A stretch of DNA of 64,000 bases from Methanolobus sp. ZRKC5 (lineage in GTDB: Archaea > Halobacteriota > Methanosarcinia > Methanosarcinales > Methanosarcinaceae): assembly GCF_038446525.1 (NCBI RefSeq), contig NZ_CP151792.1:1178001-1242000 (forward strand). Reading direction: 5' to 3'. The position numbers and the translations under genes were made by a program. Positions 1 through 64,000 of this stretch are shown in pieces; the stretch's first letter is position 1, and each line of letters begins with the position of its first letter. The notes under the pieces are model-generated. The model was not told where the DNA came from and searched no databases. It saw only the letters and a list, made by a program, of their open reading frames with translations.

Positions 1-2
1 AT

Positions 3-1301
3 ACTGCAGTAGTAGCAGCATTCAAAAATCAACAGGATAATGCACCGCAAAATTATGCAGTTGTACTACCTGCTGAGATGGCTGACCCGGACAGTTCATT
101 GGTTGCTGATGTGTTACCTGCGGATACTTTTGTTCAGTCTGCGAAAAAGGAATCTTATGAAGATGAACGCAATAAATCAGTTTTTGATGATCTGCTAAAA
201 CCCGAGGCAAATGAAACTGATGAACCAACGAAGGAATTTACTTTTGAGGGACCCCATCAAGCAGTATTTGAAGAAAGTATCTTTGAGTCATATTCCCCCG
301 TTTGCCTGCATGAACCTGAAGTGTTTGTAGAGCTGACCCCAAAGGAATACGTCCCTATCCTCAGTCATGATGAACTGGAAGCAGAATTTGGAAGTGGATC
401 AACGTCAAGTTGTGAAAAATCAAGCTCAGAAAAATTGCTTGAAGACCTGAAAGATGACAAGACAGTTGGTAAGATCCTAAATGATTTTGCCCGTGGTTCT
501 CAGAAGAAAAGACTTGCTACAGGAAGATTAAAATCGGGAAGGCGGGCAGAGGTGCTGACCAAAAGCAAACGTGGGCGCTATGTGAGATACAGGATGCCTG
601 GTGAGAAGATCACCGACATTGCCATTGCCCCAACGGTACGCGCAGCAGCACAGCATGCAAAGGACGGGAAGATAGAGATTAAAAAAAGCGATATTCGGGA
701 AAAGGTTAGAAGGAGGCGTATTTCCAGTCTTATAAATATCGTTTTTGACACATCCGGTTCAATGGATGAGCATGAAAAGATCCAAATTACTACAAGTGTG
801 GTACTCGCCCTGCTGAAGGATGCATACCAACGCAGGGACAGGGTTTCACTTGTCACATACAGCGGACGTTCCGGTGAACTGGTGCTTCCCTTCACTTCAT
901 CAGTGGAGGCTGCAAAGCGTTATCTTGAGAAAGTACCTTTCGGAGGTACTACCCCGATGGCTTCAGGACTGTTGAGGGGACTGGACACCCTCATCAGGGA
1001 AGTGAAAAAAGAACCATCTGCGGTGCCTATTATGATATTGGTCACTGACGGAACTGCAAACTCCCCCCTTCATCTTGGAGGGAATATAAGAAGAGAGATC
1101 ATGCAGATCTGCAAACAAATATCCGACCATCACGTCAACATTCTCGTGGTGGACATAAGCAATACCGGTTCCGGCCTTTCCAGAGAAGTTGCCATGCAAA
1201 GCAACGGAAGCTATTATCATCCAAAGTCACTGAGCAAAGAAGCCCTGTATTCTGCCATAAGGCAGGAAAGAGATGAAAAAACAGCTTTTGTGGCAGTATA
1301 A
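3..1301 (+). CDS. VWA-domain protein, ChlD/BchD-like chelatase subunit (5' truncated by window)
   Basis: The reading frame is open to the left window edge, so the start lies outside; the first in-window ATG (78) is probably internal. After an acidic, low-complexity linker (about residues 20-150) comes a basic segment and then a von Willebrand A domain with the MIDAS motif DTSGSMDEHEK and the later motif LVTDGTANS. This order (AAA+ remnant, acidic linker, VWA) is that of the D subunit of Mg/Co chelatases; such subunits bind the AAA+ I subunit and help insert metal into tetrapyrroles. Methanogens need cobalt and nickel tetrapyrroles, but the metal cannot be read here. It could also be a generic MoxR-associated VWA protein. 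Downstream hpt is a separate unit with its own TATA box. Confidence 0.75.
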   Translation, partial: TAVVAAFKNQQDNAPQNYAVVLPAEMADPDSSLVADVLPADTFVQSAKKESYEDERNKSVFDDLLKPEANETDEPTKEFTFEGPHQAVFEESIFESYSPVCLHEPEVFVELTPKEYVPILSHDELEAEFGSGSTSSCEKSSSEKLLEDLKDDKTVGKILNDFARGSQKKRLATGRLKSGRRAEVLTKSKRGRYVRYRMPGEKITDIAIAPTVRAAAQHAKDGKIEIKKSDIREKVRRRRISSLINIVFDTSGSMDEHEKIQITTSVVLALLKDAYQRRDRVSLVTYSGRSGELVLPFTSSVEAAKRYLEKVPFGGTTPMASGLLRGLDTLIREVKKEPSAVPIMILVTDGTANSPLHLGGNIRREIMQICKQISDHHVNILVVDISNTGSGLSREVAMQSNGSYYHPKSLSKEALYSAIRQERDEKTAFVAV

Positions 1302-1328
1302 CCATGGAGTTTTAATTTAACGGTCTGT

Positions 1329-1338
1329 TTTTATATAT
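1329..1338 (+). promoter_or_regulatory. TATA box of hpt
   Basis: The AT-rich string TTTTATATAT lies about 25-30 nt before the ATG at 1361. Archaeal transcription starts about 25 nt after the TATA centre, so the hpt mRNA should have almost no leader. This is inferred from spacing only. Confidence 0.5.
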
Positions 1339-1360
1339 TGGCAGGTAGTAAGCGGTAACT

Positions 1361-1924
1361 ATGCTAAAGATACTTCGTGAATCCCTGTTAAATGCACCTA
1401 TTGTGCAAAGGGGAGAGTATTATTATTTTATCCATCCTATCTCAGATGGAGTTCCGCAGCTTAAACCTGAGCTTCTAGAGGAGATCACAGAACACATATT
1501 AGGAATGGTCAGCAAAGATTTTGATAAGATACTTGCTATAGAAGCCATGGGTATCCCACTTGCCACAGCAATATCCATGAAAACAGGCATTCCATTCACA
1601 ATTATCAGAAAAAGGCCGTATGAACTTGAAGGCGAGATCAAGCTTTCACAGGAAACGGGTTACTCAAAAGGCGAGCTTTATGTAAATGATGTCAAAAAAG
1701 GAGACAAGGTGCTTATCGTTGATGATGTCATAAGCACAGGTGGCACTCTTGAATCATTAATGAAAGCTCTTGAAGGCATTGGCGCCGTTGTCACAGACAC
1801 CATCGTTATTATTGAACGCGGTGATGGCCTTTCAAGATTAAAGAATATGGGAATCAATGTTAAGACTCTGGTACGTATCGATGTAACTGAAAAAGGTGTT
1901 TCCATAGAGGATGCTCATGAGTGA
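1361..1924 (+). CDS. hpt: Hypoxanthine/guanine phosphoribosyltransferase
   Basis: The 187-aa protein is a type I phosphoribosyltransferase of the archaeal Hpt group, which makes IMP/GMP from hypoxanthine or guanine and PRPP in purine salvage. The PRPP-binding motif [14 protein letters not shown] is intact at about residues 119-132, and [12 protein letters not shown] near residue 61 is the conserved N-terminal loop. Length matches archaeal Hpt. The end overlaps the start of dph2 by 8-14 nt, suggesting translational coupling. A TATA box sits about 25 nt upstream of the start, so the transcript is probably leaderless or nearly so. Confidence 0.93.
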
Positions 1925-2912
1925 AGGAGAAGCTTTTGATTTTCAGCTTGACCGTATCATCTCTGTCATTAAGGATACAGATGCGAAGGTCATAGGATTA
2001 CAGTTCCCGGAAGGTTTCAAAAGGCGCTCCCCAGCAATTGCCTCGCGGATAGAGAATGAAACAGAGGTCACTGTATTCATATCAGGAAATCCATGTTTCG
2101 GAGCATGTGACATTGATGTGGCGTTACTTGACAAAGTAGAGATCCTTTTCCACTTTGGCCATGCGCACCTCGATGATAATAAACTTTCACAGAAGGTGTA
2201 TTTCATTGAGACAAGATCAGCTGTGGATGTTAAGGATGTCGTAAAGCTGGCTGTTGCTAAGCTTCAGGGCCAAAAGATAGGTCTGATAAGCACAGTTCAG
2301 CATGTACAGAAACTGGAAGATGCAGCTTCAATTCTCAAAGAGCACGGCAAAGAGTGCATCATATGTACCGGCGATAGTAAGATAGCATATCCTGGGCAGG
2401 TACTGGGATGTAATTTCTCTGCTGCAAGGAAAGAAGAGTGTGATGAGTACCTATACATTGGAAGCGGACAGTTTCACCCACTCGGCGTTTCCCTGGCAAC
2501 AAAGAAACGAGTTCTTATAGCGGATCCATTTGTGAATGAACTTCGTGAGGCTGACAGTTCCAGAATACTCCGGCAAAGAAGTGCGGTGATAGCAAAGTCA
2601 CTTGATGCTGAGGTATTTGGTATCGTGGTATCTACAAAACCCGGACAGGATCGGACGAAGCTTGCTGAGGAACTGAAGAACATGGCAAAGAAACATGGCA
2701 AAAAAGCCCATATCCTCACAATGGATCTTGTCACCCCGGACCAGTTATTGCAGTTCAAGGTGGACTCTTTTGTGAATACGGCATGCCCTCGGCTTGCTAT
2801 AGATGAAGTCGGAAGGTTCAATGCACCAATGTTGACCCCCATGGAGTTTGAGATCGTGCTTGGTGAGAGGGATTGGGAAGACCTTGTGTTTGATGAGATC
2901 ACAGGTGAATGA
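1917..2912 (+). CDS. dph2: Diphthamide biosynthesis enzyme Dph2
   Basis: This is the archaeal radical enzyme that transfers the 3-amino-3-carboxypropyl group of SAM to a histidine of elongation factor 2, the first step of diphthamide synthesis. The three cysteines that hold the unusual 4Fe-4S cluster are visible, one per domain: [21 protein letters not shown] and [10 protein letters not shown]. Length (about 331 aa) fits archaeal Dph2. Two ATGs (1911 and 1917) are possible; I give the second, which starts MSEGEAFDF. It overlaps hpt at the 5' end and the methyltransferase gene at the 3' end by 4 nt, so the three are probably one operon. Confidence 0.93.
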
Positions 2913-3502
2913 AATTGAAGCAACGAAAGCTTGAGATCTTACTTGAACAGGTAGATGGTTTTGATAAACCCAGTGCTTCCCTTGAACAATATGCCACCCC
3001 TGCACTACTTGCTGCTGAGATGTTGCATTTTGCTTACATGCAGGGTGATCTTGAGGGCGATGTGTTCGACCTTGGATGTGGCACAGGAATTCTTGCAATC
3101 GGAGCAAAATTACTTGGAGCTGAAAAGGTGGTCGGTTTTGATGTTGACCATAAGGCTTTAGAGATTGCACGGAAAAATGCTGAAAAACTAGGAGTGGATA
3201 TCGAGTTTGTCCATAACGATATTTTTGAGGTCGATGGGCATGCTGACACGGTTATTATGAACCCTCCATTTGGTGCGCAGACCAAAGGGAGTGACCGACC
3301 GTTTCTTTTAAGTGCGTTGAAAGCCAGTGATGTGATATATTCCATTCATAATTGCGGGAGCCATGATTTTATTCATAAGTTCATTGGTGATGCCAGGATA
3401 ACAGATTGGTACACAACGGCATTTCCAATAAAACGAACATTTAAATTTCATAAAAAAGAAGTAGAAATGGTAAAGGTAGAAATCTATCGCATTGTGCGAT
3501 AA
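2909..3502 (+). CDS. METTL5-like N6-adenine RNA methyltransferase
   Basis: The 197-aa protein has a class I SAM methyltransferase fold: motif [16 protein letters not shown], an acidic residue after strand 2 (VGFDVD) and the catalytic NPPFG motif of N6-adenine methyltransferases. Size and the N-terminal LEQYATP motif match the archaeal METTL5 family, whose eukaryotic members methylate one adenosine of small-subunit rRNA. A 16S rRNA target is therefore likely but inferred. The start codon overlaps the dph2 stop (ATGA), so the pair is translationally coupled. Confidence 0.85.
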
Positions 3503-3723
3503 TAATTTATGATTTAATGCAGTTCTTACTTGAAAAATATCATGGATCTTATGCACTTTTATATTGATTTCAAATTATATGAGGGATTCTTATTAGAATA
3601 AGAAATAGACGAAAGACTTCACGCAGGAAGATCAAATCATCTAATTCCGAAGACCAGCAGGCTGGCGAAATAGAGGTTCCAGTAAAAGGACCGAAAGCTA
3701 CTGGTGCACCCACAAAGGGCTCC

Positions 3724-4398
3724 GTGGATGATAAGAAGAAAAAGGTTCGAAGCAGTGAAGCAGGAAAGAAGAATATGAAACCCAAGAAAGGGTCTACGGA
3801 AGAAGATGACATGGATACCGAAGACGACGTTAATATCGAAGAAAGTGTTTTTGTAATGCCTGGTGACTTCGTAGGAACTACGGAAGAGTTCAAGGCAGGT
3901 AATGGAACCTATGTCAACGTGGCAGACATCCATTCACTTGGCACCGGGTATGTAATGATAGACCGTAAATCGAGGATTATCTCCATTGTTCCACAGACAA
4001 CTACCCCGCCTGAAATAGTAGAAGGTGACATCATTGTAGGGAGCGTAGTCAATATGCGTGAGTCCGTTGCACTGGTGGAAATAGGAGCTATCAAGGGAAA
4101 GGGTGACCGTGAATTCCAGACCAACGGCGCAGCAGCTATCCACGTATCTAACGTTAAGGATTCATATGTCAAGAACCTCGGCCAGGAGTTTGCTCTTTCA
4201 GATGTAGTAAAAGCAAAGGTAATTAATACCCAGAATATGCGTCTGAGTACTGATGGCAAATCTCTCGGAGTTATGAAAGCTTATTGTTCAAAATGCAGGA
4301 CAGATCTTGTAAAAGACAACAACAGACTAAAATGCCCCATATGTGGTCGCATAGAGAAAAGAAAGATCTCTTCTGACTACGGAACAGGAATTGTCTGA
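3724..4398 (+). CDS. csl4: Exosome RNA-binding subunit Csl4
   Basis: Csl4 caps the archaeal exosome and recruits RNA and DnaG. After a charged, disordered N-terminus come the N-terminal beta domain (VMPGDFVGTTEEFKAGNGTY), an S1-like region, and a C-terminal zinc ribbon with CSKC and CPIC pairs at about residues 185-206. The GTG at 3724 follows AAAGGG and is a usable start. The frame is open back to a TGA at 3580 and encodes about 40 further basic and polar residues; GAGGG at 3581-3585 precedes an in-frame ATT at 3592. A non-canonical, earlier start therefore cannot be excluded. rpoL follows after 36 nt. Confidence 0.92.
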   Translation: MDDKKKKVRSSEAGKKNMKPKKGSTEEDDMDTEDDVNIEESVFVMPGDFVGTTEEFKAGNGTYVNVADIHSLGTGYVMIDRKSRIISIVPQTTTPPEIVEGDIIVGSVVNMRESVALVEIGAIKGKGDREFQTNGAAAIHVSNVKDSYVKNLGQEFALSDVVKAKVINTQNMRLSTDGKSLGVMKAYCSKCRTDLVKDNNRLKCPICGRIEKRKISSDYGTGIV

Positions 4399-4434
4399 AT
4401 ATTATATTGATAATTATAATTAGGTGAAATAAAG

Positions 4435-4713
4435 ATGGAATTGAAGATCATTGATAAAACTGATGATGAGATGCACCTTGAGATCATAGGTGAAAATCAC
4501 ACTCTTCTCAATATGCTTAAGTCAACTCTTCTCGATGACAAAAGGGTTCAGATAGCAACATATGATATGAAACACGTATCAATAAGTGATCCGATCCTTT
4601 TTGTGAGAACAGATGGAGCAGATCCTATAGATGTGGTAAAGGATGCTGCAAGCAGTCTGGTTACCCAGTGTGACGAGTTCATGTCAGTTTTTAAGACCTC
4701 TATAGATATCTAA
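4435..4713 (+). CDS. rpoL: DNA-directed RNA polymerase subunit L
   Basis: The 92-aa protein is archaeal RpoL, homologue of eukaryotic RPB11/AC19 and of the alpha dimerisation domain; it pairs with RpoD in the assembly platform. The motif HTLLNMLKSTLL at about residues 22-33 is the conserved helix of the RPB11 fold, and length matches the family. GGTGA lies before the ATG. It follows csl4 and is closed by a hairpin terminator, so it is the last gene of its unit. Confidence 0.95.
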   Translation: MELKIIDKTDDEMHLEIIGENHTLLNMLKSTLLDDKRVQIATYDMKHVSISDPILFVRTDGADPIDVVKDAASSLVTQCDEFMSVFKTSIDI

Positions 4714-4725
4714 GCAATTTGAAGT

Positions 4726-4757
4726 AGCACCTTAGGTGCTCCCTCTTTTCTTTTTTA
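4726..4757 (+). terminator. Hairpin plus T-tract terminator after rpoL
   Basis: AGCACCT and AGGTGCT form a perfect 7-bp stem around one base, followed by a pyrimidine run ending in six Ts. Many archaeal ends need only the T-tract, so the hairpin is an extra. Confidence 0.75.
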
Positions 4758-4823
4758 ATTATGAGTCAGTCGTGGCTTTGATTCATCTCAAATATAGAAA
4801 TAATTTACAATGAACATTTTTAA

Positions 4824-6038
<1,215 letters not shown>

Positions 6039-6199
6039 AATATCTGTTTGAGTGCTTTCTTTTTTATTTTGGATTTTGACCCGTCATGGCAGTTCATGCC
6101 ATTGTTTTTTAGCAAATTAGAATACAAAGCTGATGTTGGTACTACGTTCTATTTTTCAATTGTATCTGTGAAAGTATCGGTGTAGTCCATTCTTTTTTC

Positions 6200-6393
6200 G
6201 TAACTATTCAGCCTGGCACGATTTGCCTATTGGTACTGATTTCATCGAAATAGAGATGTCTGCTCACTAACAATCTAACAATCAAAAAAGCAATCAATAG
6301 CAACAATCAAAATAAATGATTCTAATGAAATTTACGTTTCAACTTTTTGTCAAGATTGTTATTGATAGCGTTTTTATCAGGCTGAATAGTTAC
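6200..6393 (+). mobile_element. MITE copy A (194 bp, IS66-like ends)
   Basis: The ends are a perfect 16-bp inverted repeat, GTAACTATTCAGCCTG. The element carries no gene and is flanked by the 8-bp direct repeat CTTTTTTC (6192-6199 and 6394-6401). Inside, AATCAATAGCAACAATC pairs imperfectly with GATTGTTATTGATAGC, so the element can fold into a long hairpin. It belongs to the same subfamily (GGCACGATTTGCC near the left end) as the copies at 23839 and 33903. GTAA ends with 8-bp duplications are hallmarks of IS66-family elements; that link is inference. Confidence 0.9.
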
Positions 6394-6411
6394 CTTTTTT
6401 CTTAATAAAAC

Positions 6412-6605
6412 GTAACTATTCAGCCTACCACAATTAGCCTATTGATACTGATTTAATCAAAACGGAGATGTTTGCTCACTAACAACCTAAGAATCAAAAA
6501 AGCAATCAATGACAACAATCAAAATTAATGATCCTAATAAAATGTAGGTCTCAACTTTTTGTCAAGATTGCTATTGATAGTGTTTTTATCAGGCTGAATA
6601 GTTAC
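6412..6605 (+). mobile_element. MITE copy B (194 bp, second subfamily)
   Basis: Same length and ends as copy A (15-bp perfect terminal repeat) but differing at about 22 of 194 positions, with ACCACAATTAGCC near the left end. It is flanked by its own 8-bp target duplication AATAAAAC (6404-6411 and 6606-6613), which shows it inserted independently of copy A. Only 18 bp separate the two elements: the right duplication of A, two bases, and the left duplication of B. Confidence 0.9.
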
Positions 6606-6740
6606 AATAAAACAAAAGCACACCTCAAATAACAATCTTTATATATTTATTAGTACACCTTTATTTATCGCCATCTATGATTGTTTAAATTATGTTGTGT
6701 ATGGCGGTAGCACATCCATTGGATGTCAAGGAGAGTTTTT

Positions 6741-7208
6741 ATGGAAGATGAAATAATCGGCATTGTTCCGAACATGAAGAGAAGTAAAATGTTAGGTTTA
6801 TCCTACGATTCATTTACGCTTGTAGCAACGCCTGATACAACTATATTTGCCAAGGTAACAAATGACGTTATGAAGCAGGTTGTCAAGGAGTCCCGTGATC
6901 AAGCCAAAGCAGAAGGAAAAGGTTTCTTTGGTCAGTGGGGTGCACAGATGAAGGGTTCTTTCAGGTATGCAGAAAGGTATGCCGGAATGAGCGCACAGGC
7001 TGCACTGGCGGAGAATGAAGCTAATTTTTCAATTCCAAATGCAGGTATAAGTTCTATAAAAATAAAGAAAAAGAGTAGCCAGGATGACGATGAGATTCAG
7101 ATTACGTGGCAGGTCATCATCCAGTCTAATTCAGGCAAGCTGAAATTTAAGACTGATTTTGATCCAAAAGAACATTTGAGAAAAATATACGGTGACAGAG
7201 TAAAATGA
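6741..7208 (+). CDS. Conserved hypothetical protein, possibly PH-like
   Basis: AAGGAGAG lies 6 nt before ATG 6741, which decides the start over an earlier in-frame ATG at 6723. The 155-aa product has no signal peptide or membrane segment. It begins with a beta-rich stretch (IIGIVPNMKRSKMLGLSYDS), has a charged helix and an alanine-rich segment, and ends in strands with alternating residues (DEIQITWQVIIQSNSGKLKF). This layout suggests a pleckstrin-like or GRAM-like small domain, but I recognise no family with certainty and infer no function. It is monocistronic, downstream of the MITE pair. Confidence 0.65.
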   Translation: MEDEIIGIVPNMKRSKMLGLSYDSFTLVATPDTTIFAKVTNDVMKQVVKESRDQAKAEGKGFFGQWGAQMKGSFRYAERYAGMSAQAALAENEANFSIPNAGISSIKIKKKSSQDDDEIQITWQVIIQSNSGKLKFKTDFDPKEHLRKIYGDRVK

Positions 7209-7300
7209 TCTTTTCGTGGAGTAATGTTATTGCTCCATAATTTTCATTTTGTTTCCTCATACATTTACCTCATTTTTCATGATTGTTCTTAAAACAAATC

Positions 7301-7310
7301 TGATATATAC
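7301..7310 (+). promoter_or_regulatory. TATA box 25 nt before a GTG start
   Basis: TGATATATAC is centred about 25 nt before the GTG at 7331, and no Shine-Dalgarno sequence lies between them. The spacing implies a leaderless mRNA starting at or near the GTG. Confidence 0.55.
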
Positions 7311-7330
7311 TGCTTTTTCTATTTCTTATT

Positions 7331-8197
7331 GTGAACAATGATCTCCTTTCCATTCTGAACCAGAGAATTGCCAGTTTTCGCTCGCTACAAGTCGTAGAAG
7401 ACTACTACCTTGTGTTGGGCGGTGGAAAGATTGGAAGTGATTTTGCCAGGTATTCAAAAGAGCAATCTTTTCCGTTTGTTGTAATTATTGATATTGATGA
7501 GAATGCAGATGCTTCAAAAAGTTCAATAATAGTTGACAGGGAGGAACTTTTCAGGCTCATCAGGACTTATAGGGAATCAAAAGAAAACGAAAACAATGTC
7601 TATTTCCACTGCATGGATGTTCATGATGTTCCTCTAATTCTGGAAGCCGGTATTCCGGAATACATTATCCCTGCTGTACCTACTCATGCTGTCGTTAATA
7701 TGGCAATCGATATGCTGGGTTCAATTTATCCCAGGCCATTGATATCAGATCTTGCTTTTGAAGAAAATGATGAAAAGCAGACTGCATATTACTATGATGC
7801 CATGTCCGAATTACCAGAGCGAATTGTAGTATTTAACTCTCCCTATGATGGTGTCATTATGTTCTCATATGCTAAAATGGGTGATATCTGTCCTGATAAT
7901 TGCATGGGACCTGAAAAATACTGTTACAACTTCAAAAGAGAGAAGCCTGAAACTATAACTGCTTATGTTAAGAAGTTACTATCCTCCCATAAGGGTTGGG
8001 TATTTGAGAGTTGCCAGATGAAGCCAGGAATTGGCGGAATAAAAGGTATTGACTTTAAAGAACATATGCTGTCTATAATGGAACACGCGAAAGCCGTGAA
8101 TGAAAAGACTGACACGTATTCTGTTGAGGATAGGATCTTCTTTATTGCGACAACATGTAATTGTCATGGGATAATGAATTTTCTTCAAGTAGTCTGA
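7331..8197 (+). CDS. Conserved archaeal protein with Rossmann-like N-terminus and cysteine cluster
   Basis: The 288-aa protein starts at GTG. Residues about 25-50 (YYLVLGGGKIGSDFARY followed by VVIIDID) look like a dinucleotide-binding beta-alpha-beta unit with GGGKIG and an acidic end of strand 2. Further on are a proline-rich strand (IPAVPTHAVVNMAIDMLG) and a cysteine group, CPDNCMGPEKYC, at about residues 197-208 plus CNCHG near the C-terminus, which could bind a metal or a cluster. I do not recognise a characterised family. The promoter position suggests leaderless translation. Monocistronic. Confidence 0.7.
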   Translation: MNNDLLSILNQRIASFRSLQVVEDYYLVLGGGKIGSDFARYSKEQSFPFVVIIDIDENADASKSSIIVDREELFRLIRTYRESKENENNVYFHCMDVHDVPLILEAGIPEYIIPAVPTHAVVNMAIDMLGSIYPRPLISDLAFEENDEKQTAYYYDAMSELPERIVVFNSPYDGVIMFSYAKMGDICPDNCMGPEKYCYNFKREKPETITAYVKKLLSSHKGWVFESCQMKPGIGGIKGIDFKEHMLSIMEHAKAVNEKTDTYSVEDRIFFIATTCNCHGIMNFLQVV

Positions 8198-8497
8198 AAT
8201 GCCTTTTTTTGTGTTCTTTAATAGTTCAAGTTGCGTTATTTGAACAATTTCAACAAGTTAATTGGCAGCAGCGGGTTTATATCACATAGTGTTGTATCTA
8301 TATCTAGTTCGATTGGTCAACGATTTAATAAAAGGATACTATATTTTTGTGTGCTTCTTTTAACAATTGCTAGGACAATTAGAGTTAGTCGTATAAGAAG
8401 GAAGTATCTGGCTAAGGCCGGATAAAACTAATCATGCGTAACGTCTCAATCTCGGCTTTGCTGAGCGAACTAATAGAAAACTAAGGAGATATAAAAT
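8198..8497 (+). other. 300-bp intergenic region, probable long leader of the zinc-ribbon gene
   Basis: No convincing gene lies here. A TATA-like ACTATATTTT at about 8338-8347 would place a transcript start near 8370 and give the next gene a leader of about 125 nt. Within the leader, GGCCG-containing bases at 8413-8420 can pair with 8453-8460 (8 bp with two wobbles, 32-nt loop). AAGGAG at 8483-8488 is the ribosome binding site. Confidence 0.4.
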
Positions 8498-8689
8498 ATG
8501 GGATACAATGACAGAGGCGGAAACAGTAGAGGCGGCGGCGGCGGCTTTAGATCAACAGGTCCAAGAGAAATGCACAAAGCAACATGCTCAGACTGCAAAC
8601 AGGAAACCGAAGTACCTTTCAAGCCATCTGGCGACAGACCTGTATACTGCAGGGAATGCTTCCAGAAGCACAGACCAGCAAGATACTAG
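8498..8689 (+). CDS. Small CxxC-x17-CxxC zinc-ribbon protein
   Basis: The 63-aa protein has a glycine- and arginine-rich N-terminus (residues 1-22) and then CSDC and CREC separated by exactly 17 residues, the spacing of the archaeal CxxC-x17-CxxC family. Four cysteines indicate a zinc ribbon, and the RG-rich tail suggests nucleic acid binding; abundant small proteins of this kind are known in Methanosarcinales and have been linked to cold adaptation in some. It has a strong AAGGAG site 9 nt before the ATG and a possible structured long leader. Its exact role is unknown. Confidence 0.85.
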   Translation: MGYNDRGGNSRGGGGGFRSTGPREMHKATCSDCKQETEVPFKPSGDRPVYCRECFQKHRPARY

Positions 8690-8838
8690 TTATACTTTAG
8701 TATAACTACAATTTTTAATAAAAGGTAGATGCGCAACGGTCATTTTTTGATCGGTATCTGCCTGGAAAACTTTTTTTACATTTGTATTTTTTGCCTATAA
8801 TGTGATTTCTATGGGAGAAATCAGAGAGGAATGTAGAT

Positions 8839-9027
8839 ATGAATCTTGAAAGTGTGGTATGTCCGAGCTGTGGGTCACAAATCCTTGCGACAATCCCCCT
8901 AAGCCAATCCATTGTTTGTGTTTCAATTAGCTCAGGTAAGCCGGCTGATTTTGGAGCAACATATAAATCCGCATCAAGGTGTACCAGTTGCAAAAAGAGT
9001 TTTGCATGCTATACTAAAAATGTCTGA
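8839..9027 (+). CDS. Small zinc-ribbon protein
   Basis: The 62-aa product has CPSC at residues 8-11 and CTSC at about 48-51, the arrangement of a two-knuckle zinc ribbon. Upstream, GAGAGGAATGTAGAT gives an AGAGGA ribosome site before the ATG. No close family is recognised. It stands between the other zinc-ribbon gene and a convergent ywbE-like gene, and may be nucleic acid binding or simply structural. Confidence 0.6.
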   Translation: MNLESVVCPSCGSQILATIPLSQSIVCVSISSGKPADFGATYKSASRCTSCKKSFACYTKNV

Positions 9028-9049
9028 TAAGACAACAATATAGAATTGA

Positions 9050-9253
9050 TTATGTGTCAGAGTAGATTTCTTTTACTCTTCCAACCCGACCATCTTCCAA
9101 TTGTACTTTAATCCCGTGCGGATGCGATGAGGAATTGGTCAGGATTTTCTTGACAACACCCTTGGTTATTTTTCCACTCTTCTGATCTTGCTTGAGAACA
9201 ATTCCTACGTTTATTCCAATTTTGATATTCTTTCTGGAGCTTCCCGGATTCAT
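9050..9253 (-). CDS. YwbE family protein (DUF2196)
   Basis: The 67-aa protein carries the family core: IGINVGIVLKQDQKSGK, then GVVKKILTNSSSHPHGIKV and LEDGRVGRVKEI. These match the Bacillus YwbE family, small beta-barrel proteins of unknown function found in bacteria and methanogens. The length is typical. It is convergent to the upstream zinc-ribbon gene, with a 22-bp gap. Confidence 0.9.
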   Translation of the reverse strand: MNPGSSRKNIKIGINVGIVLKQDQKSGKITKGVVKKILTNSSSHPHGIKVQLEDGRVGRVKEIYSDT

Positions 9254-9452
9254 GGTGCTAGGTGAGTTTGAGCTTATATAAGGATGTTTATCAGCAGAAA
9301 ATCAATAGCTCGATATGTAGGAAGCATTTCCGATCTCTTGTGTAAATGCCTTTTGCTTTTGAAAGAACCAAATTATTAATTAGATACATCCGGTTTGCCA
9401 AAAAGGTTTTGAGCCACTGGTTTTATATTATACATATCTTGGATGTGAAAAT

Positions 9453-9692
9453 GTGAAGGATGAAAAAAAAGAATACCTTGTACGCAAAGAGATGTATGCG
9501 GAAACGGTAAAAAAGAATAAAAAAGTAGGCATGGCAAATATGGTAGTATTCAGTATAGGCTTACTCTTGAAATATTTAGGCAGACCTGAACTTGGAGGTC
9601 ATTTTATCTGGTTGGGTATCATCATCCTGGTATACGTTTTCGGTTCCAATCTGATGGCAAAATATGAAATGAAAAAATATCAGTTAAAATAG
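9453..9692 (+). CDS. Small membrane protein, unknown function
   Basis: The 79-aa product from a GTG start has a charged N-terminal helix (about 1-25, rich in Lys/Glu) and two hydrophobic segments at about 26-43 and 48-68, ending in a lysine-rich tail. It is therefore a likely two-pass membrane protein. No family recognised. A TATA-like ATTATACATAT lies about 25 nt upstream, so the message may be leaderless. Confidence 0.5.
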   Translation: MKDEKKEYLVRKEMYAETVKKNKKVGMANMVVFSIGLLLKYLGRPELGGHFIWLGIIILVYVFGSNLMAKYEMKKYQLK

Positions 9693-9851
9693 GCGATAAG
9701 TATTGCCTTTATATCTTTTTTATCAGTGCCTGGTTCGAGTTTACAGACACGGTATTTTTCTTAATTGAATTGTCGGCAGGTTTTATCGCAATCAAGGGGA
9801 GATAAATGTTACACCAAGAGTAATAATTGTATGTCTAAAAAAGTAGTAAAA

Positions 9852-9925
9852 AGCCTCGAGCGTGATTTGAACACGCGACCTAGTGATTACAAATCACTCG
9901 CTCTGCCGGGCTGAGCCATCGAGGC
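9852..9925 (-). tRNA. tRNA-Thr (anticodon TGT)
   Basis: On the minus strand the 7-bp acceptor stem GCCTCGA/TCGAGGC closes a full cloverleaf: D arm with GGCTCAG, anticodon loop TTTGTAA (anticodon TGT at 9889-9891), and T loop GTTCAAATC. The discriminator base is T, as is usual for archaeal tRNA-Thr. There is no intron and no encoded CCA. An oligo-T stretch follows on the minus strand (9835-9851). Confidence 0.95.
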
Positions 9926-9945
9926 ACTGTAGTGCTTATTCCACA

Positions 9946-9960
9946 TCTATTTATGGAAAG
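9946..9960 (-). promoter_or_regulatory. Promoter (BRE/TATA) of tRNA-Thr
   Basis: On the minus strand CTTTCCATAAATAGA ends about 20 nt before the tRNA 5' end: a TATA-like ATAAATA preceded by a purine/pyrimidine element. The spacing is right for transcription starting at or just before the tRNA. Confidence 0.6.
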
Positions 9961-10023
9961 CATTCCCTTACATATCATAATAGCAGATAAATTTTATGGT
10001 AGCACACTGTTAGGAGATGTCCT

Positions 10024-10578
10024 ATGTGGCGTGAAATATCGAGAATTGGAAAAAAACTTGTGGAAAATGGACTGGTAGAATCTCACTTTGGTAACATCAG
10101 TGTGAGAGTTGGCAACCGTATGCTGATCACACGAAGCGGTTGCGCTCTGGATGAAATCACACCGGACGGTGTTGTAGAGGTGAGTCTTGATGAATCGTGT
10201 GCTCTTGACATGATCGCATCATCAGAGGCTATCGTCCACCGGGCAATATACAAGAACACTCCGGCACTTGCCATAGTTCATGCGCACTGTCCCTTTGCGG
10301 TAACTCTCTCACTGCTTGCCGAAGGCGATAGTATCGCCCCTGCAGACAGTGAAGGGCAGTATTTCCTTGGTGAAGTGCCTATTGTCAAAGGTGGGATCGG
10401 ATCCGATGAACTTGCGCAGAATCTTGCTACGTCCCTTGCATCACATAAAGCATCGATCATCTACAGTCATGGTACTTTTGCAACCGGAAAGGTGCTCGAT
10501 GAAGCCTACGTGTTAACCACTCAAGTGGAACATTCCTGTAAGATTAAATACTGGTACGACCTTGCAAAGAAAAACTAA
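10024..10578 (+). CDS. Class II aldolase/adducin family, L-fuculose-1-phosphate aldolase type
   Basis: The 184-aa enzyme has the AraD/FucA fold: N-terminal SHFGNISVRVG and SGCALDEITP (phosphate binding), then the zinc histidines in IVHAHCPFAV (about residues 82-92) and SHGTFATGK (about 152). Homologues in methanogens (the MJ1418 type) cleave fuculose-1-phosphate and probably other dihydroxyacetone-phosphate aldols; the physiological substrate is not settled. Length matches. The next gene encodes an unrelated lipid enzyme, 58 bp downstream. Confidence 0.85.
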   Translation: MWREISRIGKKLVENGLVESHFGNISVRVGNRMLITRSGCALDEITPDGVVEVSLDESCALDMIASSEAIVHRAIYKNTPALAIVHAHCPFAVTLSLLAEGDSIAPADSEGQYFLGEVPIVKGGIGSDELAQNLATSLASHKASIIYSHGTFATGKVLDEAYVLTTQVEHSCKIKYWYDLAKKN

Positions 10579-10636
10579 TCTAATCAAATCCCCGGAAAAC
10601 GTTAAATCATAAAAATGCTCATTGGATACAATACCC

Positions 10637-11248
10637 ATGACATTCAATGCTCTAAGACCCGTAGCATCAAAAATACTTGAGCCGCTGGCGAAGATAACTG
10701 CAGATGCAGGCATATCTCCAAATGCGATATCACTGTTCTCACTTTTGTTTGCAGCACTAGCGGGCTTTTTTTACTACTACTCAGCTTTTGACCCTTTTAT
10801 TGTATTGATAGCCGGGCTGCTGGTCGCGCTTAACTCTCTGCTTGATGCAATGGATGGACTTATGGCACGCTATCTCAACGTAGCCAGTGCCAAAGGTGAC
10901 TTTCTCGACCACGTTATAGACCGTTATTCCGATGTATTCATTATTTGTGGCATCTTCTTTGGCGGTTACGTGGACTGGCAGATAGGCACCATAGCCATAG
11001 TGGGCGTACTACTCACAAGTTATCTTGGTACGCAGGCACAGGCACTTCGTCTTGGAAGATATTACGGTGGCATTATCGGAAGGGCTGACAGACTGGTGCT
11101 CATAATGCTCTCTTCAGTTGTCTATTTTGTGTACCCATCTACAATATACGGATTCTCATCGCTTGGCTGGATGATCATCATCATCGGTGCAGGAAGCCAC
11201 ATAACAGCTTTCCAGCGCATAGTGCACATATGGAAACAGCTTGAATAA
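10637..11248 (+). CDS. Archaetidylinositol phosphate synthase (CDP-alcohol phosphatidyltransferase)
   Basis: The CDP-alcohol phosphotransferase signature is complete: DAMDGLMAR, then G, D and D in GDFLDHVID (about residues 67-91). Five or six membrane helices surround it. The protein is most like archaeal synthases that join CDP-archaeol and inositol-1-phosphate to make archaetidylinositol phosphate, an ether-lipid precursor. Specificity is inferred from resemblance. I chose ATG 10637 (MTFNALRP) over the TTG at 10622 because homologues begin similarly and TTG lacks a ribosome site. Confidence 0.82.
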   Translation: MTFNALRPVASKILEPLAKITADAGISPNAISLFSLLFAALAGFFYYYSAFDPFIVLIAGLLVALNSLLDAMDGLMARYLNVASAKGDFLDHVIDRYSDVFIICGIFFGGYVDWQIGTIAIVGVLLTSYLGTQAQALRLGRYYGGIIGRADRLVLIMLSSVVYFVYPSTIYGFSSLGWMIIIIGAGSHITAFQRIVHIWKQLE

Positions 11249-11309
11249 TGCCGGCAAACACTCACTTGTCGGGGGACTGATTTAATTATACAAGGGTCAA
11301 TTAAGGTTC

Positions 11310-11753
11310 ATGTCATCTCATATGAACAAGGATTATGAGTATCTGGAACACACAGCTGATGCCAGGTTCCGAGCTTACGGAAAAAGCCTTGAGAAAGCAT
11401 TCGAGAACGCTGCTCTTGCCATGCTCAATGTCATGGTGGATACAAGTTCGATTAGCAACAATTCTTCGGTGGACGTTGAACTAAGCTCACCTGACCTCGA
11501 CAGTCTTCTTTTTGACTGGCTTTCTGAGATACTCTTTGTTTTTGAGGTTGACGAAATGGTCTTTGGTCGCGTCAAAGTCAATGAGTTGAATGTCAGTGAT
11601 GGAGAATGCTCCATGTCTGCAACGCTGTATGGAGAAGCAATGGACCTTTCTGTTCATGTATTTGACACCGAGGTAAAAGCAGCCACATACAACGAGATGA
11701 AAATAGAAAAGACAGACGAAGGCTGGATGATACAGGCAACAGTGGATACCTGA
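11310..11753 (+). CDS. Archease, RtcB activator
   Basis: The 147-aa protein has the archease signature YEYLEHTADARFRAYG near the N-terminus and a C-terminal strand pair ending in the acidic calcium/metal site (EMKIEKTDEGWMIQATVD). Archease helps RtcB form its GMP-histidine intermediate and turn over. rtcB lies 115 bp downstream on the same strand, supporting the role. Two ATGs (11310, 11322) are possible; AAGG sits just before the first. Confidence 0.93.
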   Translation: MSSHMNKDYEYLEHTADARFRAYGKSLEKAFENAALAMLNVMVDTSSISNNSSVDVELSSPDLDSLLFDWLSEILFVFEVDEMVFGRVKVNELNVSDGECSMSATLYGEAMDLSVHVFDTEVKAATYNEMKIEKTDEGWMIQATVDT

Positions 11754-11867
11754 ATATTTCTGTATTTGTTAATTCCACCAGTTTCTTATTATCAATGTAT
11801 TCATAAGATTAGAGTATATAGCATTTATACATATTTTACAGGATGAAATTTGGCAAGAGGAATAATG

Positions 11868-13334
11868 ATGTCAGAGGAAAATAATAATTCAGTCTATGAT
11901 ATTCTTACAAAGATCAATGACAACACATGGGAGGTGCCTGGTAACTTCAAACCCGGCATGAATGTTCCTGGAAGGATATTTGTGTCAAAGACACTGCTTG
12001 ATCTTCTGGATAAGGAGACTCTTGAGCAGGTTGCAAATGTAGCTTCGCTTCCAGGCATTCAAAAATATTCAATGGCAATGCCTGATGCTCATCTTGGTTA
12101 TGGTTTTTCCATTGGTGGTGTTGCCGCCTTTGACAAGGACGAGGGCATAATTAGCCCAGGTGGCGTTGGTTTTGATATCAACTGCGGGGTACGTCTTATA
12201 CGCTCCAATCTTTCAGAGGGCGACATCAGGCCTAAACTTCCGGAACTGCTGGATGCTCTGTTTGAGGCAATACCCTCAGGTGTTGGCTCAAAAAGCCGTC
12301 GAAAGGTTAATGATAGTGAACTCAATGATATTTTTGTACATGGTGTCCGTTGGGCTGTAGAGAACGGGTATGGAGTAGAAGGAGATATCAGTCATTGTGA
12401 GAGCAACGGTATGATGCCAGGGGCAGACCCTTCAAAAGTCAGTATAAAAGCCCGTAAAAGAGGCAGGCCACAGATCGGTACGCTTGGAAGCGGCAACCAT
12501 TTCCTTGAGGTCCAGTATGTGGATAAGATCTACGATGAGGAAGCAGCAGAGGCATTCGGTCTGAAGGAGGGGCAGATTACCTTTATGATACACTGTGGAT
12601 CCCGTGGCGCAGGCCATCAGATATGCACAGACCACCTGCAGGTGCTTACCCAGGCATCAAAAAAGTATAATATAACACTTCCTGATAAACAGCTTGCGTG
12701 TGCTCCTGCAGGATCTGATGAAGCACAGGATTATTTCAAAGCAATGACCTGTGCAGCAAATTATGCATGGGTCAATCGCCAGGTGATAATGCACTGGACA
12801 CGTGAGGTATTTGACAGTTTCTTTAAAGATGAATTTGGCGACCTTGGTCTTGACCTTGTTTATGATGTTGCACATAATGTTGCAAAACTCGAGAAGCACA
12901 GTGTAGATGGCAAGGAAAAAGAGCTATATGTTCACAGGAAAGGTGCCACACGTGCATTTCCAGCAGGTCACCCAGAAGTTCCGGAAGATTATCGCAGCAT
13001 AGGGCAGCCGGTCATAATTCCTGGAAGCATGGGCACTGCATCCTATGTTCTCAAAGGTGGTCCCGCTGCAATGGAACTCACATTTGGTAGTGCCTGTCAT
13101 GGTGCCGGAAGAGTCATGAGTCGTAAGAGTGCAAAACAAGAGCTTCGTGGCGAAGAGATTCAGAAAGAGTTGATGTCACAGGGAATAATTGTCAAGGCCA
13201 ATCAGCCTTCACTCATAGCCGAAGAAGCACCAGCAGTGTACAAATCCAGTAGTGATGTTGTTGATGTCGTGCACAAGCTTGGGATTGCCACAAAGGTTGC
13301 ACGTGTTCTCCCCATGGGAGTCGTTAAAGGTTAA
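11868..13334 (+). CDS. rtcB: tRNA-splicing ligase RtcB
   Basis: RtcB joins 2',3'-cyclic phosphate and 5'-OH RNA ends in tRNA splicing and repair. All metal and GTP motifs are present: MPDAHLGYGFSIGG, GGVGFDINCGVRL, GSGNHFLEV, HCGSRGAGHQ, HRKGATRAFPAGHP, and SACHGAGRVMSR with the guanylated histidine. At about 488 aa there is no intein, unlike some archaeal RtcB proteins. GAGG at 11857-11860 has good spacing to ATG 11868; ATG 11865 and TTG 11850 are alternatives. With archease upstream it forms a ligation module. Confidence 0.95.
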   Translation: MSEENNNSVYDILTKINDNTWEVPGNFKPGMNVPGRIFVSKTLLDLLDKETLEQVANVASLPGIQKYSMAMPDAHLGYGFSIGGVAAFDKDEGIISPGGVGFDINCGVRLIRSNLSEGDIRPKLPELLDALFEAIPSGVGSKSRRKVNDSELNDIFVHGVRWAVENGYGVEGDISHCESNGMMPGADPSKVSIKARKRGRPQIGTLGSGNHFLEVQYVDKIYDEEAAEAFGLKEGQITFMIHCGSRGAGHQICTDHLQVLTQASKKYNITLPDKQLACAPAGSDEAQDYFKAMTCAANYAWVNRQVIMHWTREVFDSFFKDEFGDLGLDLVYDVAHNVAKLEKHSVDGKEKELYVHRKGATRAFPAGHPEVPEDYRSIGQPVIIPGSMGTASYVLKGGPAAMELTFGSACHGAGRVMSRKSAKQELRGEEIQKELMSQGIIVKANQPSLIAEEAPAVYKSSSDVVDVVHKLGIATKVARVLPMGVVKG

Positions 13335-13423
13335 CGTCTGTTAATCTCTTTTTATTTTTTGTTCTATGGTTCCGATGTAAAAAAGATATAACTAACAGGA
13401 AATAATTATTTTGAAAAATAGTT

Positions 13424-13540
13424 TGGCCCTATTATTGAGCAACGAGGAAACGGGGCCATGTTTGAGGGGATGAATGGTTTTGCTTGGTTATAGTTACTAT
13501 ACATTAGAATACAGTTACAAGCAGTTGTTCCCGTTTCCTC
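13424..13540. ncRNA. Possible structured RNA with two competing hairpins
   Basis: In a 346-bp gene-free stretch, GAGGAAACGGG (13444-13454) has a perfect reverse complement CCCGTTTCCTC at 13530-13540. In addition, TGGCCC at 13424-13429 can pair with GGGCCA at 13453-13458, which overlaps the first arm, so the two stems exclude each other. No gene fits between the arms. This could be a small RNA, a riboregulator of the PUA gene at 13681, or a chance or relic repeat. The strand is unknown. Confidence 0.35.
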
Positions 13541-13680
13541 AACTTATAATTAGCTATTATTATATATAAATCTGTTCGATATTCTTTATATATCATTTAT
13601 AGCGAACTCTATTAAATAAAGGATACATTACTTTCAATTAACCGCTATCATTTTAAAACTTATACTTTATCATAGCACCT

Positions 13681-14154
13681 ATGAGCAATGCTGATAAGAA
13701 TCTTAAAAAAGTACGAATAATGGCTGACATTCAGTTTGGAAAAGGGTGTGGAGAAGTCCTTTTCCCTGATGATGTCACATTCCAGCTTTCCAGAACAAAG
13801 CGTGTCAGGCAGATTCATCATAATGGAAAGCATGTGGCAACTGTCCGTGCAAAGGATGGTATGCTTACACTCAGCATTGACGGTGCGGCTGCATTGCATG
13901 GTATGCTCAAAAAACCGACCTCAAGAGTGGTCATCTGTGAAGATGCAGCACCTTTTGTATCAAAAGGCAAGACTGCTTTTGCAAAACATGTATTGGATGT
14001 TGATCCTGAACTCAGGGCAGGCGATGAAGTGATAATTGTTGACGAATCAGACACAATTATGGCAACTGGTCAATTATTATTGTCCCCACATGAAGCTATT
14101 TGCATGGAGAGAGGTCCTGCGGTTGATGTAAGGCGCGGGATAGCACAATCTTAG
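13681..14154 (+). CDS. PUA-domain RNA-binding protein
   Basis: The 157-aa protein ends in a PUA domain (about residues 75-150: SRVVICEDAAPFVSKGKTAF, then LRAGDEVIIVDE and the final AVDVRRGI). The N-terminal half resembles the domain that precedes PUA in archaeosine tRNA-guanine transglycosylase and related archaeal proteins. It has no catalytic domain of its own, so it is likely an RNA-binding partner or a split subunit. TATA-like sequence ACTTTATCATA lies about 15-25 nt before the ATG. Confidence 0.8.
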   Translation: MSNADKNLKKVRIMADIQFGKGCGEVLFPDDVTFQLSRTKRVRQIHHNGKHVATVRAKDGMLTLSIDGAAALHGMLKKPTSRVVICEDAAPFVSKGKTAFAKHVLDVDPELRAGDEVIIVDESDTIMATGQLLLSPHEAICMERGPAVDVRRGIAQS

Positions 14155-14297
14155 AATAACTATTTATAAATCTATATCTATTAAATACGTGGAAATAAAG
14201 TCATAATAATAGCTTTGATAGAGTAAATCCCCAGCCGGAGAGTGAAATCATAGAAGAGGAGATTTTTAAGACCTTTGTAGTTCCAGACAATACCAGG

Positions 14298-15128
14298 ATG
14301 GAAGAGCATACAATAGTCGTAGATGGGGATGTCATTGCTGGCAATCACTCTGAGATCAAATATGGCATCATTGCAAATTCAATAATACTAGGAGAGAGAG
14401 TTTCACTTTCCGGGGATCTGACCTCTGCCGGTGATGCAAGAATCGATATCTGGTCACAGATAGGTGGGAATGTCAAAACAGACAAGAATGCCTATATCGG
14501 TGAATTTGTCACCATTGAGGGCAAATTAGTGGTAAAAAGTGATCTAGATATTGGCAATGATGTGAAGATCAATGGTGGTTTTGAGGCAAAAGGATGGATC
14601 GTTGTAAGGAATCCTGTTCCGGTCATGGTTTATCTTTTTCTTTACATTAGTGAGCTCCTAAGGCTTGGAAAGGATGAAGAAGTCGAAAAAGCATTAGGAG
14701 AACTATTTGAAGATGATATCGAGTCCATAGGGCTTAACTCCATGATAATCCCTAACGGGTCCAAAATATCCATGGATTCCATGAAAGTACCATCAAATGC
14801 TACCATAGGAAGCAACTGCAGACTAGTTGGCAACATTCGTGCCACTTCCCTTGAAATGGCCAATGATACCACACTTTATGGAAGCATTCGCACCATCCAG
14901 GATGTAAAACTTGGAACAGACAATATAATCCATGGTAACATTATCTCAAGAGGTAATGTGTACGTTGCTGCCGGCACCCATATTCTGGGCGAGATTAATT
15001 CTCAGTCTGTGACAATCCATGAAACTGCTCGTGTGGATGGTGTAATGCGTGCACCAGGGGGCCTTATCTTTGAGCGTGAAGATGAAGGTGCTTTGAGCGA
15101 TAATGAGCTGATGGAACTGGATATTTAA
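14298..15128 (+). CDS. Left-handed beta-helix / polymer-forming (bactofilin-related) protein
   Basis: The product consists of short hexapeptide-like turns (VVDGDVIAGNHSEI, GNVKTDKNAYIGEF, ISRGNVYVAAGTHILGEI) of a parallel beta-helix, interrupted near residues 105-150 by a helical acidic insertion. This is the DUF583/bactofilin-like group in archaea; assembly into filaments is possible but not shown. The frame is open upstream to 14199 and encodes a family-like stretch (EIFKTFVVPDNTR), and GAAGAGGAG lies at 14253-14261, so translation may start before ATG 14298 at a non-canonical codon. Function unknown. Confidence 0.75.
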   Translation: MEEHTIVVDGDVIAGNHSEIKYGIIANSIILGERVSLSGDLTSAGDARIDIWSQIGGNVKTDKNAYIGEFVTIEGKLVVKSDLDIGNDVKINGGFEAKGWIVVRNPVPVMVYLFLYISELLRLGKDEEVEKALGELFEDDIESIGLNSMIIPNGSKISMDSMKVPSNATIGSNCRLVGNIRATSLEMANDTTLYGSIRTIQDVKLGTDNIIHGNIISRGNVYVAAGTHILGEINSQSVTIHETARVDGVMRAPGGLIFEREDEGALSDNELMELDI

Positions 15129-15234
15129 TTATATGCATGTATTTATATATAATAACACACAATCATCCATTGATGAAACTGGATATTCAATGATATATGC
15201 AGTATTATACACATAAATTAATGAGGGGATGGTT

Positions 15235-15576
15235 ATGAATTCGATTTCAATGTTCAATTTCATAGATCTTGCAGTCCGTCTGTGCATAGTTATTTTATCG
15301 TTGCTGACATCGTACTTACTTTTGAAAATAGATGCTGATGTTATACGCTCACGCATATACGTTTCTTTTAAAAATCTGAAAAAATACTTTATATTCCTGA
15401 CGTTTGGTTTTGTGCTTTATCTTTTTGAAGCATTGATTACTATTAATTCCATTGTGGGAAGCACACAGCACGACCCAGTAAAAGGTGCCATTCTTACAAT
15501 TTTCCAGCTTTCGATTCTTATATTCCTTTATCACCTCTATATAGCGATAAAGGTTCCAGACAGATGCATTCTTTAA
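15235..15576 (+). CDS. Small membrane protein, unknown function
   Basis: GAGGGG at 15223-15228 lies 6 nt before ATG 15235, which is preferred to the ATG at 15229. The 113-aa product has three hydrophobic segments (about residues 8-28, 47-68 and 83-103) with basic loops. It resembles a small integral membrane protein, and I recognise no family. It lies between the beta-helix gene and argD. Confidence 0.6.
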   Translation: MNSISMFNFIDLAVRLCIVILSLLTSYLLLKIDADVIRSRIYVSFKNLKKYFIFLTFGFVLYLFEALITINSIVGSTQHDPVKGAILTIFQLSILIFLYHLYIAIKVPDRCIL

Positions 15577-15689
15577 AGTGGTCGTTAACCTCACCGGTGG
15601 TCTGACATCACTTCTATTTTTCTTTTTTTCATTTGTATCGATAGTCAGATTTAAAAGAAGTTCTAATATTATAGTGGACAGGTGTTAAC

Positions 15690-16865
15690 TTGGAACAGGA
15701 CTATAATTCCTCATCATTAGATTCACAATCTATATTCGACAAAGATTCAAAATATGTAATGCAAACCTACGGCCGCCAGCCAATAGTACTTTCGACCGGG
15801 AAGGGTTCTATTGTTCATGACATTGAGGGAAGGGAATACATTGATTGCGTTGCCGGCATTGCAGTGACCAATGTAGGGCACTGTCACCCTCATCTTGTAG
15901 AGGCAATAAAGAATCAGGCTGAAAAGCTGATGCATGTCTCCAATATATACTACACCGAGCCTCAGGCAAAGCTTGCTGAGCAACTGGTTAATATAACCGG
16001 AATGGACCGTGTATTCTTCTGTAACTCCGGTACAGAGGCAGTGGAATCTGCAATGAAACTTGCAAGGGTCAACACTAAAAAAACAGATTTTATAGCTGTG
16101 GAACACTCATTCCATGGGCGCACAATGGGTGCATTGAGCCTGACATACAAAGATATGTATCGTGCTCCTTTCAAGCCCCTGGTTCAGGAAGAGATGTTTG
16201 TCCCCTTCAATGATGCACAGGCAATATCAGATGCCATTACTCCAAACACAGCCGCAGTGATGGTTGAACCAATACAGGGAGAAGGTGGAATTAACGTATC
16301 ATCTAAAGGCTACCTGAAGGAAGTTCGCAAGATATGTGATGAGAATGAAACCCTTCTTATCTTCGATGAGGTACAGACAGGTTTTGGAAGGACAGGAGAA
16401 TGGTTCTGCAAAGATCATTTCGGTGTTGAACCTGATATCATGACAATGGCCAAAGCAATTGGCGGAGGTTTTCCTATGGGTGCTATTGCTGCACGTGAGG
16501 GAGTTTCCTTTGGCCGTGGTGAGCATGCCGCAACATTCGGAGGCAGTCCATTGGCCTGCGCAGCTGCACTTGCATCTATTGAAATTATCCGGGAAGAGAA
16601 TCTCATCCAGCGTTCAAAAGAAATGGGCGAATACTTCCGTAATGAACTAGCGGGCCTATCTACAGAAGGTCTTGTTGAAGTTCGTGGAAAAGGACTTATG
16701 CTGGGTGTTCAGTTCGATCGTAAATGCGCAGATATTGTTGAGCATGGTCGTAGGAATGGCGTACTACTTAACTGCACATCTGAAACAGTATTGCGTATAG
16801 CACCTCCTCTGGTCATTACAAAAGAGCAGATAGACCGGGTGGTGAGCGTACTTGAGCAGGCCTGA
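15690..16865 (+). CDS. argD: Acetylornithine aminotransferase
   Basis: This class III PLP aminotransferase converts N-acetylglutamate semialdehyde to N-acetylornithine in arginine synthesis; many archaeal ArgD proteins also serve lysine-type or succinylated substrates. Motifs: [41 protein letters not shown] and the PLP lysine in [14 protein letters not shown]. Length (391 aa) fits. The start is TTG at 15690, preceded by ACAGGTG. It overlaps hisC by 14 nt, so the two aminotransferases are cotranslated. Confidence 0.93.
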
Positions 16866-17952
16866 CCTTATCAAAGATGTTGTTGCCTCTATTGCCGAAT
16901 ATATTCCAGGAAAGTCGATTGAAGAAATTGCAAAAAAATACGGATTCAACCCATCTGAAATCATTAAATTAGGCTCAAATGAGAATGTTCTGGGTCCGTC
17001 CCCTCTGGCAATTGAAGCTTTGGTATCCACTGCATCCAAAGTTAACATATACCCTTCCGCTAACGCTTCAGAATTAGTTGATGCGATATCACTCTATACC
17101 AGCCTACCTGTGGAGAACATATGTGCTTCAGGACCTGGTATGGATGGCCTTCTGGACAACCTCATGAGATTACTCATAACACCAGGCGATGAAGTAGTAT
17201 TACCTACCCCTACATTCTCCTATTACGAGATCGCTGCCCGTGCAAATGGTGCGGTTGCTATCCACGTACCCCCCACAAAGGAACTTGCATTTAATGTGGC
17301 AGCTATAAAAGATGCAATTTCAGACAAAACAAAGGTGATATTCCTCTGTTCCCCGAATAACCCAACTGGCAAATTAATGGCTGAGAATGATGTACGTACC
17401 ATTCTTGAGTCAACAAAGGGACTTGTATTTGTGGATGAGGCTTATGTTGAATTCGCTGACTGTAATCTATCTCATCTGGTCTTAGAATACGACAATATCA
17501 TCATTGGCAGGACTTTCTCAAAAGCATTTGGATTAGCAGGTCTTAGAATAGGATACGGACTCATGCCAGCATGGCTTAAACTTCAGTATATGAAAATAGC
17601 AACACCTTTCAATGTAAGTTATCCTGCAGTCATGGCTGGAGTGGCAGCTCTTTGTGACAAGAAGTATCTAAAAAAGAGTATCATGTGCTCAAAGGAAGGG
17701 CGCAAATTCCTATTAGAAAACATTCCTTTCAAATCATATGAGTCTCAGGCTAATTTCATGCTGGTGGATGTTGCTCCTATGATTGCAAGAAATGTGGCAG
17801 AATCTCTTTTAAAAAAGGGTATTATTGTCAGAGATTGCAGGTCATTCAAGAATGCCGGTGATTCACTGATTCGCGTAACTGTGGGAACACAGGAGCAAAA
17901 TGAAAAAGTAGTTGCAGCCTTCAAGGAAGCAAAGGCTTGCAGTGATCAATAA
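16852..17952 (+). CDS. hisC: Histidinol-phosphate aminotransferase
   Basis: A class I/II PLP aminotransferase of 366 aa, producing histidinol phosphate from imidazole acetol phosphate and glutamate in histidine synthesis. Family motifs include [12 protein letters not shown] near residue 43, [17 protein letters not shown] and the PLP lysine in [18 protein letters not shown]. It starts with TTG inside the end of argD. Its stop overlaps the 3' end of the convergent mptD gene by 7 nt. Confidence 0.93.
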
Positions 17953-18317
17953 ATCTTTTCTATTTTCATAAGTGGGTAGTCAAGTTCTGTGTCAAATGCC
18001 AGACTTACATCCACTTTTGCACTTTTAAAGCTCGCAGTGATCATGACATCCAGCATGCGTCCTTCCAGCTCACAATAGCCATACTCACTGTTTAGTTTGG
18101 ATCGAATCATGTCCCTATTGATAGAAACCTTGATATCTTCAACACATGGCTGGACCGAAATACTTTCCTGTATTGCTTTTTCAAGGCTGCCCACTGTTTT
18201 CAGATTGACAGGTGATCCTGTGAACTGGTGATAAAGGGCACCAAGTTTAATTCCTGCCTCAAAAAATACATTATCCCTGTCAGTTATTGCTTCGTTTTGC
18301 TGCATAATCTCCCTCAT
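17946..18317 (-). CDS. mptD: Dihydroneopterin aldolase MptD
   Basis: The 123-aa protein resembles the archaeal dihydroneopterin aldolase family (formerly DUF372), which makes 6-hydroxymethyl-7,8-dihydropterin for tetrahydromethanopterin. Recognisable parts are [22 protein letters not shown], split here as [14 protein letters not shown] and FTGSPVNL, then [21 protein letters not shown]. Its ATG overlaps the pssA stop (ATGA); a second ATG at 18305 follows GGGAG and may be the true start. It is the last gene of the artA-asd-pssA unit. Assignment rests on family resemblance only. Confidence 0.8.
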
Positions 18318-18979
18318 GTAGTTCTTTTGATTATGGGTGATACAACGTAAATTGCCATAAGTCCTGACAGCAACGTTGCCATTATATGTGTGTAGTCAAT
18401 GTTTACATTGTATGAAATGATTGTTGCTGCAAAGATAATCGTGAGTATTACGAGCATCTTTTGGTTTCTTACTTTAAAATATGTGACATTGCTTATCATT
18501 AGAATCCCAAATATCAGCGTTAAAGCAATCACAATATTGTCAGAAAAAAATCGCTCACCCATGAGCAGATATGATGATATAGCAATTCCGCCGGCGGTAA
18601 TGGGTAAACCGTTAAATGAATTATGCCCTGTATCCATTGTATTGAATCTGGCAAGCCTCAGAATTCCGCAAATAAAGTAAAGTAGCAATGCGGGCAGAAC
18701 AATGTATTTGTTATCTGCAAATGCATATGTAATAATAACAGGTGCGACGCCAAAGGATATAACATCGGCAAGTGAGTCCAGATTACTTCCTATTTCACTA
18801 GATGAGAAATTCCTGGCAATATGACCGTCAAGACCATCCGCAACTGCAGCAATTAGTATGAGTAGCGGGGACAGGTATGTAAAACCATCCAGCAAAAGAA
18901 GAATAGCTGCTACTCCACATAATGCATTTAGGAGGGTGACAAAATCGGGTAATTTCAAAGTATGGAGCATCTGGTTCAC
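18314..18979 (-). CDS. pssA: Archaetidylserine synthase (CDP-alcohol phosphatidyltransferase)
   Basis: The signature DGLDGHIAR, then G, D and D in GSNLDSLAD, followed by VISFGVAP, is typical of class II phosphatidylserine synthases. Multiple membrane helices span the 221 aa. In archaea the enzyme joins CDP-archaeol and serine. The gene for the matching decarboxylase lies 5 bp upstream and artA before that, an arrangement known in haloarchaea where PssA and PssD support lipid anchoring of archaeosortase substrates. Confidence 0.92.
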   Translation of the reverse strand: MNQMLHTLKLPDFVTLLNALCGVAAILLLLDGFTYLSPLLILIAAVADGLDGHIARNFSSSEIGSNLDSLADVISFGVAPVIITYAFADNKYIVLPALLLYFICGILRLARFNTMDTGHNSFNGLPITAGGIAISSYLLMGERFFSDNIVIALTLIFGILMISNVTYFKVRNQKMLVILTIIFAATIISYNVNIDYTHIMATLLSGLMAIYVVSPIIKRTT

Positions 18980-18984
18980 TTCCT

Positions 18985-19590
18985 TTATTTGATTCTAGCG
19001 ATTATTGTCTCACCGGCAAACATCCGATCACCTATTTTAGTTACGATTTCAAAGTTTTCAGGGATGGTCACATCGACTCTTGATCCAAAACGAATCATTC
19101 CAAAACGCTGCCCTTGCATTATGTCCTCTCCTTCATTTACGTAGGATACAATTCTTCTGGTGGCAGTACCAGCAATCTGTATAACCTCTACGATCCCATG
19201 TTGGGTCTCTATGAGGACATGGTTCCTCTCATTACGATGTGAATCCTTACAGAAAGCGGGGATATATCCTCCTTTCTTGTGCTCTATTGTGTGGACCTTA
19301 CCTTTGATAGGTGCCCTGTTGACATGCACGTTTTGAAAATTCATAAATATGCATATTTTCCTGCCCCTTATATCCATAACCTTTCCATCAGCAGGGGAGA
19401 GCATATGTTTTTCATGCACATCTATTTCCCTTTCTGGATCTCTGAAAAAAAAGAGGAAAAAGATTGTCACGCATATGGCCAAAAGTGCAATTTTTCCTGC
19501 GTATGGAATGTTGTATAGGTATGCAAGAAAACTGACCACACTTGCAGTGATGGATGTCAATATCCAGGGAAAAGAACCTTTAGCGAGCAT
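18985..19590 (-). CDS. asd: Archaetidylserine decarboxylase proenzyme
   Basis: The 201-aa protein belongs to the short phosphatidylserine decarboxylase family. It has an N-terminal pair of membrane segments, the LSPADGKVMDI motif (about residue 64), HVNRAPIKGKV and, near the C-terminus, RFGSRVDV, where self-cleavage at Gly-Ser creates the pyruvoyl group. It converts archaetidylserine to archaetidylethanolamine. The start codon abuts the artA stop, and pssA follows 5 bp later, so the enzymes are made together. Confidence 0.92.
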   Translation of the reverse strand: MLAKGSFPWILTSITASVVSFLAYLYNIPYAGKIALLAICVTIFFLFFFRDPEREIDVHEKHMLSPADGKVMDIRGRKICIFMNFQNVHVNRAPIKGKVHTIEHKKGGYIPAFCKDSHRNERNHVLIETQHGIVEVIQIAGTATRRIVSYVNEGEDIMQGQRFGMIRFGSRVDVTIPENFEIVTKIGDRMFAGETIIARIK

Positions 19591-20412
19591 TTATTGGTTT
19601 CCTACTACTTTATAGAATAACTTCTGAATGAATCCAGTAACCAAAAGCCAGATTCCTTCTATCAGATCTATGAGTTCAGGCAAAATACGCATAACCGCAT
19701 ATGCAACGACAAACAATGCAATACCTGATCCAATCTTTGCGATCGTGTTATGGGCAATCTCAAAACTATCCGGGCCAAACCACTGATAACCATAAGCTAC
19801 AATTACAAAAGCATCTCTCATTATATTCAGGATGTATATCACGGGCACTGATGCCATGAATGCCGCAACCTGTCTCTTAAGTGGTGCGTTTGCAGATGCA
19901 ATGAGCCCTATGAAAAGCGCTATGCTTTCGATGGCTGTACATGCAAGTATGATCTCTACCTGATATCCGTTAAGAGCTATCTTGTTCCATGCAACCATTT
20001 TGGCAGGCAATCCTAGTGAATGCATCATCCACAGCACATTATCAGTCACCTGGCCTATTATCCACACATTCAGAACATCCATTTGTGCAAAGGGGAAATA
20101 AAACAGCGAACCAAGAGCAGTTGCACTGGTTGCCATGGACGTTATGTCCGGGCTTGGACCTTTTTCATCCTTGCTGTTGTATTCTTTCAGCATAGTATAT
20201 GCTATTATAAGACACACAATTCCAACTACAATGACAAGGGCTACATTGAAGTAATCCTTAATCTCAATATAGTGTAATGGCTGGTAGAACCAGTGTATGG
20301 AGAATAATCCCCATCCAGTTGCAGATATTACTCTGCGCATCTTTACACTCTTAGGGACTATTGATCCCACAAGCATAAAAACCACAGCAATCCATAGAAT
20401 ATTCTCAATCAT
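19591..20412 (-). CDS. artA: Archaeosortase A
   Basis: A membrane protein of 273 aa with about eight helices and the exosortase/archaeosortase catalytic set: Cys in ACTAIES, Arg in NIMRDAF, and His in FEIAHNTIAKIG. ArtA recognises C-terminal PGF-CTERM signals, cuts them and, in haloarchaea, leads to a lipid-attached surface protein. The following asd and pssA genes make the archaetidylethanolamine or archaetidylserine thought to be used. No PGF-CTERM protein is seen in this window; the PEF-CTERM relic at 23165 belongs to a different signal class. Confidence 0.92.
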   Translation of the reverse strand: MIENILWIAVVFMLVGSIVPKSVKMRRVISATGWGLFSIHWFYQPLHYIEIKDYFNVALVIVVGIVCLIIAYTMLKEYNSKDEKGPSPDITSMATSATALGSLFYFPFAQMDVLNVWIIGQVTDNVLWMMHSLGLPAKMVAWNKIALNGYQVEIILACTAIESIALFIGLIASANAPLKRQVAAFMASVPVIYILNIMRDAFVIVAYGYQWFGPDSFEIAHNTIAKIGSGIALFVVAYAVMRILPELIDLIEGIWLLVTGFIQKLFYKVVGNQ

Positions 20413-20478
20413 TTAAGCACACCTTTAATAGGTATGGCTTCTATATATTTGATGTAGTCTATTAAGTTTTTGTTCCCC

Positions 20479-20895
20479 ATGTCCTTCAGTACCCCTAAAC
20501 TTACAGTTGATGCAGTAATCATATTGAGCGGAAAAATCGTTCTGATCGAGCGGAAAAATGCCCCTTATCAAGGAAAATATGCCCTTCCTGGTGGCTTTGT
20601 AGATGTCGGTGAAACAACTGAAAAGGCCGTTGAACGTGAGGTTAATGAAGAAACAGGGCTTACAATAGAAATAGTTAAGTTACTTGGAGTATATTCTGAA
20701 CCTTCGCGTGACCCTCGCGGGCACACGGTGAGCATAGTCTATCTGGTACTTGGAAGTGGTATCCCTAAAGCCAATACGGATGCTAAAGGAGTACAGTTAT
20801 TCGATATTCAGAACATACCAGAAATGGCTTTTGACCATAACTTAATAATAGAAAATGCGAGAAGTGATATTTATGGAATTTTGTCCCGAATGTAA
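20479..20895 (+). CDS. NUDIX hydrolase, ADP-ribose pyrophosphatase type
   Basis: The Nudix box is complete (GGFVDVGE, then REVNEETGL) at about residues 37-59, within a 138-aa single domain. The pattern FVDVGETTEKAVEREV and the following SEPSRDPRGHTVS resemble archaeal ADP-ribose pyrophosphatases. I start at ATG 20479 rather than TTG 20470. The 3' end overlaps the tfs gene by 23 nt in another frame, so the two are coupled. Confidence 0.88.
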   Translation: MSFSTPKLTVDAVIILSGKIVLIERKNAPYQGKYALPGGFVDVGETTEKAVEREVNEETGLTIEIVKLLGVYSEPSRDPRGHTVSIVYLVLGSGIPKANTDAKGVQLFDIQNIPEMAFDHNLIIENARSDIYGILSRM

Positions 20896-21187
20896 AAGTA
20901 TGATGTTTCCTTCAGGTGATTCCTTAAAGTGCAAAAAATGTGGGTACGTTAAAGGAAAGCAGGCTGGTTCAGAGGCTTTAGTATCAAAGGCATCGAGGGA
21001 AAATAGAGATGTTACTGTTCTTGAAGGTGATGTTGATCAGGGACTCCCAACAACCTCTGCCAGATGTGAAGAATGTGGTCATAACGTTGCTTATTGGTGG
21101 TTGCGCCAACTTAGGTCTGCAGATGAATCAGAAACACGTTTCTTCAAATGCACGAAATGCGGCTGTACCTGGCGTGAATATGACTAA
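20873..21187 (+). CDS. tfs: Transcription factor S (TFS / RPA12-RPB9-like)
   Basis: The 104-aa protein has an N-terminal zinc ribbon (CPEC and CKKC) and a C-terminal TFIIS-type ribbon (CEEC, CTKC) with the acidic loop RSADESETRFFKC, whose Asp-Glu pair stimulates RNA cleavage by a backtracked polymerase. ATG 20873 begins with the family-typical MEFCPEC; an upstream ATG in frame is not used by homologues. It overlaps the NUDIX gene; pcn follows. Confidence 0.95.
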   Translation: MEFCPECKSMMFPSGDSLKCKKCGYVKGKQAGSEALVSKASRENRDVTVLEGDVDQGLPTTSARCEECGHNVAYWWLRQLRSADESETRFFKCTKCGCTWREYD

Positions 21188-21237
21188 ATTCATGGTATTT
21201 GTGATATCATTTGTTTAGTCTCAAAATAATTAGAAAA

Positions 21238-21248
21238 AAATATATATT
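21238..21248 (+). promoter_or_regulatory. TATA box of pcn
   Basis: AAATATATATT lies about 55 nt before the pcn ATG and would place the start near 21268, giving a leader of about 30 nt that contains the GGTGG ribosome site. Confidence 0.5.
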
Positions 21249-21298
21249 GCTTATTAGATATAATGATCTTAAAATTGAATAATTGGTGGCGAATTTAG

Positions 21299-22036
21299 AT
21301 GTTCAAGGCAACTATTGATGCAGATGTTTTAAAAACTGCAATTGAAACTCTTTCGGTTCTTGTTGATGAGGCAAGGTTCAGGATATCCCCTGAAGGAATG
21401 ACTGTCCGGGCAGTAGACCCTGCAAATGTAGCCATGGTCAGTTTTGAACTTGGCTCCAGTGCTTTTGATGATTTTAGTGCTGATGATTGTGAGATTGGCA
21501 TGGACCTGTCAAAGATCAATGATATTTTTGGTGTTGCAGGCAAGGACGAGAAAGTTGTTATGGAACTGGACGAGATGTCCCAGAAAATGTCACTCCACCT
21601 TGGTGGGCTTTCTTATACCCTTGCATTACTTGATCCTTCAACTATCAGGGCAGAGCCAAGAATACCACAACTAGAGCTTCCTGCTGAGGTTGTCCTCAAT
21701 GGCAAGGATCTTCAGAGGGCGGTCAAAGCAGCTGAGAAGATAAGCGATCATATGTTGCTTGGAATTGATGACGATGTGTTCTACATGGAAGCAGAAGGTG
21801 ATACTGACCGTGTTCGTCTTGACATGTCCCGTGACAAGCTTATCGACATGAAATCTGGTGAAGCACGCTCCCTGTTCTCACTGGACTATCTATCAGATAT
21901 TGTAAAACCGGCATCCCGCTCCAACGAGATAACGGTGGAAATTGGCAAAGATTTCCCTGTAAAGATATCATTCTCTATTGCAAATGGTGCAGGAAAGGTT
22001 GGTTATCTTCTTGCCCCAAGAATCGAATCTGATTGA
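21299..22036 (+). CDS. pcn: DNA polymerase sliding clamp PCNA
   Basis: The 245-aa protein is a full-length archaeal PCNA. Features: N-terminal LKTAIETLSVLVDEA, the central loop FDDFSADD, the interdomain connector around LELPAEVVLNGKDLQ, and the C-terminal SIANGAGKVGYLLAPRIE. It forms the homotrimeric ring that tethers polymerases, ligase and nucleases. GGTGG precedes the ATG. priL starts 3 bp after the stop, a common archaeal replication pair. Confidence 0.96.
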   Translation: MFKATIDADVLKTAIETLSVLVDEARFRISPEGMTVRAVDPANVAMVSFELGSSAFDDFSADDCEIGMDLSKINDIFGVAGKDEKVVMELDEMSQKMSLHLGGLSYTLALLDPSTIRAEPRIPQLELPAEVVLNGKDLQRAVKAAEKISDHMLLGIDDDVFYMEAEGDTDRVRLDMSRDKLIDMKSGEARSLFSLDYLSDIVKPASRSNEITVEIGKDFPVKISFSIANGAGKVGYLLAPRIESD

Positions 22037-22039
22037 TCT

Positions 22040-23104
22040 ATGGATGAAAAGGACTTTGCATTATATCCTTATACTTCCGGGGCATCCTTGCATGTAAAGG
22101 ACCTCGGAATATCTCTTGATCGCCTGGTTACGTCCCGGGCCATGGAATCAGCGCGCTTCCGTGGCAAAGAACGTGTTTTGCAGGCGATATCAGGTGAAAT
22201 TATAAAACCTAATCTCTCTAGCTCGGATGAACGGAATATCTTGCTGGAATTGCTTTCCTATCCTTTTTCAAGAATACTTGTCTCGTGCATTGATGATTCT
22301 TTTCTGACACGCCGGTACTGTCTTGCGGAAGCGGTAGCTTCCTATAGAATCTTAAAAACGCAGGACCTTGGTTTTCTCAGGGAATTTGCCCTTGATTTTG
22401 GAGTTAATGCAGATGAAAGTGAAACTGGATTTAAGCTACATTTCACCTCATATATCCGGATGGCAAGTTCTCTTAAAGCAATTGAGTGGAAACTGGTCAA
22501 TCGTAAACTGGATCATGGTAATGTAAATGTATCAAGGGAAGAGTTTGCACGTCTTTTACAGGAGCTTATAAAAGATCGCATTGCTCATAATCTGCCAATG
22601 CCAGCTTCCAATGAGCTTATTCAGGAATGTGAATCATATATAAAGGAAGTCAGTGATGTTCTTGAAGAACAAAAAAGCAATTTTGGTGACTCTGAATTTG
22701 AATCTGTTGAAACTGATCTGTTCCCCCCTTGTATAACTCATGCCATAGCCAATACACAGGCAGGTGTGAACCTTGCACATTCCATGCGATTTGCAATGAC
22801 TGCTTTCCTCCTTACTATTGGCATGTCTGTTGATGATATTATGAACCTGTTTACTACATCTCCTGATTTTGATATTGAAAAAGCCAGGTATCAGGTAGAG
22901 CATATTGCCGGTTCTTCGGGAACCAACTACAAACCACCCTCCTGTTCAACCATGCAGACTTATGGTAACTGCTACGCTCCGGATGAAATGTGCAAAAAGA
23001 TAAGTCATCCTCTTAATTACTATAGCCGCAAGCTCTGGTTCAGGAAAAGAGATGCACAAAACATTAAAAAAGAACCTATCCCAGAAAAAGCAGTGGATAA
23101 ATAA
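22040..23104 (+). CDS. priL: DNA primase large subunit PriL
   Basis: PriL carries the 4Fe-4S domain of the archaeal/eukaryotic primase and helps PriS start primers. The four cluster cysteines are visible: PPCITHAIANT, then CSTMQTYGNC and DEMCKKISHPLNYY. The N-terminal helical domain begins LYPYTSGASLHV. Length (354 aa) is usual. With pcn and tfs upstream it forms a replication/transcription cluster; priS is not in the window. Confidence 0.93.
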   Translation: MDEKDFALYPYTSGASLHVKDLGISLDRLVTSRAMESARFRGKERVLQAISGEIIKPNLSSSDERNILLELLSYPFSRILVSCIDDSFLTRRYCLAEAVASYRILKTQDLGFLREFALDFGVNADESETGFKLHFTSYIRMASSLKAIEWKLVNRKLDHGNVNVSREEFARLLQELIKDRIAHNLPMPASNELIQECESYIKEVSDVLEEQKSNFGDSEFESVETDLFPPCITHAIANTQAGVNLAHSMRFAMTAFLLTIGMSVDDIMNLFTTSPDFDIEKARYQVEHIAGSSGTNYKPPSCSTMQTYGNCYAPDEMCKKISHPLNYYSRKLWFRKRDAQNIKKEPIPEKAVDK

Positions 23105-23164
23105 TTTAATTGCGGCTCATATAAGAAAAGAAATAAGGGGCTTATGTCCCCGATTTTTAGATTA

Positions 23165-23680
23165 TTATTTTCTGCGCTGTATGAAGAATGCCAGTCCTAT
23201 GATTGCCATCATTGGAAGAGCAACAGTTGGGAATTCTGGTATTTCCTGTTCACATTCTTCTATTGTCGCAGTTAATTCACTGTTAACTGGAATTTCATTA
23301 AGCAAAAAAACAGTTGGAGAAACAGATTGATACTCCCTGTTTCCTATATTTTCGAGTGTCATTAATCCACCAAATGTATCCTCCATTGCACTGCCGGTGG
23401 CACTGAATGTAATTTATTCATGAAAGAGACTAATAATATCTAAATTGATTATTGTAACTTCGGGGTTACTTTCTAGGACCGTAACATCAATATCATCCCC
23501 TGATTTGCAGACCCTTGCAGTCACTTCAATGTGATCTGTTGCAGGAGTGCTAGTCCCATAATCACCTACAAGTTCTACACAGTAACATCCATCAGGGAAT
23601 TCTGTCATCTGTCCACTTGCTGTATGTGTCATCGAGAGTATCAAAACAGCAAGCAATAATAATACGTTCATCTTTCTCAT
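23165..23680 (-). pseudogene. PEF-CTERM surface protein interrupted by an in-frame TAA
   Basis: The 5' part (start ATG 23680 with GGTGG 4 nt before) encodes a signal peptide, MRKMNVLLLLAVLILS..., and a secreted beta domain. It ends at TAA 23414-23416. The same frame continues without another stop: ITFSATGSAMEDTFGGLMTL and onward to EIPEFPTVALPMMAIIGLAF with a basic tail, a classic PEF-CTERM sorting signal. The two halves therefore form one protein of about 171 residues with one nonsense codon. TAA is not decoded by pyrrolysine tRNA. The gene is either newly broken or contains a sequence error. Confidence 0.75.
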
Positions 23681-23838
23681 AGTACCACCAAAATTGTTCA
23701 ATCGAATGTATTTATTTGCCATGATATATTTTATATATCGTTACACAGTAACCGTGGATTCGTCCTATACATCTTGCTAAAATATTCTGGATATTTTTTA
23801 GCGAGACTAATATTTGAGTACTGAAATTAAAAAATCAA

Positions 23839-24032
23839 GTAACTATTCAGCCTGGCACGATTTGCCTATTGGTACTGATTTCATCGAAATAGAGATGTCT
23901 GCTCACTAACAATCTAACAATCAAAAAAGCAATCAATAGCAACAATCAAAATAAATGATCCGAATGAAATTTACGTTTCAACTTTTTGTCAAGATTGTTA
24001 TTGATAGCGTTTTTATCAGGCTGAATAGTTAC
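23839..24032 (+). mobile_element. MITE copy C (194 bp)
   Basis: Nearly identical to copy A (two clear differences, at the GATCCGAATG stretch), with the same 16-bp terminal inverted repeat. It is flanked by a perfect 8-bp duplication AAAATCAA (23831-23838 and 24033-24040), so the insertion is recent. It lies just upstream of the broken PEF-CTERM gene. Confidence 0.92.
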
Positions 24033-24337
24033 AAAATCAATTCAAAAAAAGAAAGAATATTCACAGAAAGTTGAATTTAGCTACTTTTACAAATCCTGTC
24101 GCATGAATGGTCCCCGTAGAAATTCTCATTTGAATAAAAGAGTACCCTATGGGTTGATCATTTTCAACTTATTGTGTTAAAATACATGAAGTCGAGTTTT
24201 TACAGAGCAAACAAGTGCATAAAGAATGATTATATTTAGCTACTGAATATATATAGCCCACTAATATAAACGAATATCAGTTTGCAAATAAAAAACGGTG
24301 TATAATGCAGTTCATTAGAATCATCAAAAAGAATTAT
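24033..24337. other. 305-bp gene-free AT-rich stretch between MITE C and the IS1 element
   Basis: No open frame of useful length, RNA gene or clear repeat is seen, apart from short AT-rich runs. It is probably decayed accessory DNA that belonged to whatever gene the IS element entered. Confidence 0.5.
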
Positions 24338-25077
24338 GGCATTGTTAATTAAACATAGCTAGTTCTTTATTCCTATATTTCATCAAGAGCAAAACGGAGA
24401 TTTTTAGCATTTCAAGACTTTTAGTATAACACTTTGACTTTCTCCTTAGTCTTGCCAGGAAATGCCTAAATATGCTGTTGTATCCTTCAACAGTATATGT
24501 TTCTGCTTTTGATCGAGTATGGATGTTTCTGGGGACTAACTTGGCATATGCCCTCCAATAATCCGTCATTACTTCCCCAACCTCTTTTGTCTTTAACTTT
24601 TTCCAGAGTTTTTGTCCTGTTTTTGTTCCTCTGCTGCCAAAAGAGCAATCGATGAATTTCTTCCCATATCTATCAACAGCAATCCATATCCAGCAGTAGT
24701 TTTTTTATTCCCAATATAAGTATGCATCTCGTCCAATTCCACAACAGAAATCTCATTTTCACTTTTTAGATCCTCTAATTCACTACCAAATTTTCGAATC
24801 CATTTTTGAACAGAAACATGACTAACGCCCAAAAAACGTCCAATTGAACGAAATCCCAACCCCTCCAGATAGAGTTGTAAAGCCTGTCGCTTAACAGATA
24901 CGGGGCTAGCGGTGGATTTTATATCTACTGAATAGTTGTATCCACAATCATGGCATTTGTAGCGTTGTCGACCATCAATCCTACCGTTCTTCTTATGACT
25001 GGAACTCTTACACTTTGGACAATTCATATATAAAAAGAGGCCATCATATTATATAACGATGTTTAATTACCAAAGCC
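24338..25077 (-). mobile_element. IS1-family insertion sequence (740 bp)
   Basis: The ends are imperfect inverted repeats, 17 of 19 matching: 24338-24356 and 25059-25077, both with TAATTAAACAT. Between them lies a single IS1-type transposase in two frames. The size is usual for IS1-family elements. I find no matching target duplication next to the ends, so the element may be old or the flanks rearranged. Confidence 0.85.
24345..25027 (-). pseudogene. IS1-family transposase, split by a -1 shift at an A7C run
   Basis: The first segment (24593-25027) has the zinc finger CPKC/CHDCGY (residues 4-26), a helix-turn-helix (FRSIGRFLGVSHVSVQKWIRK) and the first catalytic Asp in VVELDEMHTYIG. The second segment (24345 to about 24710) continues in the -1 frame from a run of seven A before C: NYCWIWIAVDRYGKKF, then VGEVMTDYWRAYAKLVP (second Asp) and VEGYNSIFRHFLARL (Glu). 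A single backward slip at 24711-24717 restores one DDE protein. It may be a pseudogene, a sequencing slip, or programmed frameshifting as in bacterial IS1. Confidence 0.8.
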
Positions 25078-25296
25078 GTGTTTTTTAATATTATCCCAAA
25101 ATTCAAAATACTCTTTATCAGTTTTGAGATAACTTACACGATAGCCAGGAGCACCTTTCATAAAGATATATTTCTGACCTATTTTAGAATAAAGAAGTGC
25201 TACAAGATAGTCCATTTCCTTAATGTCTCTTTGAGAAGCTTTTGAATCGTTTCTACTAAATAGAATTAGAAAGAGTTTTTTGAAAGCAGTAAACAA
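25063..25296 (-). pseudogene. 3'-truncated unknown gene cut by the IS1 element
   Basis: This 77-codon frame ends KKHGFGN with its stop inside the inverted repeat of the IS1 element, so the original C-terminus was lost by the insertion. It begins 5 bp from the target duplication of MITE D. The product is rich in Lys, Phe and Tyr with no recognised domain. It could also be an untranslated chance frame. Confidence 0.4.
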
Positions 25297-25309
25297 TGAT
25301 AAAAATACA

Positions 25310-25503
25310 GTAACTATTCAGCCTGATAAAAACACTATCAATAGCAATCTTGACAAAAAGTTGAGACCTACATTTTATTAGGATCATTAATTTTGATTGT
25401 TGCCATTGATTGCTTTTTTGATTCTTAGGTTGTTAGTGAGCAAACATCTCCGTTTTGATTAAATCAGTATCAATAGGCTAATTGTGGTAGGCTGAATAGT
25501 TAC
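25310..25503 (-). mobile_element. MITE copy D (194 bp, inverted, B subfamily)
   Basis: This is copy B in the opposite orientation with few differences, including the ACCACAATTAGCC marker. It is flanked by a perfect 8-bp duplication AAAATACA (25302-25309 and 25504-25511). Together with copy C it brackets the IS1 region, but each element has its own duplication, so they did not move as a composite. Confidence 0.92.
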
Positions 25504-25766
25504 AAAATACAACAACCAAAATTCCAGAAAACAACCACTCTTTGTTGTCAATTATCCAATTAATACTTTCATTTGTTGTCATTTCAGTTACCTATGTTTT
25601 AGTACTACATTTGTGTACTTAATTGGTACCATCATAATTTAAATCAGAAACGATTTTGCATTCACACATTCTCTTTTAGTATATGCATTCAAATATAATT
25701 GGCTCATATGCTAGTCCAAACTGAGATTACTCACTAATATACTATAATTTTTACACGGATGATACC

Positions 25767-27026
25767 ATGAGGAAATTTATCGACCAGCTCAGGAAGAACG
25801 GGAAACTTGTTGAGATCACAGAGCCTGTTTCAAAGGTGTTCGAAGCACCGCGTATTGCCAGGAAGACACCCGGACCGGTGCTTTTCCACGACATCGATGG
25901 GAACAAAGCAATCATGAACATCCTTGGCTCAAGGGATGAACTAGCAACGATGTTTGGTGTGGACAAGGATAAGATTATAAAGAGACTCTCCGAGGTTTCA
26001 CCTGATGGCGAGGTTGTTGTGGTGAAGGATTCACCTACAATGGAAGTCATAGAGGATGATGTTGACCTGACAAAGTTGCCGATAATGACCTATTTTGAAA
26101 AGGATGCAGGGCCTTACATCACAGCCGGAATTGTTGTTACAGAATATGATGATGTGATGAATGCAGCTATTCACAGGCTTCTGGTTGTGGATAAGACCAG
26201 ACTTGCAGCAAGGCTTGTAGCTCCAAGACACAGCTATGTTTTACACAAAAAAGCATCCGATAAAGGAGAAAAACTCCCTATTGCAATCGTTCTGGGTGCT
26301 GACCCGACAGTCACTTTCGCATCCACAACACGTGTGCCTGCAGGAAAGGAATTCCACTACGCTGCTGCCCTTCGTGGCAGACCTGTGGAACTGTTCGAGT
26401 GTTCGAACGGAATAAAGGTCCCGCATGCAGAGATAGTCCTTGAAGGTTACATTGACCCGAAGGAGAGAGTTGATGAAGGACCATTTGTAGACATCACCGG
26501 CACCTATGACCTTGTGAGGCAGGAACCTGTCATACATATTACAAGAATATTGCACCGCAAAGACCCTATTTACCATGGAATACTTCCTGCCGGACCTGAG
26601 CACCTCCTGATGATGGGAGTTCCTTACGAACCAAGGATATTCAACGCTGTGAGCGAAGTCACAACCGTAAAGAATGTGGTGCTCACAGAAGGCGGATGCT
26701 GTTACTTGCATGCAGTGGTTCAGATCGAGAAGCAGACTGAAGGGGACGGAAAGAATGTTATCATGGCAGCCTTTGCCGCTCACACAAGCCTGAAGCACGT
26801 GGTTGTGGTTGATGAAGATATCGACATATTTGACCTGCATGATGTGGAGTTTGCCATTGCCACCAGAGTGAAGGGTGACATGGACATGATGATAATACCG
26901 AACGTCAGAGGAAGCTCACTTGATCCAAGGGGTGCACCTGACGGGACCACCACCAAAATGGGTATCGATGCAACCAAGGTACTCAAAGAAGCACAGAACT
27001 TCGAACGTGCAAAGATGCCTGAATAA
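25767..27026 (+). CDS. UbiD-family decarboxylase, anhydromevalonate phosphate decarboxylase
   Basis: The 419-aa protein is a prenylated-FMN-dependent UbiD decarboxylase. Conserved parts include the middle domain with GADPTVTFASTT and IVLEGYID, and the C-terminal DEDIDIFDLHDVEFAIATR and GSSLDP. In archaea this subfamily decarboxylates trans-anhydromevalonate 5-phosphate to isopentenyl phosphate in the archaeal mevalonate pathway. The two AcnX subunits encoded immediately downstream catalyse the previous step, which makes this assignment strong. It needs prFMN from a UbiX that is not in the window. Confidence 0.9.
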   Translation: MRKFIDQLRKNGKLVEITEPVSKVFEAPRIARKTPGPVLFHDIDGNKAIMNILGSRDELATMFGVDKDKIIKRLSEVSPDGEVVVVKDSPTMEVIEDDVDLTKLPIMTYFEKDAGPYITAGIVVTEYDDVMNAAIHRLLVVDKTRLAARLVAPRHSYVLHKKASDKGEKLPIAIVLGADPTVTFASTTRVPAGKEFHYAAALRGRPVELFECSNGIKVPHAEIVLEGYIDPKERVDEGPFVDITGTYDLVRQEPVIHITRILHRKDPIYHGILPAGPEHLLMMGVPYEPRIFNAVSEVTTVKNVVLTEGGCCYLHAVVQIEKQTEGDGKNVIMAAFAAHTSLKHVVVVDEDIDIFDLHDVEFAIATRVKGDMDMMIIPNVRGSSLDPRGAPDGTTTKMGIDATKVLKEAQNFERAKMPE

Positions 27027-27047
27027 ACGGCAAAGGTTGGAACAATA

Positions 27048-28232
27048 ATGTATCTTACACAGGAAGAAGAAAAGACTCTTGAAGGCGAGTATGGCCCAAG
27101 TCTGCAAAAAGCAATCGAGATCCTTGTGGCACTGGGAGATATTTACGGTGCTGACAGGTTGATACCTGTAAAAAGTGCCCAGATAGCCGGAGTATCATAT
27201 AAGACAATGGGAAATGCAGGACTGGAATGGATCTCCGACCTTGAAGGGAAAGTGAAGATACCTTCAATACTCAACCCGGCCGGCATGGACATAAACAAAT
27301 GGGAAGAGATGGGTATTGACCCGGTTTTTGCAAAGAAGCAACAGGAGATCATAGAGGCTTATTCAAAACTTGGAATTCAGACAAAATGCACATGTACTCC
27401 TTACTATCTCGAAGGATTCGATGTCACCCTTGATGATCATATAGCATGGAGCGAGTCCTCGGCTGTATCCTATGCCAACTCTGTAATAGGTGCAAGGACA
27501 AACCGCGAAGGTGGACCTTCAGCCCTCTCAGCGGCACTTGTCGGAAAAACTGCAAATTACGGATACCACCTTGATGAAATGAGGGAACCTGTAATTGCCG
27601 TGGAAGTCGACTGCAAGCTTTCTGGCTCTGATTATGGTGCTCTGGGCTATGTTGTCGGGAAGACTGTGGGAAGCAGAGTGCCAATATTTTACATGAAGAA
27701 TGAACCTTCGAAAGATGAGATGAAATCTCTCGGTGCAGCACTTGCAGCATCCGGAGCCGTGGCGCTCTATCATATAGAAGGAGTGACACCTGAGGCTGTC
27801 AGGAACAAATTCACCAAACCTGAGGAAATAGTTCCTGTTGAAAGAGGACAGATAGACGAGGTCTATGAAACTAACAGTGACATATGGTCAAGTGAAATAA
27901 TAACCGTAGGATGTCCACACTGCTCTCCTGAAGAACTGGAAAAGATAGCACGACTCGTTTACGGAAAGAAACTGGAAAAGGAAATGTGGGTGTGCACCGC
28001 AAGGGAAGTTGCCGAGAGATACCCTGACCTTGTGAAAAGGATAGAGAAGAGTGGTGCAAAGATTGTGTGTGACACATGCATGGTGGTATCCCCCGCCACC
28101 AACAAGTATAGCTCCATTACAGTGAATTCCGGAAAGGCGCTTGCCTATGTGCCAAGCATGTGTAAGGTGGCTGCGAAGTATGCGAGTATTGAAGATTGCA
28201 TAAAAGAGGCAGGTGCTATCGATGAAAATTAA
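27048..28232 (+). CDS. Phosphomevalonate dehydratase large subunit (aconitase X type)
   Basis: The 394-aa protein is the catalytic subunit of AcnX. It starts MYLTQEEEKTLEGEYG as in the family, and carries the Fe-S related cysteines in CTCTPYYLEG, VGCPHCSPEEL and VCDTCMVVSP. With the small subunit it dehydrates mevalonate 5-phosphate to trans-anhydromevalonate 5-phosphate. It follows the decarboxylase by 21 bp and overlaps the small-subunit gene, so the three genes are an operon for isoprenoid, hence archaeal lipid, synthesis. Confidence 0.92.
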   Translation: MYLTQEEEKTLEGEYGPSLQKAIEILVALGDIYGADRLIPVKSAQIAGVSYKTMGNAGLEWISDLEGKVKIPSILNPAGMDINKWEEMGIDPVFAKKQQEIIEAYSKLGIQTKCTCTPYYLEGFDVTLDDHIAWSESSAVSYANSVIGARTNREGGPSALSAALVGKTANYGYHLDEMREPVIAVEVDCKLSGSDYGALGYVVGKTVGSRVPIFYMKNEPSKDEMKSLGAALAASGAVALYHIEGVTPEAVRNKFTKPEEIVPVERGQIDEVYETNSDIWSSEIITVGCPHCSPEELEKIARLVYGKKLEKEMWVCTAREVAERYPDLVKRIEKSGAKIVCDTCMVVSPATNKYSSITVNSGKALAYVPSMCKVAAKYASIEDCIKEAGAIDEN

Positions 28233-28626
28233 TTGCAGGACCATCGCAAGAGGCGTTGCAGAAGGAGAAGTGCTCCTTACCCACGACCCGATATCCTTCC
28301 TTGGAAACGTCGATCCTGAAACCGGAGAAATTGTAGAACCTCAACACGAACTCTATGGCCAGTCCATTAGCGGAAAAGTCCTTGTTTTCCCGCACGGGAA
28401 AGGTTCCACAGTAGGCTCATATGTCATTTATCAACTTTTCAAGAATAATGTTGCCCCTGCTGCAATGATCAATCTTGAATCCGAACCCATTGTGGCAGTG
28501 GGAGCGATAATATCAGAGATACCTCTTGTGGACAGGCTGGAAAGCGATCCTTTCGAACTGTTGAAGAACGGTGACATGGTAACCGTCAACAGTACAGATT
28601 CATTTATAGAGATTAGCGAGACGTGA
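28222..28626 (+). CDS. Phosphomevalonate dehydratase small subunit (AcnX swivel domain)
   Basis: The 134-aa protein is the mobile swivel domain partner of the large subunit, with TIARGVAEGEVLLT at the N-terminus and the substrate loop FPHGKGSTVGSYVIYQL at about residues 56-72. I chose ATG 28222 (preceded by AGGTG) over GTG 28213. The gene overlaps the large subunit at the 5' end and the radical SAM gene at the 3' end (GTGA), giving tight coupling. Confidence 0.9.
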   Translation: MKINCRTIARGVAEGEVLLTHDPISFLGNVDPETGEIVEPQHELYGQSISGKVLVFPHGKGSTVGSYVIYQLFKNNVAPAAMINLESEPIVAVGAIISEIPLVDRLESDPFELLKNGDMVTVNSTDSFIEISET

Positions 28627-29744
28627 GATTGAAATTCATGGACGTCTCATTTCGCTGGAATAAGAAGAATGCATACAGTCTCGCAGCGCTGGCTCCCCTC
28701 CTTCCAGGTGCTTTAAAAGCCAAAGAGCCCCAGGACGGAATAATGATATACAGCTTTGCCACCAGGCAGGCTGAATCTGTTTTTCGGGAAATTAAGACAG
28801 CAAGCACTGATTCTATATTTATAGCAGGCGGCCCACATCCATCCGGAGAAACGGAGGAAACATTAGAGCTTTTCGATTACGTTGTCATTGGTGAGGGTGA
28901 AGAAACCCTACCTGAACTTGTAGAAACTATAAGCTCAGGCAAAGATGTTTCCCGGATTAAGGGGATAGCCTACAAGGACAATAACAACAAAACCATTTTC
29001 ACAGGTAAAAGAGAACCTGTTGACCTTGATAAGTATCCATGTTTTGACCCAGATATCCTCATGTCACCTCTGGAAATAAGCAGAGGATGCCCTTTCAGGT
29101 GCAAGTACTGTCAGACACCCCGACTCTTTGAGGGAAAAGTAAGGCACAGGAGTATAGACTCTATTGTAAAATATGCAAAGCATTATAAAGACCTCAGATT
29201 TACATCATCAAATGCCTTGGCATACGGAAGCGACGGCATCCATCCAAGACTTGACAAGGTTGAAAACTTACTTTCAAATCTGCACCAGATGGAAGGAAAG
29301 ACAATCTACTTTGGCACATTTCCCTCAGAAGTCAGGCCGGAATTCGTCACTGACGAGTCACTGGAGCTCATCACAAAGTACTGCACCAATACCAAAGTGA
29401 GCCTGGGAGCACAGTCCGGAAGTGACCGCATTCTCAGAAGCATCCTGAGAGGACACACCGTTGATGATGTTGTTCGGAGCATTGAACTCTGTTTTGACCA
29501 CGGCATCACCCCGGTTGTGGATTTCATGGTGGGATTCCCTGATGAGACTGAAGAAGAACAGGACATGAGCCTTGAACTCATTCAGTGGATATGTAAAAAG
29601 GGTGGTCACGTACATTCACATTATCTCACACCACTTCCCGGCACGCCTTATGCAAATGTCACAACCTCGCCTGTCAGCAAACGTTACAGGAAAGTGATGG
29701 GAAAGATGGCACTGGAAGGAAAAGTTACTGGCTCGTGGGAATGA
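28623..29744 (+). CDS. B12-binding domain / radical SAM protein (TIGR04013-like)
   Basis: The 373-aa protein has an N-terminal cobalamin-binding-like Rossmann domain (FIAGGPHPSGETEETLELFD, EGEETLPELVE) and a radical SAM core with the 4Fe-4S motif CPFRCKYCQTPRLFEG (about residues 156-171). It belongs to a methanogen-conserved group of unknown function. It starts at GTG overlapping the AcnX small subunit stop; ATG 28638 is an alternative. Being cotranscribed with the mevalonate genes hints at a lipid-related methylation or reduction, but this is inference only. Confidence 0.85.
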   Translation: MRLKFMDVSFRWNKKNAYSLAALAPLLPGALKAKEPQDGIMIYSFATRQAESVFREIKTASTDSIFIAGGPHPSGETEETLELFDYVVIGEGEETLPELVETISSGKDVSRIKGIAYKDNNNKTIFTGKREPVDLDKYPCFDPDILMSPLEISRGCPFRCKYCQTPRLFEGKVRHRSIDSIVKYAKHYKDLRFTSSNALAYGSDGIHPRLDKVENLLSNLHQMEGKTIYFGTFPSEVRPEFVTDESLELITKYCTNTKVSLGAQSGSDRILRSILRGHTVDDVVRSIELCFDHGITPVVDFMVGFPDETEEEQDMSLELIQWICKKGGHVHSHYLTPLPGTPYANVTTSPVSKRYRKVMGKMALEGKVTGSWE

Positions 29745-29747
29745 ATC

Positions 29748-30905
29748 TCATCCATCTAGACTCTCATAGATATCCTTAAAGAAATACGTTGAAAATGCGA
29801 TCAAAAATGCAAACGTGCACGAAGTGCCAAAGACTATCTGCAGATCGCTATTGAATAGCACAACTGCAAGTACAAGTGGAGCTGCGGTTTGTCCTGCATA
29901 TTTCATGATGTTAAACACTGACACAATACTTCCCATCATTCCAGGTGGAGCTACCTGGGTTGCGAGAGTGTTCAGCTGGGGCTGCACCATTCCAAATCCA
30001 ATCCCGAAGAGAAATATCAGGACAAGAACCAGAGGAAGGGATGTTGCGAATATGAAGCCACCCAGAGCGATACCTGTTATGATAAAACCCGCTATTAACA
30101 ACTTTTGTTTACCATATCTTGCTGAAAATGATCTGGCACGGGATGAGATCATTGCCATTGCTATTCCCTGAATACCAAGTGCAAGTCCTGCTTCTTTTAC
30201 GCTAAAACCAAAGTTGTCCTTGAGGATAAAGGGAACGTAGATGACTATTGTGTAGAGCAGGAAGAATATAGAGAAACTCAGTACAATAGTGTAAAGGATT
30301 CTGAATTCAGCGAGAGTTTTTATTATTGATTCCGTGTTATGTGTTCTGTTCTCATGCGGGTTTGTTTCAGGAAGGGCAAATACTACAATGATTGCAAGAG
30401 GTATCGAAAGGCCATAGAAGAGAAACGGAACATTCCATCCGTATGAAGCAAGTATACCACCTATAAGAGGAGCAGAAACTGCCCCGATGCCAGTTGTCAT
30501 GCTCATTTTACCCATGGCATTGACCCTGTCAAGACCGGTGTATAACTCCCCGATCATGGTCATGACTATGGGGAGCATTCCTGCGATACCTATGCCCTGA
30601 ACGAATCTCAAAACCAGTAGTGAAGTCATATCAGTGGAAAAATAACACGCCAACCCAGCAATTCCGTTTATGAGAAGACATGGCACCAGTATTTTTTTAC
30701 GTCCCACACGATCTGTTATGAAACTAACAAATATCATGGAAAGTGCTGTAGAAAAAGTATACATCCCAAGAACCAGTCCCACAGCTTCACGGGAAGTATT
30801 CAATGGCTCAACCATAAATGGAAGGACAGGACCAAGTAAAGCTCCGGCTGACATTGAAAAGAAAGCAACAACACAGATCAGCGGAAGATTCAGGTTTCCT
30901 TTCAT
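29748..30905 (-). CDS. MFS transporter
   Basis: The 385-aa protein has twelve predicted membrane helices and the major facilitator loop motif between helices 2 and 3, FITDRVGRKKIL. It is of the DHA/multidrug-exporter type, with GGILASYGWNVPFLFYG in helix 5. The substrate is unknown. It is convergent with the radical SAM gene (3 bp between stops). Confidence 0.85.
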   Translation of the reverse strand: MKGNLNLPLICVVAFFSMSAGALLGPVLPFMVEPLNTSREAVGLVLGMYTFSTALSMIFVSFITDRVGRKKILVPCLLINGIAGLACYFSTDMTSLLVLRFVQGIGIAGMLPIVMTMIGELYTGLDRVNAMGKMSMTTGIGAVSAPLIGGILASYGWNVPFLFYGLSIPLAIIVVFALPETNPHENRTHNTESIIKTLAEFRILYTIVLSFSIFFLLYTIVIYVPFILKDNFGFSVKEAGLALGIQGIAMAMISSRARSFSARYGKQKLLIAGFIITGIALGGFIFATSLPLVLVLIFLFGIGFGMVQPQLNTLATQVAPPGMMGSIVSVFNIMKYAGQTAAPLVLAVVLFNSDLQIVFGTSCTFAFLIAFSTYFFKDIYESLDG

Positions 30906-30940
30906 TGTACCGGGTACATCACTTATTCAGCTTAACAGAA

Positions 30941-31645
30941 TCATTGTTTTTTGACCTTATGCTCGATAAAATCACCATTGAACAAGACAAAAACTGTAAT
31001 TTCCTCACCTTTATTGAACTTCCTTATTTCCCTGTCATACACACTCGGCACATGTTTGAGACTATTTTTTTTGAAATATTCTTCTGCTGTTTTGAAGAAT
31101 TCTATTACCTGCGCAAGAAATGTTGTTTCATAAGACTTGATCTGAAGAGCTATCTCTTTAGACTCATCATCACTGATTTCCGTATGGTAGCAACCATGCT
31201 GACCGATTCCACCTATCTGCCTCCAGTCGATATTACCATCCTCATCCGGCTCACGATGCAGCATGTAAGGGAAAAGACTGCATATCGAAGGACGTTGTTC
31301 ATAGATAGAGCATCTTTTTTCATTAAGAAAAGTACATGAACCATCTTCTTTTACTTTAAGTGCATAACCGGAAACATAGAACTGCCCGTGCTGGTCGCAT
31401 AGTTCATAATAAGGAGCAGGTTCCAGATAATCCGGAGATATGGCCTTTATCCTGATGGCATCATCGTTAAGAAGAAAAACATGATCATTGAATTCCCGGG
31501 TGCAGCAGCGTGCACAAAAGTCACATTCAAAGCCAACATCCTGTATTATGGATATCAATTTGTCCATTGGATAATTCTGTACACCTTTAAGTTCATCATC
31601 CACTGCTTTAAGCTGTTTCTCAATTGGTGAAGTAACCTTGATCAA
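30941..31645 (-). CDS. YkgJ-family cysteine cluster protein
   Basis: The N-terminal half carries the metal-chelating pattern CDFCARCC (about residues 45-52), then FLNEKRCSIYEQRPSICSLFPYML, here split as EKRCSIYEQRPSICSLF: the zinc/iron-binding YkgJ (UPF0153) layout. The C-terminal half is helical and not assigned. Length is 234 aa. Members may bind Fe or Zn; the function is unknown. It lies 35 bp upstream of the MFS gene on the same strand order. Confidence 0.85.
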   Translation of the reverse strand: MIKVTSPIEKQLKAVDDELKGVQNYPMDKLISIIQDVGFECDFCARCCTREFNDHVFLLNDDAIRIKAISPDYLEPAPYYELCDQHGQFYVSGYALKVKEDGSCTFLNEKRCSIYEQRPSICSLFPYMLHREPDEDGNIDWRQIGGIGQHGCYHTEISDDESKEIALQIKSYETTFLAQVIEFFKTAEEYFKKNSLKHVPSVYDREIRKFNKGEEITVFVLFNGDFIEHKVKKQ

Positions 31646-31751
31646 CTCCTATTATAATGACTGCCATAATCCCTGCTTTCTAAAAGCAATTTTGGTCAGA
31701 TTTTCCCGCAAGCTTTAATAATAAGCGTTACGTCTAGAAGTAAACTCACGA

Positions 31752-31769
31752 CTAGAATTATATATCTAG
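31752..31769 (+). promoter_or_regulatory. TATA box within a CTAGA dyad
   Basis: CTAGA (31752-31756) and TCTAG (31765-31769) flank the TATA-like ATTATATAT. A third copy, TCTAGA, is at 31733-31738. A regulator binding this dyad would cover the TATA box of the small gene at 31824. This is suggestive only. Confidence 0.4.
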
Positions 31770-31823
31770 GTTAAACTTAAAATAACTTAAAATTTACAGT
31801 TAATATTATCAAGAGGATTTATC

Positions 31824-31997
31824 ATGGGTAAGACAGGCAGCATTGAATGGGTAAAAGTAAAAGGACGTAACGGCAGAGCAATCAAGGTCCAGAAATCAAA
31901 GGCAGGAAAAGCACATCCAGGACCAGCACAGAGATATAGTTCATCAGGTGCTAAAAGAAGATTCCTTCGCAGATCTCCAAAAGCACTCGTAAAGTGA
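31824..31997 (+). CDS. Small basic conserved protein (DUF5350-like), 57 aa
   Basis: AAGAGGA lies 6 nt before the ATG, and the frame encodes [19 protein letters not shown] followed by a lysine/arginine-rich tail ending [10 protein letters not shown]. It is strongly basic with no cysteines and resembles short conserved archaeal proteins (DUF5350) thought to interact with RNA or ribosomes. It has its own promoter and is followed by a T-rich stretch. I recognise the type, not a function. Confidence 0.75.
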
Positions 31998-32098
31998 GTA
32001 TACTCACTTTTTCTTAACTTTTTTTTATTCTATTTTCTCTTAGCGTATTTATTTTTTAGTCTATTCTCTACTTGTACGAAAAGCAACACATCCGATAC

Positions 32099-32108
32099 GC
32101 TTATATAG
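32099..32108 (+). promoter_or_regulatory. TATA box of the thermosome gene
   Basis: GCTTATATAG stands about 80 nt before the ATG at 32183. Transcription would begin near 32130 and give a leader of about 50 nt containing AAGGAGG (32167-32173). Confidence 0.55.
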
Positions 32109-32182
32109 AACTACAAACATTAAAAAACGACCTAAAAGTAAATGTTATTCTAATTTCACATATAATAAGGAGGATAAATAAC

Positions 32183-33835
32183 ATGGCAGGACAGATGGCA
32201 GGACAGCCAATTTTCATATTAAGAGAAGGAAGCCAGAGAACTAGAGGCAAAGAAGCACAGAGCAACAACATCATGGCTGCAAAAGCAGTCGCTGAAGCTG
32301 TAAGAACAACACTTGGACCAAAAGGAATGGACAAGATGCTTGTAGACAGTCTCGGAGATGTGGTCATCACAAACGATGGTGCAACCATTCTTAAAGAGAT
32401 GGACATCGAGCACCCTGCAGCAAAGATGATCGTGGAAGTAGCCAAGACCCAGGACGATGAGGTCGGTGACGGAACAACCACAGCTGCTGTAATTGCCGGC
32501 GAACTCCTCAAGAAAGCAGAAGAGCTCATTGACCAGGACGTACACCCAACAATCATAGCATCCGGTTACAGAATGGCATCAGTGAAGGCTGCAGAGATTA
32601 TTAACGCACTCGCAAAAACAGTTACCAGAGATAACAAGGACGTACTGATGAACATTTCCGGAACAGCAATGACCGGAAAGGGCGCAGAAGCAACAAAGGA
32701 AGTTCTCGCAAAGATCTCAGTTGCTGCTATCACAAGCATTGTTGATGAAGACAATAAAGTCGACATGGAGAACATCAAGATCGAGAAGAAGGTCGGAGCA
32801 CGTATCGAAGAATCCGAGCTTATTGAAGGTATGATCATTGACAAAGAACGTGTCCACACCAACATGCCAAAGAAGGTCGAGAACGCAAAGATCGCACTCA
32901 TCAACACAGCTATTGAACTTAAAGACACAGAAGTCGATGCTGAGATATCCATTACATCACCTGAGCAGCTTCAGTCCTTCCTTGACCAAGAAGAGAAGAT
33001 GATCAAGGACCTCGTTGAGAAAGTAGTCAACAGTGGTGCAAACGTTGTATTCTGTCAGAAGGGAATCGATGACATGGCACAGCACTACCTTGCAAAGGCA
33101 GATGTATTCGCAATTAGAAGAGTTAAGAAGAGCGACATGCAGAAACTTTCAAGAGCTACCGGTGCAAAGCTCATCACAAACGTTGACGAGATCACAGAAG
33201 CTGACATGGGTAAGGCAGACCTTGTAGAAGAGAAGAAGATCGGCGGCGACCCAATGACCTTCGTAACAGGATGTGTAAATCCAAAGGCAGTTTCAATCCT
33301 CCTCCGTGGCAGCACAGAGCACGTCATTGACAACATCGAAAGAGGACTTAATGACTCACTCAGAGTAGTCGGAGTAGCAATCGAAGATGAGAAACTCGTA
33401 GCTGGTGGCGGATCACCTGAAGTTGAAGTTGCACTTAGACTTCAGGAATACGCAGCAACCCTCAGCGGCAGGGAACAGCTTGCAGTCAAAGCATTCGCAG
33501 AGGCTCTTGAAATAGTCCCAAGAACACTTGCAGAGAACGCAGGTCTCGACCCAATAGACATGCTTATGGAACTGCGCGCACACCACGAGAAGGGCATAAA
33601 GACAGCAGGTCTGAATGTCTATACTGGAGAAGTAATTGACATGTGGGAAGCAGGCGTAGTTGAGCCACTCAGGGTAAAGACCCAGGCAATCAACGCAGCT
33701 GCTGAATCTGCAGTCATGATTCTCAGGATCGATGATATCATCGCATCCAGACAGGGAGGAGCAGGACCTTCCGCAGCAGATATGGTTCCAGGTATGCCAC
33801 CGGGCGGAATGCCAGGTATGGGCATGGATATGTAA
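32183..33835 (+). CDS. thsA: Thermosome subunit (group II chaperonin)
   Basis: The 550-aa chaperonin subunit folds proteins in ATP-driven double rings. Conserved motifs include [37 protein letters not shown] and the C-terminal [11 protein letters not shown]. The tail ends in a GGM-type repeat ([15 protein letters not shown]). AAGGAGG 9 nt before ATG 32183 fixes the start, against an earlier in-frame ATG-like codon at 32072. A hairpin terminator follows. Which of several paralogues this is cannot be told, so the symbol is tentative. Confidence 0.95.
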
Positions 33836-33865
33836 ATATCTGAAAAATAACAAAAATACAAACAC

Positions 33866-33902
33866 TTGCGCAGATTTGTTTCTGCGCAAAACTTCTTTTT
33901 TT
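33866..33902 (+). terminator. Hairpin and U-tract terminator of the thermosome gene, invaded by a MITE
   Basis: TTGCGCAGA and TCTGCGCAA form a perfect 9-bp stem with a 6-nt loop, followed by ACTTC and a run of Ts. MITE E begins directly after the T run. Confidence 0.8.
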
Positions 33903-34088
33903 GTAACTATTCAGCCTGGCACGATTTGCCTATTGGTACTGATTTCATCGAAATAGAGATGTCTGCTCACTAACAATCAAAAAAGCAATCAATAGCAACA
34001 ATCAAAATAAATGATTCTAATGAAATTTACGTTTCAACTTTTTGTCAAGATTGTTATTGATAGCGTTTTTATCAGGCTGAATAGTTAC
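33903..34088 (+). mobile_element. MITE copy E (186 bp)
   Basis: Same ends and A-subfamily marker as copies A and C, but it lacks 8 bp (one of two nearby CTAACAAT repeats), which suggests slippage after insertion. The left flank is CTTTTTTT and the right flank repeats it after one extra C. It sits in the T-tract of the thermosome terminator, between that gene and the convergent cdc6 gene. Confidence 0.9.
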
Positions 34089-34118
34089 CCTTTTTTTAAT
34101 CAAATTTAAGATAAAAGC

Positions 34119-35231
34119 TTACTCAAGACATTTGAGTATGTCCTTAGAATTATAAGCAGGTGCTACATACCGTGTTCTTCCACGCATACCCTTGCCGGAG
34201 AAATCTGCATCAATAAGTCTTGACGCATGCATTTTCTCAATAATTTCATAAAATCGGGTGTATCCAAGTCCGGTTATTTCATGGAATGATTTATAGAGCT
34301 CACCTGTCTGAATACTACTATCCTTTGCAATAAGCCCGAGCAATGTTTTTTCATTATCAGAAAGTGACTTTATATTCCGACATAAATGCAAAAGCCGGGA
34401 AGCCTCATAAGCCTTCTCAACATCTTCAGCAGCAACTGTCTTGCTAGCCCTGCGTTCTGCATTAAGACCAGAACGCTTCAGAAGATCAATACCTATCCTG
34501 AGATCACCTGTCATATCCACATAAGTGACAACCCTGTCCAAGGCCTCATCTGACACCACATCCTGATAAAAAGCATGTTTCACACGGCTGGCAATTATAT
34601 CTGCGATCTCACCTATCTCATACCGCGGGAAAGCTACCTCTTCAGGTAAAAATACAGAACCGACCCGCGGGTCGAAACTGTATGGAATTCCCACATCGCT
34701 GATTATGGCTATTACAGAAATTCGGGCTCCAGGGTATTGTTCATGAGCCCTCAGCAAAGAATACATAACTTCATCTGCATGTCCTTCGGGAAAAAGATAA
34801 TTGATATCATCAAGAGCTACAACCAGAGTCTTGTTAGCATCCAAAAGATACTTAATTACCTTTTCAAAAAGTCTCCTGAATGACACACCGGATGAAGGTG
34901 GAGTGATATGAACAAGTTGCTCATATATTCTTGAAACAACAGCAAACCGTGTGGAATCCATCTGACAGTTGACCTTCACAAAGACCACATTATCAGTGTA
35001 TTCTTTCATCTCATTGAAAACTTTCATAACGGCAGTTGTCTTCCCTGTCCCAGGTGGACCTTTCACAAGACAATTAACCGGCCGCATACCCCTTAATGCA
35101 GGTTTCAAACTGAAGCGCAAGGCCTGCATCTGAGAGTCACGGTGTGCAAAATAGTCAGGGAGGTAATCAAATTCAAGTATCTCCCCTTTATAAAAAAGAG
35201 TCTCATCCCACAGAAGCATGTCCTTGCTCAC
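34119..35231 (-). CDS. cdc6: Orc1/Cdc6-type replication initiator
   Basis: The 370-aa AAA+ protein has Walker A GPPGTGKTT (about residue 59), Walker B LVVALDDINYL, and a C-terminal winged helix (about 285-370, with TGLGYTRFYEIIEKM). It binds origin repeats and loads MCM. The sequence around the sensor 2 motif is TGDLRIGIDLL. I see no convincing origin repeats in the 174-bp upstream region, so this may be a second, non-origin-linked paralogue. Confidence 0.9.
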   Translation of the reverse strand: MSKDMLLWDETLFYKGEILEFDYLPDYFAHRDSQMQALRFSLKPALRGMRPVNCLVKGPPGTGKTTAVMKVFNEMKEYTDNVVFVKVNCQMDSTRFAVVSRIYEQLVHITPPSSGVSFRRLFEKVIKYLLDANKTLVVALDDINYLFPEGHADEVMYSLLRAHEQYPGARISVIAIISDVGIPYSFDPRVGSVFLPEEVAFPRYEIGEIADIIASRVKHAFYQDVVSDEALDRVVTYVDMTGDLRIGIDLLKRSGLNAERRASKTVAAEDVEKAYEASRLLHLCRNIKSLSDNEKTLLGLIAKDSSIQTGELYKSFHEITGLGYTRFYEIIEKMHASRLIDADFSGKGMRGRTRYVAPAYNSKDILKCLE

Positions 35232-35405
35232 TTTAAATTCCCCTTTTGATGATACCTAATGATAATTAGCTAAAATTATTGATGAACGATAATTGACATA
35301 TGATATTCGCTGAAAGCATTCAGCCTGCAAGACTAATATAATTATCTGCGCATAATAACCTTTTGCTTTTATCTCCAAATGTAAAAATTAATTATAAGAA
35401 ACCTG

Positions 35406-36584
35406 TTAAACAAGCGAAGTAATATCTGAAACCGTTTTAACCAGAGTTTCAACTTCAGCCTCAGTGTTGTAAAGAGCAAACGACGCCCTCACTGTGCCAT
35501 TGACCCCCAGATGATCTATGCTCGGCATTGCACAATGATAACCACTCCTCACGCAGATACTGTGCGTCTGGTCAAGTATCATAGCTACATCATGAGCATT
35601 CATCCCAACTACATTGAAAGATACCACTCCAGCCCTTTCCTTTGGCCCATAGACGTCAACACCATCTATCTCACCAAGACGCAAAGCAGTTTCCCTTGCA
35701 AGAGAAAGTTCATGTTTTTCAATTGATCCCACACCAATGTTATCCACATATTCAACAGCACGTCCAAGGCCTATTATACCAGGAATATTAGGTGTTCCGG
35801 CTTCAAACTTTGCAGGGCTTGGCTCCATTTTAAAACTATCAGGAGTTACGGAACTCACCATACCACCACCTAGGTACAAAGGTTCGATAGTATCCGGCTC
35901 CTTTATGTACAATATACCAGTCCCTTGAGGTCCAAGCAAACCCTTATGCCCAGGGCATACAAAATAATCCGGGTCAACCGACTTAATATCCATTGGCATA
36001 TTTCCAGCAGACTGGGAACCATCCACCAGTACCTTCACACTATTCTGCCTTGCCATGTTAATTATCCCTTCTATATCCTGTATTGAACCGAACACATTGG
36101 AAACATGGTTCACTGCTATAAGTCGAGTCCTGTCATTGATAACAGACCTGATATCTGCAGGGTCGACAACTCCATGAATATCGGGTTTGACAACAGAGAG
36201 TTCAACACCCAGCTCCTTTAATCGCATCCATGGAAGCAAATTGGAATGATGCTCAACAAGAGTCACTATGACGTGATCGCCTTTTTGCCATGGAAAACCT
36301 CGGGAAACTATATTGATACTTTCTGTTGCATTCTTTGTAAAAATGGTATTTTCAACATCCATATTAAAAAAAGATGCCACTATTTCCCGGGAATCTTCAT
36401 AGTGGTTTGTGGTTTCCCTTGCAAGCCGATGGGCCCCTCGTCCATGATTTGCCGCATATTTATAGAAATAATCCAACATTGATGATATCGCCTGAACAGG
36501 CGTCTGCGTTGTAGCGGCGTTGTCCAGATATATAACATCATTTAATACGGGAAAGTCTTCCCTGATGGTAAGAACATCATACAT
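35406..36584 (-). CDS. sufS: Cysteine desulfurase, SufS/CsdA type
   Basis: A class V PLP aminotransferase of 392 aa: YLDNAATTQTP at the N-terminus, PLP lysine in VCPGHKGLLGPQGTG, and the persulfide cysteine in RSGYHCAMPS near residue 361. It takes sulfur from cysteine for Fe-S clusters or thio-modification. A 47-aa gene lies 42 bp upstream on the same strand. ycaO-tfuA, which needs a sulfur donor for thioamidation, is about 1 kb upstream on the other strand; a link is only a suggestion. Confidence 0.92.
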   Translation of the reverse strand: MYDVLTIREDFPVLNDVIYLDNAATTQTPVQAISSMLDYFYKYAANHGRGAHRLARETTNHYEDSREIVASFFNMDVENTIFTKNATESINIVSRGFPWQKGDHVIVTLVEHHSNLLPWMRLKELGVELSVVKPDIHGVVDPADIRSVINDRTRLIAVNHVSNVFGSIQDIEGIINMARQNSVKVLVDGSQSAGNMPMDIKSVDPDYFVCPGHKGLLGPQGTGILYIKEPDTIEPLYLGGGMVSSVTPDSFKMEPSPAKFEAGTPNIPGIIGLGRAVEYVDNIGVGSIEKHELSLARETALRLGEIDGVDVYGPKERAGVVSFNVVGMNAHDVAMILDQTHSICVRSGYHCAMPSIDHLGVNGTVRASFALYNTEAEVETLVKTVSDITSLV

Positions 36585-36625
36585 AGGAACCAGTATGCAA
36601 AGAATATAAAAATAGGTTTTGCAGG

Positions 36626-36769
36626 CTATTTTGCCTGCACCCCGCCTACCATAAAGCGATAAAGCTCCATTTCCTCGGCGTCGAGTTTATCTGTTGACAC
36701 TCCGCCAACTACCGTGTGGCAGCTTTTGAAGATGTCGACTCCATTTCTTTTTCTAGTTAGGTCTCTCAT
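36626..36769 (-). CDS. Small 47-aa protein upstream of the cysteine desulfurase
   Basis: On the minus strand GGAGG is followed after 6 nt by ATG, an excellent initiation site. The product (MRDLTRKRNGVDIFKSCH... ending RFMVGGVQAK) contains one cysteine and two similar pieces, VVGGVSTDK and MVGGVQAK. There is no signal peptide or membrane segment, and no family recognised. A longer in-frame start at 36832 lacks a ribosome site. It is probably cotranscribed with sufS. Confidence 0.6.
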   Translation of the reverse strand: MRDLTRKRNGVDIFKSCHTVVGGVSTDKLDAEEMELYRFMVGGVQAK

Positions 36770-36969
36770 ATTTTGCCTCCTGTCTCTCACTAATGTTTTC
36801 TTCGCCTGGCAAATTATTGTATTTTTATACACATTATGATTTTATACATATTGTAATTTTATATACATCCCAATAATATTTATTGTACTGCACAAGCTAA
36901 ACTTTGATATAGTAACCCATCATATAAAAGAGTATCGATTCCTAACAGAAAAAAAAAAATAAGAAGAAA

Positions 36970-37527
36970 TCAAGCATTCACAAAGATATAATCAGCATCT
37001 TCCTTACCTTCATGGCAACTGATACAACCGCCCACCTTTCCGTCTGCTTTAATAGCACCTTCCGAAGAGTAGGCTGCCCAGAACCAATCATTATTGTCGG
37101 GATCAAATCCTTCTGCCTTGTACATAAGATAAATCCCCGTTAGCTCTTCATCGGAATTAAAACCTTCTTTTACAACCATTGTCCCATATGGCATTGTTGC
37201 CCCACCGACTTCTACTGAAGACAGCGCATTGTCTGACACGTATATAGAAACGTAATCACCATGCACCCCAGTACCTTCCATCATTGCTTCTTTACCGGGC
37301 CATATGGACCATTCTTTATAAGTATCATTTTCAGCAAATGCGGAGAACAAAGATGATGCATCAGGTTCTGTTTCCGGCATGTCCACCTCATCAGTCACTG
37401 TTTCTTCAGACAGGATGTCATCTTCAATATCCGATGGCATCTGGTCATCCCCAGTAGGTGAATCAGTACAACCGGAAATCCCAACTATACAAATCACAAT
37501 AAAAATCATTAATGCTTTAACTTTCAT
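36970..37527 (-). CDS. Lipoprotein with cytochrome P460-like domain, single CxxCH haem motif
   Basis: The protein begins with a lipoprotein signal (IVGISGCTDS, Cys near residue 20) and an acidic linker to about residue 60. The remainder resembles the cytochrome P460 domain: WSIWPGKEAMMEGTG, YGTMVVKEGF, DNNDWFWAAYS and, near the end, GGCISCHEGKED with CxxCH for c-type haem. In bacteria this domain binds a cross-linked haem and detoxifies hydroxylamine or NO. Here it is a membrane-anchored extracellular haemoprotein of unknown role. Confidence 0.75.
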   Translation of the reverse strand: MKVKALMIFIVICIVGISGCTDSPTGDDQMPSDIEDDILSEETVTDEVDMPETEPDASSLFSAFAENDTYKEWSIWPGKEAMMEGTGVHGDYVSIYVSDNALSSVEVGGATMPYGTMVVKEGFNSDEELTGIYLMYKAEGFDPDNNDWFWAAYSSEGAIKADGKVGGCISCHEGKEDADYIFVNA

Positions 37528-37632
37528 ATAAAACCCCATTTACACACTTGCACTGCACTATATAAGATTTACTTAAGCACAGAGAACCTTTGTCGTAAGA
37601 AATATAATATATGCAGGAGACTTTCGCTAATC

Positions 37633-38910
37633 ATGCCAGAGCTAAACATCGACAGAACACTTACATACATCGAAGGAACTCAGCGAGTCCTTGATGAAAA
37701 AAGTACTCTTGAGAAAGTAAACGATAATTCCAAACAGATAGGAGTTACAAGGGTTGCCAGCATCACTGACCTTGACAGGGTCGGCATTCCCGTCATTTCA
37801 ACTATCCGGCCCAGTGCTGCGGAAGGAGCTATATCAGTTTATTCAGGAAAAGGCAACACCGAGAATCAGGCAAGAATATCCGCAATTATGGAGAGTTTTG
37901 AACGATGCCTGGCAGAAAGGAACGGACTAAACAGCGATGTGGCAGAAGATATCAAAGCCCAGCATATCATTGAGAGCTTTGTAACAATGGAAGAAAGCCA
38001 CCGCATAATTGATCCTAAACTCCTGCTTCTGGCTGAAAGCTACAGCCCCCAGGAATTAGTAGAGTGGATAAGCGGATGGGACCTCTTCAAAAACGAGGAG
38101 ACCTTTGTCCCTGCCAATGCAGTGTATCACCCATACGATGCCCCAGGCAGAGCATTGAAGTTATTTAGAAGTAATACTAACGGACTTGCAGCAGGAAACA
38201 CCATAGAGGAAGCAATATTCCATGGCTTGCTGGAAGTCATCGAAAGGGATGCCCTCAGTATAGCAGAGTTCAATCGCAATCCTGGAAAAGAGATAATACT
38301 TACAGAAAGTGATGGTGAAAACTACGAGATCCTACGCAAGTTCACTGACAATGAAGTTGATGTCAAATTATGGGCATTACCCCACGACACAAAAATAACA
38401 ACTGTTGTTGCAGTTACCGACGATATAAGGCTTAAAGATGCAGCACTACTTGTGATGGGTGCAGGAGCACACCTTAATCCGGAAATTGCAGTAAGAAGAG
38501 CATTGACGGAAGCCGCCCAATCAAGAGTTGTGCAAATACACGGTGCCAGAGAGGATACCGAACGTGAGAAGTTTGTCAGGGAAATAGGATATGACAGAAT
38601 AAAACGCATGAACAAATACTGGTATGAGGATGGAGAACAAGCATCCATGCGTGACCTCAGAGACATGTCAAGGAACACACCTGCCGAAAGTATCGACATC
38701 GTACTGGAACAATTGAAGGATATTGCAGAATGCGCCGTAGTTGTAGACATGTCAAGAGAAAGCGTACCGGTCCCAGTTGTCAGAGTGATTATCCCTACTT
38801 TTGAGATGTACACGCTTGACAGAGAGCGTGTGGGCAAAAGGGCAAAGTCAGGAAAAAAGAAGAAACTGGCACCAAAGGACAGACCATGGAGAACCGGACG
38901 CAGAAAATGA
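37633..38910 (+). CDS. ycaO: YcaO protein for McrA thioglycine formation
   Basis: The 425-aa protein is an ATP-dependent YcaO enzyme, with the ATP/Mg motif GNTENQARISAIMESFERC (about residues 77-95) and EEAIFHGLLEVIERDALSI. Beside tfuA, as here, archaeal YcaO turns a glycine of methyl-coenzyme M reductase into thioglycine. The usual proline-rich C-terminus is replaced by a basic tail (DRPWRTGRRK). It overlaps tfuA by 4 nt if tfuA starts at 38907. Confidence 0.9.
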   Translation: MPELNIDRTLTYIEGTQRVLDEKSTLEKVNDNSKQIGVTRVASITDLDRVGIPVISTIRPSAAEGAISVYSGKGNTENQARISAIMESFERCLAERNGLNSDVAEDIKAQHIIESFVTMEESHRIIDPKLLLLAESYSPQELVEWISGWDLFKNEETFVPANAVYHPYDAPGRALKLFRSNTNGLAAGNTIEEAIFHGLLEVIERDALSIAEFNRNPGKEIILTESDGENYEILRKFTDNEVDVKLWALPHDTKITTVVAVTDDIRLKDAALLVMGAGAHLNPEIAVRRALTEAAQSRVVQIHGAREDTEREKFVREIGYDRIKRMNKYWYEDGEQASMRDLRDMSRNTPAESIDIVLEQLKDIAECAVVVDMSRESVPVPVVRVIIPTFEMYTLDRERVGKRAKSGKKKKLAPKDRPWRTGRRK

Positions 38911-39581
38911 GTGACAATACAGGAACTCGCTCCAAAGTCCTTGTATTTGCAGGTACAAGCATAAGTCACGAGGATGCTGCAGAGGTCCTTGATGCAACAT
39001 ACTGGCCACCTATATCCAGAGGTGATATCGAGAAGGCCATGAATCAGGGATACACTGTTATTGGCATCATCGATGGCATTTTTTTTAGCAGAGCAGCTGT
39101 TGGCCACAAAGAAATAATCAGGGCGATAAAAGAAGGAATAATAGTCATTGGTGGCTGCAGTATGGGAGCCCTTCGGGCTTCTGAACTTGACGTACATGGA
39201 ATGACCGGTGTGGGACAAATATATGAATGGTACAGAGACGGAGTCATTGAGGATGATGATGAAGTAGCTGTTGCCACAAATCCTGATACATTCAAACCAG
39301 TATCAAATCCCATGGTAAATATACGGGAAACTTTTGAGGCAGCACTCAAATACAGCATCATCGATAATGATGAATTCAGACGCATAACCAATCTTGCAAA
39401 AAGTACGCATTATACAGAAAGAAGTTACTTTGGGATTACAAAGCAAGCTTCAAGGGAAGGAATTATTCCCGGGGATAAAGCAAGTAAACTCCTCAAATTC
39501 TGCGCAAAGAACGAATGTGATTTAAAAAGAGAAGATGCACTCCTTGTTCTTGAAAAAATAAAACAGGTCTTAACAGAATAG
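38907..39581 (+). CDS. tfuA: TfuA-like partner of YcaO
   Basis: The 224-aa protein has the TfuA core: VLVFAGTSISHEDAAEVL, WPPISRGDIEKA, IIDGIFFSRAAVGHKEI and IGGCSMGALRASEL. TfuA assists YcaO in thioamide formation, probably by presenting sulfur. ATG 38907 overlaps the ycaO stop (ATGA); an in-frame ATG at 38886 is possible. The stop directly abuts the stop of the convergent ABC permease gene. Confidence 0.9.
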   Translation: MSDNTGTRSKVLVFAGTSISHEDAAEVLDATYWPPISRGDIEKAMNQGYTVIGIIDGIFFSRAAVGHKEIIRAIKEGIIVIGGCSMGALRASELDVHGMTGVGQIYEWYRDGVIEDDDEVAVATNPDTFKPVSNPMVNIRETFEAALKYSIIDNDEFRRITNLAKSTHYTERSYFGITKQASREGIIPGDKASKLLKFCAKNECDLKREDALLVLEKIKQVLTE

Positions 39582-40397
39582 TTAAGCTGCTATTTTTGGT
39601 TTTAATCCGTCATACAGGAAGTGCAGTATATAGACGGAAGACATCACCAGGATGATTGTCGCACCTGAAGGAGCGTCGAACAAATAGGATAATGATAATC
39701 CTACGATGCTGAAAATTATACCGAAGAATATTGCAAGGTACATCATCTTCCCAAGATCATTGGTGTAATGTCTACTCAGGGATGCTGGCATAGTAAGCAG
39801 TGCGATGATAAGAATAATACCTACTATCTTGATCAATAGTACGATTGTTAGTGCTATCATACAAAGCAGGAGCAAGTAAAGTTTCTCTACGGACAAGCCT
39901 GCAACTGTTGTAAACTCTTCGTCAAAACAAAGTGCCATGAATTGTTTATAGAAAGCATATACAACAAAGATTATAACAGCATCAAGACCCAGCATAAGGT
40001 AAATATCAGACATTGGTACCGTCAGGATATTACCGAAAAGATAGGTCATGAGATCAGGTGCGTAACCGGGGGTCCAGTATATCAGAATAATACCTATTGC
40101 CATCCCCAGAGACCAGAGTATACCTATAGCAGTATCTTCAGCCACTTTTGAACGTTTGCTCACAAGACCCATGACAAGTGCGGAAAAAAGACTGAAAGGA
40201 ATAAGACCATATAATGGATTGATCCCAAGATAGTATCCAAGACCGATACCACCAAAAGATGCGTGAGTAATACCGCCGCTTATGAAAACGATCTTTTTCA
40301 CAACTACATAGACACCAATTATACCACATGCGACACTCGCCAGAATAGCGGCAAAAATAGCATTCCTCATAAAGTCATACTGGAGTATTTCAAGCAT
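39582..40397 (-). CDS. znuB: Zn/Mn-type ABC transporter permease
   Basis: The 271-aa membrane protein belongs to the ABC-3 permease family, with about eight helices and motifs such as FISGGITHASFGGIGLGYYLG and TMPASLSRHYTNDLGKM. ATG 40397 (MLEILQYDF) is chosen, because an earlier in-frame start would overlap the ATPase gene. With the ATPase and binding protein it forms a metal importer. The ion (zinc, manganese or iron) is not determined by sequence. Confidence 0.88.
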   Translation of the reverse strand: MLEILQYDFMRNAIFAAILASVACGIIGVYVVVKKIVFISGGITHASFGGIGLGYYLGINPLYGLIPFSLFSALVMGLVSKRSKVAEDTAIGILWSLGMAIGIILIYWTPGYAPDLMTYLFGNILTVPMSDIYLMLGLDAVIIFVVYAFYKQFMALCFDEEFTTVAGLSVEKLYLLLLCMIALTIVLLIKIVGIILIIALLTMPASLSRHYTNDLGKMMYLAIFFGIIFSIVGLSLSYLFDAPSGATIILVMSSVYILHFLYDGLKPKIAA

Positions 40398-40408
40398 ACT
40401 GTTCACCC

Positions 40409-41158
40409 TTAGTGCTCTTTCAAAACCCTGTGTGGCACACCGTGAGCAATTAGCTCGATCGGACACTGATATGATACTTCCAGGTCATGCGAACTTAGTT
40501 CCTTAGAGTCATGATAATGGAACTTCCGGTTCAGACAGCCGATCTTATCGACATATACTGAAACAGCGCTGATGTCATGAGTGACCATTATGATGGCAAT
40601 CTCTGATTTGAGCCTGTTGAGAAGTTCATAGAACTCTTTCTGCATCCTGGAATCTATACCCGTGGACGGTTCATCCAGTATTAAGATTTTCGGTTTAGTA
40701 ACAAGTGACCGGGCAATGAAAACCCGCTGTTTCTGACCACCAGAGAGTTCACCGATCTGACGGTCCTTAAATTCAAGCATCCCAACCGTTTCAAGAGCTT
40801 CAGTTGCTGCCTTACGATCTTCTGTATTATATCTCTGAAAAGGACCTTTATGACTGAGACGACCCATGAGTACAACATCAGACACAGTGATTGGGAAATC
40901 AAGGTTTGAGGAATGGTACTGGGGAACATATCCCACATACTTCCTCATCTTTTTAGGATCCCCACCCAGAAGTTTGACTGTGCCCTTATCGGGTTTGATC
41001 AATCCCAGAATTACTTTCAGAAGAGTGCTCTTACCCCCTCCATTTGGGCCTATGATAGCCAAAAAATCCTTGTTCTTAACAGTAAAAGTGACAGATTCAA
41101 GAACATGAACACTATCATAACTTACCCAAACATCCTTAACATCGATCACGTCTTCCAT
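40409..41158 (-). CDS. znuC: Zn/Mn-type ABC transporter ATP-binding protein
   Basis: Walker A GPNGGGKST, signature LSGGQKQR, Walker B ILILDEPSTG and the H-loop MVTHDIS are all present. The protein ends with a longer C-terminal extension containing cysteine and histidine (YQCPIELIAHGVPH). The ATG at 41158 overlaps the binding-protein stop region, showing coupling; a TTG at 41179 is an alternative start. Confidence 0.9.
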   Translation of the reverse strand: MEDVIDVKDVWVSYDSVHVLESVTFTVKNKDFLAIIGPNGGGKSTLLKVILGLIKPDKGTVKLLGGDPKKMRKYVGYVPQYHSSNLDFPITVSDVVLMGRLSHKGPFQRYNTEDRKAATEALETVGMLEFKDRQIGELSGGQKQRVFIARSLVTKPKILILDEPSTGIDSRMQKEFYELLNRLKSEIAIIMVTHDISAVSVYVDKIGCLNRKFHYHDSKELSSHDLEVSYQCPIELIAHGVPHRVLKEH

Positions 41159-41159
41159 T

Positions 41160-42116
41160 TCAAGCCAGTCCTTTTTCAAATGCTTCTGCTACTTTTGCGA
41201 GGTTATCTATATAATCCTTTGCAAGGGGGTCCACTTCCACAACCTCACCGCCTATCTCATTTGCAATAGCAGATGCGCTTACAGTACTAAAACCAGACTG
41301 AACGAAAATGACCTTTATATTTTTCTCATTTGCCTCGTCTATAATGTTCTGCATATCCCTTACACTTGGTTCCTTACCTTCCAGCTCAACAGGAACCTGA
41401 ACCAGACCATAGTGCTCTGCAAAATATCCCCATGCAGGATGATAGACCATAAAACTGCTTCCTTCCTTGCCTGAAAGAGTGGTCTTTATTTGTTCATCCA
41501 ATGCATCGAGCTCTGCAAGATACGCATTCTTATTCTCAAAATAAGTTGCTTCATTTTCAGGATCAAGCTCTACAAGCCCTCCATAGATATTTTCGACCAT
41601 TAACTTAACGTTTGCAGGAGAGGTCCATATATGAGGGTCCATACCGGTTTCTTCACCATGTTCATCCTCAGCATCATGTTCATCCTCAACATCATGTTCA
41701 TCTTCATCCTCATGAGCATGAGCCTCCATTTCACTCATTGTGATACCTTCCGAACAGTCAATTATCACCATTTCAGGATTTAAATCAGCGATCTTACCAA
41801 TCATATTATCTTCAATGGTTATTCCTGAGCCTACCATTGCATACAGTTTTGCATTGCTCAGATCCCTAAGCTGCCCGGGAGTAGGCTCATATGAGTGAGG
41901 ATCTGCCCCTGGAGGAACCATAACAATTACTTTTACACTATCTCCTGCTATCTTTTCCACAAATTCTGCCTGTGGAAGCACACTTACAGCTACAATCATG
42001 CCACCTGAATCCGAATCAGATATCCCAGCGGAAGAATTTTGTTCGTCAACGCATCCTGCAGTCAAAACGATACAAATAGAAAAGAGCATCATCAGAGCTA
42101 TCATATTTTTCTTCAT
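41160..42116 (-). CDS. znuA: Metal-binding lipoprotein, ZnuA/TroA type
   Basis: A lipoprotein signal (LTAGCVDEQ, Cys near residue 22) is followed by the cluster A-I fold: SVLPQAEFVEKIAGD, metal histidine in GADPHSYEPTP, then an acidic, histidine-rich loop (about residues 128-150) and TGMDPHIWTSP, later YHPAWGYFAEHYG. The His/Asp/Glu loop is typical of zinc binders. GGTG sits 7 nt before ATG 42116. The palindromic operator lies 34-59 bp upstream. Confidence 0.92.
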   Translation of the reverse strand: MKKNMIALMMLFSICIVLTAGCVDEQNSSAGISDSDSGGMIVAVSVLPQAEFVEKIAGDSVKVIVMVPPGADPHSYEPTPGQLRDLSNAKLYAMVGSGITIEDNMIGKIADLNPEMVIIDCSEGITMSEMEAHAHEDEDEHDVEDEHDAEDEHGEETGMDPHIWTSPANVKLMVENIYGGLVELDPENEATYFENKNAYLAELDALDEQIKTTLSGKEGSSFMVYHPAWGYFAEHYGLVQVPVELEGKEPSVRDMQNIIDEANEKNIKVIFVQSGFSTVSASAIANEIGGEVVEVDPLAKDYIDNLAKVAEAFEKGLA

Positions 42117-42149
42117 ATTATTACACCACATTAATTTGCACTATAACCA

Positions 42150-42175
42150 AATTGTTTGGTATGCACCCAACAATT
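42150..42175 (-). promoter_or_regulatory. Palindromic operator upstream of the metal ABC operon
   Basis: The arms AATTGTTTGG and CCCAACAATT surround TATGCA; nine of ten arm positions are complementary. The core GGTATGCACCCAA is repeated upstream of the dtxR gene at 42685. It probably binds the DtxR-family regulator encoded between the two sites. Confidence 0.75.
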
Positions 42176-42193
42176 AATCAGTAAAAAATCAAA

Positions 42194-42625
42194 TCAAAGA
42201 TTACCAGCAGAACCGCAAGAAATGTGTTTAATTCGCCCGCAAACACCCACAGTAGGATGACCCATAGCATCACACACCTTATCAATTGCAACTTTAGACA
42301 CTAATGATTCAAACCGAGAAACCTCAGCACATGATTCCTCCGAAGAAAGACCATAATGACTCAACATCAGACTTAGTATGTTGTGTCTGTTAACGAAGAA
42401 CTCAGCATACAACCTGCCTTTTTCAGTCAGCCGCACCCCACGATAAGGAACATGATCAACATAACCCGATTCAGAAAGATCAGTTATAGTCTTCGTAGAT
42501 GTGGATGGATCGACATTAAGCTCTCTAGAAATATCAGTGGTCTTTACAAGATCACCTTTTTTCAATAGGAGTTTCAGATACTCCACTTTTTTAGGAGATA
42601 GTTCCAGCCCTGTGATTTCCTGCAT
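42194..42625 (-). CDS. DtxR/MntR-family metal-dependent regulator
   Basis: The 143-aa protein has an N-terminal winged helix (about residues 15-70, with ISRELNVDPSTSTKTITDLSES) followed by the dimerisation region with metal ligands in FFVNRHNILSLML and CAEVSRFESLVS. There is no SH3-like third domain. It lies between the ABC importer and its own palindromic site, which implies metal-responsive repression of both units. Confidence 0.9.
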   Translation of the reverse strand: MQEITGLELSPKKVEYLKLLLKKGDLVKTTDISRELNVDPSTSTKTITDLSESGYVDHVPYRGVRLTEKGRLYAEFFVNRHNILSLMLSHYGLSSEESCAEVSRFESLVSKVAIDKVCDAMGHPTVGVCGRIKHISCGSAGNL

Positions 42626-42684
42626 GATACATCATAATAAAGAAGGAGTATATATTCTTTTTGAACATAAGTCAACTTTTAGTG

Positions 42685-42710
42685 TTATTTGTGGTATGCA
42701 CCCAATAATT
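42685..42710 (-). promoter_or_regulatory. Second copy of the operator, upstream of the dtxR-like gene
   Basis: The half TATGCA-CCCAATAATT matches the site at 42150 (one arm differs by one base), with the weaker left arm TTATTTGTGG. It is 60-85 bp upstream of the regulator start and suggests autoregulation. Confidence 0.65.
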
Positions 42711-42815
42711 AAACTTATTTCATCAGTCCGTTGCCGCCAATATCCACAAACAAAATAGAGAAATAATCAGAAAAATATTTGTACGCATAATCAAGATATA
42801 ATCAGGGGATTAAAA

Positions 42816-44225
42816 ATGCTAATACAACAGATATTCACTGAGAAAATTGCCCATAGTTCTTACATATTGGCAGGAGATAGAACCTGTGCAGTCATCGATC
42901 CAAGAAGAGACATAGAGATATATCTGGAGCTAACAAGAGAACTTGGAGTCAAGATCACGCATATCCTTGAAACTCATTTACATGCCGATTTTATTTCAGG
43001 CCACATAGACCTTGCGCAGAGAACAGGAGCTGCAATTTATGCACCATTGTCAGCAAATTGTGATTTTGAATATGTAGCCCTCTCAGAAGGAGATTCTTTT
43101 TCCATAGAGAACATTAAGCTGGATATTCTGGAGACACCGGGGCACACACCCGAGCATATATCATACGTAGTCACTGACGCTTCAAGAGGTGAAGAACCAG
43201 TTGCACTTTTCTGTGGAGATACCATGTTTGTAGGGGATGTTGGCAGGCCGGATCTCTTCCCGGGAAAAGCAGAGGAACTTGCATCAAAATTGTATGATAC
43301 TTTGCATGAGAAAATCCTTAAATTGCCCGATTTCTGTGAAATATATCCGGCACACGGAGCAGGGTCCCTTTGTGGAAGAGCCATGGCAGCCAAGAGAAGC
43401 AGCACCCTTGGCTACGAAAAGAAATACAACTATGCACTAAATATCAATGAAAGGGCAGACTTTATAAAGTCACTTACAAACAACATGCCTGATGCACCAG
43501 ACCATTTCAGCCGATGCACAAACGTAAATCGTACAGGACCTGAAAGAGTGAAAGAACTTCCTATCCCCGAAGCATTGAACAATGTCCAATTCAGGGAAAA
43601 AATGAAAGATGCAATCATTCTTGACGTACGTAATTTTGAATCCTTTGGCGGACAACATATACCACAAGCTTATAATATAGACAGCAACTCGAATTTTCCC
43701 ACTTACTCTGGATGGTTACTGCCCCCTGAAAAAGACATACTGATAGTTTCAGACAATTATTCACGGGCATTTGATGCATGCACTCATCTGCATAGAGTAG
43801 GACAGGACAGGATAGCAGGCTACCTTGAAGATGGCATGTACGGATGGGTAACGGATGGACTACCTACAAAACATGTCCCACAGATATCTTCTTCTGAACT
43901 GCACAGCCGAATAAATAACGGAAAAAAAATGACCCTGCTGGACGTAAGAGCTGTCTCTGAATATGATGAGTTCCACATTGATGGAGCTGTAAATATACCC
44001 GTACACGAACTGAGAGAGCGGCATGCCGAGATTAACGATGATGCTGAAACCATTCTTATATGCGGCTCAGGTCAAAGATCGAGCATGGGATGTAGCATCC
44101 TTCTACAAAATGAATTCACCAAAGTACAAAATGCCGCAGGCGGCATGACCGGATATGCGACTGCAGGATATGGGCCTGAATGTCCCATGTGTGTTCTTCC
44201 CTGGGCACCTTTCAAGAATAAGTAA
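42816..44225 (+). CDS. MBL-fold persulfide dioxygenase-like / rhodanese fusion
   Basis: The 469-aa protein has an N-terminal metallo-beta-lactamase domain (HLHADFISGH, LETPGHTPEH, FCGDTMFVGDVGRPD, YPAHGAGSLCG), a degenerate rhodanese (about 262-350, without cysteine) and an active-looking rhodanese with ILICGSGQRSS near residue 415. This layout is that of CstB/persulfide dioxygenase-sulfurtransferases that handle polysulfide or persulfide. In an anaerobe the oxygenase role is doubtful; sulfide handling or sulfur transfer is likely. Confidence 0.87.
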   Translation: MLIQQIFTEKIAHSSYILAGDRTCAVIDPRRDIEIYLELTRELGVKITHILETHLHADFISGHIDLAQRTGAAIYAPLSANCDFEYVALSEGDSFSIENIKLDILETPGHTPEHISYVVTDASRGEEPVALFCGDTMFVGDVGRPDLFPGKAEELASKLYDTLHEKILKLPDFCEIYPAHGAGSLCGRAMAAKRSSTLGYEKKYNYALNINERADFIKSLTNNMPDAPDHFSRCTNVNRTGPERVKELPIPEALNNVQFREKMKDAIILDVRNFESFGGQHIPQAYNIDSNSNFPTYSGWLLPPEKDILIVSDNYSRAFDACTHLHRVGQDRIAGYLEDGMYGWVTDGLPTKHVPQISSSELHSRINNGKKMTLLDVRAVSEYDEFHIDGAVNIPVHELRERHAEINDDAETILICGSGQRSSMGCSILLQNEFTKVQNAAGGMTGYATAGYGPECPMCVLPWAPFKNK

Positions 44226-44227
44226 AA

Positions 44228-44413
44228 TTAACTGAAAGGCATATTCCTGAAAGTGAAAAGTTCCCTCACCATGTAGAGAAAGTCTACAATTTCATCCACA
44301 GAGACCAACAGCAGGATCAATATCAATAGTGCTATGAGCAACTCTGAGTAATCCGGCAAGGACTGTAGTATATGAGCAAATGTGCCCACATTACCGTTTG
44401 TAGCGTGAACCAT
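44228..44413 (-). CDS. Possible small single-pass membrane protein
   Basis: A 61-residue frame starting at ATG 44413, preceded by GGGTG, encodes one strongly hydrophobic segment (LLIALLILILLLVSV) near the middle and a short basic C-terminus. No relative is recognised. It is convergent with the MBL gene. It may not be expressed. Confidence 0.4.
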   Translation of the reverse strand: MVHATNGNVGTFAHILQSLPDYSELLIALLILILLLVSVDEIVDFLYMVRELFTFRNMPFS

Positions 44414-44565
44414 AATAACACCCAAATAGAAATCTGGTGCTATGTAATAAAAACATATCCATTATTGCTAATGATTTTTTATTATAATAAGTAAAAACCA
44501 TCATTCAAGTTCTAATATGAAAATAAAAAGGATTTTCTGCTACTTAGTTTTTTTTAATATGATAT

Positions 44566-45432
44566 TCACTTTGACAGACTTGAATTGACTTCTGTCCATA
44601 AAGACCGGACCTTAGAGGAAAAATCATTATCAAAACACTCCACAACAGATTTCCCATAAATCATTGCATCAACAGGACTTTTGTCATATGGAAGCATCCC
44701 TGCAACATTTATTTCATTATTTTTACAATAAATAGAGATTGACTGTGACAAATCCATATTGATATCACATTTGTTGATACAGACTACAACAGGAATCCTG
44801 AAATGTTGTGCTACCTGAACCACCCTCTCAAGATCATGTATCCCCGATATCGTTGGCTCCGTAACAACAAGAACAAGATCAGCCCCTGTTATTGCAGCAA
44901 TCACAGAGCATCCAGTCCCCGGCGGACCATCGATGATAACCACATCCTTCCCACATTCCAATGCAAGCTCTGAGGCCCTTCGCCTCACATCTGAGACTAA
45001 CTTGCCACTGGCTTCCTCTCCGGCTCCGAGCTTTGCATGAACCAATGGACCGAAACGTGTGTTGGAACAGTAGTATTCACCAGCTTTTTTCTCAACCATG
45101 CATATAGCATTTTCAGGACAAACAAATTCACAGACCGCACAGCCTTCGCATTTGCACGTGTCAATAACATTAAACTTATCAATGGCATCGAACCTGCATG
45201 AACTGGCGCAGGCACCACAATCCGTGCATAATTCTTTGTTGATGTGTGCAACTTTCAGCCCATAGAAATCAGTCGTTTCAAATGTTTCAGGCTGTAAAAT
45301 CAGGTGCATGTCTGCAGCATCAACGTCACAATCTGCAATTATCGCATTTTCAGCGAGTGCGGCGAAAGAAGATGTAATGGTGGTCTTACCTGTGCCACCT
45401 TTACCACTGATAACCGTGAGATGTTTTAGCAT
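44566..45432 (-). CDS. MinD-family P-loop ATPase with inserted ferredoxin domain
   Basis: The 288-aa protein starts with the deviant Walker A SGKGGTGKTT and has an insertion with two 4Fe-4S motifs, CTDCGACASSC and CEGCAVCEFVCP (about residues 63-110), followed by the MinD fold (IIDGPPGTGCS). Such proteins are thought to act in Fe-S or metallocofactor assembly. A second, similar gene overlaps upstream, suggesting a heterodimer. NifX-like proteins lie beyond. Confidence 0.9.
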   Translation of the reverse strand: MLKHLTVISGKGGTGKTTITSSFAALAENAIIADCDVDAADMHLILQPETFETTDFYGLKVAHINKELCTDCGACASSCRFDAIDKFNVIDTCKCEGCAVCEFVCPENAICMVEKKAGEYYCSNTRFGPLVHAKLGAGEEASGKLVSDVRRRASELALECGKDVVIIDGPPGTGCSVIAAITGADLVLVVTEPTISGIHDLERVVQVAQHFRIPVVVCINKCDINMDLSQSISIYCKNNEINVAGMLPYDKSPVDAMIYGKSVVECFDNDFSSKVRSLWTEVNSSLSK

Positions 45433-46286
45433 TGAGACAAACCCCTGTATGGAATAAACTCACATATATCCCGGCACATTTCCCGGAAATTTTCTTTCCA
45501 TGCGGGCATATGCTCCACAAAAGGAATACCTTTTGAGTAGAGAACAGCTATTTCCCGAATGTAGGGGATCTTCATCAGGACCGGTATACTTTCAACACGG
45601 CAATATTCCTCAACCCTGTTATCCCCCAGGCCATGTCTGTTTATAATAACCCCGAAAGGAATGCCCAGTTGCCTGATAACATCCACTGCAAGAACAAGGT
45701 CATTAAGACCAAAGGGTGTTGGCTCTGTTACAAGCACACAATAATCCATGTCTGCAACAGATGCTATGACAGGACAGGCTGTTCCCGGAGGGGAATCAAC
45801 AACTGCAACCGTGCTTTCATCCATGTGTGTTTGCAACTGCCTGATAACAGGCGAGGCCATGGCTTCACCAATATTAAGCGTACCTTGCAAAAGTTCAATA
45901 TTAAACTGCTCGTTCGTACCTTTTTCAATAACACCTATTGAACGCTTTTTCTCCGTAATGGCTTTTTCAGGACAAACAAGGACACAGCCACCACAGCCAT
46001 GGCATAATTTTGGAAAAAGCATGACACTATCAGACAATTTAGCTATCGCATTGTACTGGCAGAACTCTGCGCATTTACCGCAAAGGGAACACTTCCCGGA
46101 GTCCACCTGAGGAACTGTTATAGTAACATCTTCCTGCTTTTTAAGATCAAATCCAAGAAAAAGATTGCAATTGGGCTCTTCCACATCGCAATCCAGCAGT
46201 TGTGCATTCCCAAGAGAAAGCGCAAGATTGACGGCCACCGTCGTCTTTCCAGTCCCGCCCTTACCACTTGCGATAGCTATTTTCAT
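45426..46286 (-). CDS. MinD-family P-loop ATPase with inserted ferredoxin domain (second subunit)
   Basis: The 286-aa paralogue has SGKGGTGKTT at residues 7-16, ferredoxin motifs CSLCGKCAEFC and CHGCGGCVLVCP, and VDSPPGTACPV. It overlaps the other ATPase gene by 7 nt. Pairs of this type commonly sit beside NifX/NifB-C domain proteins. Exact substrate not known; electron-coupled cluster loading is an inference. Confidence 0.9.
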   Translation of the reverse strand: MKIAIASGKGGTGKTTVAVNLALSLGNAQLLDCDVEEPNCNLFLGFDLKKQEDVTITVPQVDSGKCSLCGKCAEFCQYNAIAKLSDSVMLFPKLCHGCGGCVLVCPEKAITEKKRSIGVIEKGTNEQFNIELLQGTLNIGEAMASPVIRQLQTHMDESTVAVVDSPPGTACPVIASVADMDYCVLVTEPTPFGLNDLVLAVDVIRQLGIPFGVIINRHGLGDNRVEEYCRVESIPVLMKIPYIREIAVLYSKGIPFVEHMPAWKENFREMCRDICEFIPYRGLSQC

Positions 46287-46308
46287 GTATCATACACCTA
46301 TGGAAAAA

Positions 46309-46692
46309 TTAATGGCAGTGCACGTGGTCATCATCGTGACCATGTCCGCTGCATGAATTATCCCGTGTGGCCTTTGCAAGCTTAGAAGATTCCCAGGCAT
46401 CAATAGCATTCTGAACCGTGCCAGTGGCACCACTGAATACATCAATACCAGCCTGCTCGAACATATCTACAGCTTTTTTACCAAGACCGCCACAAAGCAT
46501 AATGTCTACGCCTTCCTTTGCCATGAGTTCAGGAGGCAGACCTATGCCACCGTTATGCTCACTTGTGTTTGGAAGAACTGAAGCTTCTTTTGTTTCTGTG
46601 TCGTACAAAGTGTAAAAAGGCACCTTTCCAAAGTGCTGGCCAACTGTCTCTTCAATTCCTTTCTGTCCCATTGATGGTATACATAATTTCAT
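46309..46692 (-). CDS. NifX/NafY-like protein with His-rich tail
   Basis: The 127-aa protein is of the dinitrogenase iron-molybdenum cofactor biosynthesis family, with GQHFGKVPFYTLYD, LCGGLGKKAVDMFEQAGIDV and the glycine-rich loop. The tail (SCSGHGHDDDHVHCH) is rich in His and Cys and may bind metal. ATG 46692 follows GAGG by 7 nt. It is not linked to nitrogenase genes here, so a general Fe-S or metal role is likely. Confidence 0.88.
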   Translation of the reverse strand: MKLCIPSMGQKGIEETVGQHFGKVPFYTLYDTETKEASVLPNTSEHNGGIGLPPELMAKEGVDIMLCGGLGKKAVDMFEQAGIDVFSGATGTVQNAIDAWESSKLAKATRDNSCSGHGHDDDHVHCH

Positions 46693-46768
46693 CTTCATAC
46701 CTCTGATATCATTAACTTTAAAATGTTATAATGGTGTTATTAAAAATGATAAACACCTAAATCAGAAC

Positions 46769-47131
46769 TTATCTTCCTTTTTTACCAGGAGAATTTGCAG
46801 CTTCGATACTATCCAGTGAATCTGATTTATAGGACTTAATAGCTTCAAGAACTGAGCCGGAAGAGAATATTTTCATTTCAACATTCTCAGATGATAGCAA
46901 TGAAAAAGCATTCGGACCAACACTACCGGTGATCAATGTGTCTATACCTTTGCTAATCACCTGCTGTGCTGCCTGAACGCCTGCGCCACCGGTAGCAGAA
47001 CCGTTTCCATTTTCGATAGATTCAGATTTCATTGAGTCAGAATCAACTATCACGAAGTATTTGCACCTGCCAAAATGAGGGGTAACTGATGCTTCCAAAC
47101 CAGAATCGTTTGCTGTCACACATATTTTCAT
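46769..47131 (-). CDS. NifX/NafY-like protein
   Basis: The 120-aa paralogue carries VTPHFGRCKYFVIVDSD and LITGSVGPNAFSLLSS and ends in a basic PGKKGR. AGGAGA lies 6 nt before ATG 47131, which corrects a longer frame that starts at 47182. It is close to, but separate from, the other NifX-like gene. Confidence 0.85.
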   Translation of the reverse strand: MKICVTANDSGLEASVTPHFGRCKYFVIVDSDSMKSESIENGNGSATGGAGVQAAQQVISKGIDTLITGSVGPNAFSLLSSENVEMKIFSSGSVLEAIKSYKSDSLDSIEAANSPGKKGR

Positions 47132-47286
47132 TGATATTCTCCTATATACCCAATCACCGAATATACACACATATGAGTACAAATATATAAAGATGACCAG
47201 TTAATTTTATATATTTACTCCCATTGGAGAAATAAAACACAAAATGACCACCCTTTATATATACAACAAAGACAAAGTGGCATTGA

Positions 47287-48084
47287 ATGTTAACAATTTT
47301 TGAGGCAATCATACTTGGAATAGTTCAGGGAGTAGCGGAATGGCTTCCAATAAGCAGTGAGGGAATGACAACCCTTGTTATGATTAACGTGTTTAACAGA
47401 ACACTTGCAGATGCCCTGCCTATAGCCATATGGTTACACACAGGAACCCTTCTTTCAGCTGCTGTCTATTTCAGGACTGATGTCAAAGAGATAATAAACG
47501 AAATACCACATTATCTTAAAAACAGGGATGTTCAGGAAAAAAAGAACAGCATAATAACATTCCTGTTAATAGCAACAGCCATAACCGGAATAATAGGATT
47601 GCCACTTATCCTCTTTGCAACTGGAATGGAAGAATTCTCCGGTAAACTTGCAACCGCTTTTATCGGAGGACTTCTTATAATCACAGGCTTGTTGCAGATA
47701 TCTGCCTCAAAGAGAACAAAGAAGAGAGAACAAACGGTCATCATGGATTCTATTATTGCAGGAATTGCGCAGGGATTTGCCGCACTTCCGGGAGTAAGCA
47801 GATCAGGCATAACCGTATCAACACTGCTCCTGCGGGACATAGAAGCTTCACAGGCTCTGAGACTCAGTTTTCTAATGAGCATACCTGCAGTCCTTGCTGC
47901 AGATGTAGGAATCGGAGCAATGGGACTTCTAAGCTTTGACCTAAACTCATTACTGGCATTGTTCTTCGCATTCTTATTTGGGATACTAACCATCGATCTT
48001 TTCATTAAAGCAGCCAAAAAGTATGATTTCTCCAAATTCTGCATTGCTCTTGGAATTCTCAGTATCCTGGCATATTTCGTATGA
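47287..48084 (+). CDS. uppP: Undecaprenyl/polyprenyl-diphosphatase UppP-like
   Basis: The 265-aa membrane protein has the BacA/UppP layout: an N-terminal GVAEWLPISSEG motif, eight or so helices and LPGVSRSGITVS (about residues 168-179). It should dephosphorylate polyprenyl diphosphate, here probably a dolichyl-type carrier for surface glycans. The residue after SSEG is Met, where bacterial UppP has the histidine of its GH motif, so the active site differs from the bacterial one. Confidence 0.87.
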   Translation: MLTIFEAIILGIVQGVAEWLPISSEGMTTLVMINVFNRTLADALPIAIWLHTGTLLSAAVYFRTDVKEIINEIPHYLKNRDVQEKKNSIITFLLIATAITGIIGLPLILFATGMEEFSGKLATAFIGGLLIITGLLQISASKRTKKREQTVIMDSIIAGIAQGFAALPGVSRSGITVSTLLLRDIEASQALRLSFLMSIPAVLAADVGIGAMGLLSFDLNSLLALFFAFLFGILTIDLFIKAAKKYDFSKFCIALGILSILAYFV

Positions 48085-48174
48085 GAATATTTCGTATTTT
48101 ACCACAAACGAGAATAAATATATAAGATTTACCAGTAACGTATAAATACTACATTACTTAATGAGTGCATAATA

Positions 48175-48480
48175 ATGACTTGCAGAGGAAGACCAAAATC
48201 ACCCAGAAGAGTTGAATGTTCACCAGATGTACTCTTTTTTAAACCACGAGGAGTACCACTCAAAGAACTCGAAACAGTATCACTTGCAATAGAGGAGCTT
48301 GAAGCTCTGCGACTGGCAGACCTAGAAGGATTGCAGCAGGAAGAGGCTGCGATCAGCATGGGTATTTCGAGACGGGCTTTCTGGCAGGATCTTCAGAATG
48401 CAAGAAAAAAAGTGGCTTCTGCCCTTATTGAAGGTAAAGCCATAGAAATCGTCGGCAAAGACCCTAAAAATATAGGATAA
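48175..48480 (+). CDS. DUF134 (UPF0251) DNA-binding protein
   Basis: The 101-aa protein starts [14 protein letters not shown], has the acidic [22 protein letters not shown] region and a sigma-70 region 4-like helix-turn-helix ([20 protein letters not shown]). This family is usually next to NifX-like and Mrp/MinD genes, as here. It probably regulates them. Confidence 0.9.
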
Positions 48481-48547
48481 TTGCTACACCACATTTGTTA
48501 GTTCAATAAAATTGCTCAAAAGAGAATATTGCTAAAGGCGAAACAAC

Positions 48548-49381
48548 ATGACACAAAATATCCAGAGTGCAGAAGACCTTTTAAAAAAGCCAGAAGAACC
48601 AAAGCTCGTTAAGAACATGAGAGCCATCAAAAAGAAGATAATGGTTATGAGCGGCAAAGGTGGAGTCGGCAAAAGCACAGTGGCAGCAAATCTGGCTGCA
48701 AGGCTTGCAGAACGCGGACAGAAAGTAGGACTTCTGGATGCTGATATTCACGGACCAAGTATCCCAAAGATGTTTGGTATTGAAAATGAGAAACCTACGG
48801 TTGATGAGAATGGCATTGTGCCCATAAATGTCGCAGAAAACCTTACTGTGATGTCAGTAGCACTTCTTCTTGAGGATAAGGATGCACCTGTGATATGGAG
48901 AGGTCCGGCAAAGATGGCAGCCATCAAGCAGTTCCTTGAAGACGTTTCGTGGGGAAAACTCGACTATCTTATCGTAGATCTGCCACCTGGCACTGGTGAT
49001 GAACCACTCAGTATTGCACAGTTGATAGAGAAAATGGAAGGTGCTGTTGTTGTAACAACCCCACAGGATGTGGCACTTATTAGTGTGAGGAAATCCATCA
49101 AATTCGCAGAGATACTCAAAATACCCGTAATTGGCATTGTTGAGAATATGAGCGGTATCGTTTGCCCCCACTGTGACGAGATAATAGACCTATTCGGTAA
49201 AGGCGGCGTCGAGAAAGCAGCATCTGACTTTAATGTTCCTGTTCTTGGCGAACTCCCTATGGACCCGAAAATTGCAGAGATAGAGGACAATGGAAAAGTT
49301 TACACAGACATCAACGAAGAGATACTCTGGGGTAAGAATTTTGCTGCAATTGTTGATTCTGTAGAACAATTCAAAAAATGA
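48548..49381 (+). CDS. Mrp/NBP35 Fe-S carrier ATPase
   Basis: The 277-aa protein has the deviant Walker A MSGKGGVGKST near residue 35, DADIHGPSIPKMFG and the C-terminal CPHC that holds a bridging 4Fe-4S cluster. It belongs to the ApbC/NBP35 group that carries Fe-S clusters to target enzymes. It follows DUF134 by 67 bp, near the MinD-ferredoxin genes. Confidence 0.93.
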   Translation: MTQNIQSAEDLLKKPEEPKLVKNMRAIKKKIMVMSGKGGVGKSTVAANLAARLAERGQKVGLLDADIHGPSIPKMFGIENEKPTVDENGIVPINVAENLTVMSVALLLEDKDAPVIWRGPAKMAAIKQFLEDVSWGKLDYLIVDLPPGTGDEPLSIAQLIEKMEGAVVVTTPQDVALISVRKSIKFAEILKIPVIGIVENMSGIVCPHCDEIIDLFGKGGVEKAASDFNVPVLGELPMDPKIAEIEDNGKVYTDINEEILWGKNFAAIVDSVEQFKK

Positions 49382-49477
49382 TTTAAAAGACTCATAAAAA
49401 GGAAGAGAACTTCTCTTCCATTTTTTGTTTTCTTTTTTACTATATCATTTCCTTCTTTTCAATTTGCAGGAACGGAC

Positions 49478-49561
49478 ATGACTCCAGAGGAATCCAGGAA
49501 AATAAAAGAATACGAGGAACGTCACAGGTATAAGATGGATGGCATGCAGAAAGATAAATAA
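49478..49561 (+). CDS. Possible 27-aa small protein
   Basis: A short frame encodes MTPEESRKIKEYEERHRYK and a few more polar residues, a charged single helix. GGAA lies before the ATG, and codon use looks protein-like. It may be a conserved microprotein or a chance frame; there is nothing else in this intergenic region. Confidence 0.3.
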   Translation: MTPEESRKIKEYEERHRYKMDGMQKDK

Positions 49562-49584
49562 ACGTCCGGGCCATCAGGAACAAT

Positions 49585-50283
49585 ATGGATTTTAAGAGTG
49601 AAACGTCATTCAAATGGCTGTATTCACAGAAGATATCAAAAGTAAAAGATCTTGCACGTATCGTTCAGGCAAGTTTCCTCTGGAATGAGGAAAATGACTA
49701 CAAGGAGAAACTTGTAAGCTCAAAAACAGGAGATTCATGGGACTGCGACCTGCGGGATACCGCACGTGCCGCTTCAGTCCTTGCGCTTACAGGCATCGTT
49801 TTTCCAGATGTTAAAAGATGGATGCTCTCAAAACAATCCGACATATCGTGGAATAATGATGTCTATGACTCCGTATACGCACTGATATCACTTGCAGATA
49901 TGGGATCATATAATCAGAAAGGATGTCAGTGGCTTGTTGATAATTACGGACCAAAATGGGAACATCCCGGAACCACTGCCCTCATAATCACTGCCCTCTT
50001 AAAACAGGTAAAACTTGAAGGTGAAGATGGCTTCAGTAATTTCATAGATGAACGTGCCAGTTGGATAATCTCGCAAAGGGAAAGTGAGGCTGCCTGGAAA
50101 ACACTGGCTACAAGCAACCTTGTAATTCAATCACTTCTTCTTGCCGGGAATAAGGATGAGACAGTTGTGCCTGTCAAATGGATATTGTCACATATGAACG
50201 GCAATGGTTCATGGGGAAAAGAAGGGGGAGATATCAATACGACATCCCTGTCGCTCATTACTCTGTGGGAATACTTTAAATAA
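49585..50283 (+). CDS. Alpha/alpha-toroid (prenyltransferase/squalene-oxidase repeat) protein
   Basis: The 232-aa protein shows repeating helices with DSWDCDLRDTARAASVLAL, NDVYDSVYALISLADMG, GTTALIITAL and GNGSWGKEGGDINTTSLSLI, which is the pattern of the terpenoid cyclase/prenyltransferase repeats. It lacks the DxDD motif of squalene cyclases, so it need not be a cyclase. Function unknown. It is convergent to the histidine kinase. Confidence 0.6.
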   Translation: MDFKSETSFKWLYSQKISKVKDLARIVQASFLWNEENDYKEKLVSSKTGDSWDCDLRDTARAASVLALTGIVFPDVKRWMLSKQSDISWNNDVYDSVYALISLADMGSYNQKGCQWLVDNYGPKWEHPGTTALIITALLKQVKLEGEDGFSNFIDERASWIISQRESEAAWKTLATSNLVIQSLLLAGNKDETVVPVKWILSHMNGNGSWGKEGGDINTTSLSLITLWEYFK

Positions 50284-50287
50284 AATA

Positions 50288-52279
50288 TTATTTTACAGGC
50301 AAGAGTATGTGAATATCCGTTCCTACTCCCTCTTTGCTCTCAGCCCACATCTGCCCATTGTGAGCCACAATTATCTTTTTGCATATATAGAGACCAAGAC
50401 CATTGCCCCCATACTTACGAGTCGATGAACCGTCAGCCTGATAGAATCGGTTAAATATCAGAGGAAGGTTTTCTTCAGAAATGCCTATGCCATTATCACT
50501 AACTTTTATGTGTAGCTTTTTATCTTCCTGAAGAACAACAGATACCTCTATCTTCCCATCTTCCTGCGTAAACTTTACTGAATTATCAATTACGTTTACA
50601 AATACTTCTTGAAGATATTCCAAATCGCCCTCTATTAGCGGTATGTCAGATGGAATGGACCTTTCAATTTCGTGCCTCTTACTGGCAATCTCAGGGGATC
50701 TGTCACGTATCGCTGAATCTATTACTTCAGACATCCTCAGAGGGAGGAAAGTGTATTCGACATTGCCACCTTCGGTGATACTGACATACAGCAGGGAATC
50801 TATCAGCCTCCTTAGCCTTTCAGAACTAAGCATTACTTTTTCCATGGAATCTTTCTGCTTTTGGTTCAGTTCTCCCAGTGCTCCTTCATACATCAGTTCA
50901 CTGTACCCTTTGATCGGAATAAGCGGAGTTTTTAGTTCATGTCTCAGATTAGACAGGAATTCGTCTTTCATCCTGTCAAGTGATGTTAGTTCCTCATTGG
51001 CCTGTGCCAAATCTTCAGCATACTGGTTAAGGGCTTTTTCTGCAGCTTTACGTTCAGTAAAGTCTTCAACAACACATACACCACCCATGAACTTACCTTC
51101 ATCAGATATAACGGGACTAAATTCTGCTTTAATTGGAATAATTTTTTCAGAGAAAGGAGAAGAGAAATCATCTTCATAACTTGCAGGAATTCCTGCTAGT
51201 ACTTGCTTAATGGCTTTTTTGATGGAGTTGTCATCATTAAATGATTCTACGATATTAAACCCGATAATCGAAGAAATAACACTTTCTTCAGGAACACCCA
51301 TAATCTTCACTAAATTTTCATTACACTGGGTTATTACACCTTTTTCATCAAAATGGAAAATACCCAGTGGTGATTTTTCAAACATCATGCGATATTTGTT
51401 CTTGGAAATAGTCATCAACCTATCTTTCATTTTTCTTTTGGAGATATCATTGATAATAGCTCCATGGAAAATCTCACCTTTTACTCTTGTTGTTGTGATT
51501 GCTAATTCTATAGGGAATTCCGTACCGTTTTTACGTAAACCGGTAACTTCAATTATTTTACCCACCACAGGTGATTTACCAATAGAGATAAGTTCATCCC
51601 AGCCTTCGTGTGCCTTACGATATCGTTTTGGCATTATAAGACTTATCGGTTTTCCGAGTACCTCACTCTTCTCATATCCAAAGAGTATGCTTGCATTCCG
51701 ATTCCAGAAAGTGATCATTCCCCTATAATCTGAAAGTATCAGTGAATAAGGAATGGAATCCAGATGAGTAAATATATTAGCGACAGCAGGGAGAGAGTGT
51801 GATTCAGGCTCTTTTTGCTTTGAAATAGCCGCACAGGATAAAAGAAATGCCTTTTCAGAAGAAAAGGTATCTTTCAACAAACTTGTGTTTATACTAAAAC
51901 TCTTTGAAGTTCCATCAAGACCAATTATTGATGTTTCTAAAACCTGAGATTCAACTTTACCATCAGATAAAATAGAAGAGAAAAATGAAAGGACATTTTC
52001 TTTTTCATCTTCTGGAATACATATCTCTGGAAAATTGATATTAGCGACTTCTTTATCCTCAAAGCCTAAAAAATTTCGTGCTTTTTTGTTTGCCAGAATT
52101 ATGTGGCTATTTTCATCAATAAGAAGTATAAAGGAATCCAGAAGGTCAAAAAAAGTTTGTGAACGCTCAATATCTTTAAAAGGAATTTTATTGGCGAGTC
52201 CTTGTACCGAATTTTCTACATTTAGAGAGTTAACACTCCCCTCATCCGAAAAATCGAGTCTTTCTTTTTTTGTGGCCAT
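50288..52279 (-). CDS. PAS-domain sensor histidine kinase (soluble)
   Basis: The 663-aa protein contains three PAS domains (about 40-150, 165-280 and 292-410) with PAC segments such as FHGAIINDISKRK and GGVCVVEDFTERK. Then come a HisKA domain with the phosphorylated histidine in NLRHELKTPLIPIKGYSEL and an HATPase (NVIDNSVKFTQEDG, DNGIGI, GNGLGLYICKKI). No membrane helix is seen, so it senses a cytoplasmic signal. No response regulator is beside it. Confidence 0.93.
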   Translation of the reverse strand: MATKKERLDFSDEGSVNSLNVENSVQGLANKIPFKDIERSQTFFDLLDSFILLIDENSHIILANKKARNFLGFEDKEVANINFPEICIPEDEKENVLSFFSSILSDGKVESQVLETSIIGLDGTSKSFSINTSLLKDTFSSEKAFLLSCAAISKQKEPESHSLPAVANIFTHLDSIPYSLILSDYRGMITFWNRNASILFGYEKSEVLGKPISLIMPKRYRKAHEGWDELISIGKSPVVGKIIEVTGLRKNGTEFPIELAITTTRVKGEIFHGAIINDISKRKMKDRLMTISKNKYRMMFEKSPLGIFHFDEKGVITQCNENLVKIMGVPEESVISSIIGFNIVESFNDDNSIKKAIKQVLAGIPASYEDDFSSPFSEKIIPIKAEFSPVISDEGKFMGGVCVVEDFTERKAAEKALNQYAEDLAQANEELTSLDRMKDEFLSNLRHELKTPLIPIKGYSELMYEGALGELNQKQKDSMEKVMLSSERLRRLIDSLLYVSITEGGNVEYTFLPLRMSEVIDSAIRDRSPEIASKRHEIERSIPSDIPLIEGDLEYLQEVFVNVIDNSVKFTQEDGKIEVSVVLQEDKKLHIKVSDNGIGISEENLPLIFNRFYQADGSSTRKYGGNGLGLYICKKIIVAHNGQMWAESKEGVGTDIHILLPVK

Positions 52280-52522
52280 CTATACACCTATGAACCTGGC
52301 AAACACATTGTAGAAAATCTACATTAATGGTAACCAGATACATGCAATTATATTGAATATATAATATATTATATCTAGTATTTGGTATTTTATTGTATAT
52401 AAACCCTATTAAAAAAATAACAGTAAAAACTGAATTCAGACTCATAATTAAAATAGAATATTGACATTTTGGGTAGCATTTATAATCAGAAAAAACTATT
52501 GAAGTAGACAGAGTGACCCAAG

Positions 52523-52954
52523 ATGAGTGAAAATGCGATCAAATATCATGAGGATTCTAATACTTATATTGCCGGCAAAAAGACCTTTTTTGAAGGAGAC
52601 GTCAACATTGACGGAAACTTTATAGTTGGAGCAGGTTCCAATTTCTGGAAGGATTTAAATGTGAAGGGTATCCTGAAACTTGGAAAAGGAACTTTTGTGA
52701 AAGGGAATATAAAAGCAGATGAAATGATCATAGGTTCAAAATCAGAGATCAATGGCAATGTTGAAGCGTCAGGCGAACTTAGAATATTAGACTCTGTAGA
52801 AATCAACGGTTCCGCAATTGCAGGAAAAGAGATGCTTGTGCGCCCCGGTTGCAAAATCAAATTTGCAAAAGCAAACAGCACAATGGAACTTGTTGGAAAA
52901 GTCAGCATAAAAGAAATAGAATCAGGAACAAAAGTAATTGTGCGTTCCGAATGA
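52523..52954 (+). CDS. Bactofilin-like polymer-forming protein
   Basis: The 143-aa protein consists of short beta-helix turns (VNIDGNFIVGAGSNFW, LKLGKGTFVKGNI, INGNVEASGELRI). It belongs to the polymer-forming cytoskeletal (bactofilin/DUF583) group and is a smaller relative of the protein at 14298. A start ATG at 52523 follows AAG-rich sequence. Filament formation is inferred only. Confidence 0.75.
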   Translation: MSENAIKYHEDSNTYIAGKKTFFEGDVNIDGNFIVGAGSNFWKDLNVKGILKLGKGTFVKGNIKADEMIIGSKSEINGNVEASGELRILDSVEINGSAIAGKEMLVRPGCKIKFAKANSTMELVGKVSIKEIESGTKVIVRSE

Positions 52955-52966
52955 ACGCAAAAATGA

Positions 52967-53728
52967 TTATTTTGTTTGTTCCTTCAGGAGAGATTTCAAA
53001 ATCCTGTCACGAAGCACATTTGCTTCAAGACTTGTTCTGTCACGTGGCCTTGGCAAATCTACATTGATTATTTCCTTTATTTTACCGGGACGTGCACTCA
53101 TCAATACGATTTTATCAGCAAGGAACACTGCCTCATCAACACTATGTGTGACAAAAAGAACAGTAATATGTTTTTTTTGCCATATATCCAAAAGTTCCTG
53201 CTGAAGAATATTGCGCGTCTGAGCATCCAGTGCACCGAAAGGTTCGTCCATAAGCAGAACTGAAGGTTCGTTTGCAAGAGCTCTTGCAATGGCTACTCTC
53301 TGCTTCATACCGCCTGACAACTCATAGGGATAACTGTCCCTGAATTGCTGGAGTCCAACCAGTTCCAGATATTTTTCAGCATCCTTAAGTGCATCTTTCT
53401 TTTTTATCCCACTCATCTGAGGACCGAATATAATATTATCGATAACTGATTTCCATGGGAACAGGGAATATTCCTGGAAAACCATTCCCCTGTCAGGACC
53501 AGGAGATTCTATTTTTTTGCCATCCAGATATACTTCACCTTCATCCGGCTTATCAAGCCCGGATATTATTCTGAGGAATGTGGTTTTTCCACAACCTGAT
53601 GGACCTATGAAACATACAAAATCCTTATCGTTTACTTCAAGATTGACATTTTCCAGTGCAAGTGTAGACGTATCTTCATCTTTTGTAAATCTGCGAAAAA
53701 CATTGTTTACTTTTACCTTTCCCATCAT
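52967..53728 (-). CDS. ABC transporter ATP-binding protein, SsuB/TauB/NrtD type
   Basis: Walker A GPSGCGKTT, signature LSGGMKQR, Walker B VLLMDEPFGALD and the H-loop FVTHSVDEA. The pattern of the D-loop and Q-loop (FQEYSLFPW) is that of importers for nitrate, sulfonate, taurine or thiamine-precursor type compounds. The ATG overlaps the stop of the permease gene, forming an operon with it and the binding protein. Confidence 0.92.
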   Translation of the reverse strand: MMGKVKVNNVFRRFTKDEDTSTLALENVNLEVNDKDFVCFIGPSGCGKTTFLRIISGLDKPDEGEVYLDGKKIESPGPDRGMVFQEYSLFPWKSVIDNIIFGPQMSGIKKKDALKDAEKYLELVGLQQFRDSYPYELSGGMKQRVAIARALANEPSVLLMDEPFGALDAQTRNILQQELLDIWQKKHITVLFVTHSVDEAVFLADKIVLMSARPGKIKEIINVDLPRPRDRTSLEANVLRDRILKSLLKEQTK

Positions 53729-54552
53729 ATCACAACCCCTTTACGCCATTTGAGGAGCTTTCCATCGATATAATAACGCAGCAATCTGTCAATGAATAAT
53801 CCAAGGAAACCAAGTATTAACATGTAAACAAGCACAAAGTCCATGTTATGTAGATAGTAATGATGCCATATCTTGTAACCAAGTCCGTTCCTGCTCACAC
53901 CGAACATTTCTGCAGCAACGAGACACATCCAGCCAACTCCCATGGCAATCCGAATACCTGCAGCAACTGAAGGAAGTGCATAGGGAAGAGCCACATATCT
54001 GATCAATTCACGATTGGTATTACAGCCCAGCACCTTTGCTGCTTCAACATAAACACGGGAAACGCTCTTAAAACCTGTAAAAGTATTTATTATAATTGGA
54101 AAGACTGCTCCGATAAATATCAGAAAGCCTGCAGCCAGTGGGTTAAGTCCAATCCATATGATAGCAAAAGGAATCCAGGCAAGTGGTGGAATAGGACGTA
54201 CGAGTTCAATTAAAGGATCAACTATACGATCAACTGTACGGAACCAGCCCATTACCATTCCCAGAGGAATGCCAATTGCAAGTGCAGAAAACATACCAAT
54301 CCAGAAATACAGAAGACTGTAAAGAAGGTCTACTATCAAAACCGGAAGTTGAAGATCCAAACCTATAATACTTAACTTAGCATCTTTTGCCATTATGGAT
54401 ATGAACGCAAGAGTCACATCCGTAAAACTTGGCAGGTAGAACTTATTCTGCACAATATAAACAGCCACAAGCTGCCAAAGAATAATTGCAGAACATATAG
54501 AGGCTATTTCCACTTTTTTTTCACTCAGGATCTGAAGATGTTTTTTTACCAT
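53725..54552 (-). CDS. ABC transporter permease, SsuC/TauC type
   Basis: The 275-aa protein has about six helices and the BPD-transp-1 EAA loop (EAAKVLGCNTNRELIRYVALPYALP, here positions about 165-190). It partners the ATPase and the binding protein of the same operon. The substrate is not determined. Confidence 0.9.
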   Translation of the reverse strand: MVKKHLQILSEKKVEIASICSAIILWQLVAVYIVQNKFYLPSFTDVTLAFISIMAKDAKLSIIGLDLQLPVLIVDLLYSLLYFWIGMFSALAIGIPLGMVMGWFRTVDRIVDPLIELVRPIPPLAWIPFAIIWIGLNPLAAGFLIFIGAVFPIIINTFTGFKSVSRVYVEAAKVLGCNTNRELIRYVALPYALPSVAAGIRIAMGVGWMCLVAAEMFGVSRNGLGYKIWHHYYLHNMDFVLVYMLILGFLGLFIDRLLRYYIDGKLLKWRKGVVI

Positions 54553-54646
54553 GAATCCTCCGGTAACTGGAGATAAAGACCTCCGGACAGACAGTAGAAA
54601 TGTCTACTTATTATTTAAATTATTATCAAAAAAGAAAAAAGGATTA

Positions 54647-55666
54647 TTAATCAAGAGCTTCATAGAAACTCAGATCAAATATATCATCCTGTGTAAGAGG
54701 TTTGCTAATATATCCCAGATCATACTGAACCTGAGCGTAGTCCACTGTAGAGTTAATTATAAGGCTCGGATCAGCTATCCAGGAACCATCCCACTCGTTC
54801 AGTGACTGTTTTACCAGTTCAACATCCCAATCCTGGTCATCAGCAAATATCTGTGCTGCTTCATCCAGATTTTCTGAATTGTATTCTGTTGAACGTACAT
54901 GGGTTTCCACGATCTGCTGAACTATATCAGGATGTTCCCTTATCAGTTTGCCACTTACAGCAACAACACAGCATGCATGGTCCTCAAGCATTGCGCCGGA
55001 TGTTACAACTGATCTGCCTGTACCTTCACTTTCAATCATTGCTGGCGCTGGATGTGGAAGGAAAACTGCATCAACCTGACCTGCAGAAATTGCAGTCATT
55101 GCGTCCCCAGGACCCATTCCAAGAATCTCGACATCTTCTTCAGGGTCAATACCATTCTCTTTCAACCAGTTCTTAAGAAGGGTGTCCTGAATTGTTCCCG
55201 GTGGGAATGTTGCTATCTTAAGCCCTCTCAGGTCTTCCGGACTCTCATAGGGAAGCTCAGTGCGAAGCACAATATCGGAACCCTGTATCTGGACTGCAGC
55301 TACAATCTTTGCATCCAGACCACTTGCAAGAGCTGAAATGACAGGTGCGGCACCAACATATGCAACATCGATATCTCCTGCAAGCATTGACTGCATTTCA
55401 GGTGCGCCGGTTGGGAAAAGGTTGTCATTTATTTCCTCTATTCCGTAAGGTGCAAGGTCCTCAAGCCACCAGCCTTTTTCCCTTGCAGTCAGATATGCTA
55501 TCTGATGAGTACTTGGCTGGTAGCCAAATGTGAGTTCTGTAATGGTTTCTGCTTGCTCGTCCTGCTCTGTTGTTTGCTCAGCACATCCTGAGATGAATAC
55601 TGCTGCTATCAGAGCAATAACAAAAAATAAAGTGGAAGTTACTTTGATTGTCTGTTTGTAATTCAC
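54647..55666 (-). CDS. ABC transporter substrate-binding lipoprotein, SsuA/NMT1 type
   Basis: The lipoprotein signal ends at ISGCAEQ (Cys near residue 28). The mature protein has the NMT1/THI5-like periplasmic-binding fold: FGYQPSTHQIAYLTAREKGW, GDIDVAYVGAAPVI and VDAVFLPHPAPAMIE. Such proteins bind sulfonates, nitrate or pyrimidine precursors. It is followed by the permease after 94 bp. A divergent regulator gene starts 145 bp away and may control it. Confidence 0.88.
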   Translation of the reverse strand: MNYKQTIKVTSTLFFVIALIAAVFISGCAEQTTEQDEQAETITELTFGYQPSTHQIAYLTAREKGWWLEDLAPYGIEEINDNLFPTGAPEMQSMLAGDIDVAYVGAAPVISALASGLDAKIVAAVQIQGSDIVLRTELPYESPEDLRGLKIATFPPGTIQDTLLKNWLKENGIDPEEDVEILGMGPGDAMTAISAGQVDAVFLPHPAPAMIESEGTGRSVVTSGAMLEDHACCVVAVSGKLIREHPDIVQQIVETHVRSTEYNSENLDEAAQIFADDQDWDVELVKQSLNEWDGSWIADPSLIINSTVDYAQVQYDLGYISKPLTQDDIFDLSFYEALD

Positions 55667-55811
55667 ATTATCACCCTAAGTAATAATTAGATAATTTGAA
55701 GTCAGATTCCAATATATTATATATATTTCTACATTTCATGAGTTCGATTGCCTAAAAGTATTAATTATAGGTACACCTTATCCTTTATAGGATATTAAAA
55801 ACTACAGGTGT

Positions 55812-56339
55812 ATGGAGATGAGTGCTGCTGATAAAATAATAGATGCTGTTTTTGAATCTGATGATGATTTCAGGAAGATCCTTTCAAGTACCATAAAGGA
55901 AGAGCTGAATATGAATATGGCAGAATTTGCCGAAAATGCAGGCATTCCTGCAAGTACCCTTTATAAGATAATGTCTGGAAAAAGGGAACCGAATGTCAAA
56001 ACATTGAGGCAGATAATAAAAACGATAAAAAAACTTGAGGGTTCAGAAAAAGGAGAGTTCATTGCCGTAATTGCTGCCAGACCGGTACTTGACAATATCA
56101 GTGAAACAAAAAGAAAGATATGTGGAAGTCTTTGCACAATAAGGGAATACTCTGCGACCTCCATGGAAGAAGCCATAATCGCTGCAATCAGGGCTGAAAG
56201 AGATGGTGCAAAAGCTCTGGTATGTGCACCAATAGTAAGTCCCACTGTTGAGAAAATATTAAGAATACCGGTTGCCACAATAATGCCAAAGAACAGTCTT
56301 TTAGAAGCTATAGAACTTGTGGCAAAAAAAATAAGTTAA
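55812..56339 (+). CDS. XRE-type transcriptional regulator with PrpR_N-like C-terminal domain
   Basis: The 175-aa protein has an N-terminal helix-turn-helix (about residues 35-68: MAEFAENAGIPASTLYKIMS) and a C-terminal alpha/beta domain (EEAIIAAIRAERDGAKALVC, ILRIPVATIMP) similar in layout to the PrpR N-terminal sensor. It is divergent from the ABC operon, from which regulation by its substrate is inferred. ATG 55818 (MSAADK), with AGGTG 7 nt before it, is an alternative start. Confidence 0.8.
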   Translation: MEMSAADKIIDAVFESDDDFRKILSSTIKEELNMNMAEFAENAGIPASTLYKIMSGKREPNVKTLRQIIKTIKKLEGSEKGEFIAVIAARPVLDNISETKRKICGSLCTIREYSATSMEEAIIAAIRAERDGAKALVCAPIVSPTVEKILRIPVATIMPKNSLLEAIELVAKKIS

Positions 56340-56356
56340 AAATGTTTAAAAAGAGT

Positions 56357-59300
56357 TTATCGGATATTCCCGACCAACTCTTTTATTGATTCTATTGCTT
56401 CAGCTACTTTTGCCTGTGCTATTTCTACAGTCCATCCACCTGCTGTGAATAAGTAAGCAATTCCCCCTACTGCTGCCAGTGCTATTGCTCCAAGTACATA
56501 GAACAGGGTACCGGATTTTTCAAACACCTCATATGTAGTTGTAAGGTCACCAACTTTCACCTCATAGATCCCTGGCTCTTCTTCCACATGAGAGAACTCA
56601 ATGGTAGTGGAATTACCAACGGAGAGGCTGATAAACTGTGAATCAAGAACCACATCATCGACCTTAAGGTCCACAGTGTAATCGCCTGCATCAGTACCAG
56701 TATTGACAACATCGACACTTATAGTAGCTTCCTTACCCTGCTTTATTTCAAGTGGAGTTATCGCAAGGTTGCTGAATTCAAATTTAGCTGCAAGTTCGTC
56801 TACCCTAAGATCGAGTTCTGCCTCAAGAAGACCTGATTTACTAGCAATGATCTTGTGTGTTCCGGCCTCTGTTGCAGTATAGCTTATAGTACCATCATTA
56901 TCAGTTGTACCAATAGACTTTCCATCAAATGTGACATCTGCACCTGAAATACCATCGCCGCCAATTGCCTTTAGAACAAATATAGTCATTGATGTACCTT
57001 CATAGACTTCATCCGGTGACACCTCAACACTCATCTTTTTGGTCTCATCGTTCTTATCAATAACTTCAAGATCTTCTGAACCTGAGGCATAATCGTCCTT
57101 TTCAGCCGTTACCTCAAAAGTACCTGCTTCTGAAGGAGTGTAAGCCAGAGTACCATCAGCAGCAGTTGTTCCAATTGTTGTACCTTCTACCTTAATGGTG
57201 GCATCACCAATTGATGCGCCACGTGCATTTACGGTGATAGTTAGTTCTTCCCCTTCCACAATAGTGGACTGGCTCAGTTCAACATCCAGAGTTTCGGAAG
57301 CTGCTGTTTTTACTTCGACAAATGGATAGTATCTGAGTGTATCAGAGTCTGCTACCTTTATCCTAACATTATCCATTAGCTCGATTTCATTGTCCTTGTT
57401 AAGGGAAATCGAATTATCGTTTGACATCACAATTGAAGTACCGAAGCTATCGATTTCCATGTCTCCATAGTTATCACCACTTTCCAAGGTGATGTAATCT
57501 TCAGATATCTGGAACATTCCCTCTACAAACACGGCATTGCTTTCGCTTCCTCTGAAAACTTCATTGAAGTGTATTATGATTATAGGTACGTCATCTGCAT
57601 CTCCAAGGTCCTTCTCGAACACATAATCAGCATCAGAGGACACAATATCAGTATCTACTTCATCTCCATCTTTATATAGTTCGATGAGGACACTTTCACC
57701 GTTCACGTCAACTTCCACTATCTCCAAAGTGTAACCTTCTTCAAGAACAAGTTCAGACCCAGAGAAGACTGAAGCTTTAGAATCCTCATCCACCAGTACC
57801 TTAGATAACTGACCATCGGAAATGAGATTTAATGTACTGACACCATCAATATCTGTAGCACCGGTGTACCCTGTAAAGTACTTCTCAGCCAGGAAACCGA
57901 CCACGTTGAACTTACCCCAGTCAGAGTGTTCAAATTCAACGGATGCAGGAGTACTTGTGTATACAAGTTTCCCTGATGAAATTGACCTTCCTGAAATGGC
58001 TGTTAATTCAAGGGTTTCTGTCTGTACACCTTCATCAATATCATAGTAGAAACCTTCAAAGTTCAGTGGTGTCCACGTAAGAAGTTCATTTCCTTCTGCA
58101 ACAGTACCACGAAGCTCATATGTGCCGGGTTCTGACATGTCTACGACTGGAGCGAACCTAAGATCATCGTTGTCAGCAACAAGGAGCTTTATCTTACCCA
58201 TAAGAGTTACGGACTTTCCTTTGGAAAGGGAAACTGAACCATCATTTTCCATTTCGATAAGATCATCATCGATTCTGGTAATCTCCATATCGCCATAGGA
58301 TTCACCGTCTTCAAGTTCCAGGTACTCATCAGATATCTGGAAAATACCTTCTACAAAAACAGCATTTGATTCCGTACCACTGAATATTTGATCAAAGTGA
58401 ACGGCGAGTATTATAACATCATCAGCGTCGCCAAGATCTTCCTTATAGGTATAATCGTCGCCACCTGAGATTACAGAACTGTCTAACTCATCACCATCTT
58501 TTGTAAGGGTCACGAATACCTTGTCACCGTCTTTATCAACTTCAACTATATTAAGCTCGTAACCATCCTCAAGTATGATCGATGACCCTGAGTACGCAGA
58601 CTCTTTTTCATCATCGTCAATAAGGATCTTTGACAACTGCCCTGAAGAAATCATACTTACTACATCAACACCATCAATTGTAGTGTTAACAGTATATCCT
58701 GCAAAGTATTTCTCTGCCATGAAACCAATAACCTGATATGAACCCCAGCCGCTATGATCAAAATCAGTATCAACTGGTGCTGTCTGATAGAGAATATCAC
58801 CGTCACCAAGTGTGCGATCAATGTTGAAAATTGTCAGGTTCTCGGAACTCAGCCCTGATTCGAGGTCATAGAAGAATCCAGAGAAACTTTTTGCATCCCA
58901 GATATACTTGTCAGGTGACTGAACGGCATTCTCATCCCAGATACGGTCTCCTGTGAAGTAGGTTTTTGAGTACACATTTATCGTTTTCGTGGCTACGTCT
59001 GAACCATCACCATTGGTTGCTGTCAAAGTAACATTGAAAGCACCTGTGGAAGTATAAGTATGCACAGGATGCTGTGCAATGGAAGAACCACCATCTCCAA
59101 AGTCCCAGGACCAGGATGTTGGAGTATTACTTGAAGTGTCATTGAACGTTACTGCAAGAGAAACTGTCCCTTCAGTGACATTTGTAGTGAAAGATGCATC
59201 TGGAATAGTTGAAGCAGGAGTACTGACAGTTATGTAAGCAGCTCTTGTTTTCACGTCACTTGCAGTTCCATTTACTGCAGTGAGGACAACAGTATATGTA

Positions 59301-60070
59301 CCGTCAGAAGTATAGTTGAAAATTGGATTCTGTTCTGTGGAATCATTAGTGCCATCATTATCAAAGTCCCAGTACCACTCTGTAGCATTTGTAGAACTAT
59401 CAGTGAATAAAACAGTAAGAGGATTGTCACCAGAAGTTATGTTTGCTGTGAAATCTGCAACCGGTTCAATATCAGAACTTACTGCATTAACTGTTATGTA
59501 GTCAGCTCTTGTTTTCACGTTACTTGCAGTTCCATTTACTGCAGTGAGGACAACAGTATATGTACCGTCAGAAGTATAGTTGAAAATTGGATTCTGCTCT
59601 GTGGAATCATTAGTGCCATCATTATCAAAGTCCCAGTACCACTCTGTAGCATTTGTAGAGCTATCAGTGAATAAGACAGTAAGAGGATTGTCACCAGAAG
59701 TTATGTTTGCTGTGAAATCTGCAACCGGTTCAATATCAGAACTTACTGCATTAACTACTATATAGTCCATTTTTGTTTCCACGGCACTTTCAGTTCCATT
59801 TACTGCAAAGAGAACAACAGTATAGGTACCGTCAGAAGTGTAAGTGTAAATCGGATTTTGTTCTGAGGAATCATTAGTACCATCATTATTAAAATCCCAG
59901 GACCAAGAAGTCGCATTGAGAGAGTTGTTTGTGAATTGCACAACCAACGGAACGTCACCTGAAGTTACATTTGATGTAAAATCAGCAGTAACATTTGCGG
60001 CCGAGCCTACAGTGCTGCAGAAAAGCATTAATGAAAATGCGATTAAAATAAATTGAAATTTCTTTTGCAT
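56357..60070 (-). CDS. Large PKD / S-layer duplication-domain surface protein
   Basis: The 1237-aa protein has a signal peptide (MQKKFQFILIAFSLMLF...), then four PKD domains (about 27-370) with WDFNNDGTNDSSEQ-type motifs, of which the second and third are nearly identical. Two S-layer duplication domains (about 373-650 and 655-935; each with EKYFAGYT or EKYFTGYT and a QLSKILIDDD-like core) follow, then two Ig-like domains, a CARDB-like domain, and a C-terminal membrane helix (about 1186-1206) with a charged tail. It is probably an S-layer-associated cell surface protein. Confidence 0.9.
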   Translation of the reverse strand: MQKKFQFILIAFSLMLFCSTVGSAANVTADFTSNVTSGDVPLVVQFTNNSLNATSWSWDFNNDGTNDSSEQNPIYTYTSDGTYTVVLFAVNGTESAVETKMDYIVVNAVSSDIEPVADFTANITSGDNPLTVLFTDSSTNATEWYWDFDNDGTNDSTEQNPIFNYTSDGTYTVVLTAVNGTASNVKTRADYITVNAVSSDIEPVADFTANITSGDNPLTVLFTDSSTNATEWYWDFDNDGTNDSTEQNPIFNYTSDGTYTVVLTAVNGTASDVKTRAAYITVSTPASTIPDASFTTNVTEGTVSLAVTFNDTSSNTPTSWSWDFGDGGSSIAQHPVHTYTSTGAFNVTLTATNGDGSDVATKTINVYSKTYFTGDRIWDENAVQSPDKYIWDAKSFSGFFYDLESGLSSENLTIFNIDRTLGDGDILYQTAPVDTDFDHSGWGSYQVIGFMAEKYFAGYTVNTTIDGVDVVSMISSGQLSKILIDDDEKESAYSGSSIILEDGYELNIVEVDKDGDKVFVTLTKDGDELDSSVISGGDDYTYKEDLGDADDVIILAVHFDQIFSGTESNAVFVEGIFQISDEYLELEDGESYGDMEITRIDDDLIEMENDGSVSLSKGKSVTLMGKIKLLVADNDDLRFAPVVDMSEPGTYELRGTVAEGNELLTWTPLNFEGFYYDIDEGVQTETLELTAISGRSISSGKLVYTSTPASVEFEHSDWGKFNVVGFLAEKYFTGYTGATDIDGVSTLNLISDGQLSKVLVDEDSKASVFSGSELVLEEGYTLEIVEVDVNGESVLIELYKDGDEVDTDIVSSDADYVFEKDLGDADDVPIIIIHFNEVFRGSESNAVFVEGMFQISEDYITLESGDNYGDMEIDSFGTSIVMSNDNSISLNKDNEIELMDNVRIKVADSDTLRYYPFVEVKTAASETLDVELSQSTIVEGEELTITVNARGASIGDATIKVEGTTIGTTAADGTLAYTPSEAGTFEVTAEKDDYASGSEDLEVIDKNDETKKMSVEVSPDEVYEGTSMTIFVLKAIGGDGISGADVTFDGKSIGTTDNDGTISYTATEAGTHKIIASKSGLLEAELDLRVDELAAKFEFSNLAITPLEIKQGKEATISVDVVNTGTDAGDYTVDLKVDDVVLDSQFISLSVGNSTTIEFSHVEEEPGIYEVKVGDLTTTYEVFEKSGTLFYVLGAIALAAVGGIAYLFTAGGWTVEIAQAKVAEAIESIKELVGNIR
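59229..59756 (-). repeat. Tandem 264-bp duplication inside the PKD region
   Basis: 59229-59492 and 59493-59756 are two direct copies of 264 bp (88 codons, one PKD domain each) differing at only a handful of positions. The duplication preserves the frame and is more recent than the split between other PKD domains of the protein. Confidence 0.9.
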
Positions 60071-60134
60071 TATAAAACTTCCTTAAACTATAAACAACTA
60101 AATTGTAAACAACGTAAACTAATCATGCCTAATC

Positions 60135-61127
60135 TTAATCCCCCAATTGTAGATAACCTTTTCGATATATAGTCAGGTTTTGCCCATTACGGCACCTAAT
60201 GACAGTACCAACGTCCTGCTCAACTACTTCACCTATAACATTTAAATAACATACGCTTTGGGCAGTTTCCAGTTTATCAGGAGAGACCGTGAAAAGTAAT
60301 TCAAAGTCCCCTCCTGTGTAAAGTGCAAATTCTGTAAGAACATCAGGATCGGATGTTATGAACTCAGAAATCTCAGCTTGTATCGGCAGAGAATCCTCCT
60401 CTATCCTGAAGCCTACGCAATTAAGGTCTGCAAGGTCATGCAGTGACATTGCCAGACCATCACTTGTGTCCATCATACATGTTACAGCACCGGAACTCGC
60501 AAGTTTCATCGCTTCGTTAACACAAGGAATAGGCGTAAGCAGTTTATTGAGAAGACTACCAGGAATTGTAATATTTTTCTCAATTGCATGAAGTGCGGCT
60601 CCGGCAGAACCTGCAAAACCTGTCACACAAACCTTGTCACCGATCCTTACACCTTTTCGGGTCAACAGTTCAGATTTTTTGACTTTGCCAAGTGCAGTAC
60701 CAGTAATAGTTAGTTCATCGTGGGTGTCAATATCCCCACCTATGACTGAAGTGCCACAGAATTTGGCACAATCATCCATTCCTCTGGAAATTTCCTCAAC
60801 AAAGGAAATATCCGTGTCTTTGGAAAAACCCATGGCAGAAAGAAAACCTATTGGACGTGCACCCATAGAAGCCACATCGCTGAAATTCACAGCAGCTGAC
60901 ATCCAACCTATCTGCCAGGGGGTCATCTGAAGAGGAAAATCTGTTTTCCGATGTAGCATATCAGTTGTTATCACCATATACTCATCACCAGAGATGTCAA
61001 CAACTGCACAATCATCAGTTCCAGATCCGATGCGAACATCAGGGTTGCAACCATTATTGAAAATACCGGATAAACGCTTTATAAGTGAACGCTCACCTAT
61101 TTCAGATACAGGAGTAGAGCCAGTCAT
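60135..61127 (-). CDS. thiL: Thiamine-monophosphate kinase
   Basis: The 330-aa protein phosphorylates thiamine monophosphate to the diphosphate cofactor. It has the PurM/ThiL fold: GTDDCAVVDISG, ITTDML, SAAVNFSDVASMGARP, GGDIDTHDELTITGTALG and MDTSDGLAMSLHDL. Length is normal. It is a single-gene unit. Confidence 0.93.
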   Translation of the reverse strand: MTGSTPVSEIGERSLIKRLSGIFNNGCNPDVRIGSGTDDCAVVDISGDEYMVITTDMLHRKTDFPLQMTPWQIGWMSAAVNFSDVASMGARPIGFLSAMGFSKDTDISFVEEISRGMDDCAKFCGTSVIGGDIDTHDELTITGTALGKVKKSELLTRKGVRIGDKVCVTGFAGSAGAALHAIEKNITIPGSLLNKLLTPIPCVNEAMKLASSGAVTCMMDTSDGLAMSLHDLADLNCVGFRIEEDSLPIQAEISEFITSDPDVLTEFALYTGGDFELLFTVSPDKLETAQSVCYLNVIGEVVEQDVGTVIRCRNGQNLTIYRKGYLQLGD

Positions 61128-61284
61128 ATTTTACCTGCTATTTTGATGTGACTATATATAATTACTTAGCACGAAGTGATAAACAGCAAATGAATAACTA
61201 ATAGAACTTAGTTAAAATAAATAAATTTTGCTGATATGAAAACATCAACAAAATTTATACAACCCTGGTCTGCAGGGAAATAAT

Positions 61285-62145
61285 TTACCTACGCACCCTT
61301 CTTCTCAATGCTACAAAAGCTCCACCGAAGACTGCTACAATAATAACCAATGGCAGAACATATCCCACAAGCACTATCAAGGCATTTACCATTGAGATGA
61401 ATCCGTTGACAGATTCGGATAGTGCATCCCTGATTCCCCATGAACGAGTAATTGGCCTTGGTTCTGTGACACGTATATTTATGGTTGAAAACTCGATCCG
61501 GTCTTCTAGGTAATTCAACCTTCCCGTAAGGCTTTCAATCTCACCGCGCACCCTGCCAAGTTCCTTTTCCACACTGAGAACCTCTTCAACCGTTACGGTC
61601 ATATTGAGTATTTCCTGAAGGCGGGTTTCCTGTATTTTAAGATTATCCAGACGTGCAGTCACATCGATGTATTCTTCCGTTACATCCTGTGCATTTACAC
61701 TTTTAGATGTTACTTCCCCCAAGTCCTCCACATTATCGAGGAACGAAGAATATTCGGATTCGGGAACCCTGACCGTAACATAGCCCTCTTTACCGGCATC
61801 AGATTCATAATATGAATCGTAGACAGAAGAACTGGAAACATATCCACCTGAAGCAAGCGCCATTTTTGAGATCTCATCCAGACTTGCTGCGGCATCATTG
61901 ACCCTTAATGTCATGTCAACAGTTGTTATTGTCTTACGATCCACAAAACCATTTGAGGCGCCACCATAATCACCATCATATTCAGCTTCACCCACAGCCG
62001 CATTTCTTGCAAAGGAATCATCATAATCTTCAACCACGAGATAATCAGCTGATTGCGAAGAAGTTTTTTCATTGACTCCCATACAACCAGAGATCAGAGT
62101 AGCCACAAGTAAAAAAATAATTACTGAGAAGTATTTGATTTTCAT
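61285..62145 (-). CDS. DUF4349 lipoprotein
   Basis: A lipoprotein signal (LISGCMGVN, Cys near residue 21) is followed by a DUF4349-like region: KTITTVDMTLRVNDAAASLDEI, a central coiled coil (about 160-215, LDNLKIQETRLQEIL, EKELGRVRGEIESL) and a C-terminal membrane segment (VLVGYVLPLVIIVAV) with an Arg-rich tail. It is anchored at both ends, outside the cell. Function unknown. Confidence 0.88.
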   Translation of the reverse strand: MKIKYFSVIIFLLVATLISGCMGVNEKTSSQSADYLVVEDYDDSFARNAAVGEAEYDGDYGGASNGFVDRKTITTVDMTLRVNDAAASLDEISKMALASGGYVSSSSVYDSYYESDAGKEGYVTVRVPESEYSSFLDNVEDLGEVTSKSVNAQDVTEEYIDVTARLDNLKIQETRLQEILNMTVTVEEVLSVEKELGRVRGEIESLTGRLNYLEDRIEFSTINIRVTEPRPITRSWGIRDALSESVNGFISMVNALIVLVGYVLPLVIIVAVFGGAFVALRRRVRR

Positions 62146-62211
62146 TTAATCATACCCATTTTAAGCATGATTAAATGAAGGACTGGGAAGTATTAAAAAA
62201 TTGCTTAAGGT

Positions 62212-63000
62212 TCAAACTGATTCGAAGTTAACCTTTTCGTTACCCTTCTCTTTTGTCCGTACATATATATTGTCAAGGAACTCGTGGGTAAGGTCAGCAA
62301 GTTCAAGCATTTCATCCCTGCTCAATGGTTTTATGTCCCTGAGAGATTCAAGCATGGCATTTTCAGCAAATCCCTGCTGGAGGACATAAACAACATCCTT
62401 TCTGCCTGTTAATTCACTAATGGACCTTGCAATATTGCAGACATCATCAGAACTTCCCATGAAATCCCTGATTATGGTCGTCCTTAACTCAAGTTCAACA
62501 TTGTTCCCCAGAACCAGATTAATGGATTCTGTCACTTTTTCCATTACAAGCTGTGGGTCAATGTGAATATCAGTATAGTCCTTGCAGCCAATTGCCTTTG
62601 CATAATCCTCGGCATTATCCAGAGGAGCTTTTACATCGATAAAGAATTTGTCCACAAGGCCTTCTTCCATCAATTCGGCCATTACGTGAGGATAATAGCC
62701 GTTGGTATGAATACCGACGAGCAAACCTATTTTCTTTGCAAAACCTGCAAGGTGCTTCACAGCATCCTTCTGCATCAGGGGTTCGCCCCCTGAGAAAACC
62801 ACGTTACTTACAAATGGTCTGGACTTCTTTATTTCTGCTTCAAGTACTGACGTATCCACTACGTTGCTTTCAAAAAGAAGTGAATGGTTCTGGCAATATG
62901 GACACCTGTAAGGACATCCACGTAAAAAAAAGACGATTGACACTTTTCCGTGCCAATCTACCGTTGAGATGGGAACCGAGCTTCCATAGTTTACTTTCAT
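62212..63000 (-). CDS. nrdG: Anaerobic ribonucleotide reductase activating enzyme
   Basis: The radical SAM motif CPYRCPYCQNHSL (about residues 29-41) and GGEPLMQKD identify an NrdG-type activase of 262 aa, which places the glycyl radical on NrdD. The nrdD gene lies directly upstream (7 bp) on the same strand, as in the classical anaerobic ribonucleotide reductase operon. Confidence 0.9.
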   Translation of the reverse strand: MKVNYGSSVPISTVDWHGKVSIVFFLRGCPYRCPYCQNHSLLFESNVVDTSVLEAEIKKSRPFVSNVVFSGGEPLMQKDAVKHLAGFAKKIGLLVGIHTNGYYPHVMAELMEEGLVDKFFIDVKAPLDNAEDYAKAIGCKDYTDIHIDPQLVMEKVTESINLVLGNNVELELRTTIIRDFMGSSDDVCNIARSISELTGRKDVVYVLQQGFAENAMLESLRDIKPLSRDEMLELADLTHEFLDNIYVRTKEKGNEKVNFESV

Positions 63001-63007
63001 GGGCTTA

Positions 63008-64000
63008 TCAGATCATGTCTGAAGAGCTATAGCGCATCCTGTCTGCAAGCTCTTGCTTCTTTGCATTATTCCATCCACCAACGGCCTGGACATACCCGGT
63101 TACCCTTGACATCTGCTCGACATTAGATGAACCACAGTTCTCACAGACCTCCTTCAAGCCGGACATCATATGGAAATCATTAAGGCACACAGTCATATCC
63201 TTGGTGAAAGCAAAGTAACCCACCTGAGTGTTCTTTGCAATGTTCATTGCAAATTCTTTAAGTCCCTTTGCATCCGGTGCACCTTCCCCCATCCATATAT
63301 GGCAGATGTTTCCACCGTCAACAATCGGGAAGAACACATGCTCGATATTTATCCTGTCAATCAAAGAAACATCCGCACCTGGTGGCACATGAGTACCGTT
63401 GGTGTAATAGACGGGCAGATCATGGGTCTTTTTGAGATTTGCAAGAGCAGCTTCACTGTCACCCTTTACAACTTCCACGACACAATCCCTGTATTCTTCA
63501 TGCAGCATGTCTGATACCGCAAATCTCTGGCCCGTGGTTTCAGCAGGAGTACGGGCAAGGGCAATCTCCATACCATGTTTCTGGCTGAGCTCGTTGGCAT
63601 ACATTTCCATCTCGGTCATCACTCTGATGGCAAACTTGAATGCATTTCTGGATTCATGCATCTGAGAACCAGTATGGTACTGAACCATTTCATTGATACC
63701 GATAACACCCATCGTACAGACAAGTGCGTCAATATCGACTGCAATGCAGCCCTTCTCACCTGTAACAGGATCCTTTGGTCTCTGGGTGGCAAATGGCATC
63801 CTGTTGTTCTCGATGATATTCTCCATCCAGCTGCGCTTTGTCTTAAAGAGAGTTATACACTGATCCATGAGGTTCTTCAGGTCACCGAACAGAGCAGAAT
63901 CATCTCCATTTGCCCTGTATGCCGCCCTTGGGCAGTTGAGGGATACGACCTGCCAGGAACCCATAGAGAAATGCTTTCCATCCTTGAATATGAGCTTGTC
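63008..64000 (-). CDS. nrdD: Anaerobic ribonucleoside-triphosphate reductase (C-terminal part; cut by the window)
   Basis: This is the C-terminal about 330 residues of the class III reductase; the frame runs past the right window edge. It carries the glycyl radical end (SRVTGYVQAVGGWNNAKKQ, about residue 290 of the piece) and TRPA-like active site segments such as NIEHVFFPIVDGGNICHIW. The zinc site usually has two CxxC pairs, but the first appears here as CLND, then CENC, so one cysteine is replaced by Asp. Confidence 0.93.
   Translation of the reverse strand, partial: DKLIFKDGKHFSMGSWQVVSLNCPRAAYRANGDDSALFGDLKNLMDQCITLFKTKRSWMENIIENNRMPFATQRPKDPVTGEKGCIAVDIDALVCTMGVIGINEMVQYHTGSQMHESRNAFKFAIRVMTEMEMYANELSQKHGMEIALARTPAETTGQRFAVSDMLHEEYRDCVVEVVKGDSEAALANLKKTHDLPVYYTNGTHVPPGADVSLIDRINIEHVFFPIVDGGNICHIWMGEGAPDAKGLKEFAMNIAKNTQVGYFAFTKDMTVCLNDFHMMSGLKEVCENCGSSNVEQMSRVTGYVQAVGGWNNAKKQELADRMRYSSSDMI

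Follow-up and report, generated by a model that had tools for sequence, protein, structure and literature searches.

The closest described relative of the system considered here is the MntR/DtxR-like ZntR group of Methanosarcina (MA0022), for which control of znuABC was predicted. Candidate sites were placed before znuABC, ZntR and COG0523 genes, and the COG0523 gene MA4381 of M. acetivorans was predicted to be co-regulated (Haas et al., 2009; PMC2770081). In Bacillus subtilis MntR binds cooperatively to a stretch of 84 bp that holds four 18-bp sites, one dimer to each, which gives a precedent for arrays of sites (preprint, PMC11275975). IdeR binds its operator, TTAGGTTAGSCTAACCTAA, as two dimers on opposite faces of the DNA (PMC8464063). 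The locus described below shares features with each of these systems. With B. subtilis MntR the regulator has in common the fold, the length (142 aa in MntR), the single-domain architecture and the occurrence of sites in arrays, but three of the six metal ligands in the list that we take for MntR are missing and another metal is to be expected; the arms of the MntR operator presumably also differ from those found here, TTTGG-N7-CCAAA. With IdeR and DtxR it shares the winged helix, the dimerisation domain and a Glu at position 106, but it has no SH3-like domain and carries other residues at what we assume to be the positions of C102 and H106. TroR of Treponema denticola is likewise DtxR-like, shares its operon with the genes of an ABC metal importer and is preceded by an 18-bp dyad, but depends on manganese and iron, has an SH3-like domain and has one reported operator (PMC2628430).

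The likeness to ZntR is closer, as both are DtxR-family regulators of Methanosarcina and its relatives that adjoin znuABC or, judged from the sites, are predicted to control it; going by the description of the ZntR group (Haas et al., 2009; PMC2770081) the regulator very probably belongs to it. Among 16 Methanosarcina loci the orthologue shows 61–66% identity and is followed by a site with at most one mismatch in every case, and by a lipoprotein-like znuA start, as read by eye, in 13. The predicted COG0523 co-regulation is a difference: the best three of four matches to CobW-family (PF02492) genes in the genome analysed here have no upstream site within two mismatches, COG0523 being a member of the regulon and not a defining part of the regulator. 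Given the prediction of 2009, the operator and the regulator both belong to a kind already described, and the novelty that the original prediction ascribed to the operator does not hold, as ZntR had been named and sites before znuABC predicted (Haas et al., 2009; PMC2770081). What is added here is the definition of the unit as 17 bp, the phasing of its copies, their occurrence in further orders and the exchange of metal ligands; each of these may have been published before. A 2015 article by Leyn and Rodionov (J Bacteriol 197:451-458) is said to have grouped archaeal DtxR motifs and named FetR, MntR and ZntR regulons, so that the operator may be listed there. No experiment on the regulator was found in the open-licence literature, outside which one could exist.

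In the window, i.e., the whole stretch of 64,000 nucleotides from Methanolobus sp. ZRKC5 that was analysed, the gene of the DtxR-family regulator (42194–42625, minus strand, 143 aa) precedes three importer genes of like orientation, beginning with znuA (41160–42131), which encodes a substrate-binding lipoprotein with a His/Asp/Glu-rich loop (Pfam ZnuA PF01297, E 5.4e-73), and continuing with the gene of a ZnuC-like ABC transporter ATPase (40409–41179, from profile matches) and that of a ZnuB-like ABC-3 family permease (39582–40466; Pfam ABC-3 PF00950, E 3.6e-82). By eye, the true start of znuA is probably 42116, as suggested by a Shine-Dalgarno-like GGTG and the lipoprotein signal, and that of the permease gene probably lies at about 40397. 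The nearest orthologues of the regulator among named records are those of Methanolobus, with 76–89% identity. Adjoining the importer genes on the plus strand (37633–39581) are genes for YcaO (methanogenesis marker 1, McrA-glycine thioamidation) and TfuA.

The 13-mer GGTATGCACCCAA occurs on the plus strand at 42158–42170, ahead of znuA, and at 42693–42705, ahead of the regulator; the 3.05 Mb genome holds no further exact match, and the backwards-read control none. It had been predicted that the motif would be found at 42150–42175 and 42685–42710, bracketing the regulator gene, and this is what is seen; the genome-wide search proposed at the time also came out as anticipated, with two exact 13-mers and one tandem. 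The first copy is included in a putative operator, Z1 (42155–42171, minus strand; GTTGG-GTGCATA-CCAAA), with one mismatch to TTTGG-N7-CCAAA, and the second in a putative operator R1 (42690–42706, minus strand; ATTGG-GTGCATA-CCACA) with two. Two sites had been counted originally, but there are three to four, as a second putative operator before znuA, Z2 (42135–42151, minus strand; TTTGG-TTATAGT-GCAAA, one mismatch), lies 20 bp from Z1 and a weak one recognised by eye, R2 (42660–42676, minus strand; GTTGA-CTTATGT-TCAAA, three mismatches), lies 30 bp from R1. The flanking arms then described are present at Z1 (AATTGTT...AACAATT), whereas the symmetry is far poorer at the second site. The outer arms are partly kept in one close relative (L004), and by eye are not general among relatives, which retain the 17 bp of TTTGG-N7-CCAAA; a 26-bp palindrome as the conserved unit was therefore rejected. 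About 110 bp beyond R1 a divergent gene (42816–44225, plus strand) encodes a metallo-beta-lactamase/rhodanese fusion, which R1 might also influence.

A lone unit with at most one mismatch has no diagnostic value in this genome, where 132 such places stand modestly above the 96 of the control. A single repeated 17-mer, TTTGGAGCAATAGCAAA, accounts for at least 22 of the 132; it is spread over the genome on both strands and resembles a repeated element, e.g., an IS family. After dinucleotide shuffling the best site of the znuA region was equalled in 2 of 100 cases and R1 in 13 of 100. The copies in this genome are degenerate, and none among the matches listed comes within two mismatches of the full palindrome TTTGGTATNATACCAAA. 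A wider regulon was considered for the window's genome and set aside, since its three exact TTTGG-N7-CCAAA places all lie within open reading frames and the best three of its four CobW-family matches lack a site.

The inverted repeat TTTGG-N7-CCAAA was recognised in the flanks of 30 family orthologues, the motif having first been read by eye in family loci L003–L032; ten unlinked znuA genes and the non-family loci lie outside that reading. In the znuA upstream regions of 30 loci, drawn from 30 of the 53 genomes with a znuA match, it is exact in 22 and present with at most one mismatch in all 30, as compared to none exact and at most three of 30 with one mismatch for six control motifs with other arms and the same spacer. 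Across 139 regions flanking the regulator in 70 named archaeal loci (of 140 possible, one falling below the 120-base limit), an exact copy with a spacer of 7 was found in 40, and each other spacer from 0 to 15 gave none or one. With one mismatch the counts were 80 for spacer 7, 43 for spacer 6, 42 for spacer 8 and 0 to 3 for the remainder, and we ascribe the scores of spacers 6 and 8 to T and A tracts, along which an arm can shift by a single base. Nine bacterial loci (L181–L189) were excluded from site and residue counts, three of them being included in alignment A2, and many of the loci come from sister species and are non-independent.

Subtracting 16 Methanomicrobiales loci from the 70 leaves 54 that are here called Methanosarcinaceae-type, three of which are titled Euryarchaeota only. 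Of these 54, 47 have a site with at most one mismatch on one or both sides of the regulator, and seven (L128, four Methanohalophilus and two Methanosalsum loci) have none on either side. Upstream of the regulator it is found in 28 of the 54, and autoregulation, as judged from such sites, is not universal. Ten genomes, seven of g3 and three of g8, have znuA at a distance from the gene of the regulator or on a different contig, and in all ten an exact site precedes it that none of 100 dinucleotide shuffles matched in any case. Among Methanomicrobiales regulators 12 of 16 have an upstream site with at most one mismatch, six of them exact, where the controls reach at most one of 16; L168, L171, L172 and L173 have none upstream, and four of the 16 loci have none on either side. 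The analysis also covered 13 loci belonging to different families within the phylum. Here exact upstream sites were found for f10 regulators in L242, L244 and L246 and one with a single mismatch in L243, and f20 and f12 regulators showed a single-mismatch site in L245, L248 and L253 and a two-mismatch site in L249. None of five f4 loci has a site upstream of the regulator, and all five have a one-mismatch site with a TTTAG arm before a gene that by eye looks like znuA. This conservation across genera and orders strongly supports the part of the original prediction that saw a DtxR-type operator serving a regulator and a metal importer, and the motif is very likely the site where the regulator docks to shut down zinc import.

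Some sites away from the locus deserve mention. Near-perfect sites in g8 genomes (L214, L215, L217, and L218, among the matches listed) seemingly belong to one gene and, as that of L214 lies within coding sequence, were discarded as coding background; a site in a g3 genome (L205) likewise lies within an open frame. In a Methanococcoides-like genome (G058) a lipoprotein-like alpha-acetolactate decarboxylase gene (L099:405–1247, minus strand; PF03306, E 7.5e-83) is divergent from znuA with a second one-mismatch operator between them, and the regulon may thus extend to the decarboxylase. In another genome, of 1.7 Mb, a perfect TTTGGTATAATACCAAA (L199; G010:C9:43858–43874) lies about 1.8 kb from the regulator gene, where the neighbouring genes, by eye, encode an EamA-like transporter on one side and on the other a protein that is rich in His and Cys and looks secreted.

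The regulator scores above the cut-offs for both domains expected of the DtxR family, the winged helix PF01325 (Fe_dep_repress, 50.5 bits, cut-off 26) and the metal-binding and dimerisation domain PF02742 (Fe_dep_repr_C, 45.8 bits, cut-off 27), and together with the fold match and the palindromic sites near metal-transport promoters this places it in that family. The AlphaFold model has a pLDDT of 89.0, with values below 50 only at residues 138–143, and among solved structures it comes nearest to that of the manganese regulator DR2539 (TMq 0.84). As the best named matches in sequence and fold are regulators of manganese and iron, the same operator and regulator could form a pair that senses one of these metals, like MntR, DtxR and IdeR. 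The alignment to B. subtilis MntR is without gaps (MntR 10–115 to profile 14–119), and at the positions of what we take to be the MntR metal ligands, D8, E11, H77, E99, E102 and H103, the window protein has K12, E15, H81, S103, E106 and S107, D8 lying just beyond the aligned stretch and being placed by the same offset. Three of the six are missing. None of the 54 Methanosarcinaceae-type proteins retains D8, E99 or H103 at any position that could be read: position 12 is always Lys or Arg, 103 is never Glu or Cys and 107 never His (one unread), position 15 being variable. The counterparts of H77 and E102 are retained, H81 in 54 of 54 and E106 in all 53 readable proteins, and alongside them stand C99, C118 and C129 (each 53/53), H134 (52/52) and C137 (52/52). 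All 16 Methanomicrobiales proteins have H81, C99, E106, C118, C129 and H134, with exceptions elsewhere in the form of Glu at 103 in two, His at 107 in two and Cys exactly at 137 in only two. In DtxR numbering C99 presumably coincides with the ancillary ligand H98. DtxR and IdeR we take to have C102, E105 and H106 in the primary site and an SH3-like third domain; the window protein has S103, E106 and S107, lacks an SH3-like domain and ends at 143 aa, and the three paralogues examined (L220 in the same genome, L221 and L225) have a C-E-H signature at the metal-site positions.

The conserved Cys and His residues fit zinc, which cysteine-rich metal sites favour over manganese, and from these residues and the importer we infer zinc as the metal. 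ABC importers of the ZnuA-type family are able to carry manganese, and with the retained His and Glu this leaves sensing of manganese or iron as an unlikely reading, against which stand also the NCBIfam MntR equivalog models, of which the best gives 57.5 bits, far under its cut-off of 138. Cobalt or nickel as the metal, at least in some lineages, would be suggested by a Methanoregula locus (L165:5465–7955, plus strand) in which the regulator gene overlaps the first of the genes for CbiQ, an ABC ATPase and CbiM, an ECF-type metal transporter, in place of znuABC, and by similar downstream genes, as seen by eye, in four of the 13 non-family loci (L243, L244, L246, and L253). The metal may differ by lineage, or the ECF transporter may carry zinc, as CbiMQO-type transporters are not proven to be specific for cobalt. 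A znuA-like lipoprotein is however the neighbour in the window, where it has a His-rich loop, and in most listed Methanosarcinaceae-type loci, and in Methanolinea (L174) the same kind of regulator stands beside a ZnuA (Pfam) followed by eye by an ATPase and a permease, so that we regard sensing of cobalt or nickel as decidedly improbable and zinc as the preferred reading.

The sites are arranged in regular steps. When pairs of neighbouring sites with at most one mismatch were measured, matches no more than 3 bases apart having been merged beforehand, 26 of 30 pairs had a spacing of exactly 20 bp (9 pairs), 30 bp (4) or 40 bp (13), and the other four measured 17, 39, 41, and 65 bp. Spacings of 20 and 30 bp are found in Methanolobus, 40 and 20 in Methanosarcina and 30 in Methanimicrococcus, and as species share their spacing within a genus this amounts to a handful of independent cases rather than 26. 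Two units 20 bp apart with up to three mismatches occur in the window's genome at a single place, Z1 with Z2, and in 60 family genomes at 21 places in 18 genomes. The regulator locus accounts for 13 of the 21, from 11 genomes; the other eight are similar in number to the seven of the control. A tandem search with a looser join gave three places, as did its control.

R1 lies 81 bp upstream of the regulator start and in all seven same-genus loci (L003–L009, that of the window included) a site is found at −81 or −82, with 2, 1, 1, 1, 1, 0, and 2 mismatches, respectively; in five of the seven an R2 counterpart, a 17-mer with two mismatches, is at −51. The end of R2 adjoins what is probably the TATA box in the promoter of the regulator gene, AATATATACT (42647–42656, minus strand, sequence by eye), and Z2 carries a TATA-like TTATAG and lies by eye 19–35 bp before the likely znuA start at 42116. 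In sister species the equivalent of Z2 contains TATATT or TTATAATA in L083, L114 and L115 and neither in, e.g., L084, and in Methanococcoides-type loci such as L015 TTTAAATA is found closely 3′ of a site at −47. Z2 over TTATAG and R2 next to the TATA box fit repression by exclusion of TBP/TFB. That another protein binds the motif, or that the regulator activates instead, is highly improbable even though an activator could also occupy the position of R1, some 35 bp ahead of the TATA box, and B. subtilis MntR activates exporters through site arrays (PMC11275975), since the sites accompany znuA and the regulator even when these genes are far apart, Z2 overlaps the TATA-like region, and an importer switched on by its own metal would be perverse.

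Taking the sites with their positions, spacing and conservation together with the gene order, the predicted fold and the replaced ligands, all of which can be read directly, we infer binding by the regulator, zinc as its metal, cooperativity and repression by blocking of TBP/TFB. It is in our judgement probable that a ZntR-type regulator, when loaded with zinc, binds the 17-bp operators, represses znuABC and regulates its own gene. When zinc is plentiful a dimer of the zinc-loaded regulator would bind TTTGG-N7-CCAAA, and at znuA two dimers would be placed 20 bp apart, the nearer site covering the TATA region; as 20 bp is about two helical turns, both would lie on the same face of the DNA. The dimers at znuA would keep TBP/TFB off and the znuABC importer would be shut, and the further site and the weak site beside the TATA box of the regulator would provide autoregulation. 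When zinc drops the dimer would leave the DNA and import would resume. It is conceivable, if somewhat short of probable, that this describes a branch of the DtxR family, present in at least two orders of methanogens, in which the manganese/iron site has been dismantled and replaced by a Cys/His zinc site (H81, C99, E106, C118, C129, and H134, usually with a C-terminal Cys) and in which same-face arrays of 17-bp units in steps of 20, 30, or 40 bp over the TATA box give a steep TBP-blocking switch, in contrast to DtxR and IdeR, whose paired dimers sit on opposite faces.

The methanol methyltransferases MtaA and MtaB of methanogens are zinc-dependent, and archaeal genomes sequenced by 2009 were without recognisable Fur and Zur (Haas et al., 2009; PMC2770081). 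The operator defined here at 17 bp, with its spacing rule and a list of Cys and His residues for mutation, makes a ready test of zinc sensing in methanogens, and it suggests a metal-sensor fold in which the classical ligands have been swapped for others.
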